DNA of 47,946 nucleotides, taken from contig CP070632.1 in assembly GCA_020356065.1 (NCBI GenBank), positions 1,302,796 through 1,350,741 on the forward strand, in the 5' to 3' direction. Positions 1 through 47,946 of the stretch are shown here, piece after piece (position 1 is the stretch's first letter; each line of letters starts with the position of its first letter). This DNA comes from Nitrospiraceae bacterium (GTDB taxonomy: Bacteria > Nitrospirota > Thermodesulfovibrionia > UBA6902). The notes beneath the pieces are model-generated. The model was not told the DNA's origin, did no database searches, and saw nothing but the letters and a program-made list of their open reading frames with translations. Made by a program: the position numbers and the translations under genes.

Positions 1-315
1 ACCCGTGATCTCCTGGGGAACATTCAACTGCTGGGCCAGGGATTGACCGGATCTGTCAGCATTCATACCAGCAGATACGGCATTAATAAGCTTATTAACA
101 GATACGGCATTTGAAGGTGTTGCAACTGATGGAGACACTGAACAGCCGGTGAGATTATCGGTTAACAGCGTTACAACATCATCAATGCTTTCCTGGGAAA
201 CCGTTCCCGTTGGGGTGCCACCACCTCCACCGCCTCCACCATCACCATTACCTCCGCATGAAATTGACAGAAAAGCGATAAAAACAGTTGATAAAATGAT
301 TTTTGCAATTTTCAC
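1..315 (-). CDS. Putative lipoprotein, N-terminal part only (cut by window edge)
   Basis: A reading frame on the minus strand starts at GTG (315-313) behind a strong AAGGAGGG ribosome site and runs open off the left edge for 105 codons. The first 20 residues form a lipoprotein signal: basic VKIAK start, hydrophobic stretch and the lipobox LSISC, so Cys at about residue 19 would be lipidated. A low-complexity Gly run follows (GGNGDGGGGGGGG), then a region with VSQESIDDVVTLLTDN. I do not recognise the family. Processed, it would sit in the membrane facing the periplasm. The Gly/Pro-rich frame on the opposite strand is its shadow. Confidence 0.7.
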   Translation of the reverse strand, partial: MKIAKIILSTVFIAFLSISCGGNGDGGGGGGGGTPTGTVSQESIDDVVTLLTDNLTGCSVSPSVATPSNAVSVNKLINAVSAGMNADRSGQSLAQQLNVPQEITG

Positions 316-611
316 TTCTTACCCTCCTTTTTTTAAAATTTATAAAGATGAGCAAAAAAACAATTGGCTTTCAATTTTTTGCTCGCGGTTCATGAGTATT
401 ATAAAGATGGATCATAAACTATTAATTAATAAATAACAAGATAAGTATTGTTGTTGAGGTAATCATTATCATATACCAGCTTAATGATGAATAAAAAATT
501 AACTGTCGATAATTATAAAACATTTTAAACAGATCTTCCATACCACAGGTAGTGTGTTTAGTTAATTATCAACACAAAATATGGAGTGTATAGATAAATT
601 GCATTTTTTTC
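316..611. other. AT-rich divergent intergenic region, no gene seen
   Basis: This stretch separates the minus-strand lipoprotein gene from the dcw cluster. It is strongly AT-rich, and I see no credible reading frame, RNA gene or long inverted repeat in it. It probably holds the promoter of the lipoprotein gene, but I could not pick a convincing -35/-10 pair. Confidence 0.5.
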
Positions 612-640
612 TTGACAAGAATTAGCCACATACATATACT
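612..640 (+). promoter_or_regulatory. Sigma-70 promoter of the mraZ/dcw cluster
   Basis: TTGACA at 612-617 and TATACT at 635-640 are separated by exactly 17 bp. The predicted start of transcription near 647 is about 36 bases upstream of the mraZ ATG. It is the only near-consensus promoter seen ahead of the 16-gene division cluster. Confidence 0.85.
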
Positions 641-651
641 TTTCTGTACGA

Positions 652-675
652 GTGGTAGAAAGTGGTTAATTGTGG
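652..675 (+). promoter_or_regulatory. Three phased GTGG repeats, probable MraZ operator
   Basis: GTGG occurs at 652-655, 662-665 and 672-675, exactly 10 bp apart, just downstream of the promoter. The third copy runs into the mraZ ribosome site GGAGG. MraZ of E. coli and mycoplasmas binds short G-rich direct repeats with one-turn spacing upstream of its own gene, so this is the expected autoregulatory site. The assignment rests on motif and position only. Confidence 0.7.
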
Positions 676-682
676 AGGAAAA

Positions 683-1135
683 ATGCCGGGTTTTTCAGGA
701 AAACATTATAAGTCTCTTGATTCAAAAGGCAGACTGATAGTTCCTGCTCCTTTTCGTGAGATACTTTCCTCCAATCATTCATCAAAATTAATTATAACAA
801 ATGAGGTATTTGATAAGTGCCTGAGCGCTTATCCTGCAGATGAGTGGCAGAAACTGCTGGATAAAGTGTATGGAATGCCTCAGACATCAGATGCGGTCAA
901 ATATTACATGAGAAGAGTTATCGGATCAGCAGTTGAGTGCGATGTGGATAAACAGGGACGGGTGCTTGTCGTACCTGCGCTGAGGGTTGATGCCGGCCTG
1001 AATGGAGAGGTGGTCTTAATTGGACTGGGCAACAGAATAGAGGTATGGGACAAGAGCGGACTGGAGGATGTTGCAGATCCTTCGAAGATAGACAGGCAGG
1101 CATTTAAGGAGGAGTTTATTAATCTTGGGCTGTAA
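683..1135 (+). CDS. mraZ: Transcriptional regulator MraZ
   Basis: MraZ is a DNA-binding regulator with two AbrB-like halves; it forms rings and represses the dcw operon. The 150-residue product has the first-half signature LDSKGRLIVPAPFRE near the N-terminus and the second-half signature DVDKQGRVLVVPALR near residue 90, which fits the family length. I chose the ATG at 683 over an in-frame GTG at 662. GGAGG lies at 674-678 with good spacing, and the upstream GTG lies among the GTGG operator repeats. The stop codon abuts the rsmH start (TAAATG), so the two are probably translationally coupled. First gene of the cluster and probably autoregulated. Confidence 0.93.
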   Translation: MPGFSGKHYKSLDSKGRLIVPAPFREILSSNHSSKLIITNEVFDKCLSAYPADEWQKLLDKVYGMPQTSDAVKYYMRRVIGSAVECDVDKQGRVLVVPALRVDAGLNGEVVLIGLGNRIEVWDKSGLEDVADPSKIDRQAFKEEFINLGL

Positions 1136-2011
1136 ATGGGAATAGTTCATGTCCCGGTCATGAGGGAGGAGGTTCTGGAAAACTTGGCTTTAAAAGAATC
1201 TGGAATATATGTTGACGCAACACTGGGACCCGGAGGGCATGCAGAGGGAATTCTTCAAAATGCCGGTAAATGTGTACTGATAGGAATAGACAGAGATGAT
1301 GAGGCCCTCACATTGGCAGGTGAACGGTTAAAAAAGTATGACAATATTCATTTAATCAGGGACAGCTTTTCAAATATCAAATCTGTTGTATCAGGTCTGG
1401 GCTATAGCGAAGTCGACGGTATTCTTCTTGATCTTGGTTTTTCAACTCTACAGATGAAGTCAGATAACAGGGGGTTCAGTTTTCTTAAGGACGAGCCTCT
1501 GGACATGCGCATGGACAGAAGGCAGGAATTGACAGCAGAAACTATCGTAAACACGTACCACTGGCAAAAACTGGCAGACATTATATGGAAGTACGGTGAA
1601 GAGAGGAAAAGCAGGAGGATTGCAAGGGCGATTATTTATGCGCGTGAAAAAAAGAAAATACACTCATGCAGAGAACTTGCGTTGATTATAGAAAAATCCA
1701 TCGGCAGAAAACAGAGGATTCACCCGGCAACAAGGACATTTCAGGCACTCAGGATAGAGGTAAACAGAGAACTGGAACAGGTTGATACAGTCATAAACGA
1801 AGGAGCGGACATCCTTAGAAAAAAGGGCAGGATATGCATTCTTGCGTATCATTCTCTGGAGGACAGGATCGTAAAAAATGCATATAAAAAACTTGCACAG
1901 CAGGGGCTGTTCAATATCATCACAAAAAAACCATTGATACCGCGCAGGGAAGAACAGAGAGCAAATCCTTCTTCCCGGAGTGCAAAACTGAGGGTGGCTG
2001 AAAAAATATGA
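1136..2011 (+). CDS. rsmH: 16S rRNA (cytosine1402-N4)-methyltransferase RsmH
   Basis: RsmH (MraW) uses S-adenosylmethionine to methylate N4 of C1402 in the 16S rRNA decoding centre. The 291-residue product begins with the family pattern HVPVMREEVLENL and has the SAM-binding loop DATLGPGGHAEGIL around residue 28. Further family motifs are LDLGFSTLQ, FSFLKDEPLDMRMD, TFQALRIEVNRELE and the C-terminal AYHSLEDRIVK. Length is slightly below the usual 300-310. The ATG directly follows the mraZ stop; an AAGGAGGAG lies about 20 bases upstream inside mraZ, so initiation may depend on coupling. The end overlaps ftsL by four bases. Confidence 0.95.
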   Translation: MGIVHVPVMREEVLENLALKESGIYVDATLGPGGHAEGILQNAGKCVLIGIDRDDEALTLAGERLKKYDNIHLIRDSFSNIKSVVSGLGYSEVDGILLDLGFSTLQMKSDNRGFSFLKDEPLDMRMDRRQELTAETIVNTYHWQKLADIIWKYGEERKSRRIARAIIYAREKKKIHSCRELALIIEKSIGRKQRIHPATRTFQALRIEVNRELEQVDTVINEGADILRKKGRICILAYHSLEDRIVKNAYKKLAQQGLFNIITKKPLIPRREEQRANPSSRSAKLRVAEKI

Positions 2012-2337
2012 CAACAAGAAGAGCAAAAAGGCACAAAAAAGGTAATTTGCTTAAACTCGGGATGATTGTCTATCTTGGCTTTTGTCTTTTTTCCATAGTA
2101 TGGCTGAGGTCAGAAGTTCTTAACCTTAAATATGAGCTGGGAGAACTGGACATTCTTAAGGCTGATCTGATCAATGAGCGGAAAATGATGGTTGCCACGA
2201 GGGCAAGCACGTACTCCACCGAGAAGATAGAGAGGGTGGCAACAAAACGTCTTGGAATGACAATGCCTGAGAGGCACAATGTCTATTTTGTTAAAAGGAG
2301 TTCTGCTGCTGCTCCGTATAAGGCATCGTTGAAATGA
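2008..2337 (+). CDS. ftsL: Cell division protein FtsL
   Basis: FtsL is a small bitopic protein that joins FtsB and FtsQ to control the septal synthase FtsW-FtsI. The 109-residue product has a very basic cytoplasmic tail (TTRRAKRHKK), one membrane segment at about 16-33 (GMIVYLGFCLFSIVWL) and a periplasmic coiled-coil region with spaced Leu residues (VLNLKYELGELDILKADL). The C-terminal motif VATKRLGMTMPE is typical of FtsL/FtsB-like proteins. It overlaps rsmH by ATGA. Primary sequence is weakly conserved in this family, so the call leans on topology and position between rsmH and ftsI. Confidence 0.88.
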   Translation: MTTRRAKRHKKGNLLKLGMIVYLGFCLFSIVWLRSEVLNLKYELGELDILKADLINERKMMVATRASTYSTEKIERVATKRLGMTMPERHNVYFVKRSSAAAPYKASLK

Positions 2338-2422
2338 AAGGATTAACCGATAAACATCATGACGTACAGGAAATCGACATTAATATGAAAATTATTGTTT
2401 TCTGGGATGAAGCTGATTTCTA

Positions 2423-2443
2423 GTCTCATACATGTATTGAGAC
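2423..2443 (+). promoter_or_regulatory. Short hairpin in the ftsL-ftsI gap
   Basis: GTCTCA (2423-2428) pairs with TGAGAC (2438-2443) around the near-palindromic core TACATGTA. It lies 10 bases before the ftsI start, which lacks a clear ribosome site. It could affect ftsI translation; no poly-T follows, so it is not an intrinsic terminator. Confidence 0.35.
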
Positions 2444-2453
2444 GACATTAAAA

Positions 2454-4253
2454 ATGATGAGAAGAAAGAACACCGGCAATACAGAGATGAGAAAACTCTG
2501 GGACGAAGACCCTGTTAAGATTCCTCTGCAAAAAAGTAAAAAAAGAGGTCTTGTCCTGGTCACAATCGTATTTTTTTGTTTTGCAGTCATTCTCTTCCGC
2601 CTCGTCGATCTCATGGTCGTGGATCATGAAAAACTGTCTGAAAGGGCGGCCCAGCAGTATATGCGGGAAAAGACCCTTACGCCGCAGCGGGGGGTCATAT
2701 GGGACAGAAAGATGAAGGAGATGGCTGCAAACATAGAAACCGAATCTCTTTACGCCATGCCATCCAAAGTGGAAGATACAAGGAGTCTGACCAGAGATAT
2801 CGCCCCGTTGATAAAGGTATCATCAAAAAGACTGAACAGGACCCTTCTGAAAAAAAAGAACAAGGACTTTATATGGCTTGAAAGGAAGATGGACCTGGAT
2901 AATGTCCGGAAGATCAACGTTCTTAAAGAGAAAAATAATTATAAAGCGATTGGTTTTTTGTCGGAATCCAAACGTTTTTATCCCAAAAACAAAATAGCGT
3001 CCCATCTTATCGGTTTTACAAACATTGACAATAAAGGAATTTCAGGTCTTGAGCTTCAGTACGACACATACCTGAGGGGTGAGATCAGCAACTTTTCTGT
3101 CGGAACAGACGCGCGCGGGAACCGGCTGTTTAATGAAGTGAGGGAGCCTGTATCAGGCAACAATCTTCTGTTAACCATAGATGAACGTATCCAGTACATC
3201 GTGGAGAGAGAACTGGCCGATGCCATGAAAACATGGAAAGCAGAAGCCGCTGTTGCCATAATGATGAACCCTGCAACAGGTGAAATTCTGGCCATGGCAA
3301 ACAGGCCGAATTATGATCCCAACTCTGCCGGCAGGTCAAAGGTTTCAGAGAGACGCAACAGGGCCCTTACTGATCTTTTTGAGCCGGGGTCCACACTGAA
3401 AACAGTCCTTGCCGCTGCCGCGCTCGAAGAGGGCATCGTACGGCTCAATGATGAATATGATGTATCAAAAGGATATATCGTTGTCGGCGGCAAGAGAATC
3501 AGGGACTTACACAAGAATGACATATTAACATTCCAGGAAGTGGTGCAGAGGTCATCCAATGTCGGGGCAGTCCAGATAGGCATGGAACTGGGCGGAAAAA
3601 AATACTATGAGTATATCCGGAAGTTCGGGTTTGGAGAGAAATCAGGTATAGATTTTCCGGGTGAGATCAAGGGAATATTACGAAATCCCAGGGACTGGTC
3701 AGGCACATCCCTGGCCGCATTATCAATCGGCCAGGAAATAGGCGTAACGCCTCTGCAGATTTTAAGGGCCTATGCAGCTATTGCGAACGGCGGTAAATTA
3801 ATGAAGCCCTATATCGTCTCCGACATTATCTCTCCTGCTGGTCAGATCATAAAAAGTGTGGCGCCTGAAGTGGTGAGACAGGTCGTCTCTGAAAAAACGG
3901 CTGAAAAGGTCACTGATATTTTAAAAACAGTTGTGGAAGAGGGCGGAACAGCAACAAAGGCATACATACAGGGCAATCTCGTTGCAGGCAAAACAGGTAC
4001 TGCCCAGATATTTGATAACCAGAAGAAACGTTATTCACGGGAAAGGCATATAAGTTCATTTGTCGGGTTTGTGCCGGCAGATGATCCCAGGCTCGCTCTG
4101 ATTGTTGTTATATACGAGCCGAAAGGGGGATCATACGGTGGGGTTGTAGCAGCACCTGTGTTTAAAAATATTATTGAACATACCTTTGCCTACATGAATG
4201 TGCCAATGGAGAGAGATGAAAACCAGATTATCCTTGTCAGTAGATCCCGTTAG
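2454..4253 (+). CDS. ftsI: Septal peptidoglycan transpeptidase FtsI (class B PBP)
   Basis: FtsI cross-links septal peptidoglycan as partner of FtsW. The 599-residue product has a basic cytoplasmic start and one membrane anchor at about 31-53. A dimerisation/pedestal region follows, with LTPQRGVIWDR near 75. In the transpeptidase domain all three catalytic motifs are present: S313-T-L-K316 with the active-site Ser, S367-S-N369, and K513-T-G515. There is no PASTA domain, so it resembles FtsI rather than SpoVD. About 115 bases separate it from ftsL. The start at 2454 (ATGATG) has only a poor ribosome site, and the second ATG is equally possible. Confidence 0.95.
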   Translation: MMRRKNTGNTEMRKLWDEDPVKIPLQKSKKRGLVLVTIVFFCFAVILFRLVDLMVVDHEKLSERAAQQYMREKTLTPQRGVIWDRKMKEMAANIETESLYAMPSKVEDTRSLTRDIAPLIKVSSKRLNRTLLKKKNKDFIWLERKMDLDNVRKINVLKEKNNYKAIGFLSESKRFYPKNKIASHLIGFTNIDNKGISGLELQYDTYLRGEISNFSVGTDARGNRLFNEVREPVSGNNLLLTIDERIQYIVERELADAMKTWKAEAAVAIMMNPATGEILAMANRPNYDPNSAGRSKVSERRNRALTDLFEPGSTLKTVLAAAALEEGIVRLNDEYDVSKGYIVVGGKRIRDLHKNDILTFQEVVQRSSNVGAVQIGMELGGKKYYEYIRKFGFGEKSGIDFPGEIKGILRNPRDWSGTSLAALSIGQEIGVTPLQILRAYAAIANGGKLMKPYIVSDIISPAGQIIKSVAPEVVRQVVSEKTAEKVTDILKTVVEEGGTATKAYIQGNLVAGKTGTAQIFDNQKKRYSRERHISSFVGFVPADDPRLALIVVIYEPKGGSYGGVVAAPVFKNIIEHTFAYMNVPMERDENQIILVSRSR

Positions 4254-4304
4254 AGAGATTGCTCATTGGGATACAAATGTACTGTATTGATCACATGAGG
4301 TGTT

Positions 4305-4346
4305 ATGAGAAAAAAAACACTGTTGTCAGAAGCTCTCACAGGATAA
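4305..4346 (+). CDS. Possible 13-residue leader peptide coupled to murE
   Basis: ATG at 4305 follows GAGGTG (4297-4302). The frame MRKKTLLSEALTG ends in TAA at 4344-4346, directly followed by the murE ATG (TAAATG). Such an arrangement could deliver ribosomes to murE, whose own ribosome site (AGGAT) is weak. The frame is too short to be supported by composition; only the ribosome site and exact junction argue for it. Confidence 0.35.
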   Translation: MRKKTLLSEALTG

Positions 4347-5858
4347 ATGAATCTTCAGGGACTCTTAAAGGATCTTGCAATAAAGAATATAACAGGAGTA
4401 TTAACGTCGGATATAAAAGGTATAGCCTATGACTCGAGATTAGTCGGACCGGATTTTTTATTTGTGGCTGTCAGAGGATTTACATTTGATGGTCACACGT
4501 TTATAAAAGACGCAATAGACAGGGGGGCTGCAGCTATCGTTACAGAGTATGCAGTAGAAAAAACAGGCGCAATTGATCTTGCTGCTCAGGGAAGGACTGC
4601 GTTTATCGAGGTTTCCGACAGCAGGGAAGCCCTGGCCCTTATATCGGCTGCTTATTATGGATATCCCTCCACCCGTCTGTCTTTAATCGGGATTACCGGT
4701 ACAAACGGTAAAACGACCACAAGTTTCATAACGAAAAGCATCATTGAAGCAGGAGGCAACAACACAGGACTGCTCGGCACCATCTGTTACATGACAGGAA
4801 AGAAACCGATCACATCAGTAAACACTACTCCGGAATCACTTGATCTCCAGAGATACCTGAATGAAATGGTAAATAATAATATTACGTATTCGGTAGTGGA
4901 AGTTTCTTCACATGCCATGACACTTAAACGAATAGACGGATGTTTATTCAACGTGGCCGCGTTTACAAATTTCACACAGGACCATCTGGATTTTCATAAA
5001 ACCATGGATGCATATTTTAATACAAAAAGCAGGTTGTTCTCTTACCTCAGGGAGGGGGGAACAGCTGTATTAAATACAGACGATCCCGCACTCAGACAGT
5101 TCGCAAAGACCCTGAACTGCAATGTGATAACATGCGGCATTGAGCAGAACGCGATGATTCGAGCTGAGAAGATAGAAGTGGGAAAAAGAATCCGGGACGA
5201 CAGTGGCACAGCGGTGCGACACGGACTTGCTTTTGATGCATGCACTCCCGCAGGAAGATTTAGCGTACGATCAAGCCTGACCGGGAGAATGAATGTATAC
5301 AACATTCTGCTGTCAATCGGGATAGCCCATGCTCTTGGAATCAACAGGGAGCACATCCGGAAAGGAATATCAGAAGCCCTGCCTGTTGAAGGCAGATTTG
5401 AAAGCATTGACAGGGGTCAGGATTTCTATTGTATTGTGGATTATGCCCATACAGAAGACGCGCTGAGAAAACTGATTGAAGAGGCAAAGCTGATAACTGA
5501 AAAAAAAGTTATTACCGTATTTGGGTGCGGCGGGGACAGAGACAGGTCAAAGAGATCTCAGATGGGTCACGCAGCTGACACATTAAGCGACCATGTTGTT
5601 GTTACATCGGACAATCCCAGGTCTGAGGATCTTGAAGAGATCATAAAAGATATTGTTAAAGGCATCAGCAGTGAAGACTTTAGCGTTATCCCTGATAGGG
5701 AAGAGGCGATAAGGTACGCAATACTCAAGGCAGAAACGGGGGATACAGTGCTGGTTGCGGGAAAGGGACATGAAGATTACCAGGAGATTAAGGGGATAAG
5801 GCATCATTTCAGCGACAGGGAAGTGATAATAAAGATATTAAAGGAGATTACTGGCTAG
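4347..5858 (+). CDS. murE: UDP-MurNAc-tripeptide synthetase MurE (meso-DAP adding)
   Basis: MurE is the cytoplasmic ligase that adds the third stem residue to UDP-MurNAc-L-Ala-D-Glu with ATP. The 503-residue product shows the Mur ligase N-terminal pattern IAYDSRLVGPDFLFVAVRG, the P-loop GTNGKTTT starting at G118, and the central motifs VEVSSHAMTLKR and FTNFTQDHLDFH. The C-terminal domain contains YAHTEDALRKLI and FGCGGDRDRSKR. DNPR at 422-425 is the signature for meso-diaminopimelate rather than lysine, implying Gram-negative-type peptidoglycan. Length is normal. It is followed by a 178-base gap holding a dispersed repeat before murF. Confidence 0.96.
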   Translation: MNLQGLLKDLAIKNITGVLTSDIKGIAYDSRLVGPDFLFVAVRGFTFDGHTFIKDAIDRGAAAIVTEYAVEKTGAIDLAAQGRTAFIEVSDSREALALISAAYYGYPSTRLSLIGITGTNGKTTTSFITKSIIEAGGNNTGLLGTICYMTGKKPITSVNTTPESLDLQRYLNEMVNNNITYSVVEVSSHAMTLKRIDGCLFNVAAFTNFTQDHLDFHKTMDAYFNTKSRLFSYLREGGTAVLNTDDPALRQFAKTLNCNVITCGIEQNAMIRAEKIEVGKRIRDDSGTAVRHGLAFDACTPAGRFSVRSSLTGRMNVYNILLSIGIAHALGINREHIRKGISEALPVEGRFESIDRGQDFYCIVDYAHTEDALRKLIEEAKLITEKKVITVFGCGGDRDRSKRSQMGHAADTLSDHVVVTSDNPRSEDLEEIIKDIVKGISSEDFSVIPDREEAIRYAILKAETGDTVLVAGKGHEDYQEIKGIRHHFSDREVIIKILKEITG

Positions 5859-5900
5859 TTTGCTCTATATTAAGCCTGTGTATAAAGTTCATTTAGCTGT

Positions 5901-5944
5901 AATGCCGGACTCGATCCGACCGGCTTAAGGACTGACGGAATGAC
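5901..5944 (+). repeat. Dispersed repeat, family A, short copy
   Basis: This begins TGCCGGACTCGATCC and ends GGAATGAC. The same two ends flank a longer copy at 18138-18245, where about 60 further bases lie between them. Both copies are in gaps of the dcw cluster (murE-murF and ftsA-ftsZ). A small inverted repeat, TCACACA/TGTGTGA, lies just downstream near 5970-5986. Confidence 0.6.
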
Positions 5945-6036
5945 AAACATAAAAATGTAATGTATTCACACACAATGTGTGAGTCCCGCTATCTGAATTA
6001 TTTAAAATGTGTGTGGGTTAACGAGATAGATTAAAG

Positions 6037-7443
6037 GTGTCAGAGCTGACAGTGCGGAACATAATTGAGGCAACCGGTGGTGAACTTTTATTGGAAGGGG
6101 CAAAAACCTTCAGCGGCGTGTCTATCGATACAAGGACCATAAAGGACGGGGAGCTGTTTTTTGCCATAAGAGGGGAGAGATTTAACGGTCATGATTTTAT
6201 CGAAGACGCGCTTGAAAGGGGTGGCGGTGCTGTTGTGGACACGAAACCGGAGGTTCTTCCTCGAGGAAAAACGCTTATATATGTTTCTGATACCCTGCGG
6301 TCTTTGCAGGATCTCGCGCAATATCTGAGGGAAGAAAAAGACATCCCTGTTGTCGCAGTCACAGGGAGTAACGGCAAGACCACGACCAAGGAGATGCTTT
6401 ATTCAATTCTGTCAAGGAAATATAGGACACTCAGGAATGAAGGTAACCTGAACAACCACATTGGACTGCCTTTAAGCCTCCTGAAACTTGACCCTGATGA
6501 TGAAATGATTGTCCTTGAAATGGGTATGAATGCTTCAGGAGAAATCAAGAGACTCTGTGAAATAGCAAGACCCAGTCATGGAGTAATTACCAATATTGGA
6601 GCTGCTCATCTTGGCATGCTCGGCAGCTATGAAGCTGTCAGGTCAGCCAAGCTTGAGATCCTTGATGGATTAAGCACTGTTATTGTTAACGCAGATGACA
6701 GGTTCCTGATGCAGGGATTAGATATGATGAAGAATTATGCAGGGCGAAGAATCACCTTTGCCGTGAAAAAGACAAATAACGATGGCAATTCAGACAATGC
6801 GGATGTTACTGCCTGGGACCTGAGGACAACTGATGATGGTACTGACTTTATACTGGAGTTCACAGGCGAAGGTAATGTCCGGGTCAGTCTTGGCGTGCAT
6901 GGTCTGTTTAATGTTTATAATGCCCTTGCAGCCACAGCCGTCAGTTATTCCCTCGGTATGGAGATGAATGATATAAAGGCAGGGCTTGAACACTACTCTG
7001 CGTTTCCGATGAGGTTTGAAATAACAGAAGAACATGGCATGACTATCATTAACGACACGTATAATGCAAACCTCTCATCCACGAGAGAGTCTCTGTCAGA
7101 ACTGCTCCGGTTGGGATCGGGGGGCAGAAAAGTTGCCGTGCTTGGCGACATGCTGGAGCTGGGGTCATTTACTGATGATTCCCACAGGGAGATCGGCAGG
7201 ATAATAATCGATATGGGGATCGATGTCTTTGTAGCTGTGGGTGAAAAGATGGCCCTCGCTGCAGGGGAATGCATGAAATCCAGGGGGATTAGCAGTTTCC
7301 CGGATGTTTACTGTTTTAAAGACGCTGAGCATGCCGGAAGAGAAATATCAGGCATAGTAAGGCAGAACGACACGTTGCTGGTAAAAGGCTCCCGTTCCAT
7401 GACTATGGAGAAGATTGTAAAGGACATTAAGAATGCTGTATAA
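6037..7443 (+). CDS. murF: UDP-MurNAc-tripeptide:D-Ala-D-Ala ligase MurF
   Basis: MurF attaches the D-Ala-D-Ala dipeptide to UDP-MurNAc-tripeptide, the last cytoplasmic step before MraY. The 468-residue product has the N-terminal FSGVSIDTRTIKDGELFFAI, the P-loop GSNGKTTTKEM from G110, NEGNLNNHIGLPLSLL, and EMGMNASGEIKRLCEIARP. The C-terminal domain has INDTYNANLSS and VLGDMLELG, both characteristic of MurF. The start is GTG at 6037; an upstream in-frame stop rules out a longer form, and the ribosome site is weak. The 3' end overlaps mraY by 11 bases. Confidence 0.96.
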   Translation: MSELTVRNIIEATGGELLLEGAKTFSGVSIDTRTIKDGELFFAIRGERFNGHDFIEDALERGGGAVVDTKPEVLPRGKTLIYVSDTLRSLQDLAQYLREEKDIPVVAVTGSNGKTTTKEMLYSILSRKYRTLRNEGNLNNHIGLPLSLLKLDPDDEMIVLEMGMNASGEIKRLCEIARPSHGVITNIGAAHLGMLGSYEAVRSAKLEILDGLSTVIVNADDRFLMQGLDMMKNYAGRRITFAVKKTNNDGNSDNADVTAWDLRTTDDGTDFILEFTGEGNVRVSLGVHGLFNVYNALAATAVSYSLGMEMNDIKAGLEHYSAFPMRFEITEEHGMTIINDTYNANLSSTRESLSELLRLGSGGRKVAVLGDMLELGSFTDDSHREIGRIIIDMGIDVFVAVGEKMALAAGECMKSRGISSFPDVYCFKDAEHAGREISGIVRQNDTLLVKGSRSMTMEKIVKDIKNAV

Positions 7444-8515
7444 ACTGTTTTATTCATTTCAGGACGTATATTCACCCTTTAATGTATTCAGGTATATTAC
7501 ATTCAGAGCTGCGCTTGCTGTTATTACTGCGCTGCTCATATCCTTTATTCTGGCCCCCTGGATCATAAAAAAACTCAGACAACTCAGTATGACGCAGTAC
7601 ATAAGAGATGACGGTCCCAAATCACACCTCGACAAATCCGGCACCCCCACTATGGGAGGCATCCTGATTATTCTCTCAGTTGTCATATCAGTCCTTATGT
7701 GGGGAGACCTGAGCAATAAGTTTGTCCTGATCATGATTCTTGCCATAACAGGATTTGGATGTATCGGACTTGTTGACGATTACCTGAAGGCATTCAAAAA
7801 AAACCCAAAGGGGATGAAAGGATGGTATAAGTTCGGGGCCCAGATTATTCTTGCTTTGATAATAGGATTTATGTTCTATCACGATCCTGAAGATCCGTAT
7901 ATTGCAAATTTAAGCATACCTTTTTTCAAGAGCTGGTTAGTAGACCTTGGATGGTTTTATGTCCCCTTTTCTATTCTTGTGATTGTTGGTGCATCCAATG
8001 CAGTCAACCTTACCGATGGTATTGACGGTCTTGCCATAGGGCTAGTCGGTATTGCCTGTCTGGCAAACGGGGCGCTTATATACATATCAGGGCACGCAGG
8101 ATTTTCAAAATATCTTCATGTGCTTTTTTTGCCCCGTGTTGGAGAGCTGACAGTGTTCTGCGGGGCCATGTTCGGAGCTGCCCTTGGGTTTCTCTGGTAC
8201 AACAGCCATCCTGCTGAAATATTTATGGGAGATGTTGGTTCTCTCGGTCTTGGCGGGTCCCTTGGCACACTTGCCGTCATATCAAAACAGGAGATCGTTC
8301 TCGCTCTCGTCGGAGGAATTTTTGTCATAGAGACGTTCTCAGTCATGATCCAGGTCATATCGTTCAAGCTCACGGGTAAACGAGTGTTTAAAATGGCGCC
8401 CATACACCATCATTTTGAAGAAAAGGGATGGCCCGAACCAAAAGTCATAGTGAGGTTCTGGATCGTGGGCATTATTCTCGCATTGTTGAGCCTTGCGACT
8501 TTGAAAGTAAGATAG
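7433..8515 (+). CDS. mraY: Phospho-MurNAc-pentapeptide transferase MraY
   Basis: MraY is the polytopic inner-membrane enzyme that moves phospho-MurNAc-pentapeptide to undecaprenyl phosphate, making lipid I. The 360 residues match the family length and include SHLDKSGTPTMGG near 65, the catalytic acidic pair in LVDDYLKAFKKNPKGM near 110, NAVNLTDGIDGLA near 188 and FMGDVGSLGLGG near 263. The C-terminal MAPIHHHFEEKGW holds the family HHH motif. About ten hydrophobic segments are visible. It starts inside the end of murF (11-base overlap), so translation is probably coupled. Confidence 0.97.
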   Translation: MLYKLFYSFQDVYSPFNVFRYITFRAALAVITALLISFILAPWIIKKLRQLSMTQYIRDDGPKSHLDKSGTPTMGGILIILSVVISVLMWGDLSNKFVLIMILAITGFGCIGLVDDYLKAFKKNPKGMKGWYKFGAQIILALIIGFMFYHDPEDPYIANLSIPFFKSWLVDLGWFYVPFSILVIVGASNAVNLTDGIDGLAIGLVGIACLANGALIYISGHAGFSKYLHVLFLPRVGELTVFCGAMFGAALGFLWYNSHPAEIFMGDVGSLGLGGSLGTLAVISKQEIVLALVGGIFVIETFSVMIQVISFKLTGKRVFKMAPIHHHFEEKGWPEPKVIVRFWIVGIILALLSLATLKVR

Positions 8516-8535
8516 AGAGACACTGATAAACATTG

Positions 8536-9990
8536 ATGATAACACGTGAACATACTGTTGACATAATGCCGATCACATTTAAAGATAGAAAAGTCCTGGT
8601 AGTCGGTCTTGCAAGGAGCGGCACCGGGGCTGTACATATGCTCTCCGGTCTCGGAGCAACAGTGACTGTATCTGACAGCAAGCCACGCGACATGCTGGAA
8701 GCACAGATAAAGCAGTTGCCGTCTTCTGTCGAGGTTATCACGGGCAGCCATCCGCTTGAGGCATTTGCTGCATCAGAACTCATCGTTATCAGTCCCGGAG
8801 TGCCCGGCAACATTCCCCCTCTGCAAAATGCCAGGGAAAAAGGGATACCGGTCATAAGCGAAATTGAACTGGCATTTCAGGTTTTGCAATCAATCGGATC
8901 AATACCGTTTATCGGTATCACCGGTACAAACGGAAAGTCTACCGTGACTACACTTGTTAACCTTATGCTGGAGGAATCCGGCTATAACACAATTCTGGGT
9001 GGCAACATAGGCAATGCCATAACAGAGGAAATTCAAAAGAACATGCTGGAGGCCCCCCAGGCTTCCGGAAAGAACATGCCAGATTATATAGTCGCTGAAA
9101 TATCCAGTTTCCAGCTTGAATCCATAAAGGAGTTCAGACCGAACATCTCATCAGTACTCAATGTATCGCCTGATCATCTTGACAGGTATGAAAGCATGGC
9201 AGCGTATATAGATGCCAAAGCAGGGATATTTTCCAACCAGACGGCAGAGGATTATCTGATTATAAATGCTGATGATCCGGTGCTTTTGAAAGTAATACAT
9301 GAGAAGCTGGGAGTCAGAAGTGAACGACCAAAGATACTTTACTTCAGTGTCAGAAAAATTGTTGAAGGGATGTATGCGAAAGACGGGGTGCTTTTTGCCA
9401 ATTCATCCCTGCTCCCTGTTCCTGCTTCACACCTTCCGCTTATTTCTGCCAATGAATTAATGATCAAGGGGGTACATAACCTTGAGAATGCCATGGCTTC
9501 ATCACTCATTGCCCTTACTGCTGGATCAAAACCGGGAGATGTGAAACATGTATTGAAAAGTTTCCGAGGACTGGAACACAGGATGGAGTTTGTTAGGGAA
9601 GTCAATGGTATTACCTTTATTAATGATTCAAAGGGCACGAATGCAGGCGCTGTTGCCAGGTCACTTGAGAGCTTTGAAGATCTGGTGCTTATTATGGGCG
9701 GAACTGACAAGGGAAGTGACTTTTCGGTATTAAAAGATCAGATGAAAACAAAGGTAAAGGCCCTGATTCTGATTGGTGAGGCAAAATACAGGATTGAGAG
9801 ATCTCTTGATGATACAGTTGATACATATCTCGTTGAGGATTTGAACAAAGCCGTTCAATTCTCATTTTCAAAAGCATCCAGCGGTGACACGGTGCTGCTG
9901 TCGCCGGGATGCGCAAGTTTTGACATGTTTGAAAATTTTGAGGAAAGAGGAAAAGAGTTCAAAAGAGCTGTATATGAAATCGCTGATTAA
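8536..9990 (+). CDS. murD: UDP-MurNAc-L-Ala:D-Glu ligase MurD
   Basis: MurD adds D-glutamate to UDP-MurNAc-L-alanine. The N-terminal domain has VLVVGLARSGTGAVHML and VISPGVPGNIP. The P-loop GTNGKSTVTTL starts near residue 130, followed by ILGGNIGNAI, EISSFQLE and NVSPDHLDRY. The C-terminal domain has FRGLEHRMEFV, FINDSKGTNAGA and LLSPGCASFDMF, all standard for MurD. About 485 residues is slightly longer than many homologues. The start is uncertain: ATG 8536 gives 484 residues, while ATG 8566 (MPITFKDRKVLV) fits the usual family start better. Neither has a strong ribosome site. Confidence 0.95.
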   Translation: MITREHTVDIMPITFKDRKVLVVGLARSGTGAVHMLSGLGATVTVSDSKPRDMLEAQIKQLPSSVEVITGSHPLEAFAASELIVISPGVPGNIPPLQNAREKGIPVISEIELAFQVLQSIGSIPFIGITGTNGKSTVTTLVNLMLEESGYNTILGGNIGNAITEEIQKNMLEAPQASGKNMPDYIVAEISSFQLESIKEFRPNISSVLNVSPDHLDRYESMAAYIDAKAGIFSNQTAEDYLIINADDPVLLKVIHEKLGVRSERPKILYFSVRKIVEGMYAKDGVLFANSSLLPVPASHLPLISANELMIKGVHNLENAMASSLIALTAGSKPGDVKHVLKSFRGLEHRMEFVREVNGITFINDSKGTNAGAVARSLESFEDLVLIMGGTDKGSDFSVLKDQMKTKVKALILIGEAKYRIERSLDDTVDTYLVEDLNKAVQFSFSKASSGDTVLLSPGCASFDMFENFEERGKEFKRAVYEIAD

Positions 9991-10044
9991 CAAAAAGGTA
10001 TATCTGTTAAGAACGGCCGGACCGGTTATGAAAGAAATAAACTC

Positions 10045-11217
10045 ATGATCAATGGTTTGAATCTGAAAGACACGCGCAGCATCATTTTCCCGGTGATTAT
10101 ACTGGTTTTTATAGGTACATTGATGGTATACAGCTCTACCGCCATCATGGCAATGAGAAAATACGAAAGTGGGTTTCATTACCTGTGGAAGCATCTGTTT
10201 ACGGTATGCGTTGGCATTGCCGCAATGCTGATACTCTCAAGGATTGATTTTCAAAAAATCAGGCCCTTTGTGTACGTGCTTCTGGGTTGCTCTCTGTTCA
10301 TGCTGCTGCTCGTATTTGTTCCGGGAATCGGGATTGAAGCAAACGGGGCGAAAAGGTGGCTCAGGCTATGGCCCACCACGTTTCAGCCGTCAGAGTTTGC
10401 AAAACTGGTCATGGTGATATTTCTTGCGGACTATATGGATAAAAATATACACCGTATGAAAGAGCTCAAATACGGTATTCTCATCCCTGTTGGGGTGATG
10501 CTCGTATTTCAGATAATAATCATAAAGCAGCCGGACTTTGGAGCTGTCATGAGCATGGGTATTCTCACTGTATGTCTTCTTATTCTGGGTGGAGCACGAT
10601 TGCGGTATGCAGGGCTTCTGGTCCTTATGACATTACCGGCGATTTATCTTGTCATTTTTTCTTCATTATACAGGATGAAGAGGATCATGTGTTTTTCAGA
10701 TCCCTGGAAGGAGCCCTTTGGATGCGGGTTCCAGCTTGTACAGTCTTTTATTGCCTTTGGAAGCGGGCGCTTCTTCGGGGTGGGACTGGGGGAAAGCCGG
10801 CAGAAACTCTATTTCCTGCCTGAGGTCCATACGGATTTTATCTTTTCGATAATCGGAGAAGAACTCGGACTGATAGGGGTGTTTACCGTTGTCAGTGTTT
10901 TTGTCTGGTTATTTATAAAGGGGATAAAGCTGGCCTCAGAAGCTGAAGACCCTTTTATTTACTTTCTTACCATTGGTTTGACATTGATGATAGGGGTACA
11001 GGCCATTATTAATTTTGCAGTTTCAACGGGATTGATGCCGACCAAGGGACTGCCGCTGCCTTTTATAAGTTATGGAGGATCGGCTTTGCTTATTAATATG
11101 GCAGCAGCGGGCATACTTTTAAATATAGCGCAGAGAAACAATTCCGGAGGTGCAGAGATGGACTCGACCTTTCATGGTCTGTCGCTACGAAACTCATACG
11201 TAAGAAGGATGAGATGA
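10045..11217 (+). CDS. ftsW: Septal peptidoglycan polymerase FtsW (SEDS family)
   Basis: FtsW is the SEDS-family glycosyltransferase that polymerises lipid II at the septum with FtsI. The 390-residue product carries about ten membrane segments and family motifs such as GAKRWLRLWPTTFQPSEFAK near 105, KQPDFGAVM near 155, FGSGRFFGVGLGESRQK near 235 and LPEVHTDFIFSIIGEELG near 255. The C-terminal part has GLMPTKGLPLPFISYGGSAL. An upstream ATG is in frame with a stop at once, fixing the start at 10045. It overlaps murG by ATGA. Position in the cluster favours FtsW over RodA. Confidence 0.96.
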   Translation: MINGLNLKDTRSIIFPVIILVFIGTLMVYSSTAIMAMRKYESGFHYLWKHLFTVCVGIAAMLILSRIDFQKIRPFVYVLLGCSLFMLLLVFVPGIGIEANGAKRWLRLWPTTFQPSEFAKLVMVIFLADYMDKNIHRMKELKYGILIPVGVMLVFQIIIIKQPDFGAVMSMGILTVCLLILGGARLRYAGLLVLMTLPAIYLVIFSSLYRMKRIMCFSDPWKEPFGCGFQLVQSFIAFGSGRFFGVGLGESRQKLYFLPEVHTDFIFSIIGEELGLIGVFTVVSVFVWLFIKGIKLASEAEDPFIYFLTIGLTLMIGVQAIINFAVSTGLMPTKGLPLPFISYGGSALLINMAAAGILLNIAQRNNSGGAEMDSTFHGLSLRNSYVRRMR

Positions 11218-12371
11218 ACATAGTAATTGCAGGAGGAGGAACAGGAGGTCATATTTTCCCTGCTCTGGCAGTTGCCCGGGAGCTGAGAAACACTATTGAT
11301 AATGTTTCGATTACGTTTGTAGGAACCGTGCGGGGCATTGAGTCCAGGATAATTCCGAAGGAGGGGTATGATATCCGGTTTATACGGTCAGAAGGTCTTG
11401 TCGGCAGGGATGTGGTCAGCACATGCAGGTCTCTGTCAAGACTGCCAATGTCACTTCTGGACTCCCGCAGGATTTTGAAGGAGATACATCCTGATCTGGT
11501 ATTGGGAGTGGGAGGATACAGCTCAGGACCCCTGGTATTCTGTGCGAGACTGATGGGCATTCCATCATTAATACATGAACAGAACACGCTCCCCGGCCTC
11601 ACTAACAGGATTCTTGGCAAAATCGCAGATATCATTGCCGTTACATATCATGAGAGCATGAAATATTTTCCTCCTGAGAAAACCTATTTGACAGGTAATC
11701 CTGTAAGGGAAGAAATATTGAAAGGTGACAGAGACAGGGGCTGTAAAACTTTCAGTCTTGATAAGCATCTTTTTACCATATTTATATTTGGAGGAAGTTC
11801 CGGTGCAAGCACTATAAACCGTGCGCTCGGTGAGGCACTTGTGTATCTGGAGCCTTTTAAAAAGAGTATACAGTTTTTGCACCAGACAGGAGAAAAGGAC
11901 TTTGATGCGGTTAAGGAGATTTACAGCTCAAAGGGCTTCAGGGGAACGGTCCTGCCCTTTGCTTATGAAATGGCAGATGCCTATGCGGTCGCTGACCTGA
12001 TTATTTCACGCGCAGGAGCAACTACGCTTGCAGAGTTAACTGCATGCGGCAAAGCCGCCATACTTGTTCCTTATCCATATGCCGCAGGCAACCATCAGGA
12101 GATCAATGCCAGAAAACTCTGGGATGTTGGTGCAGCACAGATGATCCTTGACAGTGAACTGAACGGTAGGACCCTCTCCGACATGATCAAATATTTGCTG
12201 GAGGACACTGACGCGATCGGAGAAATGGAGCGGACAAGTCAGTCACTCGGCAGTTCCGAGGCAACAAAAAAGATTGTTGAGCTGATCAAGGGTCTTTTAA
12301 AAAAAAAGGTGACAGAAAAAAGACAGATTGCAGAGCACAGAACACAGACAAGGGATGAATTAACAGTGTGA
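11214..12371 (+). CDS. murG: Lipid II synthase MurG
   Basis: MurG is the peripheral GT28 glycosyltransferase that adds GlcNAc to lipid I, making lipid II. The N-terminal MNIVIAGGGTGGHIFPALA carries the GGGTGGH loop. GVGGYSSGPLV, HEQNTLPGLTNRIL, TGNPVREEI, the second glycine loop FGGSSGASTIN and the donor site SRAGATTLAELTACGKAAIL all match. The 385-residue length slightly exceeds the usual 355-365. After KGLLKKK there is an unconserved polar tail encoded by an A-run and an ACAC-rich repeat at 12331-12355, similar to the insert in murC. It starts by ATGA overlap with ftsW. Confidence 0.96.
   Translation: MNIVIAGGGTGGHIFPALAVARELRNTIDNVSITFVGTVRGIESRIIPKEGYDIRFIRSEGLVGRDVVSTCRSLSRLPMSLLDSRRILKEIHPDLVLGVGGYSSGPLVFCARLMGIPSLIHEQNTLPGLTNRILGKIADIIAVTYHESMKYFPPEKTYLTGNPVREEILKGDRDRGCKTFSLDKHLFTIFIFGGSSGASTINRALGEALVYLEPFKKSIQFLHQTGEKDFDAVKEIYSSKGFRGTVLPFAYEMADAYAVADLIISRAGATTLAELTACGKAAILVPYPYAAGNHQEINARKLWDVGAAQMILDSELNGRTLSDMIKYLLEDTDAIGEMERTSQSLGSSEATKKIVELIKGLLKKKVTEKRQIAEHRTQTRDELTV
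12331..12355 (+). repeat. ACAC-rich repeat forming the murG C-terminal tail
   Basis: AGAGCACAGAACACAGACA here resembles GAACACCAAACACAGAACAC in murC (13578-13597). In murG it encodes the non-conserved tail after the last conserved helix. The similarity was judged by eye over short low-complexity sequence. Confidence 0.45.
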
Positions 12372-12390
12372 TAACCATGATCCCGGCTTT

Positions 12391-12428
12391 CCCTCCCTCT
12401 GAACGGGGGAGGGTTAGGGTGGAGGTAA
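12391..12428 (+). repeat. Dispersed G-rich hairpin repeat, family B
   Basis: CCCTCCC pairs with GGGAGGG around an 8-9 base loop, followed by TTAGGGTGGAGG. A close relative in the same orientation lies at 27751-27783 after the rpoD-family gene. No T-run follows, so it is not a classic terminator. It occupies the murG-murC gap. Confidence 0.55.
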
Positions 12429-12527
12429 CTGTAACTTGGAAAGATTAATTGATAATGAAATTAAAACACTCTCACCTTAATTATCTCCAGTTAGGTGAAT
12501 GGAGAAAAGAGCAGGACTGGATGATGA

Positions 12528-13985
12528 ATGTATAAGAAATTTGAAAGCGTACATTTTGTAGGGATCGGTGGAATCGGGATGAGCGGGATAGCCGAGGTGT
12601 TGTATAACCTTGGCTATACAGTCCACGGCTCAGACCTGCGTGATACCGAAACCACCCGGAGGTTAAGAGAGCTGGGTATAATCATAAAAACAGGACACTC
12701 TGCAGACAATCTGACAAATGCTGATGTAGTGGTCATATCCTCTGCAGTCTCTCCTGACAACCCTGAAGTTGAAGAGGCCAGACGACTGTCTATCCCGGTC
12801 ATTCCAAGGGCTGAAATGCTGGCAGAACTTGCCAGGCTGAAATATGCCATCCTGGTCGCCGGAGCCCACGGCAAGACAACAACAACGTCATTGATTGCAA
12901 GTGTGCTTGGAGAAGGGGCCTTTGATCCGACGGTTGTTATAGGAGGCAAGTTAAAGGGAATAGGAAGTAATGCAAAGCTTGGGCGGGGGGAATTTCTTGT
13001 GGCCGAAGCTGATGAAAGTGACGGCTCATTTCTGAAGCTTTCACCCACAATAGCGATAGTAACCAACATTGACAGAGAGCACATGGATTATTTTAAAAGT
13101 ATTGATGAAATAAAGAACGCCTTTCTCTCTTTCATTAACAAGGTGCCTTTTTACGGACTCTGCATTTTAAATGGCGACAATCAATATATGAAAGAGCTGC
13201 TGCCAAAAGTAAGAAGAAGATTTATCACATACGGTCTGGGCGATGGACTGGATCTTGTGGCAAAGAACATCAGGTGCAATGATTTCAATGCCGTATTCGA
13301 TGCTGAACTGAATGGAACATTGATGGGAACGTTTGAAGTGCCACTGGCAGGAGAGCACAATATAAGCAACTGTATAGCTGCTGTCGCAGTTGCAAATGAG
13401 CTGGGGATGAAATGTGATGACATTAAGAAAGCATTAAAGAACTTCAGCGGGGTCCAGAGGCGGCTTGAAATGAAGGGGACGGTAAAGGATATCGGGGTAA
13501 TTGATGACTATGGACATCACCCTGCAGAGATCATGGCAACGTTGAAGGCCGTGAAAGAAGCAATGCTTCAGAGCGCAGAACACCAAACACAGAACACAGA
13601 CTTAAGAACAAAAATTACAGATGATGGACAACGGACAACGGGTCAGGGAAGACTTGTTGTTCTGTTCCAGCCGCACAGATATACGAGGACAAGGGATCTT
13701 TTGGGAGAGTTCATCGATGCTTTTGGATATGCTGACAAGGTGCTGTTAATGGACATTTACTCTGCCGGGGAAAAGCCCCTTCCCGGAGTCAACTCAGAGC
13801 TGCTGTACCGGGGAATGAAAGAGATAAATGTAAATGTTGAGTACATAGAAGACAGGGACCAGGTCCAGAACTGTCTTGAGATGGAGCTGAAAAGAGGTGA
13901 CATTCTGCTTACTCTCGGGGCTGGTGATGTGTGGAGGGAAGGGGAAGAGTTTATTCAGGCCAGGAAGGCGAAGGACATTGTTTAA
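12528..13985 (+). CDS. murC: UDP-MurNAc:L-alanine ligase MurC
   Basis: MurC adds the first stem residue, L-Ala, to UDP-MurNAc. It has the N-terminal HFVGIGGIGMSGIAEVLYNL, the P-loop GAHGKTTTTS starting at G112, EADESDGSFLKL, TNIDREHMDYF, GEHNISNCIAA, and the C-terminal IDDYGHHPAEI, FQPHRYTRTRDLL, DIYSAGEKP and LGAGDVWREGEEF. Length is 485 residues. Between GHHPAEIMATLKAVKEA and LVVLFQPHRYTR about 20 extra polar residues (around 347-373) are encoded by ACAC- and GGACAACGG-type repeats, where the family has a short loop. The reading frame is kept. A 156-base gap with a repeat precedes it. Confidence 0.95.
   Translation: MYKKFESVHFVGIGGIGMSGIAEVLYNLGYTVHGSDLRDTETTRRLRELGIIIKTGHSADNLTNADVVVISSAVSPDNPEVEEARRLSIPVIPRAEMLAELARLKYAILVAGAHGKTTTTSLIASVLGEGAFDPTVVIGGKLKGIGSNAKLGRGEFLVAEADESDGSFLKLSPTIAIVTNIDREHMDYFKSIDEIKNAFLSFINKVPFYGLCILNGDNQYMKELLPKVRRRFITYGLGDGLDLVAKNIRCNDFNAVFDAELNGTLMGTFEVPLAGEHNISNCIAAVAVANELGMKCDDIKKALKNFSGVQRRLEMKGTVKDIGVIDDYGHHPAEIMATLKAVKEAMLQSAEHQTQNTDLRTKITDDGQRTTGQGRLVVLFQPHRYTRTRDLLGEFIDAFGYADKVLLMDIYSAGEKPLPGVNSELLYRGMKEINVNVEYIEDRDQVQNCLEMELKRGDILLTLGAGDVWREGEEFIQARKAKDIV
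13571..13649 (+). repeat. In-frame repeat-derived insert within murC
   Basis: Low-complexity units (AACACCAAACACAGAACACAG, then GGACAACGGACAACGGG) sit between two strongly conserved MurC motifs. They replace what is usually a loop of under 10 residues. The predicted insert is Gln/Thr/Asn-rich and probably surface-exposed. Confidence 0.5.
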
Positions 13986-14064
13986 CGGTAATGAATAGAC
14001 TCGTAAAAGTGCGTAAACAATGAAAAGAGACTTTTCACATGCGGCAACGGAATAACGTAATAAA

Positions 14065-15024
14065 ATGAGAATGGCAGATCTTGAACATAAACTGAAACAG
14101 GATTTTAACGGTGAACTGAGGTTTCATGAGCCCATGTCCGAACACACTTCTCTGAAAATAGGGGGACCTGTAGAGGTGATGGCATTTCCAGAAGATCCCC
14201 TCTCATTAAGAAATATTCTTTTTGTAGCAAATGAAGAAAAGATACCGTTACATGTTTTTGGGGGTGGGACAAATCTGCTTGTCAGTGATAAGGGAATAAA
14301 GGGGCTGGCCATATCGCTGAAGGCATTTGGAAGTATAGAAGCCGTTCATTCCCGCTCATCCACTGTGCAGGTGGGCAGTGAAGGAGAATCCGGTGAGCAG
14401 GAGGTGACACTTTTTGTAGGGTCAGGGGTTCCTCTCGCAAAATTAATCAACTATGCGCAGAAAAACGGTTATGCCGGACTGGAAGCATTAACGGGAATCC
14501 CCGGGCTGATGGGAGGTGCCATTTATATGAATGCGGGCTCTTTTGGTACAGAGATGATGGATGTCATTATCTCTGTTGCGATTATGAGCAAAGAGGGACA
14601 TTTAATAATACTGGAAAAAGATAAGCTGGATTTCTCGTACAGAAAATCAGGCTTGCCCGGGGACTCATTAATATTGAGCGCCAATATATGTCTCACAAAA
14701 GACGACCCCGATCAGATCAGGAAACGTGGTAGTGAATACCTGACAAAGAAAAAAGCTACTCACCCCCTTGGTGAATTATCAGCCGGATGTGTATTTATGA
14801 ACCCTGAAGGAAATTATGCAGGAAGACTTATAGAAGAAGCGGGATGCAAGGGAATGAAGTCAGGTGATGTGGAGGTCAGCATGATTCATGCCAACTATTT
14901 TATCAATAAGGGCGGTGCTTCATGCAGTGATTTTATACACCTGATGAAAACAGTAACGGAAAAGGTCCGAAAGCATAGCGGCGTTATCCTGAAGCCTGAG
15001 ATATGTATTGCTGGAGAGATTTAA
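14065..15024 (+). CDS. murB: UDP-N-acetylenolpyruvoylglucosamine reductase MurB
   Basis: MurB is a flavoenzyme that reduces UDP-GlcNAc-enolpyruvate with NADPH to UDP-MurNAc. The FAD-binding part has HTSLKIGGPVEVMAFP, FGGGTNLLVSDKGIKGLA and GIPGLMGGAIYMNAGSFG, followed by the catalytic-domain motif YRKSGL. At the proton-donor position the usual GS-F-NP pattern reads AGCVFMNP, with C242 in place of Ser, a substitution I recall from some other MurB lineages. About 15 polar residues (RSSTVQVGSEGESGEQ) are inserted before the FAD strand LFVGSGVPL. Length is 319. The start is ATG 14065 or the nearby in-frame ATG 14071. Confidence 0.95.
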   Translation: MRMADLEHKLKQDFNGELRFHEPMSEHTSLKIGGPVEVMAFPEDPLSLRNILFVANEEKIPLHVFGGGTNLLVSDKGIKGLAISLKAFGSIEAVHSRSSTVQVGSEGESGEQEVTLFVGSGVPLAKLINYAQKNGYAGLEALTGIPGLMGGAIYMNAGSFGTEMMDVIISVAIMSKEGHLIILEKDKLDFSYRKSGLPGDSLILSANICLTKDDPDQIRKRGSEYLTKKKATHPLGELSAGCVFMNPEGNYAGRLIEEAGCKGMKSGDVEVSMIHANYFINKGGASCSDFIHLMKTVTEKVRKHSGVILKPEICIAGEI

Positions 15025-15085
15025 AAAAATACAAATTACAAATTATGGAAGAAAAAAAATGTTTTGTTTGAGATAAGGTGGAGCC

Positions 15086-16066
15086 ATGAGTAAGGGATTA
15101 GTTACGAAAAAGAGAATTGGAGTTTTAATGGGAGGGCTTTCTGCTGAACGTGATATATCGATGAGGAGCGGACTGGCCATATATCAGAATCTGCAGGAGA
15201 TGGGGTATGACACTGTTCTCATCGATGTTGGTAAGGACATTGCCAGTGTCATAAAAAAAGAAAAAGTAAAGTTGGCTTTCCTTGCCCTTCATGGAGGTAT
15301 CGGTGAAAACGGGTCCATGCAGGGCCTGCTTGAAACGCTGGGTCTGCCTTACACGGGTTCCGGAGTCCTTGCCTCAGCCCTTGCCATGGACAAAGAAGCA
15401 TCAAAGAAGATATTTACGTATCATGGGCTGCCTGTTGCACCGTTCATGGTGGTAAGAAAGGCAAAAAAAGCAAAAAAAGGAAAAGCAATAAAAGCAGACT
15501 CAGAAATTGCAGGTGTGTTTGAATATCCTGATTTTCCAACTCCATCTTTTGACTTGCCCTGGATTATTAAACCTGTATCAGAAGGGTCCAGTATAGGAGT
15601 GACAATCGTCAAAGAAGAAAAAGAGCTTGCCCAGGGTCTGGAAAAGACTTTTTCACTTGATACCAGAGTGATGATTGAAAAATTCATTAAGGGAAAGGAA
15701 CTTCATATAGGGATCATGGGTGACAGGGCGCTTGGAGGTGTAGAGGTAAGACCGTCACTTGAATTTTATAACTATGAGGCCAAATACACGTCAGGTCTGA
15801 CCGATTATATAATTCCACCAGAAGTTGATGAAGGCACATATAAGAATGTCAGTGAACTGGCATTAAAGTCACATACGGCCCTCGGATGTTCAGGGGTGAG
15901 CAGGGTAGATTTCATGATTGATAAAGACAATGCGCCGTACATTCTTGAGGTAAATACCCTGCCCGGAATGACATCAACAAGCCTTATCCCCAAGATTGCA
16001 CGTTCTGCAGGAATGAGTTTTAACGATATCATTGAGGAGATTATAAGGCATGCGCTCAAAGACTAG
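15086..16066 (+). CDS. ddl: D-alanine--D-alanine ligase
   Basis: Ddl joins two D-alanines with ATP to supply the dipeptide used by MurF. The ATP-grasp fold is evident: GVLMGGLSAERDISMRSG at the N-terminus, LHGGIGENGSMQGLLE, the central PWIIKPVSEGSSIGVTIV, and the metal-binding C-terminal motif YILEVNTLPGMTSTSLIPK. Length is 326, with a lysine-rich insert (KKAKKAKKGKAIK) near 130 in the lid region. The start ATG 15086 has a good AAGGTGGAG ribosome site. An AT-rich CAAAT-type repeat lies in the gap before it (15026-15048). The 3' end overlaps ftsQ by 17 bases. Confidence 0.96.
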   Translation: MSKGLVTKKRIGVLMGGLSAERDISMRSGLAIYQNLQEMGYDTVLIDVGKDIASVIKKEKVKLAFLALHGGIGENGSMQGLLETLGLPYTGSGVLASALAMDKEASKKIFTYHGLPVAPFMVVRKAKKAKKGKAIKADSEIAGVFEYPDFPTPSFDLPWIIKPVSEGSSIGVTIVKEEKELAQGLEKTFSLDTRVMIEKFIKGKELHIGIMGDRALGGVEVRPSLEFYNYEAKYTSGLTDYIIPPEVDEGTYKNVSELALKSHTALGCSGVSRVDFMIDKDNAPYILEVNTLPGMTSTSLIPKIARSAGMSFNDIIEEIIRHALKD

Positions 16067-16835
16067 GAAACCGGGAAAAAAGAAACGCAAAGTGGCGTAC
16101 AGGAGAGGAGAAAAAGCGGTAATTTTTTTCAGAAGGGGCACTGTTGTGCTTCTGGCAATCGTTATTGTGACAGCCTCGGTTCTCGGTGTGAAGGCCCTTA
16201 CCTATCAGTTCAGTATAAATGATATTAAGGTCATTGGGAATTACCATCTTGAACACAAAGATGTTATCAGAAGTGTGAAGATAGAAAAGGGTGAACCACT
16301 GCTGAAAATCAGCTTGAAAGATATTGAAGAAAGACTTGTACAGAACGCCTGGATAAAGGGTGCGTCCATTAAAAAGCAGCTTCCTGATACGCTTCTAATA
16401 AGGATTGTAGAGGCGGAGCCCATGGCTCTCCTGAGTTTAAAGAAGCGTTTGTATCTCATGGATGGTGAGGGGGAACTTCTGGAGAGACTGGAAGGGAATG
16501 GGGTCCCGTTTCTGCCCGTAATCAAAAACATTAATCCAAAGAAAAAAAAGGATATGACTGAAGCGCTTAAGCTTGTAGGTGCTCTTAATGACAAGAACAT
16601 CATTGCCAACAGGGAGTCCATTGAGATTGGTGTTGAACCATATGGCCTGAGAATGAATTTGGATGGAGAACTGATCAAGGTCGGGTATGGTAATTATTCA
16701 GACAAATTCGACCGATGGCTGGCACTTGAGCCGGAGATCAGAAAAAAAGGATTGCCAATTAAATACGTTGATCTGAGATTTAAGGATTCGGTAATCATAA
16801 AACCATTAGATAAAGTGAAGGGGAAGTCTTCTTAA
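16050..16835 (+). CDS. ftsQ: Cell division protein FtsQ
   Basis: FtsQ is the bitopic scaffold that recruits FtsL/FtsB to the divisome. The 261-residue product starts with about 28 very basic cytoplasmic residues, then one membrane segment near 30-50 (GTVVLLAIVIVTASVLGVKAL). A POTRA domain follows (FSINDIKVIGNYHLEHKDVI, then INVxSLL-like GEPLLKISLKDIEERL and PWIxxAxIxRxxP-like NAWIKGASIKKQLPDTL). The C-terminal domain ends with YVDLRFKDSVIIKP, matching the FtsQ beta strand. It starts inside ddl, with GAGGAG about ten bases before the ATG. Confidence 0.93.
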   Translation: MRSKTRKPGKKKRKVAYRRGEKAVIFFRRGTVVLLAIVIVTASVLGVKALTYQFSINDIKVIGNYHLEHKDVIRSVKIEKGEPLLKISLKDIEERLVQNAWIKGASIKKQLPDTLLIRIVEAEPMALLSLKKRLYLMDGEGELLERLEGNGVPFLPVIKNINPKKKKDMTEALKLVGALNDKNIIANRESIEIGVEPYGLRMNLDGELIKVGYGNYSDKFDRWLALEPEIRKKGLPIKYVDLRFKDSVIIKPLDKVKGKSS

Positions 16836-16836
16836 T

Positions 16837-18117
16837 ATGCAATTTGGATTTATAAGAGAAGTTGCATTGAAACAGGAGAAACTGGTAGTCGGTCTTGATG
16901 TTGGTTCCACCAGGGTCAGGGCTGTTGTTGGTGAAATAAACAGCTCCTACAATGGTAATGGGGATGCGCCGGGAAGCATCAAGATTCTTGGAGTCGGTAC
17001 ATCTTCCTCCCGAGGGATCCGAAAGGGGGTTGTTACTAATATAGAAAGTACGGCCGCATCTATCAGGGAAGCCGTGCAGGAGGCGGAGAAGTTAACGGGC
17101 ATACAGATAAATGCAGTACACCTGGGAATAACCGGCAGTCATATAAACTGCATATCCAGTCATGGCGTTATAGCCGTAAAGGAAAAGGAAATCGGCCAGA
17201 AAGAGATTGACAGTGTCATCGATTCTGCCAGGGCTGTTGCAATCCCCTTTGACAGGGAGATTCTGCATGTGATTCCTGAGGGTTTTACGGTAAATGGTCA
17301 GGAAGGTATTACTGATCCGCGCGGCATGGGAGGGGTGAGACTTGAGACCAATGTCCAGATCGTGAGCGGTGATGCTACATCAATCCAAAACATGCTGAGG
17401 AGTTGTGAAAAAGCAGGTCTTGAAGTTATCGAGTCTGTATACCAGCCTCTTGCTTCTGCTGATGCCATTCTCACAGAAGATGAAAAAGAACTGGGTGTGG
17501 CAATGATAGATATCGGTGGCGGCACAACTGAGGTGTCTTGTTTTCGGGAAGGAAGTTTCTGCCATTCGGCTGTCATTGCCATCGGTGGAAACAATTTTAC
17601 GAATGATGTCGCTATCGGACTGAGAATTTCAACCAGGGAAGCAGAATATATAAAGAAAAAATACGGGTGTACTCTATTGACATTGACAAAGGATGATGAC
17701 GAGGTTGAGATCGGTTATGACGAGGGGAGCACATCAAGGAAGATACCCAGGCGTTATCTTGTTGAGATACTGCAGCCAAGGGCAGAGGAACTTTTCAGTC
17801 TGATAAAGGAGGAAATGGCCGGAAAGGGTCTGCAGAGGAGTCTTAATGCAGGTGTCGTACTGACAGGAGGCGGGGTCCTTATGGAGGGCATGGATGTAAT
17901 GGTTGAGAATATCCTTGAGCTGCCCGTGAGAACAGGATATCCGGTGAATTATGGAGTTGATGCGGGTATTAATGGAAACCCCTGTTATTCTACGGGAGTG
18001 GGACTGGTGCTCTATGGAGCAGAAGAGTTCCTCCCTGATCTCTCTCATGATAATGGCCATATTTTTAACGGGACTATGGCAAAAATAAAAGACTGGATGA
18101 GCGGTAAATTTAAATGA
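16837..18117 (+). CDS. ftsA: Cell division actin-like protein FtsA
   Basis: FtsA is an actin-like ATPase that tethers FtsZ filaments to the membrane. The 426 residues include the phosphate-1 motif VVGLDVGSTRVRAVVGE near 20, the 1C domain with IHLGITGSHI-like VHLGITGSHINC, the phosphate-2 motif MIDIGGGTTEVSCF and the adenosine motif VVLTGGGVLMEGM. The C-terminus MAKIKDWMSGKFK forms an amphipathic helix suited to membrane binding. It begins one base after ftsQ ends, with GGGGAAG as ribosome site. A 200-base gap with a dispersed repeat separates it from ftsZ. Confidence 0.96.
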   Translation: MQFGFIREVALKQEKLVVGLDVGSTRVRAVVGEINSSYNGNGDAPGSIKILGVGTSSSRGIRKGVVTNIESTAASIREAVQEAEKLTGIQINAVHLGITGSHINCISSHGVIAVKEKEIGQKEIDSVIDSARAVAIPFDREILHVIPEGFTVNGQEGITDPRGMGGVRLETNVQIVSGDATSIQNMLRSCEKAGLEVIESVYQPLASADAILTEDEKELGVAMIDIGGGTTEVSCFREGSFCHSAVIAIGGNNFTNDVAIGLRISTREAEYIKKKYGCTLLTLTKDDDEVEIGYDEGSTSRKIPRRYLVEILQPRAEELFSLIKEEMAGKGLQRSLNAGVVLTGGGVLMEGMDVMVENILELPVRTGYPVNYGVDAGINGNPCYSTGVGLVLYGAEEFLPDLSHDNGHIFNGTMAKIKDWMSGKFK

Positions 18118-18137
18118 TAAGAACTGACAGGTCATCA

Positions 18138-18245
18138 TGCCGGACCCGATCCGGCATCCAGAACATATTGAAAGACGAGATTTCCGACGCGAGTCTACGC
18201 GCGAGAGTCGCTGCGACCGGCTTGCAGACTGCAGGAATGACAGTC
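18138..18245 (+). repeat. Dispersed repeat, family A, long copy
   Basis: It starts CATGCCGGACCCGATCCGGC and ends GACCGGCTTGCAGACTGCAGGAATGACAG. Both ends match the shorter copy at 5901-5944. The internal part is rich in CG-containing palindromic bits (CGACGCGAGTCTACGCGCGAGAGTCG). It is non-coding and lies between ftsA and ftsZ. Confidence 0.6.
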
Positions 18246-18317
18246 ATAGAAACCTGATGCATATTTATAACCTATTTAAGAATAAAACAGAAAACTTAAA
18301 AGGATAAGGAGGCAAGC

Positions 18318-19481
18318 ATGAAGATTTTCGAGATTGAGGAAGTTCAGGACAATACGGCAAAGATTAAAATTGTTGGAGTCGGTGGAGGTGGGGGTAACGC
18401 TGTGAACGGCATGATAGCGTCAAGTCTGCAGGGTGTGGAGTTTATCGCCGTTAACACGGACGCACAGGCCCTTGAGTCTTCACTTGCCCATCAGCGCATT
18501 CAGATTGGTAACTCTCTCACAAAAGGACTTGGAGCCGGAGCGAATCCGGAGGTGGGACGACAGGCAGCACATGACGACAGGGATCTTATCGAAGGGGCGA
18601 TAAAGGGTGCTGACATGATCTTTATCACTGCCGGGATGGGCGGGGGAACAGGAACCGGTGCATCATCCATAGTTGCTGAGGTTGCCAGAGAACAGGGTAT
18701 CCTCACTACGGCGGTTGTTACAAGGCCATTTCTTTTTGAAGGCAATAAAAGGTCCAAGAATGCAGAGCAGGGGATCAAGGAGCTCAGAAAACATGTCGAT
18801 TCCATAATCATCATTCACAACAACAGGATCCTGGACATTACCGAGAAAAACACTCCATGGCTCCAGGCATTGAATCTTGCGAATGATGTATTGAGACAGG
18901 CAGTAAAAGGTATTTCTGATTTAATACTCATTCCAGGTCTTATAAACCAGGATTTTGCTGACATTAAAACAATTCTTACAAACAGCGGCAAGGCCCTCAT
19001 GGGAATAGGGCATGCAGAAGGCGAGGACAGGGCGATTGCCGCGGCCAAGATGGCCATTAAAAGCCCCCTGTTGGAGGAAACCTCCATTGATGGCGCCAAA
19101 GGCGTGTTGATAAACATCACTGGAGGTTCCTCCCTATCCTTCCATGAGATCCATGAGGCAGCCAGTCTGATCAAAGACGCTGCTGACAGCGATGCCGAGA
19201 TTATTTTCGGCTCTGTCATTGATCCAGATCTTGATGAGAAGATGATGCTCACGGTAATAGCAACAGGATTTGAGGAAAAGCCAAAGGCCGTCATGACCTC
19301 CTATGACAGGTGGAGACCGTCACGGGATGTGAGTATGCTCAGAGGATCGCACAGGCTGCTGTCCAAGACTTCATTAAAAGAAAGTGACGAAGTGGGAGAA
19401 GACTCATATCTTGATGTTCCAACGTTTATGAGAAATTCTGCTACAAGAGAAGAAAAGGTTCAGAGCAGTCTGGAAAAATAA
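18318..19481 (+). CDS. ftsZ: Cell division GTPase FtsZ
   Basis: FtsZ is the tubulin-like GTPase that forms the Z ring. The 387-residue product has the N-terminal loop GVGGGGGNAVNGMI, the tubulin signature GGGTGTG at 108-114, TRPFLFEGNKRSKNAEQGI, NDVLRQAVKGISDLI and the T7-loop region GLINQDFADIKTIL with its catalytic Asp. The conserved C-terminal peptide is DVPTFMRN, the docking site for FtsA, followed by about 15 further residues. An AGGAGG site precedes the ATG. It is the last gene of the cluster and is followed by a perfect terminator. Confidence 0.97.
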   Translation: MKIFEIEEVQDNTAKIKIVGVGGGGGNAVNGMIASSLQGVEFIAVNTDAQALESSLAHQRIQIGNSLTKGLGAGANPEVGRQAAHDDRDLIEGAIKGADMIFITAGMGGGTGTGASSIVAEVAREQGILTTAVVTRPFLFEGNKRSKNAEQGIKELRKHVDSIIIIHNNRILDITEKNTPWLQALNLANDVLRQAVKGISDLILIPGLINQDFADIKTILTNSGKALMGIGHAEGEDRAIAAAKMAIKSPLLEETSIDGAKGVLINITGGSSLSFHEIHEAASLIKDAADSDAEIIFGSVIDPDLDEKMMLTVIATGFEEKPKAVMTSYDRWRPSRDVSMLRGSHRLLSKTSLKESDEVGEDSYLDVPTFMRNSATREEKVQSSLEK

Positions 19482-19505
19482 AGCATTCAGCCATGGCATG
19501 ATATT

Positions 19506-19543
19506 AAAACAGGGGCACTTCCATCTGGAAGTGCCCCTGTTTT
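19506..19543 (+). terminator. Intrinsic terminator of the dcw cluster
   Basis: A perfect 17-bp stem (19506-19522 with 19527-19543) closes on the four-base loop ATCT. It has a GC-rich core GGGGCACTTCC and an A-run before, T-run after. It lies 24 bases after the ftsZ stop. Confidence 0.93.
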
Positions 19544-20003
19544 GTTTCTCTGAATCATTTTGCAACTCCAATTCCCTTTTCAAAATCTGAAGATCCGTGG
19601 TCATCAGCACGGTCTGCTGCCTTTTTACACTTGCCATGCAATGCCGGCACCTCGTGGCGTCAATATTTAATGATATATCCGCCACCTTACACCTCTATAA
19701 TTGATTCGATAACGGATGTATTAGCTGTCTTTTTATTGATTTTACTAATGATTATTTTTACTCCCAGTAAAGAAACAATAAAAGCAGCAAAACCACCCAA
19801 TACCACGGGTAAATCTGTAACTTCAACACTTACATAGGAAGGAAGACACATATTAACAGGAATGGCACCACCAATAAGAGCTATGACTTGTATAACACTG
19901 AACATATGAAAGAAGTTGACTTGCACATTCAGCTTGACAATGTCAGGTGTTGGTGAGAGAATGGTTTCACAAACACCTGACAACTTGGCAGAAAGGAGGT
20001 GGG
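19544..20003. other. Region without a confident gene, probably decayed
   Basis: Apart from the small membrane frame listed separately, I see only fragments. A minus-strand stretch at 19555-19659 without an ATG reads as a plausible protein tail (ending DFEKGIGVAK) and lies just downstream of that frame. It may be the end of a decayed gene. GAAAGGAGGTGGG at 19991-20003 is a strong ribosome site leading into the YHS pseudogene. Confidence 0.4.
19687..19905 (-). CDS. Possible small membrane protein, unknown
   Basis: From ATG at 19905 this frame gives 72 residues with two hydrophobic segments: FSVIQVIALIGGAIPV near the start and DLPVVLGGFAAFIVSLLGVKIII in the middle, then a Lys/Asn-rich tail. A TTG at 19983 would add 26 residues, but neither start has a ribosome site. 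The two-helix pattern is more than expected of a chance frame, but there is no recognisable family. It lies in a locus that seems to be decaying, so it may be a remnant. Confidence 0.3.
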   Translation of the reverse strand: MFSVIQVIALIGGAIPVNMCLPSYVSVEVTDLPVVLGGFAAFIVSLLGVKIIISKINKKTANTSVIESIIEV

Positions 20004-20200
20004 ATGTATCTCAACTGACCCTGTCTTTTATATGACTGTTGATGAGAGCAGTGTGACGTCGATTCTAAATATAAAGGTAGAAATATTTTTTCTGTGCCGC
20101 AGCTTACCAGGAAGCATTTGAAAAAGACCAGGATAAGTTTATTGCATGTCCGGCTGGATATAAGTACAATCATATTAAAGTTCTGACAGTAACTTTATAA
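20004..20200 (+). pseudogene. YHS-domain protein, frameshifted and missing its metal-site Cys
   Basis: A strong ribosome site (AAAGGAGGTGG) precedes ATG 20004, but that frame stops after four codons. In the next frame TDPVFYMTVDESSV appears, which matches the YHS-domain start DPVCGMxV except that the Cys-Gly is replaced. After another frame change near 20098, AYQEAFEKDQDKFI matches the YHS end and continues to a stop at 20198-20200. YHS domains bind metals such as copper and often accompany copper-handling proteins. At least two frame changes and the lost Cys argue for a dead gene rather than sequencing error alone. It directly precedes the Met-rich periplasmic protein. Confidence 0.7.
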
Positions 20201-20221
20201 ACCGAAAAGGGGGAATAGCAA

Positions 20222-20734
20222 ATGAAGCGTTTTGTTTTATTAGCAGTATTAAGCATGATTTTAGTAGCTACACATAGTTACGCAGATGAAGAAGGTCATA
20301 TGATGGATTCTGGCATGATGGGCAGTCCCGGATATGGAGAAACAGCCGAGTCTGGTTCAGAGTCTTACGAAATGATGGGGTATGGAATGGGATCTGGCAT
20401 GATGAATCCCGGGATGATGGGTTATGGTGGATGCGGAATGATGCCCCCCGGTATGATGGGGTATGGTGGATACGGCATGATGAAGCCTGGAATGATGAGA
20501 CACCACCAGATGATGCATGGTGTCGGGAAGAGCGGAATGATGGGCGAAATAAGTCCGGAAGAGCAGCAGAAGTTTCTGAATAATACGGTGGAACTGAGGA
20601 AGCAGCTTATGATGAAAAGATTTGACTATAGCGAGGCATTAAGAAAGTCTGAAACAAAAGCTGACGAGTTAAAAAAAATCGAAAAGGATATGTGGGAAAT
20701 ACAGAAAAAGATTGCTGACACGTGGTATGAATAA
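20222..20734 (+). CDS. Met-rich periplasmic protein, probable metal binding (CpxP/ZraP-like)
   Basis: The 170-residue product has a clear Sec signal (MKRFVLLAVLSMILVATHSYA, cleavage after about residue 21). A Met/Gly/Tyr-rich region with a 13-residue repeat of the type MMxPGMMGYGGxG follows at about 60-100, then HHQMMHG. The C-terminal part (from EISPEEQQKFLNN) is a charged helix pair resembling the periplasmic CpxP/Spy/ZraP superfamily. Clustered Met and His suggest binding of Cu(I) or a similar soft metal. A GGGGG ribosome site precedes the start. It follows a YHS pseudogene and is closed by its own terminator. Metal specificity is inferred. Confidence 0.75.
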   Translation: MKRFVLLAVLSMILVATHSYADEEGHMMDSGMMGSPGYGETAESGSESYEMMGYGMGSGMMNPGMMGYGGCGMMPPGMMGYGGYGMMKPGMMRHHQMMHGVGKSGMMGEISPEEQQKFLNNTVELRKQLMMKRFDYSEALRKSETKADELKKIEKDMWEIQKKIADTWYE

Positions 20735-20752
20735 TCTGCTCATAAACTGGCG

Positions 20753-20794
20753 AAAGGCTGGAGAACTGTGACAGTTCTTCAGCCTTTTGTTTTT
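20753..20794 (+). terminator. Intrinsic terminator after the Met-rich protein gene
   Basis: AAAGGCTGGAGAACTG (20753-20768) pairs with CAGTTCTTCAGCCTTT (20772-20787), with one G-T pair and the loop TGA. TTTGTTTTT follows. It lies 19 bases after the stop codon. Confidence 0.92.
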
Positions 20795-20967
20795 GGAGAG
20801 AAATGTTGTCTGAATTGAGATAGAGGTAAATCATGAAAGAGTATACATTAACGAAATTGAGAACTGAAACGTAATCAATGCAACTGCCATTAATAATAAT
20901 AGGTATGATAAAATACGTTGTTTTTTAATGCACTGTTTTTATTCAGGAAGTAAGGAGAGTTGATTAT

Positions 20968-22665
20968 ATGAGATTTTCCAAACTTTTTATCCCCACCTTG
21001 CGGGAAGCACCTGCCGAGGCTGAAGCGGTCAGTCATATATTAATGTTACGAGCCGGTTATGTAAGGCAGCTTGCGGCCGGACTGTATATATATCTGCCTT
21101 TGGCATGGCGTGTAATGGAGCGCATCAATAAAATAATCAGGGAAGAGATGGATGCCATAGGCGCCCAGGAGATTTCCATGCCTGCTCTTCATCCTGCTGA
21201 TATCTGGCAGAAGACAGGCAGATGGGACGAGATAGGTGACGAGATGTTCAGGCTGAAGGACAGGGGCAACAGGGACATGTGTCTCGGAATGACTCATGAA
21301 GAGATTATTACATGGCTTGCATCAATGGAGATAAGGTCATACAGGGACCTTCCCCAGGTATGGTATCAGATACAGACCAAATTCAGGGATGAGGCCAGAC
21401 CTAAAAGCGGTGTTTTAAGGACCCGGGAATTCATCATGAAGGACAGCTACAGTTTTGATAAAGATGAAGAAGGGCTGGAAGAAAATTACCAGAATCATGC
21501 AGAGGCCTATGACAGGATTTATCGCAGGTGCGGTATTGAGTTTTATAAAGTTGACAGTGATCCGGGTATGATGGGTGGTGCAACCGCGCATGAATTTATG
21601 GCCCCAAGCCCTGCAGGTGAAGACACGGTTGTTCTCTGCGACAGCTGCGGATATGCTGCTAATACAGAACTTGCACTGTCGAGACCTGTTCCCCAGCCTC
21701 AAGTTAAAAACGGCGAGGGGAACCTCGAGGAGATAGAAACCCCTGATAAGAGGACCGTTACTGAAGTATCAGATTTTCTGAAAAAAGAACCTGCCTGCTT
21801 TATAAAGAGTTTACTCCTGATAAACGATGATGGTCCTTTTATGGCCCTTGTAAGGGGAGACCAGGAGCTTCATGAAAAAAAACTGCAGAGATTAGTGGGA
21901 AATTTCAGACCTGCAGAAAAAGCAGAGGTAAGGGAACTGCTTGGTGTGGAGGCCGGATTTATCGGTCCGCACGGCAGAGACCTGAAGATGATCGCTGATG
22001 CTGCGCTGAAAGAAGGGGTGTTTATCTCAGGAGCAAACAGGGAGGGGTTCCATACGAGAGGCCTGAAACCGGGTGAGCACTTTAATGCAGAATGGCAGGA
22101 TATTCATGTTGCAGGGGAGGGTGACGGATGTCCTAACTGTGAATCCGATCTGATCGAAAAAAATGTGATAGAGATTGGAAACATCTTTAAACTGGGTACG
22201 AAATATTCGAAATCACTTAAGGCTGTATATCTCGATGAACAGGGAAAGGAACAACAGATAATCATGGGCAGCTATGGAATTGGTCCGGCCAGAATAGCTG
22301 CGGCAGCGATAGAGCAGAATAATGATAAAGACGGGATGATCTGGCCGCACAGCATTGCACCATTTGATGTGGAGATCATTCCTCTGGATCTGAAAAATCG
22401 GGAAATAAAAGAAACAGCCGAACATGTCTATGAACAACTAACGAACAACCATATTTCAGTGATAATGGATGACAGAGATGAACGGCCGGGAATTAAGTTC
22501 AAAGACGCCGATCTCATCGGGATTCCTTTTCAGATCATTATCGGAAAAAAGACCCTGGCTGACGGATGTGTTGAAGTCAAGACAAGAAAGACAAGAGAAA
22601 CAGAAAAGGTTCCTCCATCCGCTGTAATTGAGAGGCTGAAATCACTTATGCAGGTTAATTCCTGA
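20968..22665 (+). CDS. proS: Prolyl-tRNA synthetase (bacterial type, with editing domain)
   Basis: ProRS charges tRNA-Pro. The 565-residue length and the order catalytic core, insertion, core, anticodon domain are those of the bacterial type. Class II motif 2 is seen in TKFRDEARPKSGVLRTREF and KDSYSFDKDEEG near 135-170, and motif 3 in GSYGIGPARIAAAAIEQ near 440. Between them (about 235-390) is the YbaK-like insertion that clears Ala-tRNA-Pro. The anticodon-binding end has DDRDERPGIKFKDADLIGIP. Start ATG 20968 follows AAGGAGAG. It appears monocistronic, flanked by a terminator upstream and a repeat region downstream. Confidence 0.96.
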   Translation: MRFSKLFIPTLREAPAEAEAVSHILMLRAGYVRQLAAGLYIYLPLAWRVMERINKIIREEMDAIGAQEISMPALHPADIWQKTGRWDEIGDEMFRLKDRGNRDMCLGMTHEEIITWLASMEIRSYRDLPQVWYQIQTKFRDEARPKSGVLRTREFIMKDSYSFDKDEEGLEENYQNHAEAYDRIYRRCGIEFYKVDSDPGMMGGATAHEFMAPSPAGEDTVVLCDSCGYAANTELALSRPVPQPQVKNGEGNLEEIETPDKRTVTEVSDFLKKEPACFIKSLLLINDDGPFMALVRGDQELHEKKLQRLVGNFRPAEKAEVRELLGVEAGFIGPHGRDLKMIADAALKEGVFISGANREGFHTRGLKPGEHFNAEWQDIHVAGEGDGCPNCESDLIEKNVIEIGNIFKLGTKYSKSLKAVYLDEQGKEQQIIMGSYGIGPARIAAAAIEQNNDKDGMIWPHSIAPFDVEIIPLDLKNREIKETAEHVYEQLTNNHISVIMDDRDERPGIKFKDADLIGIPFQIIIGKKTLADGCVEVKTRKTRETEKVPPSAVIERLKSLMQVNS

Positions 22666-22721
22666 ATTGACTTGATCTTCAAATGCATACTCAAGACGTG
22701 TAAAGACTACCCATGACTTTG

Positions 22722-22921
22722 CAATTCAAAAATAACAAATTTAAAAATACAAATGTCAAATGAAGCCCCAATCACGTTATGTCAAAGCTTACTGCATATG
22801 ATTAAATAATTAAGATCTTATAGAACGATACGAATATAGCTTCGCACACCTATTCTGTGTATAAGCATTGTTATTAAATTTGGATGTTATCATTCATTTG
22901 GCATTTGAGCTTTGACATTTA
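22722..22921. repeat. AT-rich CAAAT-type repeat element with inverted arms, family D
   Basis: CAAATGTCAAATGAA near 22750-22764 is matched 14 of 15 by the reverse complement of TTCATTTGGCATTTG near 22892-22906. ATGTCAAAGCT also occurs in both halves in opposite orientation. The core AAGCCCCAATCACGTTATG resembles the one inside the element at 35506-35634. No reading frame lies inside. It looks like a non-coding hairpin element between proS and the convergent membrane protein gene. Confidence 0.55.
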
Positions 22922-22941
22922 ACATCATTGTTCGACACAAC

Positions 22942-23247
22942 TTACCTGTCTCCGGACGTCGCGTGTCTGAAAGCGGCCAGGTAACAGTATGAAATAACTG
23001 TCCCCAGAACGATTTTCCCTGTAATTGAAGTTACTCCATCATAGAGGCCTGTAAACTTAAATACTGCGAGGCCTGCCAGAACTATCAGAATTGAGGTTAT
23101 CAATTCAATAGCCAGACCGAATGTCCTGTGTTTACCCTGTTCCTGTACTTCTTGAAATTCAACTGATATTAAAGTATTGCTCATCACTTCCTCCTTGCTG
23201 TTGGTTTGCATGTTCCGAGCTGCAGATAATCCTTCTAACGTTGTCAT
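22942..23247 (-). CDS. Small two-helix membrane protein, unknown family
   Basis: From ATG 23247 (ribosome site AAAGGGG) the product has 101 residues. An in-frame ATG at 23184 with an even better AAGGAGG site gives 80 residues, so the start is open. The shared part has two hydrophobic segments, AIELITSILIVLAGLAVFKF and GKIVLGTVISYCYLAAFRHA. I do not recognise the family. It is the only gene behind a -24/-12 promoter, an upstream inverted repeat and a structured-looking leader, so its expression should depend on sigma-54 and an activator. A membrane stress or signalling role is possible but unproved. Confidence 0.65.
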   Translation of the reverse strand: MTTLEGLSAARNMQTNSKEEVMSNTLISVEFQEVQEQGKHRTFGLAIELITSILIVLAGLAVFKFTGLYDGVTSITGKIVLGTVISYCYLAAFRHATSGDR

Positions 23248-23291
23248 GCTCGTTCCCCTTTCAATATTTTTTCTCACTCCCTGTTAACTTA

Positions 23292-23349
23292 TCAGGTGAA
23301 TCCTGACTCTTACAGTAGCCCTTCCTACCAGCCCTGATTACCCTCAGGG
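23292..23349 (-). promoter_or_regulatory. Leader with three short hairpins
   Basis: Between the sigma-54 promoter and the membrane protein gene, three small stems occur in sequence: CCCTGA/TCAGGG (23332-23337 with 23344-23349), GTAG/CTAC (23315-23318 with 23325-23328) and TCAGG/CCTGA (23292-23296 with 23302-23306). They lie in an untranslated leader of about 150 bases. I could not match it to a known riboswitch consensus. Confidence 0.35.
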
Positions 23350-23407
23350 TCGCCAAGGTTAAGGTTGTGATGTTGTCTGTTTTTAAACTGCTCATTTCTC
23401 TGAAAAA

Positions 23408-23423
23408 GCAATTCCCTTGCCAA
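23408..23423 (-). promoter_or_regulatory. Sigma-54 (-24/-12) promoter
   Basis: On the minus strand TTGGCAAGGGAATTGC matches the RpoN consensus TGGCAC-N5-TTGC. GG (-24) and GC (-12) are exactly 10 bases apart, and a T-run follows the -12 element. It points towards the small membrane protein gene. The predicted transcription start is near 23397. Confidence 0.75.
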
Positions 23424-23486
23424 ATGCATAACTAATTGTTTTAATAAATTAAAGCATTATCGTTGCGAAGGGATGCATATTGATTT

Positions 23487-23509
23487 CCGGTAACGGCAAT
23501 GTTATCCGG
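23487..23509. promoter_or_regulatory. Inverted repeat at upstream-activator distance
   Basis: CCGGTAAC (23487-23494) and GTTATCCGG (23501-23509) form an inverted repeat with one extra base, around GGCAAT. It lies about 100 bases upstream of the predicted sigma-54 transcription start, where activators of the sigma-54 class usually bind. Confidence 0.5.
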
Positions 23510-23558
23510 TAGCAGATAAAAGATTAACAGAGAGGGAATAAAGTGGAGAATAATATTA

Positions 23559-23584
23559 ACCCACGTCCCGTTAGGAACGTGGGT
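23559..23584 (-). terminator. Probable terminator of the PPIase gene
   Basis: ACCCACGT (23559-23566) pairs with ACGTGGGT (23577-23584), with two further C-G pairs inside after a mismatch. Read on the minus strand it is followed by TTAATATTATT, a broken T-rich tail. It lies 26 bases after the stop at 23610. Confidence 0.6.
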
Positions 23585-23609
23585 CTTTGATGTTATGTGG
23601 ATGAAATAA

Positions 23610-24530
23610 TTATTTTGCTTCTTCAGTCTCTGGCTGCACAGCAGGATCGGGAGCTGCTGCTTCTGTAGTGTCCCATGGGAGAGAAATGGATGCCAGAGCT
23701 TCGATTTCCTTTGATATTTCGGTGTCAGCCTTGAGTTTGTCAACAAATGAGTCAAAAAGGGCCTTTTGTTTTTCTGCTGCGATTTGTCTCCTTATGGACT
23801 CAGCAGACTGCTCAAAACTTGCAAGTTTACCTTCTTTAATGTCATCAAGTCTGATAATATGGTAACCAAAACGTGTGCTTACAGGGTTACTGATCTCACC
23901 GGGTTTGAGATTAAGCACGGCCCGCTCAAACTCTGGTACCATTTTACCTCTTCCGAAATACCCCAGGTCTCCACCTTTCTGGCCGGACGCCTTGTCTATT
24001 GACAACGTCTTTGCCAGATCGGCGAAGCTCGTTCCTTTTTCAAGTCTGGCAGCGACATCTTTTGCCTCATCTTCTGTTTTTACCAGGATATGGCTGGCCT
24101 TGATCTCCGTGCCTATCCTGAACTTGTCGGAGTTTTCATCATAAAAGGCCTTAACCATTTCATCATCAAGCACTGTTTTCTCTTCGACTTCCTTTTTTAA
24201 TATCATTGTCACAAGGGTCATCTTTTTGAACTCTTCAACTTTATCCAGGTATTCCCTGTCATTCTGCATTCTCATTTTTTTTGCATATTGGTATACCAGC
24301 TCTTTCTTAACCAGCTCATCAAGGAACTTACCCTTCCCGTCAAGGTCTTTAAAATTGGATCGCGCCCACTCGGGGACCCGGCTTATCTCCCTGATATAGT
24401 CATCATGGGTTATTACACTGTCTCCAACTCTGGCCAGAACAGGACTGTCAGACCTTGGTTCCTGTGAGCATCCTGCAACGAAAAGGACAGAACATAATAT
24501 TAGTAAGATGTGACGACAGAATTTTTCCAT
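23610..24530 (-). CDS. Parvulin-type peptidyl-prolyl isomerase lipoprotein (PrsA/SurA-like)
   Basis: This 306-residue periplasmic chaperone has a lipoprotein signal with lipobox LFVAGC (Cys near 21). A SurA_N-like helical region follows at about 30-130 (VGDSVITHDDYIREI, DELVKKELVYQYAKK), then a parvulin domain at about 140-235: IKASHILVKTEDEAKD, FADLAKTLSIDKASGQKGGDLGYF, MVPEFERAVLNLKPGEIS, FGYHIIRLDD. A charged tail rich in Ala/Pro/Glu ends it. Such proteins catalyse proline isomerisation and help fold exported proteins. AAGGAG lies eight bases before the ATG. It is divergent from the small gene at 24712 and ends at its own hairpin. Confidence 0.9.
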   Translation of the reverse strand: MEKFCRHILLILCSVLFVAGCSQEPRSDSPVLARVGDSVITHDDYIREISRVPEWARSNFKDLDGKGKFLDELVKKELVYQYAKKMRMQNDREYLDKVEEFKKMTLVTMILKKEVEEKTVLDDEMVKAFYDENSDKFRIGTEIKASHILVKTEDEAKDVAARLEKGTSFADLAKTLSIDKASGQKGGDLGYFGRGKMVPEFERAVLNLKPGEISNPVSTRFGYHIIRLDDIKEGKLASFEQSAESIRRQIAAEKQKALFDSFVDKLKADTEISKEIEALASISLPWDTTEAAAPDPAVQPETEEAK

Positions 24531-24711
24531 TCATAATCTCCTTAAGTAAGTAGTAGAAATTTGATGATTGTTTTATACCATAACATCTGTGTTTTTACAA
24601 ATAGAGCCCTGAAGAAATACATATATGGAACGTCAATGTATAAATTGTAATATAACATGATCCGGGGTTATTTGCACAGGTATGAAGGGAGCGATTTATG
24701 TTTTATAATGA

Positions 24712-24930
24712 ATGATGAACAAAAGACTGTATCTTAAAGTAGGTGACCGTGTCAATCATCTTCATTATGCTTCCTGGGGAAGCGGCGAGGTCGTCGAAGA
24801 GAAGCATTCACATCTTTCAGGGGGGTTCTGTTTTGTAAGGATTCTTTTTAAAGATGGGAAGGAAAGATCGTTCATCAATGATCTTAACAACACACACTGC
24901 TGTTACTACTCAGGGATACGGCTGATATGA
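24712..24930 (+). CDS. Small DUF3553/Tudor-like domain protein
   Basis: The 72-residue product starts KRLYLKVGDRVNHLHYASWG and continues GSGEVVEE, then FVRILFKDGKERSF. This is the pattern of the short SH3/Tudor-like barrel (DUF3553, also found at the end of UvrD-type helicases and related to CarD-like domains). That family has a hydrophobic core KVGDRVxHxxxGxGxV and a final 'VxFxDGxxRxF' strand. The function of single-domain forms is unknown; nucleic acid or RNA polymerase contact is possible. Two ATGs start the frame (24712, 24715). A GGGAG site lies somewhat far upstream, ahead of a five-codon mini-frame that could couple initiation. Confidence 0.6.
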   Translation: MMNKRLYLKVGDRVNHLHYASWGSGEVVEEKHSHLSGGFCFVRILFKDGKERSFINDLNNTHCCYYSGIRLI

Positions 24931-24944
24931 TTCGGATCACACTG

Positions 24945-27566
24945 TCATGTTGTGATTAAGGGATAGTTTTTCTTTACGAAAATTATCTCATCGTCCCTGT
25001 TTTTAACTTTTTCATCAATCTTTGCTTCAAGAACTGCGGTAAGTATTTCCTTAAATACAGGCCCGGGGGAATATCCCATGGTTTTAAGGTCCCTGCCGGT
25101 AAGAACTGGTCTGATATCTCTTAATGAGGTCAGATAAAGTGATACATATTTTTTCTGTTCCCTGTCAGTGGATTTTGCCATGACAAAAAGAACGGTCTGA
25201 ATATTGAGGGGTCGCAGCGTATTATATATTTCGCTCTGGCGCACCTTGTGCAGTTTGTTAAGCGCATCCTCTGCTTTTTCAATGCCGAGAATCATATCGT
25301 CTCTGGCTGATGGAGGCACATCAAGTCTTATCAGTAATTCTGTTCTGTCGCTGTGAGGGAGCTCATCAAGAAGTGCCATGAGAAACAGATGCCCGATATT
25401 GATTTCTTCTTCAAAAAACAGGAGCTTGAACCAGGAAATGGTTTCCTGAATGGAATCAAATATATACTCAAGTGATTTGGTAATTTTCAGGCTGGGATGA
25501 ATAAATTTTAGAAGATCAAGCTCTGCAAGTCTCATTATCGCTTTTTTGGGGTCGGTCTCAACGAACAGCAGAACGAGTTCGTCATACATACGCGTCCCTG
25601 AAAGTTTGTTGAAGAGGTTAATCCGTACGGCAGTTTTTATAAGGTTCAATGTATGCTTGCTGATTTTGAATCCAAACCGTTCGGAAAATCGTATGGCCCT
25701 GAATGCCCTTGTCGGATCTTCGATAAAGCTCAGATTATGAAGTATCCGGATTGTTTTTTCCTTCAGGTCTCTCTGACCCCCAAAAAAGTCGAGCAGCTGC
25801 CCGAAATGGTCCGGGTCAAGTTTCACGGCCATGGTGTTTATGGTAAAGTCCCGTCTGTATAAATCTTTTTTTATGGATGACATCTCTACCCTGGGCAGTG
25901 CGGCAGGTGATTCATAATACTCTGTCCGTGCCGATGCCACATCAAATTTAAGAATGTTGGTAATGACAACAGCTGTACCGAACTTCCTGTGGCTCTTTAC
26001 CTTAACTCCCAGTGTACTGCCCAGTTTTCTGGCAAAGGCTATACCGTCTCCTTCAATTACGATATCGATATCAAGGTTTGTTTCCCCAAGGATCAGGTCT
26101 CTGACAGATCCGCCCACCAGATACGCTGAGTAACCAAGGTCTCTGGCTACGCGACCGCACAACCTGAGAAGATCAACGATTTCAGAAGGAAATTTCGACT
26201 TAATACTGGATGATATATATTTACCCAGCGAAGGCTTATCTGACAGTTTTTCATGGGAGCGCACCCTGTTTTTTTTCAGCAGGCTTTCATACAATGACCG
26301 TAACAGATCAGTTCTTGTAATTGCTCCTACTATTTTTTCTTTCTCCACGACAGGCAAGAACCGCTGGTTCTGCTCTATCATCATTAATTCAATAACATCA
26401 ATTGACGTATGAAGGGAAACAGATGATACATCAGTTGTGCAGAATTCAGAAACCCTGTTTTTGCTGAAACCATGGAACAGGGCCTTTTCCACAACTTCTC
26501 TTGAGATCAGTCCGAAAAGATCTTCTTTTTTCAGGACAGGCAGAACATTGACACTGTATTGAGTCATTGTTCTTTCCGCGGTTTTTATCGTATTGCTCCA
26601 GCGGATTGTTTTTACCGGGCTGGTCATGATGTCCCTGGCAGTTTTCGTCGGGTGTACCTTCTCTTTTAACATACGAAGCAATGCATGTGATACTTCTTCA
26701 AGGGACATGTCCCTGACAACAGCTGATGATGCCTGGGCATGGCCTCCTCCACCGAAGTCATGGAGAATCTCCGATACATCCACTTCCTGGGAATGGCTTC
26801 GAGCAATTACCTGGACCCTGTCTTCCATCATGACCAGTAAAAAAATTGCATCAACATCATCTATTTCCTTTATTATGTGTGCAAGAGGTGAGATGTCCCC
26901 TATGTATGTTTCCCGGGACGCCGTTGTAATTTTTATTCTTGAATCGTGAATGACATGGTCTGTTGAGGAATGAATCAACTCATTTAACAGGTCAATTTCT
27001 TCAGGACCCAGCTGTCTCCGTATATAATTGGACACGATATTCAGGTTCGCGCCTTTTTTCAGAAGATAAGCTGCAGCCATAAGATCTCTTGATGTGGTAC
27101 AGGGAAACATCAGGGACCCTGTCTCTTCGTATATTCCAAGCATGAGCAGCGATGATTCGGCCGGCGTCATTTTCATTCGGTCTTTCTTCAATATTTCCGT
27201 AAAGATGGTTGATGTTGCTCCTACCGGTTCAATTACCTCCTTATGTCCATTGACATCTTCCTCTGATTTCGGATGATGGTCAAAGATATGAATGACTTTG
27301 CCTTTGTTGCTTACAATATCTGAAAGTTTGCCTATCCTGGCAGGGTTTTTTACATCAACGAGTATCAGCCTGGTGATGTCATCAAGATTAATATCCCTGA
27401 GCTTTTTTATGTTCAGGGACATACCTGAATTCTCCAGGAAGTCCCTGACGCTTTTCTCCTGGGATCCGGGGAATACAAGAAATGCGTCTGGATAATATTT
27501 TTTTGCAGCCACCATGGACGCAAGAGCATCAAAGTCTGCATTAAGGTGGGTTGTAATGACATCCAT
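24945..27566 (-). CDS. DHH phosphoesterase-CBS-tRNA nucleotidyltransferase fusion (CCA/A-adding)
   Basis: From ATG 27566 the product is 873 residues. The N-terminal DHH/DHHA1 phosphoesterase part (about 1-310) has THLNADFDALASMVAA, DHHPKSEED and the DHHA1 glycine motif FGGGGHAQASS. Two CBS domains lie at about 310-440 (TARDIMTSPVKTI, VLPVLKK, FLPVVEKEKIVGAI). The C-terminal half is a class II poly(A)/tRNA nucleotidyltransferase with LVGGSVRDLILGETNLDIDI (catalytic Asp pair) near 485 and RRDFTINTMAV. This architecture is known from Aquificota and several Gram-negative lineages, where it adds A or CCA to tRNA 3' ends. No good ribosome site is seen. The following gap holds repeats. Confidence 0.9.
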   Translation of the reverse strand: MDVITTHLNADFDALASMVAAKKYYPDAFLVFPGSQEKSVRDFLENSGMSLNIKKLRDINLDDITRLILVDVKNPARIGKLSDIVSNKGKVIHIFDHHPKSEEDVNGHKEVIEPVGATSTIFTEILKKDRMKMTPAESSLLMLGIYEETGSLMFPCTTSRDLMAAAYLLKKGANLNIVSNYIRRQLGPEEIDLLNELIHSSTDHVIHDSRIKITTASRETYIGDISPLAHIIKEIDDVDAIFLLVMMEDRVQVIARSHSQEVDVSEILHDFGGGGHAQASSAVVRDMSLEEVSHALLRMLKEKVHPTKTARDIMTSPVKTIRWSNTIKTAERTMTQYSVNVLPVLKKEDLFGLISREVVEKALFHGFSKNRVSEFCTTDVSSVSLHTSIDVIELMMIEQNQRFLPVVEKEKIVGAITRTDLLRSLYESLLKKNRVRSHEKLSDKPSLGKYISSSIKSKFPSEIVDLLRLCGRVARDLGYSAYLVGGSVRDLILGETNLDIDIVIEGDGIAFARKLGSTLGVKVKSHRKFGTAVVITNILKFDVASARTEYYESPAALPRVEMSSIKKDLYRRDFTINTMAVKLDPDHFGQLLDFFGGQRDLKEKTIRILHNLSFIEDPTRAFRAIRFSERFGFKISKHTLNLIKTAVRINLFNKLSGTRMYDELVLLFVETDPKKAIMRLAELDLLKFIHPSLKITKSLEYIFDSIQETISWFKLLFFEEEINIGHLFLMALLDELPHSDRTELLIRLDVPPSARDDMILGIEKAEDALNKLHKVRQSEIYNTLRPLNIQTVLFVMAKSTDREQKKYVSLYLTSLRDIRPVLTGRDLKTMGYSPGPVFKEILTAVLEAKIDEKVKNRDDEIIFVKKNYPLITT

Positions 27567-27750
27567 GAGATTAATTATATAACAGATCAACACAAAGTGC
27601 CGTGAACACGATGTGAAAACAGAATTGAATACTGCTCGTTAATGTAGAATGGGATCCTCAGAATGACAGACTTTGGTGAACATTTCTCAGATTAATAAAA
27701 GATCTATCACTGCCCCTCTGAGTCTGCCCATTACAGGGGGCGATTAACAT

Positions 27751-27783
27751 CCCATCCCTCCAAGGGAGGGGCAGGGGAGGTTG
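27751..27783 (+). repeat. Dispersed G-rich hairpin repeat, family B, second copy
   Basis: CCCATCCCTCCAAGGGAGGGGCAGGGGAGG resembles the element in the murG-murC gap (12391-12428). CCCTCC/GGAGGG forms the hairpin. It sits just past the 3' end of the rpoD-family gene but without a T-run on either side. The AGAATGACAG at 27660-27669 nearby is like the end of family A. Confidence 0.5.
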
Positions 27784-27798
27784 TCTTTTAGCTTCTGT

Positions 27799-29268
27799 TC
27801 ACACTTTCTCAAGAAACATTCTGAGTGAGTGACTCCTGGCAGGATGTTTAAGTTTTCTGAGGGCCTTGCCTTCAAGTTGCCTGATTCTTTCCCTGGTCAC
27901 TTTAAACTTCTTACCCACTTCCTCAAGCGTTTCGGATGTTCCATTGCCGATACCGAATCGCCTTTTTATTATTTCAGCTTCCTTGTGTGAGAGCGAACCG
28001 ATTACTTTTCTTACCTGTGTTATCAGCTCCTGCTGGATGACAATATCCAGGGGGATAATGGAAGCCTTGTCCTCGATGAAATCTTCAAGGTGGCTGTCTT
28101 CGTCACTGCCTATTGGTGTTTCCAGAGAGATCGGTTCTTTGCATATTTTAAGAACTGCCCTGACTTTTTCAACAGGGAGCTGCATCCTTCCCGCAATTTC
28201 CTCTACCTTCGGTTCTCTGCCAAGCTCCTGAACAAGACGTTTCGACACCTGTGTAAGCCTGTTAATTGTTTCTATCATATGGACCGGCAGACGTATCGTC
28301 CGTGCCTGGTCAGCCAAAGCTCTTGTTATGGCCTGCCTTATCCACCATGTTGCATATGTACTGAACTTATATCCTTTTGTGTAATCAAACTTGTCAACCG
28401 CTCTCATCAATCCTATGTTACCTTCCTGAATCAAATCCGGAAGACTGAGTCCTCTGCCATAATACTTCCTTGCAATACTTATTACGAGCCTCAGGTTTGC
28501 TTCAGTCAGCTTTCGCTTTGCTTTTTGAATTTCCTGTTCGCTCTTGTTTATCTTATCTAATGCCCGCCGGACCTGTTCTCCACTTATGCCCAGCTCAGAC
28601 TCAAGCTGCTTTAACGACCTGATCCTGGACTTATCTTGCATCTCAGATGGGACATTTTCAGCCAGATCCGTATACAGAACGGATACCCGTTTAAACTTAT
28701 CCATAAAGCTTTTAATGATATCATCTCTCAGGCCCAGCATATGAATTTTATTGATAATTTTCAGGATTATTTTGTTAAGCTGGATCTTCACCTTAGTGAT
28801 ATCCGGTTTGTTTGGATTTTTTCTGGAATAACTCTCAACAAGACTGTCCCTTTTACTGATATACGATTTTATCGCCCGGATATTCTTCGTGAAATTATCA
28901 AACACGATCTCTTTTTCTTTGGCAGAGAAATCTCTTTCTAAATATATTAAGGAATTTATAGCTGACCCGTTTATCTTAACCTGATCATAAAACTTCAGAA
29001 TATCATTTATGATAAGTGGGGATGAAAATATGATATCTGCAATCCTGTTCTTTTCCCGCTCGATTACTTTTGCAATTTCCACCTCCCCCTTTTTTGTCAG
29101 CAGAGGGAGGGTCTCCATATCATGCAGATACATCTTGATGGGGTCGTCAGAAGAATAATTGAATGAAGCAGTTATTCGCCTGACCTTGTGCGTACTATCT
29201 TCTGTGCTTTCCGGTGTCAATAGGGCAGTGGCATCATCTGGTACGATATGAGTTGTCTTTTGAAACAT
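27799..29268 (-). CDS. RNA polymerase sigma factor, RpoD/sigma-70 family
   Basis: This 489-residue protein has region 1.2 ([20 protein letters not shown]), a long non-conserved region and region 2 ([60 protein letters not shown]). Region 3 begins [18 protein letters not shown], and region 4.2 carries the helix-turn-helix [20 protein letters not shown]. Regions 2.4 and 4.2 look primary-like, so it should read TTGACA/TATAAT-type promoters. The usual N-terminal region 1.1 is missing and there is no dnaG or rpsU beside it. It may be the housekeeping factor or an RpoD/RpoS-like paralogue. GGAGGAG precedes the ATG. The gene overlaps the small gene upstream by 35 bases. Confidence 0.9.
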
Positions 29269-29452
29269 TATCTTCTCCTCCCAATAGATGTAAGATGTTA
29301 TTCTGCTTTGTTGAATTCATCCCTGCAATTTCTGCACAAATTCTGAATCCGTCTCCTTCAAAGAAATCCTTGCTTTCATCTCTGTGTGAAGGGTTCCAGA
29401 GGTCCTCCATAGACTGCAAAATCACCGCTTCTGCAAGGCTTTTATATCCCAT
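29234..29452 (-). CDS. Small protein of unknown family between STAS and sigma genes
   Basis: From ATG 29452 it has 72 residues (81 from an overlapping GTG at 29479). The sequence has a coherent pattern, [19 protein letters not shown] then [19 protein letters not shown], which reads like a compact helical domain. I recall similar AVIxQAxxD...FF...F..C short proteins in phage and bacterial genomes but cannot name a function. The start lies four bases after the STAS gene stop and the 3' end overlaps the sigma gene by 35 bases. Translation is therefore probably coupled on both sides, and the product may act with the sigma factor. Confidence 0.65.
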
Positions 29453-29456
29453 GGCT

Positions 29457-29807
29457 TTAATTGACTCCACGCAGGACACCGTCCTTTCCGGAGTCCTTCT
29501 TATGATCTGAAATGGCTGCTGGATTTTTCAAAAGCTCGCAATAAAATATTTCGGATATATAGTTCCGGGGTATTTCCGTCATGATAATTTTATTATTCAA
29601 ACGTATGGATGTGTGATATGCCTTGTTCAGTAACTTGAGACTTTTATGATTAATATACGTGATATCCCTGAAGTTGATTACTGACCTGTTCAAACTATGA
29701 ACTGCCTTCATCAGCAGAAGCTTTAAATTATCTTCGGAATCGGTATTTATATCGCCACTCAAATAGAAAATTTCAATATGTTCAGATGATTCATGCCTGA
29801 CTTTCAT
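29457..29807 (-). CDS. STAS-domain protein (anti-anti-sigma-like)
   Basis: The 116-residue product reads as a single STAS domain: strand IEIFYLSGDINTDSEDNLKL, helix, strand SVINFRDITYINHKSLKLLN, helix, strand KIIMTEIPRNYISEIF. STAS proteins of the SpoIIAA/RsbV type bind anti-sigma kinases and free a sigma factor. Where those have Asp-Ser-Ser-Gly with the phosphorylated Ser, this one has Asn-His-Lys-Ser, so normal phospho-control is doubtful. AGGAGAG precedes the ATG. It is first of three overlapping genes ending in a sigma factor, which suggests a joint regulatory role. No anti-sigma kinase is seen in the window. Confidence 0.7.
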   Translation of the reverse strand: MKVRHESSEHIEIFYLSGDINTDSEDNLKLLLMKAVHSLNRSVINFRDITYINHKSLKLLNKAYHTSIRLNNKIIMTEIPRNYISEIFYCELLKNPAAISDHKKDSGKDGVLRGVN

Positions 29808-29884
29808 TTGCTCTCCTGTGTCTCTAAACTTACTGCTGTTCGTTTACACTGTACCGATTCATTGATATCGGTATGCCATACTGA

Positions 29885-30091
29885 TCAGTTCATCTCCAAT
29901 GAATTGAATCTCCTTTTTGTCTTATGAGATGAATGTTTATCCCCGCCTTTCAACTGAAAAATCTCACAGGTTTTAAAATGATTTACGCAATAGTGAATTG
30001 CTGAATCAATATTGCGGCTCGTCATATTAAAACAGTGACATTGCGAAAACGGTTTTCGTACGAACGGGCATATCTCGGTGCTGGTATTCAT
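29885..30091 (-). CDS. Small Cys-rich protein, unknown
   Basis: I place the start at ATG 30091, with AGGAAG six bases upstream, giving 68 residues; an ATG two codons earlier is possible. Five cysteines are spaced as CPFVRKPFSQCHC, then IHYCVNHFKTCEIF, and the tail is basic. Small proteins with a CP-x-C-x-C and YC...CxIY pattern occur in related genomes, and the spacing suggests a zinc or iron-sulfur site. The function is unknown. It lies upstream of the STAS/sigma set on the same strand with a 77-base gap, so it may belong to the same transcript. Confidence 0.55.
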   Translation of the reverse strand: MNTSTEICPFVRKPFSQCHCFNMTSRNIDSAIHYCVNHFKTCEIFQLKGGDKHSSHKTKRRFNSLEMN

Positions 30092-30143
30092 AGCCATCTT
30101 CCTGCCTGATGCTTGATTACCCCAAAAATATGGGATGTATTGT

Positions 30144-30158
30144 GTTACTTTCAGTAAC
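30144..30158. promoter_or_regulatory. Palindrome upstream of the Cys-rich protein gene
   Basis: GTTACTTTCAGTAAC is a 6-bp inverted repeat around TTC, about 53 bases upstream of the start at 30091. It may be an operator. The stretch 30170-30414 beyond it is AT-rich and shows no gene. Confidence 0.35.
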
Positions 30159-30414
30159 TTTTCTCTCAATACTGTTAATTGAATCTTTGATGAGACTCTT
30201 AAAGTATTACAATTAACATGCCAGTAGTTTTTAATTATATTTATAATTTCTTTAATGACAATATTTATTAAGAATACGGGAGTAGGGTTGTGGGGTGTTA
30301 CAAATTATGCTTTAAATACAATAACTAACAGGGATGACTCTTAGTAGATGACGATTATTAACCAGTCATATCATAATATCAGGGAGTAATAACTTGGGCA
30401 CATTTGGCAACTAA

Positions 30415-30467
30415 AACCATGACATGACATGGTTATTGATGTCATGGTATCGTGTCATGTCGTGGTT
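30415..30467 (-). terminator. Terminator of the sigma-54 regulator operon
   Basis: A 15-bp stem (30415-30429 with 30453-30467, one G-T pair) encloses a 23-base loop with its own CATGAC/GTCATG pairing. On the minus strand it is followed by TTTTAGTT. It begins 12 bases after the regulator stop at 30479. Confidence 0.75.
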
Positions 30468-30478
30468 AAGTATTCCTG

Positions 30479-32170
30479 CTACTCAACATTAATATTGTAT
30501 TTCTCAATCTTTCGGAAGATCGTACGGACATTAATGCCAAGAAGACGGGCGGCTTTTGCTTTATTACCCCCGGACTGTATAAGAGCGTTGCGCACGGTAT
30601 GGGGATCAACCTCAGTACTTTTAGAATGTACGGTTTGATCAGATATGTAATTACTGAAATTGCCGGGCAGATGCTCTTGGGCAATAATCGTACTCTTACA
30701 GAGTACAAAGGCATGCTCCATTGCATGTTCAAGTTCCCTTATATTTCCCGGCCAGTCGTAGGCCAAGAATATTTTCAGAACGCCATCGGATATTGCCTTG
30801 ATATCCTTATTAAATTTACTGTTGAACCTGTTTAAAAAATGGTCTGTAAGGAGAGGGATATCATCCTTGCGGTCACGCAGAGGAGGGACATGAATCTCCA
30901 CAACATTTAATCTGTAATAAAGATCATCTCTGAATTCTCCCTTTCGGACCTTCTCTGCAAGGTCCTGGTTGGTAGCTGCAATGACCCGTACATCAACCTT
31001 GATGGGAGTTGAATCACCCACAGGTTCAAAAACTCTTTCCTGTAACACCCTGAGAAGCTTTAACTGCATTCTCGGGGTAATATCTCCTATTTCATCAAGA
31101 AAAATGGTGCCTGTGTCTGCTTTCTGAAATCGGCCGACCTTGTTTTTATCAGCTCCGGTGAAAGCCCCTTTTACATGGCCGAACAGTTCACTTTCCAGCA
31201 GACTTTCCGTAAGGGCAGAACAGTTCACCTTGATAATCGGGCGGTCACGCCTGTCACCGCTGTAATGGATTGCATCAGCCACAAGTTCTTTGCCTGTACC
31301 GCTTTCTCCGGTTATCAGTACGGTTGTCTGTATATCAGAAAGGTCTTCAATGAGCGAATATATTTTTTGCATATGTTCATTTTTCCCGATGATATTAAGA
31401 TGCTGGCGGCGCTGCTTCAGGTCACGTTCAAGATTATTTATCTGTGTCTCGTCCCTGATAACAATCACTGCTCCTGAGAATAGGTTATGACTGTCAAGAA
31501 GAGGGGATGTGTTTAAGGTTACGATCTTTCGGAGATGTCCGTTGTGCACACATTCTGCGCGGCTGATCTCAAAGCCCATGTGACCTGATATAGTTTTTTG
31601 AAGCACATCAAGACATTTTATTCTGCAGTCAGGACGCTGATAGGCAAATGGCTTACCAATAGAGTCCCGGCCCAGACCGCAGATTTTTTTCGCCGCTTCA
31701 TTAATTTCAAGCACATTAAGGTCTTTGTCAACCGTAATAATTGCATCCTTAACACTCCTGAAAATTGCCTCAAGATTGGACCGGTACTGTTCCGCTTTAT
31801 CCTGAAGTGTCTTATGCTGTAAAGCAAGTGTAGCTATATGAATAAGTGCATCATGACGGACCGGTTTAGGTATATAATCAAATGCTCCCAGCCGTACCGC
31901 ATCAGATGCGGTTTCAATATTGGGATAACCTGTCACCATCACAACTGCCGGGCGCTTTTTATGCTGCTTCACCTCCTGGAGGAGATCAATCCCTGTTTTG
32001 CCGCCAAGGATGATATCGGCAAATATAAGGTCATAGTCGTTCCGGCTCATCTTTTCAATGGCCATATCAAAATCAGATGCCGTATCTATTTCATGACCTT
32101 CTTCAGCAAGAAAGTTCTCAAATGTATACCTGATACTTTCTTCGTCGTCAACTATCAATATTCTGGCCAT
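30479..32170 (-). CDS. Sigma-54-dependent response regulator (REC-PAS-AAA+-Fis HTH)
   Basis: This 563-residue activator of RpoN promoters has a receiver domain at 1-120 (D8-D9, phosphoacceptor D52, K near 102). A PAS domain follows at about 130-245 with RPDCRIKCLDVL. The AAA+ domain lies at about 255-490: Walker A GESGTGKE, the sigma-54 contact loop GAFTGA, Walker B GTIFLDEIGD and the arginine region WPGNIRELEHA. A Fis-type helix-turn-helix (NALIQSGGNKAKAARLLGI) ends it. All key residues are intact. It starts 24 bases after the multi-PAS kinase gene, with AGGAG before its ATG, so the two form a two-component pair. Its target is not shown; the -24/-12 promoter at 23408 is one candidate. Confidence 0.95.
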   Translation of the reverse strand: MARILIVDDEESIRYTFENFLAEEGHEIDTASDFDMAIEKMSRNDYDLIFADIILGGKTGIDLLQEVKQHKKRPAVVMVTGYPNIETASDAVRLGAFDYIPKPVRHDALIHIATLALQHKTLQDKAEQYRSNLEAIFRSVKDAIITVDKDLNVLEINEAAKKICGLGRDSIGKPFAYQRPDCRIKCLDVLQKTISGHMGFEISRAECVHNGHLRKIVTLNTSPLLDSHNLFSGAVIVIRDETQINNLERDLKQRRQHLNIIGKNEHMQKIYSLIEDLSDIQTTVLITGESGTGKELVADAIHYSGDRRDRPIIKVNCSALTESLLESELFGHVKGAFTGADKNKVGRFQKADTGTIFLDEIGDITPRMQLKLLRVLQERVFEPVGDSTPIKVDVRVIAATNQDLAEKVRKGEFRDDLYYRLNVVEIHVPPLRDRKDDIPLLTDHFLNRFNSKFNKDIKAISDGVLKIFLAYDWPGNIRELEHAMEHAFVLCKSTIIAQEHLPGNFSNYISDQTVHSKSTEVDPHTVRNALIQSGGNKAKAARLLGINVRTIFRKIEKYNINVE

Positions 32171-32194
32171 CGTATAGAGCTCCTGTCATCTCGT

Positions 32195-35100
32195 TTATTT
32201 CGTCTGGTCCTGGGCAGGCAGGTCGATACAGACATGAGTAAATTCTCCTTCTACGCTGTTGAACAGCATTTTTCCTTTATGATCACTTACTATGCCATGG
32301 CTTATGCTCAATCCAAGACCGGTCCCTATATTTCCTGCTTTTGTTGAGAAAAAGGGGTTCATTATTTTATCCATTATCCTGGCCGGGATCCCGGTGCCAT
32401 GATCTTGAAAAATTGTCCTTACATAAAGGGTGTTATCGACAGATACCGGACTGCATGTAATTTCCAGTATTTTATCAGTATGTTCACCATCGTATTTTTC
32501 ATTCAGCGCGTATCGTGCGTTACTCAGTACATTGAGGAAAACCTGTTCAATCTGCTGTGGTTGTGCGATGATCGGGGGAAGATTATGAGGAATGTTGATT
32601 TTCAGTTTGATTCCGTCTTTGCGCATCTGGGTTTCTGTCAATGCCAGAGATTCAGACATGATTCTGTACACGTTCACAGGATTTTTTTCCTCCTTGCTGT
32701 CTCTTGCAAAAGAGAGAAGGCTTCTTACAATGTTTGCGATACGGTCTCCTTCTTTTATAATCCTTGACGCAACGTCTTTTTCACTGCTGCCATGTGAACT
32801 TTTCCTGGACAGTATCTCTGCGTAATTTATTATTCCATTAATCGGATTGTTTATCTCATGCGCCACACCTGCAGCCAGTTCTCCAAGCGAAGCAAGATGA
32901 CCCGCACGCATTGTTTCTGCTTCAGCCAGCTTCCGTTCGGTTATGTCACGTGCAATCGCTCTGGTTCCCGTCATCCTGCCATGTTTATCATAATTAGCAA
33001 ATACGTTGATAATGGCAGGAAATGTTGTCCCGTCCTTTCTTATAAAGGTTCTCTCAAGATTAAACAATGCTCCCTTTTCCTGCAGCTGCACATGGTCATC
33101 ATCAAGAAAGGCCCTGGACTCCTTTGTGAAAAAATTGGCAAGAGGCCTTCCGATAATATCCTCTTTCGCATAGCCAAGCATGGATGCCTCAGTCTGATTG
33201 CAGTCAATAATAATTTTTTCTTTATTGAGGGTATGATACATGTCAGGAGCATTATCATAAAGATCACGGTATTTTTTTTCTGATAACCTGAGGGCCTCTT
33301 CAGCAGTTCTTCGCTGTATTATTTCGTCTTTGAGAAGGTTTATTGCAGAAGATAAGTCTGCAGTCTTTTCCCTTACAAGACCTTCAAGTTGGTTGCGATG
33401 TTTTTCAAGCTCTGCTTCGGTCTCTTTTCGTTCGGAAATATCACGGACAATATGTATCAATCCTGAAAATCCGTTATCGCTGTCAAACCTCGGTATGGCG
33501 CTTACTTCTATATATTTCTTCAGATGTGGTTCATAAAATTCATGAACGGAAGGAGTCGTTGTCTTCATAGATTCACAGCTTGGACAGTTCTCGGGAGGGG
33601 TGTCCGTCCCATGATAATATTCAAAGCATTTACACCGGGGGGAGACCTCAGCAGACACGTTAAGGAAGTGCTGAGCCGTCTTATTGGCCCTTAATATATT
33701 GAAGTCCCTGTCGTGAATGGTGATCATGTCCTCGATCGAGTCAAAGGTGCTTTCCCAGTCCAGTTTTGACTGAAGAATTAAACTCTCCATTTTCTTTCGT
33801 GCCGTTATATCGATAAGCGAGGTCATAATGTGTGAAGCCCTGCCATATTCCCGAAGGAGGGTCGCATTTATGTGTCCCCATACCAGACTGCCGTCTTTTC
33901 TGTAATATCTTTTTTCCATCTGATAATTCTGGCTTTTGCCCTGCAGCAGCTCAGCCATAAGCAATTTGTTTTCAGGTATATCATCAGGAAATGAGAGATC
34001 AGGGATACTCTTTTGTTTTAATTCTGTTTCAGTGTATCCGAAAAATTTCCGGAATGCATTATTGAATAAGGCATTTTTCAGTTTATTGTCAAATATAAGT
34101 GAATCTTGTGATATCAGGGGGTTAATGATAATTCCAACCGGTGACATCTCAAAGAATGTCCTGAACTTCTCTTCACTTGTTATCAGGGCTTCCTCTGACT
34201 GTTTTCGGTTTATCCCGAGTGCTATCTCATCTGCTATTGAATCAAGAGATTTGAAGGCCACTTCAGAGAGGGGCTTGCGTAAGAAAACAGCTATTACACC
34301 AATCAATGAATCAGAAATGATCAACGGATAACCCGCAAAGGCCTTCATCCCCTCCCTTTTTACCCATTCCTGATCATGGATGTGTGGATCACCAATAAGG
34401 CTGTTACTCAGATGTGGCTTCTTTTCTCTGGCAATAAAACCGATTTTATACTGTCCGACCGAAATCCGGCTGTGCTTCCCATCTGTACGGGTGCACATAC
34501 CTGAACTTGCGCGAAGTTCCAGGGTATCTCCCTTATTATCCAGTATCCAGATACGCGCAAAGGCAGCCCCAAGATTATTGATAAATGCATCACAGCATTG
34601 CTGCAGCATCTCATCAAGTGTTTCCCCCTTGGTAAGGGCAAGTCCGATACTGGCCCGAAGTTCGGCCAGGCTTGCCTGCTCTTTTATCAGAATCTGAGAT
34701 TGAATACGTTTTGATATGTCTCTGACCGCTTCGATTCCTGCGTATATGTTGCCATCCGAATCTTTCACAGGTGATGCAGTAATCTCAACGTGCATCGTGC
34801 CATTATCAGTGGAAACGCTTCTTGTTGATTTATACATTTCGCCTGTTTCAAAGGCTTTTGCGACAGGGCATCCTTCGCATACGGTATCTCTTTTTTCATA
34901 CGCCTCAAAACAATACGCTCCAACATGGTCACCTATCATGCTCTTGTGCATTTCGTTCTGATACAAGACCCTGAAATCCCTGCCCTGTATGCTTATTCCG
35001 TCACCTATGGCAGCAATTATGCCTTCTGATTTTGCTTTTTCTGCATTTGCAAAGGAAATTGCCTGTTTCATTTTATCTTCCGATACCCGGTATTTTTGAA

Positions 35101-35332
35101 TGTACTTTGATGTTATAAAAGAGAAAGTTATAAAAGCTCCGATCATAAAAACACGGAAATACAGTTCGTGTCTCGTTACGTGAAACATGAGAGAGTTAAG
35201 AAAAGAATCTTCCTGGAAAAAAAAGGAATCAATAAAAGCATCTGCTGCCCAAATGAAAATACCTGCCAGTAATGAAAATAAGATGACTTTATTCTCATCC
35301 TTTAAATGTTTAAAAATATTTAAACTCATCAT
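32195..35332 (-). CDS. Membrane multi-sensor histidine kinase (PAS/GAF)
   Basis: This 1045-residue kinase has two membrane segments near 17-35 and 58-76, then a PAS domain with three spaced cysteines (AYCFEAYEK, VCEGCPVAKAF). A GAF domain follows at about 225-385, then PAS domains at about 390-510, 520-640 (CKCFEYYHG, NCPSCESM) and 675-800. The H-box is LGELAAGVAHEINNPINGI. The ATPase domain has N-box VFLNVLSNARYAL and glycine boxes DHGTGIPARI and GTGLGLSISHGI. It would phosphorylate the sigma-54 regulator encoded just downstream. The cysteine-bearing PAS domains might sense redox state or bind a cofactor. The start (ATGATG at 35332) has no clear ribosome site. Confidence 0.93.
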   Translation of the reverse strand: MMSLNIFKHLKDENKVILFSLLAGIFIWAADAFIDSFFFQEDSFLNSLMFHVTRHELYFRVFMIGAFITFSFITSKYIQKYRVSEDKMKQAISFANAEKAKSEGIIAAIGDGISIQGRDFRVLYQNEMHKSMIGDHVGAYCFEAYEKRDTVCEGCPVAKAFETGEMYKSTRSVSTDNGTMHVEITASPVKDSDGNIYAGIEAVRDISKRIQSQILIKEQASLAELRASIGLALTKGETLDEMLQQCCDAFINNLGAAFARIWILDNKGDTLELRASSGMCTRTDGKHSRISVGQYKIGFIAREKKPHLSNSLIGDPHIHDQEWVKREGMKAFAGYPLIISDSLIGVIAVFLRKPLSEVAFKSLDSIADEIALGINRKQSEEALITSEEKFRTFFEMSPVGIIINPLISQDSLIFDNKLKNALFNNAFRKFFGYTETELKQKSIPDLSFPDDIPENKLLMAELLQGKSQNYQMEKRYYRKDGSLVWGHINATLLREYGRASHIMTSLIDITARKKMESLILQSKLDWESTFDSIEDMITIHDRDFNILRANKTAQHFLNVSAEVSPRCKCFEYYHGTDTPPENCPSCESMKTTTPSVHEFYEPHLKKYIEVSAIPRFDSDNGFSGLIHIVRDISERKETEAELEKHRNQLEGLVREKTADLSSAINLLKDEIIQRRTAEEALRLSEKKYRDLYDNAPDMYHTLNKEKIIIDCNQTEASMLGYAKEDIIGRPLANFFTKESRAFLDDDHVQLQEKGALFNLERTFIRKDGTTFPAIINVFANYDKHGRMTGTRAIARDITERKLAEAETMRAGHLASLGELAAGVAHEINNPINGIINYAEILSRKSSHGSSEKDVASRIIKEGDRIANIVRSLLSFARDSKEEKNPVNVYRIMSESLALTETQMRKDGIKLKINIPHNLPPIIAQPQQIEQVFLNVLSNARYALNEKYDGEHTDKILEITCSPVSVDNTLYVRTIFQDHGTGIPARIMDKIMNPFFSTKAGNIGTGLGLSISHGIVSDHKGKMLFNSVEGEFTHVCIDLPAQDQTK

Positions 35333-35505
35333 GTGCTCTGATTCTTGAAATTCTCAGACAGTGTGTCCTCTGATATTTTAACGTATCTGAAAATTTCGTT
35401 ACAAATCAGGGAACAGGTCTTAACTGACAAATGAAAGAAACTGCACTCTATACATGGTATATTGCACAGACATATGAAGAGGAAAGGAATAAATTCGATA
35501 TAATT

Positions 35506-35634
35506 ACTGTCAAATATCAAAGTCCCAATGTCAAATGATTATCAAAATCCTCATTCTCGAGCAGACCTTTTATTTTGTTTTTCCATTATGTCATTGGGGC
35601 TTGATCTGAAATTGGGACTTTGATATTTGACAGT
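35506..35634. repeat. Inverted-repeat element with perfect 24-bp arms, family D
   Basis: ACTGTCAAATATCAAAGTCC... (35506-35529) is matched exactly by its reverse complement at 35611-35634, 81 bases away. Inside, CCCAATG and CATTGGGG pair again. The core AAGCCCCAATGACATAATG (minus strand) resembles the core of the element at 22722-22921. There is no transposase or reading frame. It looks like a non-autonomous or hairpin element in the gap between the kinase and the LuxR-type regulator. Confidence 0.75.
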
Positions 35635-35726
35635 GGCAGGAATGAGTATGGAAATGTCTGTACAGTATATAAAATATAATGACTTTTACAGCTTACACTA
35701 CCGTATTTTAATAAAGACTGCAGGAT

Positions 35727-36425
35727 TCAGAACTTTCTGTCAGTAATGGACCACTGAACAGCATAAAGAAACAATTCCCTGGAACTTTTAAAACCCATCT
35801 TTTTCTTTATATGATCAATATATGTTTCGATTGTCTTTACACTGAGGTTTAGTTGATCAGCAATATCCCTGGTCGCTATTCCCTGTCCAATGAGTTGAAA
35901 CACTTCCAGTTCCCTGTTGCTGAGCCTATTAATTGATGAACTGTTTATGTCTGAGCCGCCTGATATCATTTTGTGAATGAGTTTCGGGCCTAATTTGCGG
36001 CTGATGTAGATTTCTCCTTTCAACACCGTTCTGATTGCACTGATTATTTCTTTCGGGGATGTCTTCATCATGATGTACCCTTTAGCCCCTTTTCTCAAAC
36101 AGCGTTCAGCGTAGATCATTTCATCAAGCATCGAGAGTACAAGCACAGGTAATTGAGAAAACTGATGGCAGATATCTTCAATGAGTTTTAATCCTCCTGA
36201 CGGGCCAACTGAAATGGATACGATTGCAATATCAGGATTACTGGACTTGATAGAAGTTACGGCATCTGCCATATCCACGTCTTCTCCGCATAGCGAAAGA
36301 TCTTTTTCCTGATGAATAAGCTGAGTAAGCCCCTGACGTACTATTGGAAGATCATCAATAATGAATACTTTTCTTTTAGTGCCTCGAGATAATGCTTTGT
36401 TTCCTGACTGACTTTCTTTAACCAT
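35727..36425 (-). CDS. LuxR/NarL-type response regulator with atypical receiver
   Basis: The 232-residue product has an N-terminal receiver (about 18-140) and a C-terminal LuxR helix-turn-helix (about 165-228: LSNRELEVFQLIGQGIATRD, ADQLNLSVKTIETYIDHIKK). The acidic pair D24-D25 and the lysine K121 are present. The phosphoacceptor position, normally Asp in the strand IVDIS, reads IVSIS with Ser at 70. Standard Asp phosphorylation is therefore not expected. The protein may act independently of phosphorylation or bind a ligand. No kinase is adjacent; the nearest one is followed by its own regulator. It is probably transcribed alone from the palindromic promoter region at 36464-36485. Confidence 0.88.
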   Translation of the reverse strand: MVKESQSGNKALSRGTKRKVFIIDDLPIVRQGLTQLIHQEKDLSLCGEDVDMADAVTSIKSSNPDIAIVSISVGPSGGLKLIEDICHQFSQLPVLVLSMLDEMIYAERCLRKGAKGYIMMKTSPKEIISAIRTVLKGEIYISRKLGPKLIHKMISGGSDINSSSINRLSNRELEVFQLIGQGIATRDIADQLNLSVKTIETYIDHIKKKMGFKSSRELFLYAVQWSITDRKF

Positions 36426-36462
36426 AGGTTTTTCCTTATCAGGCTTAAGCTTTCTTGTGTTT

Positions 36463-36491
36463 ATTATAGTATGCCTATACTATAATGTATA
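36463..36491 (-). promoter_or_regulatory. Palindrome overlapping a possible promoter of the LuxR-type gene
   Basis: TTATAGTAT (36464-36472) and ATACTATAA (36477-36485) form a perfect 9-bp inverted repeat around GCCT, about 40 bases upstream of the start at 36425. On the minus strand TATAAT (36468-36463) could be a -10 box with a weak TATACA -35 at 36491-36486. The palindrome would then fill the spacer, as an operator might. Confidence 0.45.
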
Positions 36492-36619
36492 TCTCCAATA
36501 GACATTTATTAGAATTATTTATTGCCATAATTTGATCTATCGTATTTGTCATTTGCCCTGCTTTAAGACTATTTTTTCCCTTTTAATCAGTCTATTTAAA
36601 TGGGCTCCGGACCAGTTCA

Positions 36620-37027
36620 TTACACATGCGATGTCTCCATTGCCATGTCCCCTTCTGCAGCCATAAAATCATAAAGAGAGGGTTTTTTGATCTTTAATTG
36701 CGGCAGCAGATCTTGTAATGTTAAAACACCTGGTGTGGTCACAGAGCCCATATATAGTTTTGATTTGCCGATTTCAGTGATAGGAAACCCGAGAATCTTG
36801 AGCATTCTGTAGAACTTGTGATCTATTGAGAGAAATGCATGGGTAACTCCTATTTTGATACTCATCTTAATCATTTCCCGGCAGAGTCTTAATGTTATTT
36901 CATGATTTTTATAGAACGGATTTTCCGGAACAATGAATCGCGACACTTCTACGCAATACTCAAGTGTGCCATGTACAGCCTCCAGCACTTTTGCCGGAAC
37001 CGTTTTGAAATTACCATGTATGTACAT
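36620..37027 (-). pseudogene. C-terminal half of a PEP-CTERM/exosortase-type acyltransferase
   Basis: The frame contains CVEVSRFIVPEN, REMIKMSIKIGVTHAFLSID and KFYRMLKILGFPITEIGKSK. This matches the second half of the autoinducer-synthase-like N-acyltransferases often linked to exosortase systems (EVSR motif, GITH, RLLxxLGxxxxxIG). The first half of the domain, including the VxRLI strand, is absent. Upstream the DNA belongs instead to the radical SAM gene in another frame, so a deletion seems to have joined the two. The remaining 135 codons are open and could still be translated, but a working enzyme is unlikely. Confidence 0.6.
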
Positions 37028-38031
37028 CCTGCCTGTTTCATTAAGTCAACGATCTCACTGCGGATAAGATCGACACGGCTCTGACACATCCAGAACAGAT
37101 TCAACTTCCGGGAAATTATCTCCTGACAGAATTTTTTTGCATAATCATAATCGCTCAGGAAATTAAGATCACCGATCATAAACATTTTTATCCCGTATGT
37201 ATCTTTTAAAAACTCAATCTCATCCACAACTTTAGAATAATCGCGGAACCTCAGGTTGCTGAAAAAAGAGCTTGGTACACAGAAATTACATCTGTTGCTT
37301 CAGCCCCTTGAGGTAATTACCCGTAACATGCTGTTGCCGATATATTCTTTACTTATCAGGCTGTAGTCAGGATAGGGGAGAGAGTCTAAATCCGCAATGG
37401 GCTGCGGTTTCCCGGTATATTGTACGCTTCCATTCTGCCTGTAGGCGATACCGTCAATTGAGTCGATATCTGTTCCCCTTATCAGATTCTGAAGCAGCTG
37501 TACAGATGATAGCTCCCCTTCACCGACAATCACATAATCAACACTCTGATATTTCTTAAGGATATTTTCGTATTCAAAACTGGCATGCACGCCTCCGACA
37601 ACGGTTATTGATTCAGGATTTATCCGCTTGCACAGTCCGGCAATTTTCACGGCCCAGTGGAAATTAACGGTTAACGGAGATATCATGACAAAGTCACATG
37701 AATGGTCGCTTAACTTGTATTCAATGTCCTTTTCGCTTATTGCCCGGTTGTCCTTCAGCCTGATTTCAGAATCGAGTATATGAAAATCAAGATAGTCCAG
37801 ATGAAATCCTGCCTTACGCAGGCTGCCGGCGATATAAAACAAACAGATGTTGGGTTCAATGAATCCGGTAAAATTATCTTTATGTTCCTTGAGATGAATA
37901 CTGTCCGGCATATTACTGATAATGGAATAGACTTTCTGTTTCAGGACCTTCCAGTATGCCTCCTGTATTACGTCAGTATTGAGGTTGCTGTGAAGTAATG
38001 GTGGCTGAATTAGCAGTACATCTCTTGACAT
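36949..38031 (-). pseudogene. B12-binding radical SAM protein, interrupted by TGA and truncated
   Basis: The first 243 codons (38031-37300) encode a cobalamin-binding domain: LLIQPPLLHSN, FVMISPLTVNFHWAVKIAGL, VVGGVHASFEYE, VIVGEGE, then DLDSLPYPDYSLI and VITSRG. A TGA follows exactly where the first Cys of the radical SAM cluster motif belongs, and the same frame continues SNRCNFCVPSSFF, KVVDEIEFLKDTYGIKMFMIGD and LMKQAGCTYMVI. The frame then runs into unrelated sequence and ends at 36949 without the rest of the barrel. A nonsense mutation plus a 3' deletion is the simplest reading; selenocysteine is the alternative. Substrate unknown. A CCAGGAG ribosome site precedes ATG 38031. Confidence 0.75.
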
Positions 38032-38088
38032 GAAATTCTCCTGGCTGAGGTTTTTTCTATAAAATTACATAATTCCCTGTTTTTATTG

Positions 38089-38277
38089 ATGAAATATTAT
38101 AAACAAGTCATGAGGATTTTGGGGATGTACATGGCTACAGGGGACACAATAGAGGAAGTAATGGCCAACATAAAAGAAGCCATTGAACTTTATTTAGAGA
38201 CCTTATCAGAAGAGGAAATTAAGGAAGCAACGAGCAAAGAGATCCTGACCACGACCTTAGAGGTCCAGGTTGCCTAA
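38089..38277 (+). pseudogene. HicB-like antitoxin remnant
   Basis: The frame starts MKYYKQV and has TGDTIEEVMANIKEAIELYL, the signature of HicB/UPF0150 antitoxins. About a dozen residues of the central strand region are missing and those between the two motifs (MRILGMYMA) do not fit the family. In the +1 frame the same DNA reads EDFGGCTW, closer to expectation, so a frameshift and a small deletion are likely. No HicA toxin gene is adjacent and no ribosome site is clear. It could still make a 62-residue peptide. Confidence 0.6.
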
Positions 38278-38288
38278 ACTGCCAAGGC

Positions 38289-38432
38289 TTACTCCTTGCG
38301 AAATTATTTAGAGTTTCAGAAGATTTCTGGATGAACCTGCATTTACTCTGGGATTTATATAGAGCCAGACTGAATGAAGCAAACGAATTGAGGGACATCA
38401 GGCCTTTAAAGCTGAAGCAGAGAGCAGTTTAA
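38289..38432 (+). pseudogene. HigA-like antitoxin C-terminal remnant
   Basis: In one frame, without a start codon, the DNA reads LAKLFRVSEDFWMNLHLLWD then LYRARLNEANEL and IRPLK, ending in TAA. This is the C-terminal third of HigA-type antitoxins (LAKxFGTSxEFWxNLQxxYDL). The helix-turn-helix N-terminus and any HigB toxin are absent. It directly follows the HicB remnant in another frame. Confidence 0.6.
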
Positions 38433-38448
38433 TAAAAACATTGCCCAA

Positions 38449-38493
38449 CCCTAAAAAAAGAGTTCAGAAGAATTCTGAACTCTTTTTTTAGGG
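38449..38493. terminator. Bidirectional terminator with a perfect 21-bp stem
   Basis: The arms 38449-38469 and 38473-38493 pair perfectly around a three-base GAA loop. The stem contains A7 on one side and T7 on the other, so it can work in both directions. It closes the HigA remnant on the plus strand and the tRNA-Asn transcript on the minus strand. Confidence 0.88.
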
Positions 38494-38516
38494 TAAATCC
38501 TGTGCGAGTCGAAGAA

Positions 38517-38592
38517 TGGCTCCCGGGGAGGGATTCGAACCCCCGACAAGATGGTTAACAGCCATCCGCTCTGCCGGCTGAGCTACCCGGGA
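38517..38592 (-). tRNA. tRNA-Asn (GTT)
   Basis: The 76-base gene has acceptor arms TCCCGGG/CCCGGGA, D arm AGCTCAGCCGGCAGAGC, anticodon loop CTGTTAA with anticodon GTT, and T arm GGGGGTTCGAATCCCTC. The discriminator base is G and the CCA end is encoded (TGGC at 38517-38520 on the plus strand). Confidence 0.96.
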
Positions 38593-38615
38593 ACTTGATT
38601 TATTATATATGAATT

Positions 38616-39578
38616 CTACTCGGCTTTTTCAGATTCTCCTGCGGCAGACTCCTTCAGGAGTCTGTCCCATTGAGCATCGACATACTCCTGGGCCTGTTTC
38701 AGCATATCCTCGTTCTCAGGAGCGAACATATGTTTAAATCTTCCCTGTGGTTTCAGAAAATCCACAAGTGGTTTTTTCTCTTTTGGTTTTACCGTTACTT
38801 TTGTTACCCCATTTTCAATTTCATAGAGTGGCCAGTAGCATGTCTCTACCGCCAGTTTGGCAAGGGTGATGGCATCATTTGTCCTGCTTCTCCATCCGCG
38901 GTTGCACGGGGCGATAATGTTCATGAACTTCGGCCCTTTGATTTCAAATGCCTTCTGGACTTTTTTCATCAAGTCCGTATGGTATGATGGAGACGCCTGT
39001 GCTACATATGGGATGCCATGGGCAGCCATGATCCTTGTAAGGTCTTTCCTCTGCTGAGGTTTCCCCGGGATAACGTCTCCCGCCGGGCAGGTTGTTGTGT
39101 TTGCTCCAAACGGTGTAGCGCTTGAACGCTGGATACCGGTGTTCATATATGCACCGTTGTCATAGCAGATATACATCATATCATGACCGCGCTCCATTGC
39201 ACCGGAAAGGCTCTGGAATCCGATGTCGTACGTTCCGCCGTCTCCGCCGAATGCAATGAATTTGACATTCCTGTCTTCAAGCTTGCCCTGTTTAACGAGA
39301 GACCTGTACATTGCCTCGATCCCTGATGCAGTTGCAGCGGAGTTTTCGAAGGCACTGTGCATCCATGGAATCTTCCAGGCAGTGAATTGCTGGATGCATG
39401 AGGATACCTCAAGACATCCTGTTGCATTAGTAGCGATAATGGGATAGTCGGTCGCCATCAGTACCTGTTTGACAACGATAGGGGCCCCACATCCCGCGCA
39501 CATCCTGTGGCCATATGAAAACCTGTCCTCTCCCAATGCGAGTTTTTTTAATCCAAGGGGTTTTGCTGTTGTAGTCAT
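38616..39578 (-). CDS. porB: Pyruvate:ferredoxin oxidoreductase, beta subunit
   Basis: PorB carries thiamine diphosphate and one 4Fe-4S cluster. With PorA, G and D it interconverts pyruvate plus CoA and acetyl-CoA plus CO2 using ferredoxin. The 320-residue product has the cluster cysteines in RMCAGCGAP near 27-33, NATGCLEVSS and IIAPCNRGW. The thiamine site is FGGDGGTYDIGFQSLSGAME through YDNGAYMNTG. The Lys/Glu-rich tail is variable. It is last in the porGDAB operon, 97 bases after porA, with AGGAG before the ATG. A close 2-oxoacid relative (such as 2-ketoisovalerate) cannot be excluded. Confidence 0.93.
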   Translation of the reverse strand: MTTTAKPLGLKKLALGEDRFSYGHRMCAGCGAPIVVKQVLMATDYPIIATNATGCLEVSSCIQQFTAWKIPWMHSAFENSAATASGIEAMYRSLVKQGKLEDRNVKFIAFGGDGGTYDIGFQSLSGAMERGHDMMYICYDNGAYMNTGIQRSSATPFGANTTTCPAGDVIPGKPQQRKDLTRIMAAHGIPYVAQASPSYHTDLMKKVQKAFEIKGPKFMNIIAPCNRGWRSRTNDAITLAKLAVETCYWPLYEIENGVTKVTVKPKEKKPLVDFLKPQGRFKHMFAPENEDMLKQAQEYVDAQWDRLLKESAAGESEKAE

Positions 39579-39598
39579 TTTATTCTCCTAAAATATTC

Positions 39599-39662
39599 AG
39601 TAGGTGGTAGATGGTAATTAGCCGTTATGGGATTAAAAGCTGTCCCCTGACTGCTTACTCCT
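39599..39662. repeat. Low-complexity repeat-like spacer between porA and porB
   Basis: CAGTAGGTGGTAGATGGTAAT and CTGACTGCTTACTCCTGGCTAC form an imperfect CTAC/GTAG-rich tract. It resembles the short degenerate repeats found in other gaps of this window. No gene is seen. Only by-eye similarity supports it. Confidence 0.3.
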
Positions 39663-39675
39663 GGCTACTTTTTTT

Positions 39676-40854
39676 CTATTCTCTGACTCCTATATACTCT
39701 TTCACGGTTTCAACTTTTCCGGTTTTTGCGATCTCTATCAATTCATCAATAACATGCTCAGCCTGCTCCGGGAGATAGTCTCTTCCGCCAAGGCCGAAGA
39801 TCTTGTTTATCATGGCAGGCTTGGAGTTCATGGACATGACTGCACCGGTGATCTCTGAAAATAATGGTCCATAGCCACCGAATGAGTCAGCCCTGTCGAG
39901 GACAGCTATTGCTTTAACGTGCTGCAATGCTTCAGCAATCTCCTGGTACGGGAAAGGTCTGAACATTCTCGGTTTCAGAAGACCTATCTTGACTCCTCTG
40001 TCTCTATACTGGTCAATTATGTCCTTTGTTGTTCCTGCTGCAGAACTCATGACCACAACCGCCATTTCAGCATCGTCAAGTCTGTAAGTCTCAAAGAGAC
40101 CGTATGATCTACCTGTCATTTTTTCAAATTCAGCGGCAACATCCAGTACGACCTTTGGAACTTTGGTCATTACCTCATGCTGTGCCCGTTTGTACTCATG
40201 GTACAGATCAGTGAGGATCAAGGGTCCATAGCTCTTGGGATTATCCAGATCAAGCAAAGGATTGACCGCCTCAAATTTGCCAACGAAATTCTTGACATCA
40301 GCATCCTCTATATACTCAACTCTTTCAATAGAGTGACTTACAATAAAACCGTCCATGCATACCATTACAGGCAGCCTTATATCCAGGTGTTCGCCAATCC
40401 TGAATGCCTGAATTGTATTGTCATAAGCCTCCTGGGCATTTTCGGAATAGAACTGTATCCAGCCCGTATCTCTTGCACCCATGCCATCAGAGTGATCGCC
40501 ATGAATATTCAGAGGAGCTGAAAGGGCTCTGTTTACGAGCGGCATGATAATGGGAAGCCTTGTCCCTGCAGCAATGTAAAGCATCTCCCACATCAGTGCA
40601 AGTCCCTGTGAGGATGTAGCCGTACCGACCCTGCCGCCAGCGGCAGCAGCGCCAATGCAGGCACTCATCGCACTATGTTCACTCTCTACAAGTACCAGTT
40701 CGGTATCTACCTTGCCGTCATTAACAAAGCTCGAAAACCTCTGCATGAGGTCAGTGGCCGGTGTTATGGGGTACGCAGCGCATACATCAGGGTTAATCTG
40801 CCTGAGGGCCTCTGCGCATGCTTCATTTCCGGTAACTGCGACTATCTTGCCCAT
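39676..40854 (-). CDS. porA: Pyruvate:ferredoxin oxidoreductase, alpha subunit
   Basis: PorA binds the substrate end of the thiamine cofactor. The 392-residue product has domain I signatures TGNEACAEALRQ, CAAYPITPATDLMQ, VESEHSAMSACIGAAAAGGR, TSSQGLALMWEMLYIAAG and NIHGDHSDGMGARD. Domain II has IVDRADSFGGYGPL-like AVLDRADSFGGYGPLFSEI and IFGLGGRDYLPE. Length is typical. The start codon directly abuts the porD stop, and the order gamma-delta-alpha-beta is the usual four-subunit arrangement. Confidence 0.95.
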   Translation of the reverse strand: MGKIVAVTGNEACAEALRQINPDVCAAYPITPATDLMQRFSSFVNDGKVDTELVLVESEHSAMSACIGAAAAGGRVGTATSSQGLALMWEMLYIAAGTRLPIIMPLVNRALSAPLNIHGDHSDGMGARDTGWIQFYSENAQEAYDNTIQAFRIGEHLDIRLPVMVCMDGFIVSHSIERVEYIEDADVKNFVGKFEAVNPLLDLDNPKSYGPLILTDLYHEYKRAQHEVMTKVPKVVLDVAAEFEKMTGRSYGLFETYRLDDAEMAVVVMSSAAGTTKDIIDQYRDRGVKIGLLKPRMFRPFPYQEIAEALQHVKAIAVLDRADSFGGYGPLFSEITGAVMSMNSKPAMINKIFGLGGRDYLPEQAEHVIDELIEIAKTGKVETVKEYIGVRE

Positions 40855-41175
40855 TTATTTGCCCTCCTCTTCCATCACAATTGCTTTTTTGCCCTTTTTA
40901 CCGGGGCATTCGAGGGCACAGATTCCACAGCCCTTGCAGTAATCGAAATCAAAGTCCGCTCTCACCGCTTTGTCCTCGCCTTTATTATCCTTTTCAATTT
41001 TTACTTTAACGGACATGTCAGGACAGTACATCCAGCAGAACATGCACTGAATGCAGTTTTCTTCTATCCATTTCGGTCTCATGGACCGCCATCCGCCTGT
41101 CTTGAATTTAGCTGAACTCCCTGCCTCAAGGACGACAGAACCCTGGGGAAGTTCTTCCCAAAATTTCTTACTCAT
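40855..41175 (-). CDS. porD: Pyruvate:ferredoxin oxidoreductase, delta subunit (2x 4Fe-4S)
   Basis: PorD is the ferredoxin-like electron-transfer subunit. The 106 residues include GGWRSMRPKWIEENC leading into two 4Fe-4S motifs, CIQCMFCWMYCP and CKGCGICALECP, each with a CxxCxxCxxxCP pattern. The intervening DFDYCKGCG arrangement is standard. It overlaps porG by four bases and abuts porA, so the three are translationally linked. Confidence 0.95.
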   Translation of the reverse strand: MSKKFWEELPQGSVVLEAGSSAKFKTGGWRSMRPKWIEENCIQCMFCWMYCPDMSVKVKIEKDNKGEDKAVRADFDFDYCKGCGICALECPGKKGKKAIVMEEEGK

Positions 41176-41747
41176 CCTTCTTTTACCTCCTCATATCCTC
41201 GCCTTGTGGCATCGAGATTTCCGTCGATGATCTTCTGGGCGAATTTTTTCCCAAAGCTTTTTTTGACGTTTTCAAGGAGCACGTCCATATCAACAACTGA
41301 TGTTGCCTTGCAGATCGCGCCCAGCATGGATGAATTCGGAAGAGGGCGGCCGAAAGAGTCTAATGCGATTTTAGTTGCATCAACAGCAAACACCTTCTGT
41401 GAGTCCTTTGCTTTGAGCTTGGCCCTGACTTCTTTCGGATCCTTTGAAGTGTTTACCACATAGATAGCATCATCCGGTGCGCCTTCAGTTACGTTTACCG
41501 CGTCCATTAATGTAGCATCTGCAATACTGATTACCTTTGGGTGAAGCACCGGGCCATACATTCTTATTACATTATCACTGATTCTGTTAAATGCCCTGAT
41601 TGGTGCTCCTGCTCTTTCAGGACCGTACTCAGGAAATGCCTGAACATATCCACCGCCGCTGAGGCATGCGTCTGCCAGGACCTTGGCAGCAGTAACAGTA
41701 CCCTGTCCACCGCGGCCGTGCCAGCGAATTTCAATTGCCTTTGTCAT
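41172..41747 (-). CDS. porG: Pyruvate:ferredoxin oxidoreductase, gamma subunit
   Basis: PorG is the small core subunit. The 191 residues start IEIRWHGRGGQGTVTAAKVL and continue QAFPEYGPERAGAPIRAFNR, both diagnostic for the gamma domain, with ALDSFGRPLPNSSMLGA further on. It is first in the operon; AGGATAACACT precedes the ATG, and a TTGAAA-N18-TATAGT promoter lies about 50 bases upstream. The enzyme works with low-potential ferredoxin and suggests anaerobic or microaerobic carbon metabolism, possibly reductive fixation. Confidence 0.95.
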   Translation of the reverse strand: MTKAIEIRWHGRGGQGTVTAAKVLADACLSGGGYVQAFPEYGPERAGAPIRAFNRISDNVIRMYGPVLHPKVISIADATLMDAVNVTEGAPDDAIYVVNTSKDPKEVRAKLKAKDSQKVFAVDATKIALDSFGRPLPNSSMLGAICKATSVVDMDVLLENVKKSFGKKFAQKIIDGNLDATRRGYEEVKEG

Positions 41748-41797
41748 AGTGTTATCCTCCAGAATTGCTGTTTTAACTGATAGATAAAAAGAAGTAT

Positions 41798-41827
41798 ACT
41801 ATAGCCTAAATTTATATTTATTTTCAA
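41798..41827 (-). promoter_or_regulatory. Probable sigma-70 promoter of porGDAB
   Basis: On the minus strand TTGAAA (41827-41822) and TATAGT (41803-41798) are 18 bp apart. The predicted transcription start is near 41790, about 43 bases before the porG ATG. Confidence 0.6.
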
Positions 41828-42134
41828 GCATTGTGAAGGTATTTACATCAGCGTTCTGATTGAAAGAAATCAACTACAGCTAAATCAATACCATGATGAT
41901 TTGCCATGTTGAGATATTGCCATATTGGCAGATTATTGTGCCTCGATGACATAAAAATGAAAGACGTACTGGATTCAAATAAATACTTTCAGGTTTCAAT
42001 ACGATATCTGCAAATCCGGTTTTATTACATAAAAATACGTTAACCTTATGATTTATATGAATTGAATTTTTAGGGATTTCAGAAATGTGTGTAAATGATA
42101 CTCATTTAATTATATGCATTTTTCTGTTAATACG
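41828..42134. other. AT-rich divergent intergenic region, no gene seen
   Basis: This separates the por operon from the AraC-type regulator. It contains small inverted repeats (TGCCATATTGGCA near 41918-41930; AAATGATACTCATTT near 42094-42108) but no credible coding frame or RNA gene. Confidence 0.45.
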
Positions 42135-42172
42135 AAGTCTCATGTTACCTTAATGGTGATGGCATGAGACTT
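42135..42172 (+). promoter_or_regulatory. Inverted repeat in the leader of the AraC-type regulator
   Basis: AAGTCTCATG (42135-42144) and CATGAGACTT (42163-42172) are perfect 10-bp arms 18 bases apart, ending 34 bases before the ATG. It may be a transcript hairpin or an operator. No T-run follows. Confidence 0.5.
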
Positions 42173-42206
42173 GCAATGACTCTAATGGAATAATCCGGAA
42201 AGTACC

Positions 42207-42974
42207 ATGAACAAAAAACCTGTCCTCGTTATAGCAGATCATCACATCCATGACTTTTACCACACTCTTGTGATCGCAGAGGAGAATATCGTGGTCCTTC
42301 AAGCAAAGGAGTCATCTCAATTTATAAAAACCAATGATGCTGATGTTGTACTTATTGATTGTGGATCAAATACGAGCAAAGGTTTTTCATTAATAAAAGA
42401 AATTAAAACGCTGCGCAGGAATGTCCCTGTTATTTTTCTCACTGATATATCATCATCCGACATTGAAGTAAAAGCATACAGAACCGGAGCCCGGGTCTTT
42501 GTTGAAAAGCCGGTAAATTTCTTTGAGCTTCGCAGTACCGTTGAGAATATACTTAGGACCAAGAGGACATGCCGGGAAGAAAGAGTTAGTTTTTTTGCAG
42601 ATAATAATAAGAAATCAGATGCTCCAGTCAATTTAGTTGACTCAGATATCCCGGAAAATATACTCAGGGCCGTCAGATATATTGAGGACAACTTGTCAGG
42701 CGTGATGAACCTCGATATTCTTTCAAAAAGGGCAAATCTAAGCAAGTATTACTTCAGCAGATTGTTTAAGAAATATACCGGCATGAGCCCTCTGGAATTT
42801 GTAAAAATATTCAGAATACATACAGCCAAAGAACTCCTCCGAAAGAAAAATTATACTGTCTCCATGGTAGCTGAAGTAACAGGGTTTAATGATCTGAGTA
42901 ATTTTGAGCGTAACTTCAAGCAGGTCACCGGCACTACTCCAAAATCTTATAAGAAAAGCATGCAAAAGAAATAG
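42207..42974 (+). CDS. Response regulator with AraC-type DNA-binding domain
   Basis: The 255-residue product has a receiver domain at about 5-120 with phosphoacceptor D51 (VVLIDCG), Thr near 79 and Lys in FVEKPVNF. The first of the two N-terminal acidic residues is Ala (A10-D11). A linker is followed by an AraC/XylS double helix-turn-helix at about 150-252: LDILSKRANLSKYYFSRLFK, KYTGMSPLEFVKIFRI, and VSMVAEVTGFNDLSNFERNF with KQVTGTTPKSYKKS. No histidine kinase is adjacent, so it is an orphan. It is divergent from porGDAB and could control it or the secreted oxidase genes downstream. GGAAAG precedes the ATG. Confidence 0.93.
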   Translation: MNKKPVLVIADHHIHDFYHTLVIAEENIVVLQAKESSQFIKTNDADVVLIDCGSNTSKGFSLIKEIKTLRRNVPVIFLTDISSSDIEVKAYRTGARVFVEKPVNFFELRSTVENILRTKRTCREERVSFFADNNKKSDAPVNLVDSDIPENILRAVRYIEDNLSGVMNLDILSKRANLSKYYFSRLFKKYTGMSPLEFVKIFRIHTAKELLRKKNYTVSMVAEVTGFNDLSNFERNFKQVTGTTPKSYKKSMQKK

Positions 42975-43025
42975 GCTGCCTTTTTTTATACGGTGACAGC
43001 AGGTCATAAATAGGACAATAAAAAC

Positions 43026-43057
43026 GGCGGCTGCCCCATGCATACCGCCATTTTTTT
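43026..43057. terminator. Probable terminator between convergent genes
   Basis: GGCGG (43026-43030) and CCGCC (43045-43049) form a short GC-rich stem over a 14-base loop, with AAAA before and TTTTTTT after. It can serve the AraC-type regulator (+) and perhaps the DNRLRE gene (-). Confidence 0.6.
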
Positions 43058-43077
43058 AAATCATTCAGGATCTGATA

Positions 43078-43770
43078 TTATTTAACAGGAACAGAGTATG
43101 TTATTTCAAGAAGAGGTCTCCAGTCGGGATTGATATTTTCCCTGCTTGCAAAGGGGACAACCGTTTGAGGATTGCTTTCATCACCTATCAGTATCCATCC
43201 AAAGTTCTTCTCAGCGTGTCTCAGCCAGTAATCAATATCACGTATCATCCGGTCTGTTGATTCAAAAGTATAATAACCGATAGCATTACCCACGGACATG
43301 CTTGAACTAATGCGGCCTTTATACTGTCCGCCTTCCTTGCTCCATTCGGAATTTGGATAAAACGTGTGAACCCATGTAGCATCACCGGATTGTGCCTGTA
43401 CCCCTTTGCCGCCGATACTGATTGATGCTCCCTCACCCCAGTCCTGAAGTAAACGATTCATCATGATCATTCCGCTCACGTTATTTGCCTTTGTCATGTA
43501 AAGGGTAAGTGATGCGCTTTCAATGAAAGCATCAGCCGGTAGTGCTGATGATATATCAAAATAAATTACTCCCCGTCTGATACTGTTCATCTGCTGGTTT
43601 GTTCTTCCAATATAGATTTCTGTTCCTGAGCCGTTCGAAAGTGTTCCATTTGGATTCTCGATAAGCGTATTATCTCCGCCTGCCTCTATATATGCGGTTT
43701 CAGCCTGTGAATATGCCGGCATAAACGCAAGAGTGCATAAGATAAGAATTGCTAACACAAAAGTCCTCAT
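43078..43770 (-). CDS. Secreted DNRLRE-domain protein
   Basis: The 230-residue product has a Sec signal (RTFVLAILILCTLAFMPAYS, cleavage near 22). A single DNRLRE-type domain follows: AYIEAGGDNTLIENPNG, IYIGRTNQQ, RRGVIYFDISSALPADAFIE, SASLTLYMTK, LLQDWGEGASI, NFGWILIGDESN and a closing strand PLLEITYSV. DNRLRE domains are beta-rich extracellular modules of unclear function, perhaps binding carbohydrate or surfaces. The same module forms the N-terminus of the oxidase encoded just upstream. No anchoring motif or PEP-CTERM is seen. The start is ATG 43770 with TTGGAGG upstream. Confidence 0.85.
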   Translation of the reverse strand: MRTFVLAILILCTLAFMPAYSQAETAYIEAGGDNTLIENPNGTLSNGSGTEIYIGRTNQQMNSIRRGVIYFDISSALPADAFIESASLTLYMTKANNVSGMIMMNRLLQDWGEGASISIGGKGVQAQSGDATWVHTFYPNSEWSKEGGQYKGRISSSMSVGNAIGYYTFESTDRMIRDIDYWLRHAEKNFGWILIGDESNPQTVVPFASRENINPDWRPLLEITYSVPVK

Positions 43771-43867
43771 AATGTTCCTCCAAATTTAAAGATTTAAGCA
43801 GAAGTGTAATCTTATATTCGCTTAAAATTAGGTTAACGTCAAATAATTTTACACCATTCTTGAAAAA

Positions 43868-43892
43868 AGAGGGGAGCGATTAGCTCCCCTCT
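43868..43892 (-). terminator. Intrinsic terminator of the multicopper oxidase gene
   Basis: AGAGGGGAGC and GCTCCCCTCT (43868-43877 with 43883-43892) pair perfectly over a five-base loop. On the minus strand TTTTTTC follows. It lies 29 bases after the stop at 43921. Confidence 0.92.
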
Positions 43893-43920
43893 CTTATGCA
43901 TGTTTCAGAAAGAAAAGGCT

Positions 43921-46900
43921 CTATCTTGTTAAACAGGCCCCTTTCTTCCACTGACACTGTGGAAAGCTTCTGCACTGATTACGGTCCTGGATGTTTTCAC
44001 AGACCACATTCTGACAGTCCGGGTCTTCTGCAGTGTCAGTCAGTTCATCACAGTCGTTGTCTAAACCATCGCTGCAGCTTGGATCACCAGCAGGTCCTTC
44101 TGTTCCCGGCGTGCCCGGAGTACAGGTGTCTACTTCAGTTCCGCCTGAGCAGGTAAGGTTTCCCGTAGCAGCACATACGCCGATACCACAGGTGGTCGGT
44201 GCACCAATTGCGCCATCACAGTCTGCAATATCTGCACAGTCAGTCAGGGTGTCACAGTCGTTGTTATTGCCGTCAAAGCACGACTGCTCCGGAGTCTCAT
44301 CCGGCACGCAGGCGTCAAGAATTGTCGTAGTCACCATATTTGATGCGACGTCAGCGTGATTAAGGGCAGGATCTGAGGCAATAACCGCTGTGTCATTTGA
44401 TTGAGTGCCATCCGGCTGAGCCGTAACGGTAAGGATCACATCCTGACTTTCAGCAGGCAGTAACTGTACCAAATTTGCACTCAGTGTGGATGGTAATACA
44501 AAGTCCGCTCCATTATCAGAATCATCAACTGTTAAATTGAATGTCGTTATTGAACAGTCTCCGGTATCGTTGTTAGTAACACTAACAGTATAGGTGACAC
44601 TGTTGCCGGCATCAACATCCTGGGCAGCCGGTGTGATCGAAACAGAAGGATCTACGTATGTGCACGGGACTGCTGCTGCGCAGTCTACAGCACAGTTGGC
44701 AGCAGTCTCCTGGCCTTCGCAGAGTCTGTCACCACAGCATGCCTCAAGCCGCTGAGCTACACGGCAGTACAGATTCATGCTGGAGTCGATGCAGCGGTTG
44801 TCGTTCGCGTCTACGCCACAACTGATCGGATTGGTAACCTGACCGTCATCGAACCCGCAGCAGAACTGCTTGGAAGCAGAGCCCTTCTGTTTGCCGGCGC
44901 AGTCCTCGGGACAGGTGACGCAGTTTTCACCGTCACCCTCCTCACAGAGACCGTTGCCGCAGAGGGCGCCGCTTACTTTGGCGCAATCAGTAGGGTTGCT
45001 GACGCAGTCTTCATTTGCACTGCAGATGCCGTCAATGTCAGCATTTGCGGGATCATTGGTTGTCTGGAACTGTCTCATCATCTCGTGGTCTTCATGATCG
45101 AGAATGTGGCAATGCTGCGGGAACCTTCCGAGGTAGTCCGTGAAGTCCATGATGATCTTCACCCTCGAGTTTGGCGGAACCCGTACTGTGTCTTTCCAGG
45201 TGTTGATTTCCCACGTCTCGAGCGGAATTGGCTGACCGCCGAGCGTCTCCTTGCTCAGGATCTGGTACTTGACCAGATGCACGTGCATGGGATGCATGGA
45301 ACTAGTCGGGTTCTCGAATTCCCATACCTCGCGGTTGCCGAGGATCGGGAACTCGGTCAGGTCATCCCAATGTTTACCGATGACATTTCCGCCCGGTCCG
45401 TCCAGGGACTCGACCAGCCACTCAGTAACCGATCTTCCCGAGGCGTCCTTGCACAACTGGTTTGGTTCCCTCACAAGCCGGAAATAGCGAGTTACGTCGG
45501 CCGAGTTCTCAGGCATCGGTGTTACGGGGCGCAGTGTTGAGGATATCGTCCCGGTGTATCCAGGGTTGCCCGTCACCACGAACTTCATGATGTTTGGAAG
45601 CAGTGGCGAGGTCTGTTCATCGTTGCGCATCACGATCTCGGTTCCGACAGGATATCCAGCGAAATCTATAACAACGTCCAAACGATCAGCAGGTACAAAG
45701 GTGCTGATGGTATTGCCGAGGTCGATTGGAGCGCTGACCAGGCCAACATCCGTACCGACAAGTAAAAAGCTCGGATCGTTCCCTGGATTAGTAATATTCT
45801 CAAGTCGTAAGCTGTACTCTCGGGACTGAGAGCCGTTCAGGATACGGAAGCGGTACTTGCCCTGATCAACATTCAGAAACGGCCATACTTTTCCGTTTAC
45901 AACGATTTTGTCGCCTTTGAATGCCTCTTCAAGCTGGGCATTGTAGAACAGCGAGCCGTCCGGATTGAAGATACGGTCCTGGATCGCCAGGCCGATCTCA
46001 TACTGTCCGCTCGGCAGGCCAAAGGCATTGTCCGGACCGAGAGTGTCCTCACTGTCTGCAAGGAGGTAGTAGCCGGCCATTCCTCCGTACACATTCAGGC
46101 GTGTAATACCCAGTGCGTGGTCGTGGTACCAGAGAGTAGCTGCATCCTGATTGTTAGGATACTCGTAGATATCTCTCTCACCGGGCAGGATGTGGTATTC
46201 GGGTTGACCGTCGACCCTAGCCGGAACATGTCCGCCATGCAGGTGTGTTACTATACGCTTGCTGTCGGCCCAGGAGTTAGGGCCGTGAGCACAGGTGTCC
46301 ACCTCAAGAAGGTTGGTGCCTCGTCCACCGCCGCCGCCCGAAGACAGATTGTTAACATATGTAACTTCAATCGGAGTATCTTTTGTTGCCACGATCGTGG
46401 CAGCAGGCCAGGCGCCGTTGTAGGTCCATACGGTGGTATCCGGAAGTTTGGAGTGAACATTCTGGGCTGCCTCTTCGACCGATACGGTATACTGAAGCAC
46501 TCCGTCTGCCCGGGTTCCTGTCGGCTGCAGTATCGGCGGGATTGGCAGCGGCTCGATGAAAGGCGTCAGGCCGCAATCAACATTGTTATCGGTACATAAA
46601 CTGTCTGCTCCCTGAAAAAGTCCGCCGCCTGCTTCGCATACATCACGGCTCACTTCCGAACATGACTCATCTGCATTACAACAGGCCCCGATCGGCTGAG
46701 GGCAGGGATTTGGTGTGCAGGTTTCTTCTCCCCCTACTGACAGGGTACCTCCTAATGCAATACAATTCTGTTCACCGGCACCGGTACCCTGCGGTTCATC
46801 AAGTACCTCAGCGCAATCACCGAACGGTTCGGCAAGACAGCAGGCAAGGGTTGCACCAACCGGTGTGTAGTCGACAACGAGAACAGGAGCTACCGCATTC

Positions 46901-47571
46901 TCACTGCTTCCAAAACGGCGTGTTGAGTTTACGATGTTCTCGTCACCGATCAGAATCCATCCGAAGTTTGGGGTTGTTCCGTCCAGCCAGCCCTGTACAT
47001 CGCTGACCATGGCGGCATTGCCGGGAGCCGTACTGTCCCAAGCCGGTGGATCGGCGCCAACAATAGAAGTGCTACCGCTTGCGGTGGCATTATAATCACC
47101 CCCGGGGGTGCCCCACAATGTCTGGTTATGCATGGCAGCGTTCCATGTGGCAGCTCCGTCAACTGCTGCCTCACCCTGACCGCCTCCGCGTACGCCACAG
47201 GTATTCGTGCCCTCACCCCAGGCAGTGTTGACCCGGTGCAGGGAGAAGACTGCGTTGGAATTGTTACCACCCCGGGTTATTGTCATGCTCAGGGTGACGC
47301 TGTTGATGATTGAACCGGCCAGGATTTGACCGGCAATATCGAATTGTAGCAAGGCGCGGCGGGCACTACCAACACCAGCCGGCTCATTTGTCATACCGGC
47401 AAAGATCGAATCACACTCCCCGGAACTGTTGTCCGGTAATTCCTCTGCCAGCGTGTTGTCGATGATAGGATTGATGTTAGCTATAGCGGCAAGAGCATCA
47501 ATAGCCGCCAAAGAAAACACTGATACGAAAACAAATACTAGAATCAGCAGAAAAATAAATCTATTCTTCAT
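43921..47571 (-). CDS. Secreted multicopper oxidase with DNRLRE, Cys-rich and MopE-like modules
   Basis: This 1216-residue exported protein has a Sec signal (about 1-30), a DNRLRE module at about 35-235 (NFGWILIGDE) and a Cys-rich linker at about 240-350 (GACCNADESC). A CotA/bilirubin-oxidase-like core follows at about 360-835, with the four copper motifs THLHGG near 442, YHDH near 481, HPMHVH near 758 and HCHILDHEDHEMM near 820. A second Cys-rich part (CGNGLCEEGDGENC), a beta domain at about 970-1080 and MopE-type repeats (CFDGNNNDCDTLTDC, CSDGLDNDCDELTD) end it. It should oxidise metals or phenolics outside the cell; Mn(II), Cu(I) or Fe(II) are possibilities. A GGGGA ribosome site precedes ATG 47571. 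Confidence 0.9.
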   Translation of the reverse strand: MKNRFIFLLILVFVFVSVFSLAAIDALAAIANINPIIDNTLAEELPDNSSGECDSIFAGMTNEPAGVGSARRALLQFDIAGQILAGSIINSVTLSMTITRGGNNSNAVFSLHRVNTAWGEGTNTCGVRGGGQGEAAVDGAATWNAAMHNQTLWGTPGGDYNATASGSTSIVGADPPAWDSTAPGNAAMVSDVQGWLDGTTPNFGWILIGDENIVNSTRRFGSSENAVAPVLVVDYTPVGATLACCLAEPFGDCAEVLDEPQGTGAGEQNCIALGGTLSVGGEETCTPNPCPQPIGACCNADESCSEVSRDVCEAGGGLFQGADSLCTDNNVDCGLTPFIEPLPIPPILQPTGTRADGVLQYTVSVEEAAQNVHSKLPDTTVWTYNGAWPAATIVATKDTPIEVTYVNNLSSGGGGGRGTNLLEVDTCAHGPNSWADSKRIVTHLHGGHVPARVDGQPEYHILPGERDIYEYPNNQDAATLWYHDHALGITRLNVYGGMAGYYLLADSEDTLGPDNAFGLPSGQYEIGLAIQDRIFNPDGSLFYNAQLEEAFKGDKIVVNGKVWPFLNVDQGKYRFRILNGSQSREYSLRLENITNPGNDPSFLLVGTDVGLVSAPIDLGNTISTFVPADRLDVVIDFAGYPVGTEIVMRNDEQTSPLLPNIMKFVVTGNPGYTGTISSTLRPVTPMPENSADVTRYFRLVREPNQLCKDASGRSVTEWLVESLDGPGGNVIGKHWDDLTEFPILGNREVWEFENPTSSMHPMHVHLVKYQILSKETLGGQPIPLETWEINTWKDTVRVPPNSRVKIIMDFTDYLGRFPQHCHILDHEDHEMMRQFQTTNDPANADIDGICSANEDCVSNPTDCAKVSGALCGNGLCEEGDGENCVTCPEDCAGKQKGSASKQFCCGFDDGQVTNPISCGVDANDNRCIDSSMNLYCRVAQRLEACCGDRLCEGQETAANCAVDCAAAVPCTYVDPSVSITPAAQDVDAGNSVTYTVSVTNNDTGDCSITTFNLTVDDSDNGADFVLPSTLSANLVQLLPAESQDVILTVTAQPDGTQSNDTAVIASDPALNHADVASNMVTTTILDACVPDETPEQSCFDGNNNDCDTLTDCADIADCDGAIGAPTTCGIGVCAATGNLTCSGGTEVDTCTPGTPGTEGPAGDPSCSDGLDNDCDELTDTAEDPDCQNVVCENIQDRNQCRSFPQCQWKKGACLTR

Positions 47572-47928
47572 TGTAAATCCCCTTTCATAAAATTGTAAAG
47601 CGATAATAAGTGCTGACTTGAATTGATTACTCTACCCCCCCTTCATTGAATTGATGTTTCTTAAAATGGATCGTAATTTGAAGACATCGATTGCTCTGAG
47701 AAATGTGATTAAAGATGTCTTCCCTCTCTTTAGACACCTATTTCGGTGGTACATGTCAGTACGAATAGCTCGTGACGCAAACAATCAATTGCGTGATATT
47801 CAGTATAGCAGATGAAACTTGTTAATTGGAATAGATCTTAATTAATAACTATAATATAGGGTATATATTTTTTATACACCATATTTGATCGGATTGCAAG
47901 AGAATTTTTTTTCACAAGGCAAAACTGA
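47572..47928. other. Upstream region of the multicopper oxidase gene
   Basis: No gene is seen. On the minus strand TGCTATACT (47810-47802) could be an extended -10 element, without a good -35, giving a leader of about 220 bases. An imperfect inverted repeat, ATATAGGGTATA with TATACACCATAT, lies near 47853-47885. The region is AT-rich. Confidence 0.35.
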
Positions 47929-47946
47929 TGTGAACAATTGTTCACA
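47929..47946. promoter_or_regulatory. Perfect 18-bp palindrome at the window edge
   Basis: TGTGAACAATTGTTCACA is fully self-complementary. It has the form of a dimeric repressor operator and may control the multicopper oxidase gene or a gene beyond the window. It ends at the last base, so it may be longer. Confidence 0.55.

Follow-up and report, generated by a model that had tools for sequence, protein, structure and literature searches.

The leader region in front of a gene for a small membrane protein in a Nitrospiraceae bacterium almost certainly belongs to a structured RNA family that has not been described previously. This RNA lies just behind a sigma-54 promoter in the stretch of 47,946 nucleotides that was analyzed (hereafter called the window), and copies of it recur in front of several unrelated genes in relatives of the class Thermodesulfovibrionia. 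We favor, with a probability of roughly 0.6, a reading in which the RNA is a cis-acting, riboswitch-like leader that would add post-transcriptional control to a sigma-54 regulon.

Promoter and leader RNA of the window locus

The following features were assigned at this locus, all of which are on the minus strand.

23558..23585: intrinsic terminator ending the PpiC/SurA-like gene upstream and isolating the unit (stem of 12 pairs, 7 of them G-C, and a tail containing T)
23505..23511: first TACCGGA repeat, probably bound by an activator (enhancer-binding protein) (promoter comparison and genome pattern scan)
23486..23492: second TACCGGA repeat, 19 nt beyond the first and likewise a probable activator site (promoter comparison)
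23408..23422: sigma-54 -24/-12 element TGGCAAGGGAATTGC (GG-N10-GC spacing; RpoN present)
23280..23369: conserved structured RNA element, 90 nt (sequence similarity, covariance models, and covariation)
23364-23359/23286-23281: RNA helix P1
23349-23344/23337-23332: RNA helix P2
23330-23325/23318-23313: RNA helix P3
23307-23302/23296-23291: RNA helix P4
23359-23355 with 23344-23340: probable pseudoknot, ACCUU with AGGGU
23312-23308: invariant UAAGA
22942..23247: small membrane protein with two helices; 101 aa if translated from ATG 23247, 80 aa if translated from ATG 23184 (the two starts are conserved, each with a ribosome site)

An earlier, sequence-only reading of this DNA had proposed a sigma-54 promoter here, and this proposal is borne out. 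The element at 23422-23408 has exact GG-N10-GC spacing and takes the form TGGCA-N6-TTGC, and the genome encodes one RpoN. Judging from the promoter position, the transcript would start near 23396. This places 149 nt before the ATG at 23247, in agreement with the leader of about 150 bases with three small hairpins that had been described, and three hairpins are indeed present. The terminator separates the promoter from the PpiC-type gene, which occupies positions 23610-24530.

The same reading had pointed to an inverted repeat, CCGGTAAC/GTTATCCGG, upstream of the promoter. This is an imperfect dyad peculiar to the window copy, and we rejected it as an operator because the dyad is not conserved. 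Its place is taken by the direct repeat TACCGGA. Direct repeats of the TACCGRA type (TACCGRA-N11-14-TACCGRA, 18-21 nt apart) are clear at nine promoters and weak at a tenth, in four genomes, and the first copy lies 86-92 nt upstream of TGGCA (the -24 element) in nine or ten promoters. The direct repeat is probably an activator site. Conservation of promoter and repeat upstream of orthologs had been named in advance as a test of the claim, which survived it: the ortholog in G001 keeps the promoter, the activator repeat, and the RNA, and the ortholog L004 in G002 retains the promoter and repeats but is missing the RNA. Because L004 lacks it, the RNA is not indispensable for the gene.

Folding of the single leader sequence is unremarkable (z = -0.58), and therefore the hairpins could not be trusted from one sequence. 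Comparative evidence places them on solid ground, with hairpins P2 through P4 and their conservation shown by comparing sequences among copies. Covariation, which had been suggested as a check on the leader, is clear. In an alignment of 21 copies that was fitted to the model and leans towards the modeled structure, 90.9% of cells are paired across the 24 pairs of the four helices. Changes on both sides are present at 15 of the 24 pairs (shuffled mean 9.1; best slid control 7) and amount to 51 cells (shuffles 14.9; slid controls at most 15). Likewise, RNAalifold run without constraint predicts P2, P3, and P4, and does not predict P1.

The compensating changes extend across two families of the class, which we call f1 (the family that includes the genome carrying the window) and f18. 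P3 appears as GGUGG/CCACC, GGAUG/CAUCC, GGCGG/CCGCC, and AGUG/CACU in f1 and as GAAAG/CUUUC in f18, and P4 is UCAGG/CCUGA in f1 versus CUAUC/GAUAG in f18. P1 is weak in f1, with about 70% of cells paired overall, and P1 and the pseudoknot are less firm in f1 than the three covarying hairpins. In every copy, the strand joining P1 and P2 can pair with the P2 loop over 4-6 bp (ACCUU/AGGGU, ACUUU/AAGGU, CCGCU/AGCGG, CUGCU/AGCAG). Swapping the strands between families gives poorer pairing, but because the difference is modest we consider the loop pseudoknot only probable.

The invariant junction bases are CUURGCGACC, GGCU, and GUAAGA. The invariant unpaired bases include the UAAGA that follows P3 and some of the P1-P2 joint, and the P3 loop is purine-rich with a conserved GG. 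The window and its G001 ortholog are 87% identical in the RNA and 75% identical in the ORF, compared to 49-51% in the spacers on both sides.

Scans of Rfam 15 at permissive thresholds with the window copy and 11 other copies returned nothing near the gathering threshold, and gave only chance-level matches at or near the element. No model of the c-di-GMP-I clan (RF01051/RF03167) matches the RNA copies, whereas the same kind of scan finds RF03167 in L010 and L012. The segment GUAAGAGUCAGGANACACCUG resembles the 3′ portion of cobalamin riboswitches, CUGUAA...AGUCAGGANACCUG. A cobalamin-like 3′ hairpin was nevertheless rejected, given that no cobalamin-family model is among the Rfam matches at permissive thresholds and that the likeness is not conserved, as compensating changes give P4 another sequence in f18. 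Searches of a literature library for sigma-54 leader RNAs or for a comparable RNA motif in Nitrospirota returned nothing relevant.

Distribution, promoters, and associated genes

The genome that carries the window has 4 copies of the RNA, since a DNA search with the leader gave three besides the window copy (82-89% identical over 61-82 nt). DNA similarity searches that included relatives yielded 18 copies in six genomes. A covariance model (R1) extended the set to another family of the class, where divergent copies match with E values of about 1e-9, and a further model (R2) matched 10 of 230 class genomes, representing 7 genera and three families. By covariance models, there are 21 strong copies in nine Thermodesulfovibrionia genomes and one weaker copy in a tenth. 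The weakest copy (L086), from the order-level relative G032, scores 36 bits and has no recognizable sigma-54 box. The 5′ half of L086 (~1501-1581, minus strand) overlaps a 13-codon ORF, MSELIVNSFLATH, that has a strong ribosome site and lies ahead of a secreted-type protein.

Outside the class, R2 found no match among 396 genomes sampled evenly from the phylum. A stringent sequence pattern applied to 84,980 species, each represented by one genome, matched 14 stretches, 13 of which are from Nitrospirota MAGs (titled as Thermodesulfovibrionia or “Nitrospiraceae”); the remaining one, from Bacteroidales (L073), was rejected because it fails the covariance model. Viral, plasmid, and phage collections contain no copies, and a phage or plasmid origin was rejected on this basis. 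Several model matches were set aside as chance or as a different element, namely the weak matches L050, L051, and L056 (G004 and G018) and also L082-L085, which fall inside apparent coding sequence. The first three carry a different recurring element, GTTGCATAARCCGGCGGGARAGKCCGCCGTAAAA, that is weakly similar to the RNA and resides ahead of genes, one of them receiver-like.

Of 20 copies with upstream sequence, 15 are preceded by a TGGC[AG]-N6-TTG[CA] box that ends 11-39 nt before the RNA, and the -12 position of these boxes is GC except for three instances of GA. By our own calculation, which assumes equal base frequencies, a chance match to a sigma-54 box is expected about once per 1,300 stretches of 50 nt. 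Three other copies have TTGACA-N17-TAAAAT 100-130 nt upstream in place of the sigma-54 box, and the remaining two (L057 and L061) are located behind another small gene, between two genes of one likely operon. These intercistronic copies and the three with TTGACA-N17-TAAAAT suggest that the RNA is tied to the following gene rather than to the promoter.

A sequence-pattern search for a genome-wide regulon in the genome carrying the window gave 4 matches to the repeat-plus-sigma-54 arrangement and 0 in a reversed control. Three of these are RNA copies, and the fourth (L095; G000:C1:2972853-2972955, minus strand) lacks the RNA and precedes a gene for a small secreted-type protein. This promoter lies between that gene, which is followed by a 350-aa lipoprotein-like ORF, and a gene for a 441-aa protein of repeated “ASGxxSEANxGS” units, in what looks like a surface-fiber locus. 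In G001, the site L092 is followed by an apparent decayed remnant of the RNA.

The leader had been viewed as private to one small protein, which is too narrow: the RNA recurs before several unrelated genes, and is apparently free-standing in f18. In most f1 copies, a start codon with a ribosome site is found 10-48 nt behind the element. The products encoded directly behind the RNA include the window protein and its ortholog; 51-aa one-helix proteins (L060, L062, and L064) whose genes differ mostly at third codon positions; hydrophobic peptides of 27-30 aa (L059, L061, and L063) that end with LLCLST plus a few residues; membrane proteins of 46 and 89 aa, one of each; a one-helix protein of 70 aa; receiver-domain proteins (PF00072) of 159 aa; and secreted proteins, among them one that has CARDB and subtilase domains. 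Pfam and NCBIfam searches with the small proteins gave nothing.

The window protein, earlier called a two-helix protein of no recognized family, matches no Pfam or NCBIfam family above the cut-off, and AlphaFold with 13 relatives predicts two helices with moderate confidence (pLDDT 67). Its two in-frame starts at 23247 and 23184 have a similar counterpart in three relatives (L003, L004, and L008), and possibly give rise to two protein forms or to an in-frame leader segment. Further members of this protein family have sigma-54-like boxes without the RNA. Elsewhere in the window, positions 20222-20734 (plus strand) encode a Met/Gly-rich secreted-type protein with GYGMM repeats and a weak DUF2680 match below the cut-off, and this protein is possibly metal binding.

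Homologs of the window protein from the same genus (L010/L102 and L012/L106) carry a c-di-GMP-I-GGC riboswitch in the leader, above the Rfam cut-off.

L010 1253-1331, plus strand: RF03167 riboswitch
L012 1808-1730, minus strand: RF03167 riboswitch

The genome carrying the window has 13 RF03167 matches, seven of them above the cut-off, and across the genus these riboswitches precede genes for tiny one-helix membrane proteins, secreted proteins, and others. With the new RNA before the window protein and RF03167 before L010 and L012, leader RNAs have come to precede members of the two-helix family on at least two occasions. Since c-di-GMP riboswitches lie ahead of homologs of one of the targets, they provide a brief initial set of candidate signals.

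The f18 copies (L079-L081) have a different arrangement. Each is single in its genome and follows a TGGCAT-type sigma-54 box located 23-32 nt before the RNA, which ends in its own 16-18-bp P1 and a U-run, about 100-130 nt upstream of uvrC. The sequence of this P1 is wholly different between genera, and yet pairing is kept. The f18 copies have their own promoter and a terminator-like end, whereas no terminator is seen for f1 copies, and the f18 RNA appears to be free-standing.

Possible functions of the RNA

In the cis-acting, riboswitch-like reading, an activator of the NtrC type would bind the TACCGRA repeats and turn on transcription by RpoN polymerase, as the conserved sites suggest. The leader would then fold so that P1 encloses P2, with its loop pseudoknot, as well as P3 and P4. 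The invariant junction bases may bind a small molecule or a protein, and binding might alter mRNA stability or the accessibility of the ribosome site, which lies 10-30 nt beyond P1. Riboswitch-like action of this type would operate in a regulon of tiny membrane, receiver-domain, and secreted proteins. This reading draws on an aptamer-like domain, covarying stems, and invariant unpaired bases, and on a 5′ UTR position deduced from the promoter and start codon. It is also favored by the start codons with ribosome sites close behind most f1 copies, by the intercistronic and TTGACA-type copies, and by the c-di-GMP-I riboswitches that occupy the equivalent position ahead of window-protein homologs. 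The earlier suggestion of signal-responsive control is reasonable, and we expect, with somewhat more assurance than for the reading as a whole, that in the genome carrying the window the RNA has its effect in cis, on the gene behind it. That it binds a small ligand has slightly less than an even chance. Counting against a cis-acting leader are the free-standing look of the f18 copies, the absence of the RNA from the ortholog L004, the incomplete pairing of P1, and a modeled structure in which no ribosome site is visibly sequestered.

It is mainly the f18 form that limits our confidence, because it keeps alive the prospect that the main role of the RNA is that of a trans-acting small RNA dependent on sigma-54, which would either base pair by means of its G-rich P3 loop or serve as a protein decoy. 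The leaders in the genome carrying the window would then be duplicates that gained small ORFs behind them. Sigma-54-dependent small RNAs such as Pxr are known, the conserved GG in a purine-rich P3 loop would suit this role, and the f18 copies, with a single sigma-54-driven copy per genome, a long P1 with U-run, and P1 pairing that persists despite sequence change, have the expected form. However, we consider this unlikely, as the f1 element has no U-run or terminator and is followed within tens of bases by ORFs with ribosome sites, and as the intercistronic and sigma-70-type copies fit poorly with a pure small RNA. We assign a still smaller chance to the prospect that the RNA has no ligand-specific role and is a passive 5′ stabilizer or a dispersed repeat. 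Its location near the predicted 5′ end, its several copies per genome, and the ortholog without the element are compatible with such a role, but invariant unpaired junction bases across families together with compensating stems are unexpected for a passive hairpin or a decaying repeat, and the copies are unrelated in their outer flanks.

A more specific version of the riboswitch-like reading is that the element is a riboswitch of new architecture for c-di-GMP or a related cyclic dinucleotide. The RF03167 representatives shortly upstream of the window-protein homologs, and the fact that in the same genus RF03167 and the new RNA precede the same kinds of genes, point in this direction. However, this is an association of gene kinds only, and the RNA matches no c-di-GMP family in sequence or structure. 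Sensing of a cyclic dinucleotide is conceivable but quite unlikely. More broadly, and still doubtfully, the RNA could represent a new riboswitch class, so far confined to Thermodesulfovibrionia, that senses a cyclic dinucleotide or other signal and gates translation of tiny membrane or surface proteins under a sigma-54 activator, with the same RNA free-standing in another family. If true, one aptamer fold would serve both as a leader and as an independent RNA.

Comparison with known systems

The findings add a structured RNA family to a phylum for which we found almost no regulatory-RNA literature. They also suggest a two-layer logic, in which an activator-dependent sigma-54 promoter is followed at once by a conserved RNA domain, and this arrangement has been put to use at several unrelated small genes. 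The leader form of the RNA and its apparently free-standing form in f18 can be compared as they occur in nature.

Like the new RNA, c-di-GMP-I-GGC (RF03167, clan CL00126) is a leader RNA that in the same genus precedes members of the same two-helix family as well as tiny membrane and secreted proteins. In contrast, the new RNA has no sequence or covariance-model match to it, and is distinguished by three hairpins closed by P1, a probable loop pseudoknot, and other conserved bases. The sigma-54 small RNA Pxr of Myxococcus resembles the new family in that a short structured RNA occurs just after a -24/-12 promoter, and the f18 copies share a terminator-like end. Qrr of Vibrio, another sigma-54-dependent small RNA, can be likened to the new RNA on the same grounds. 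Unlike these small RNAs, the RNA in the genome carrying the window runs into an ORF without a terminator, and the new family has no Rfam match.

Another parallel is the PrsR/sigma-54 regulon of PEP-CTERM genes, wherein an activator motif about 63 nt before the -24/-12 box is followed by a leader and surface-protein genes (Haft 2006, PMC1569441). We rejected the PrsR motif as an explanation for the repeats described here because the activator site differs, with the PrsR site ending in TTTACA versus the TACCGRA repeats. Although a structured RNA is not described in that report (PMC1569441), the succession of activator motif, -24/-12 box, and leader is common to both systems.
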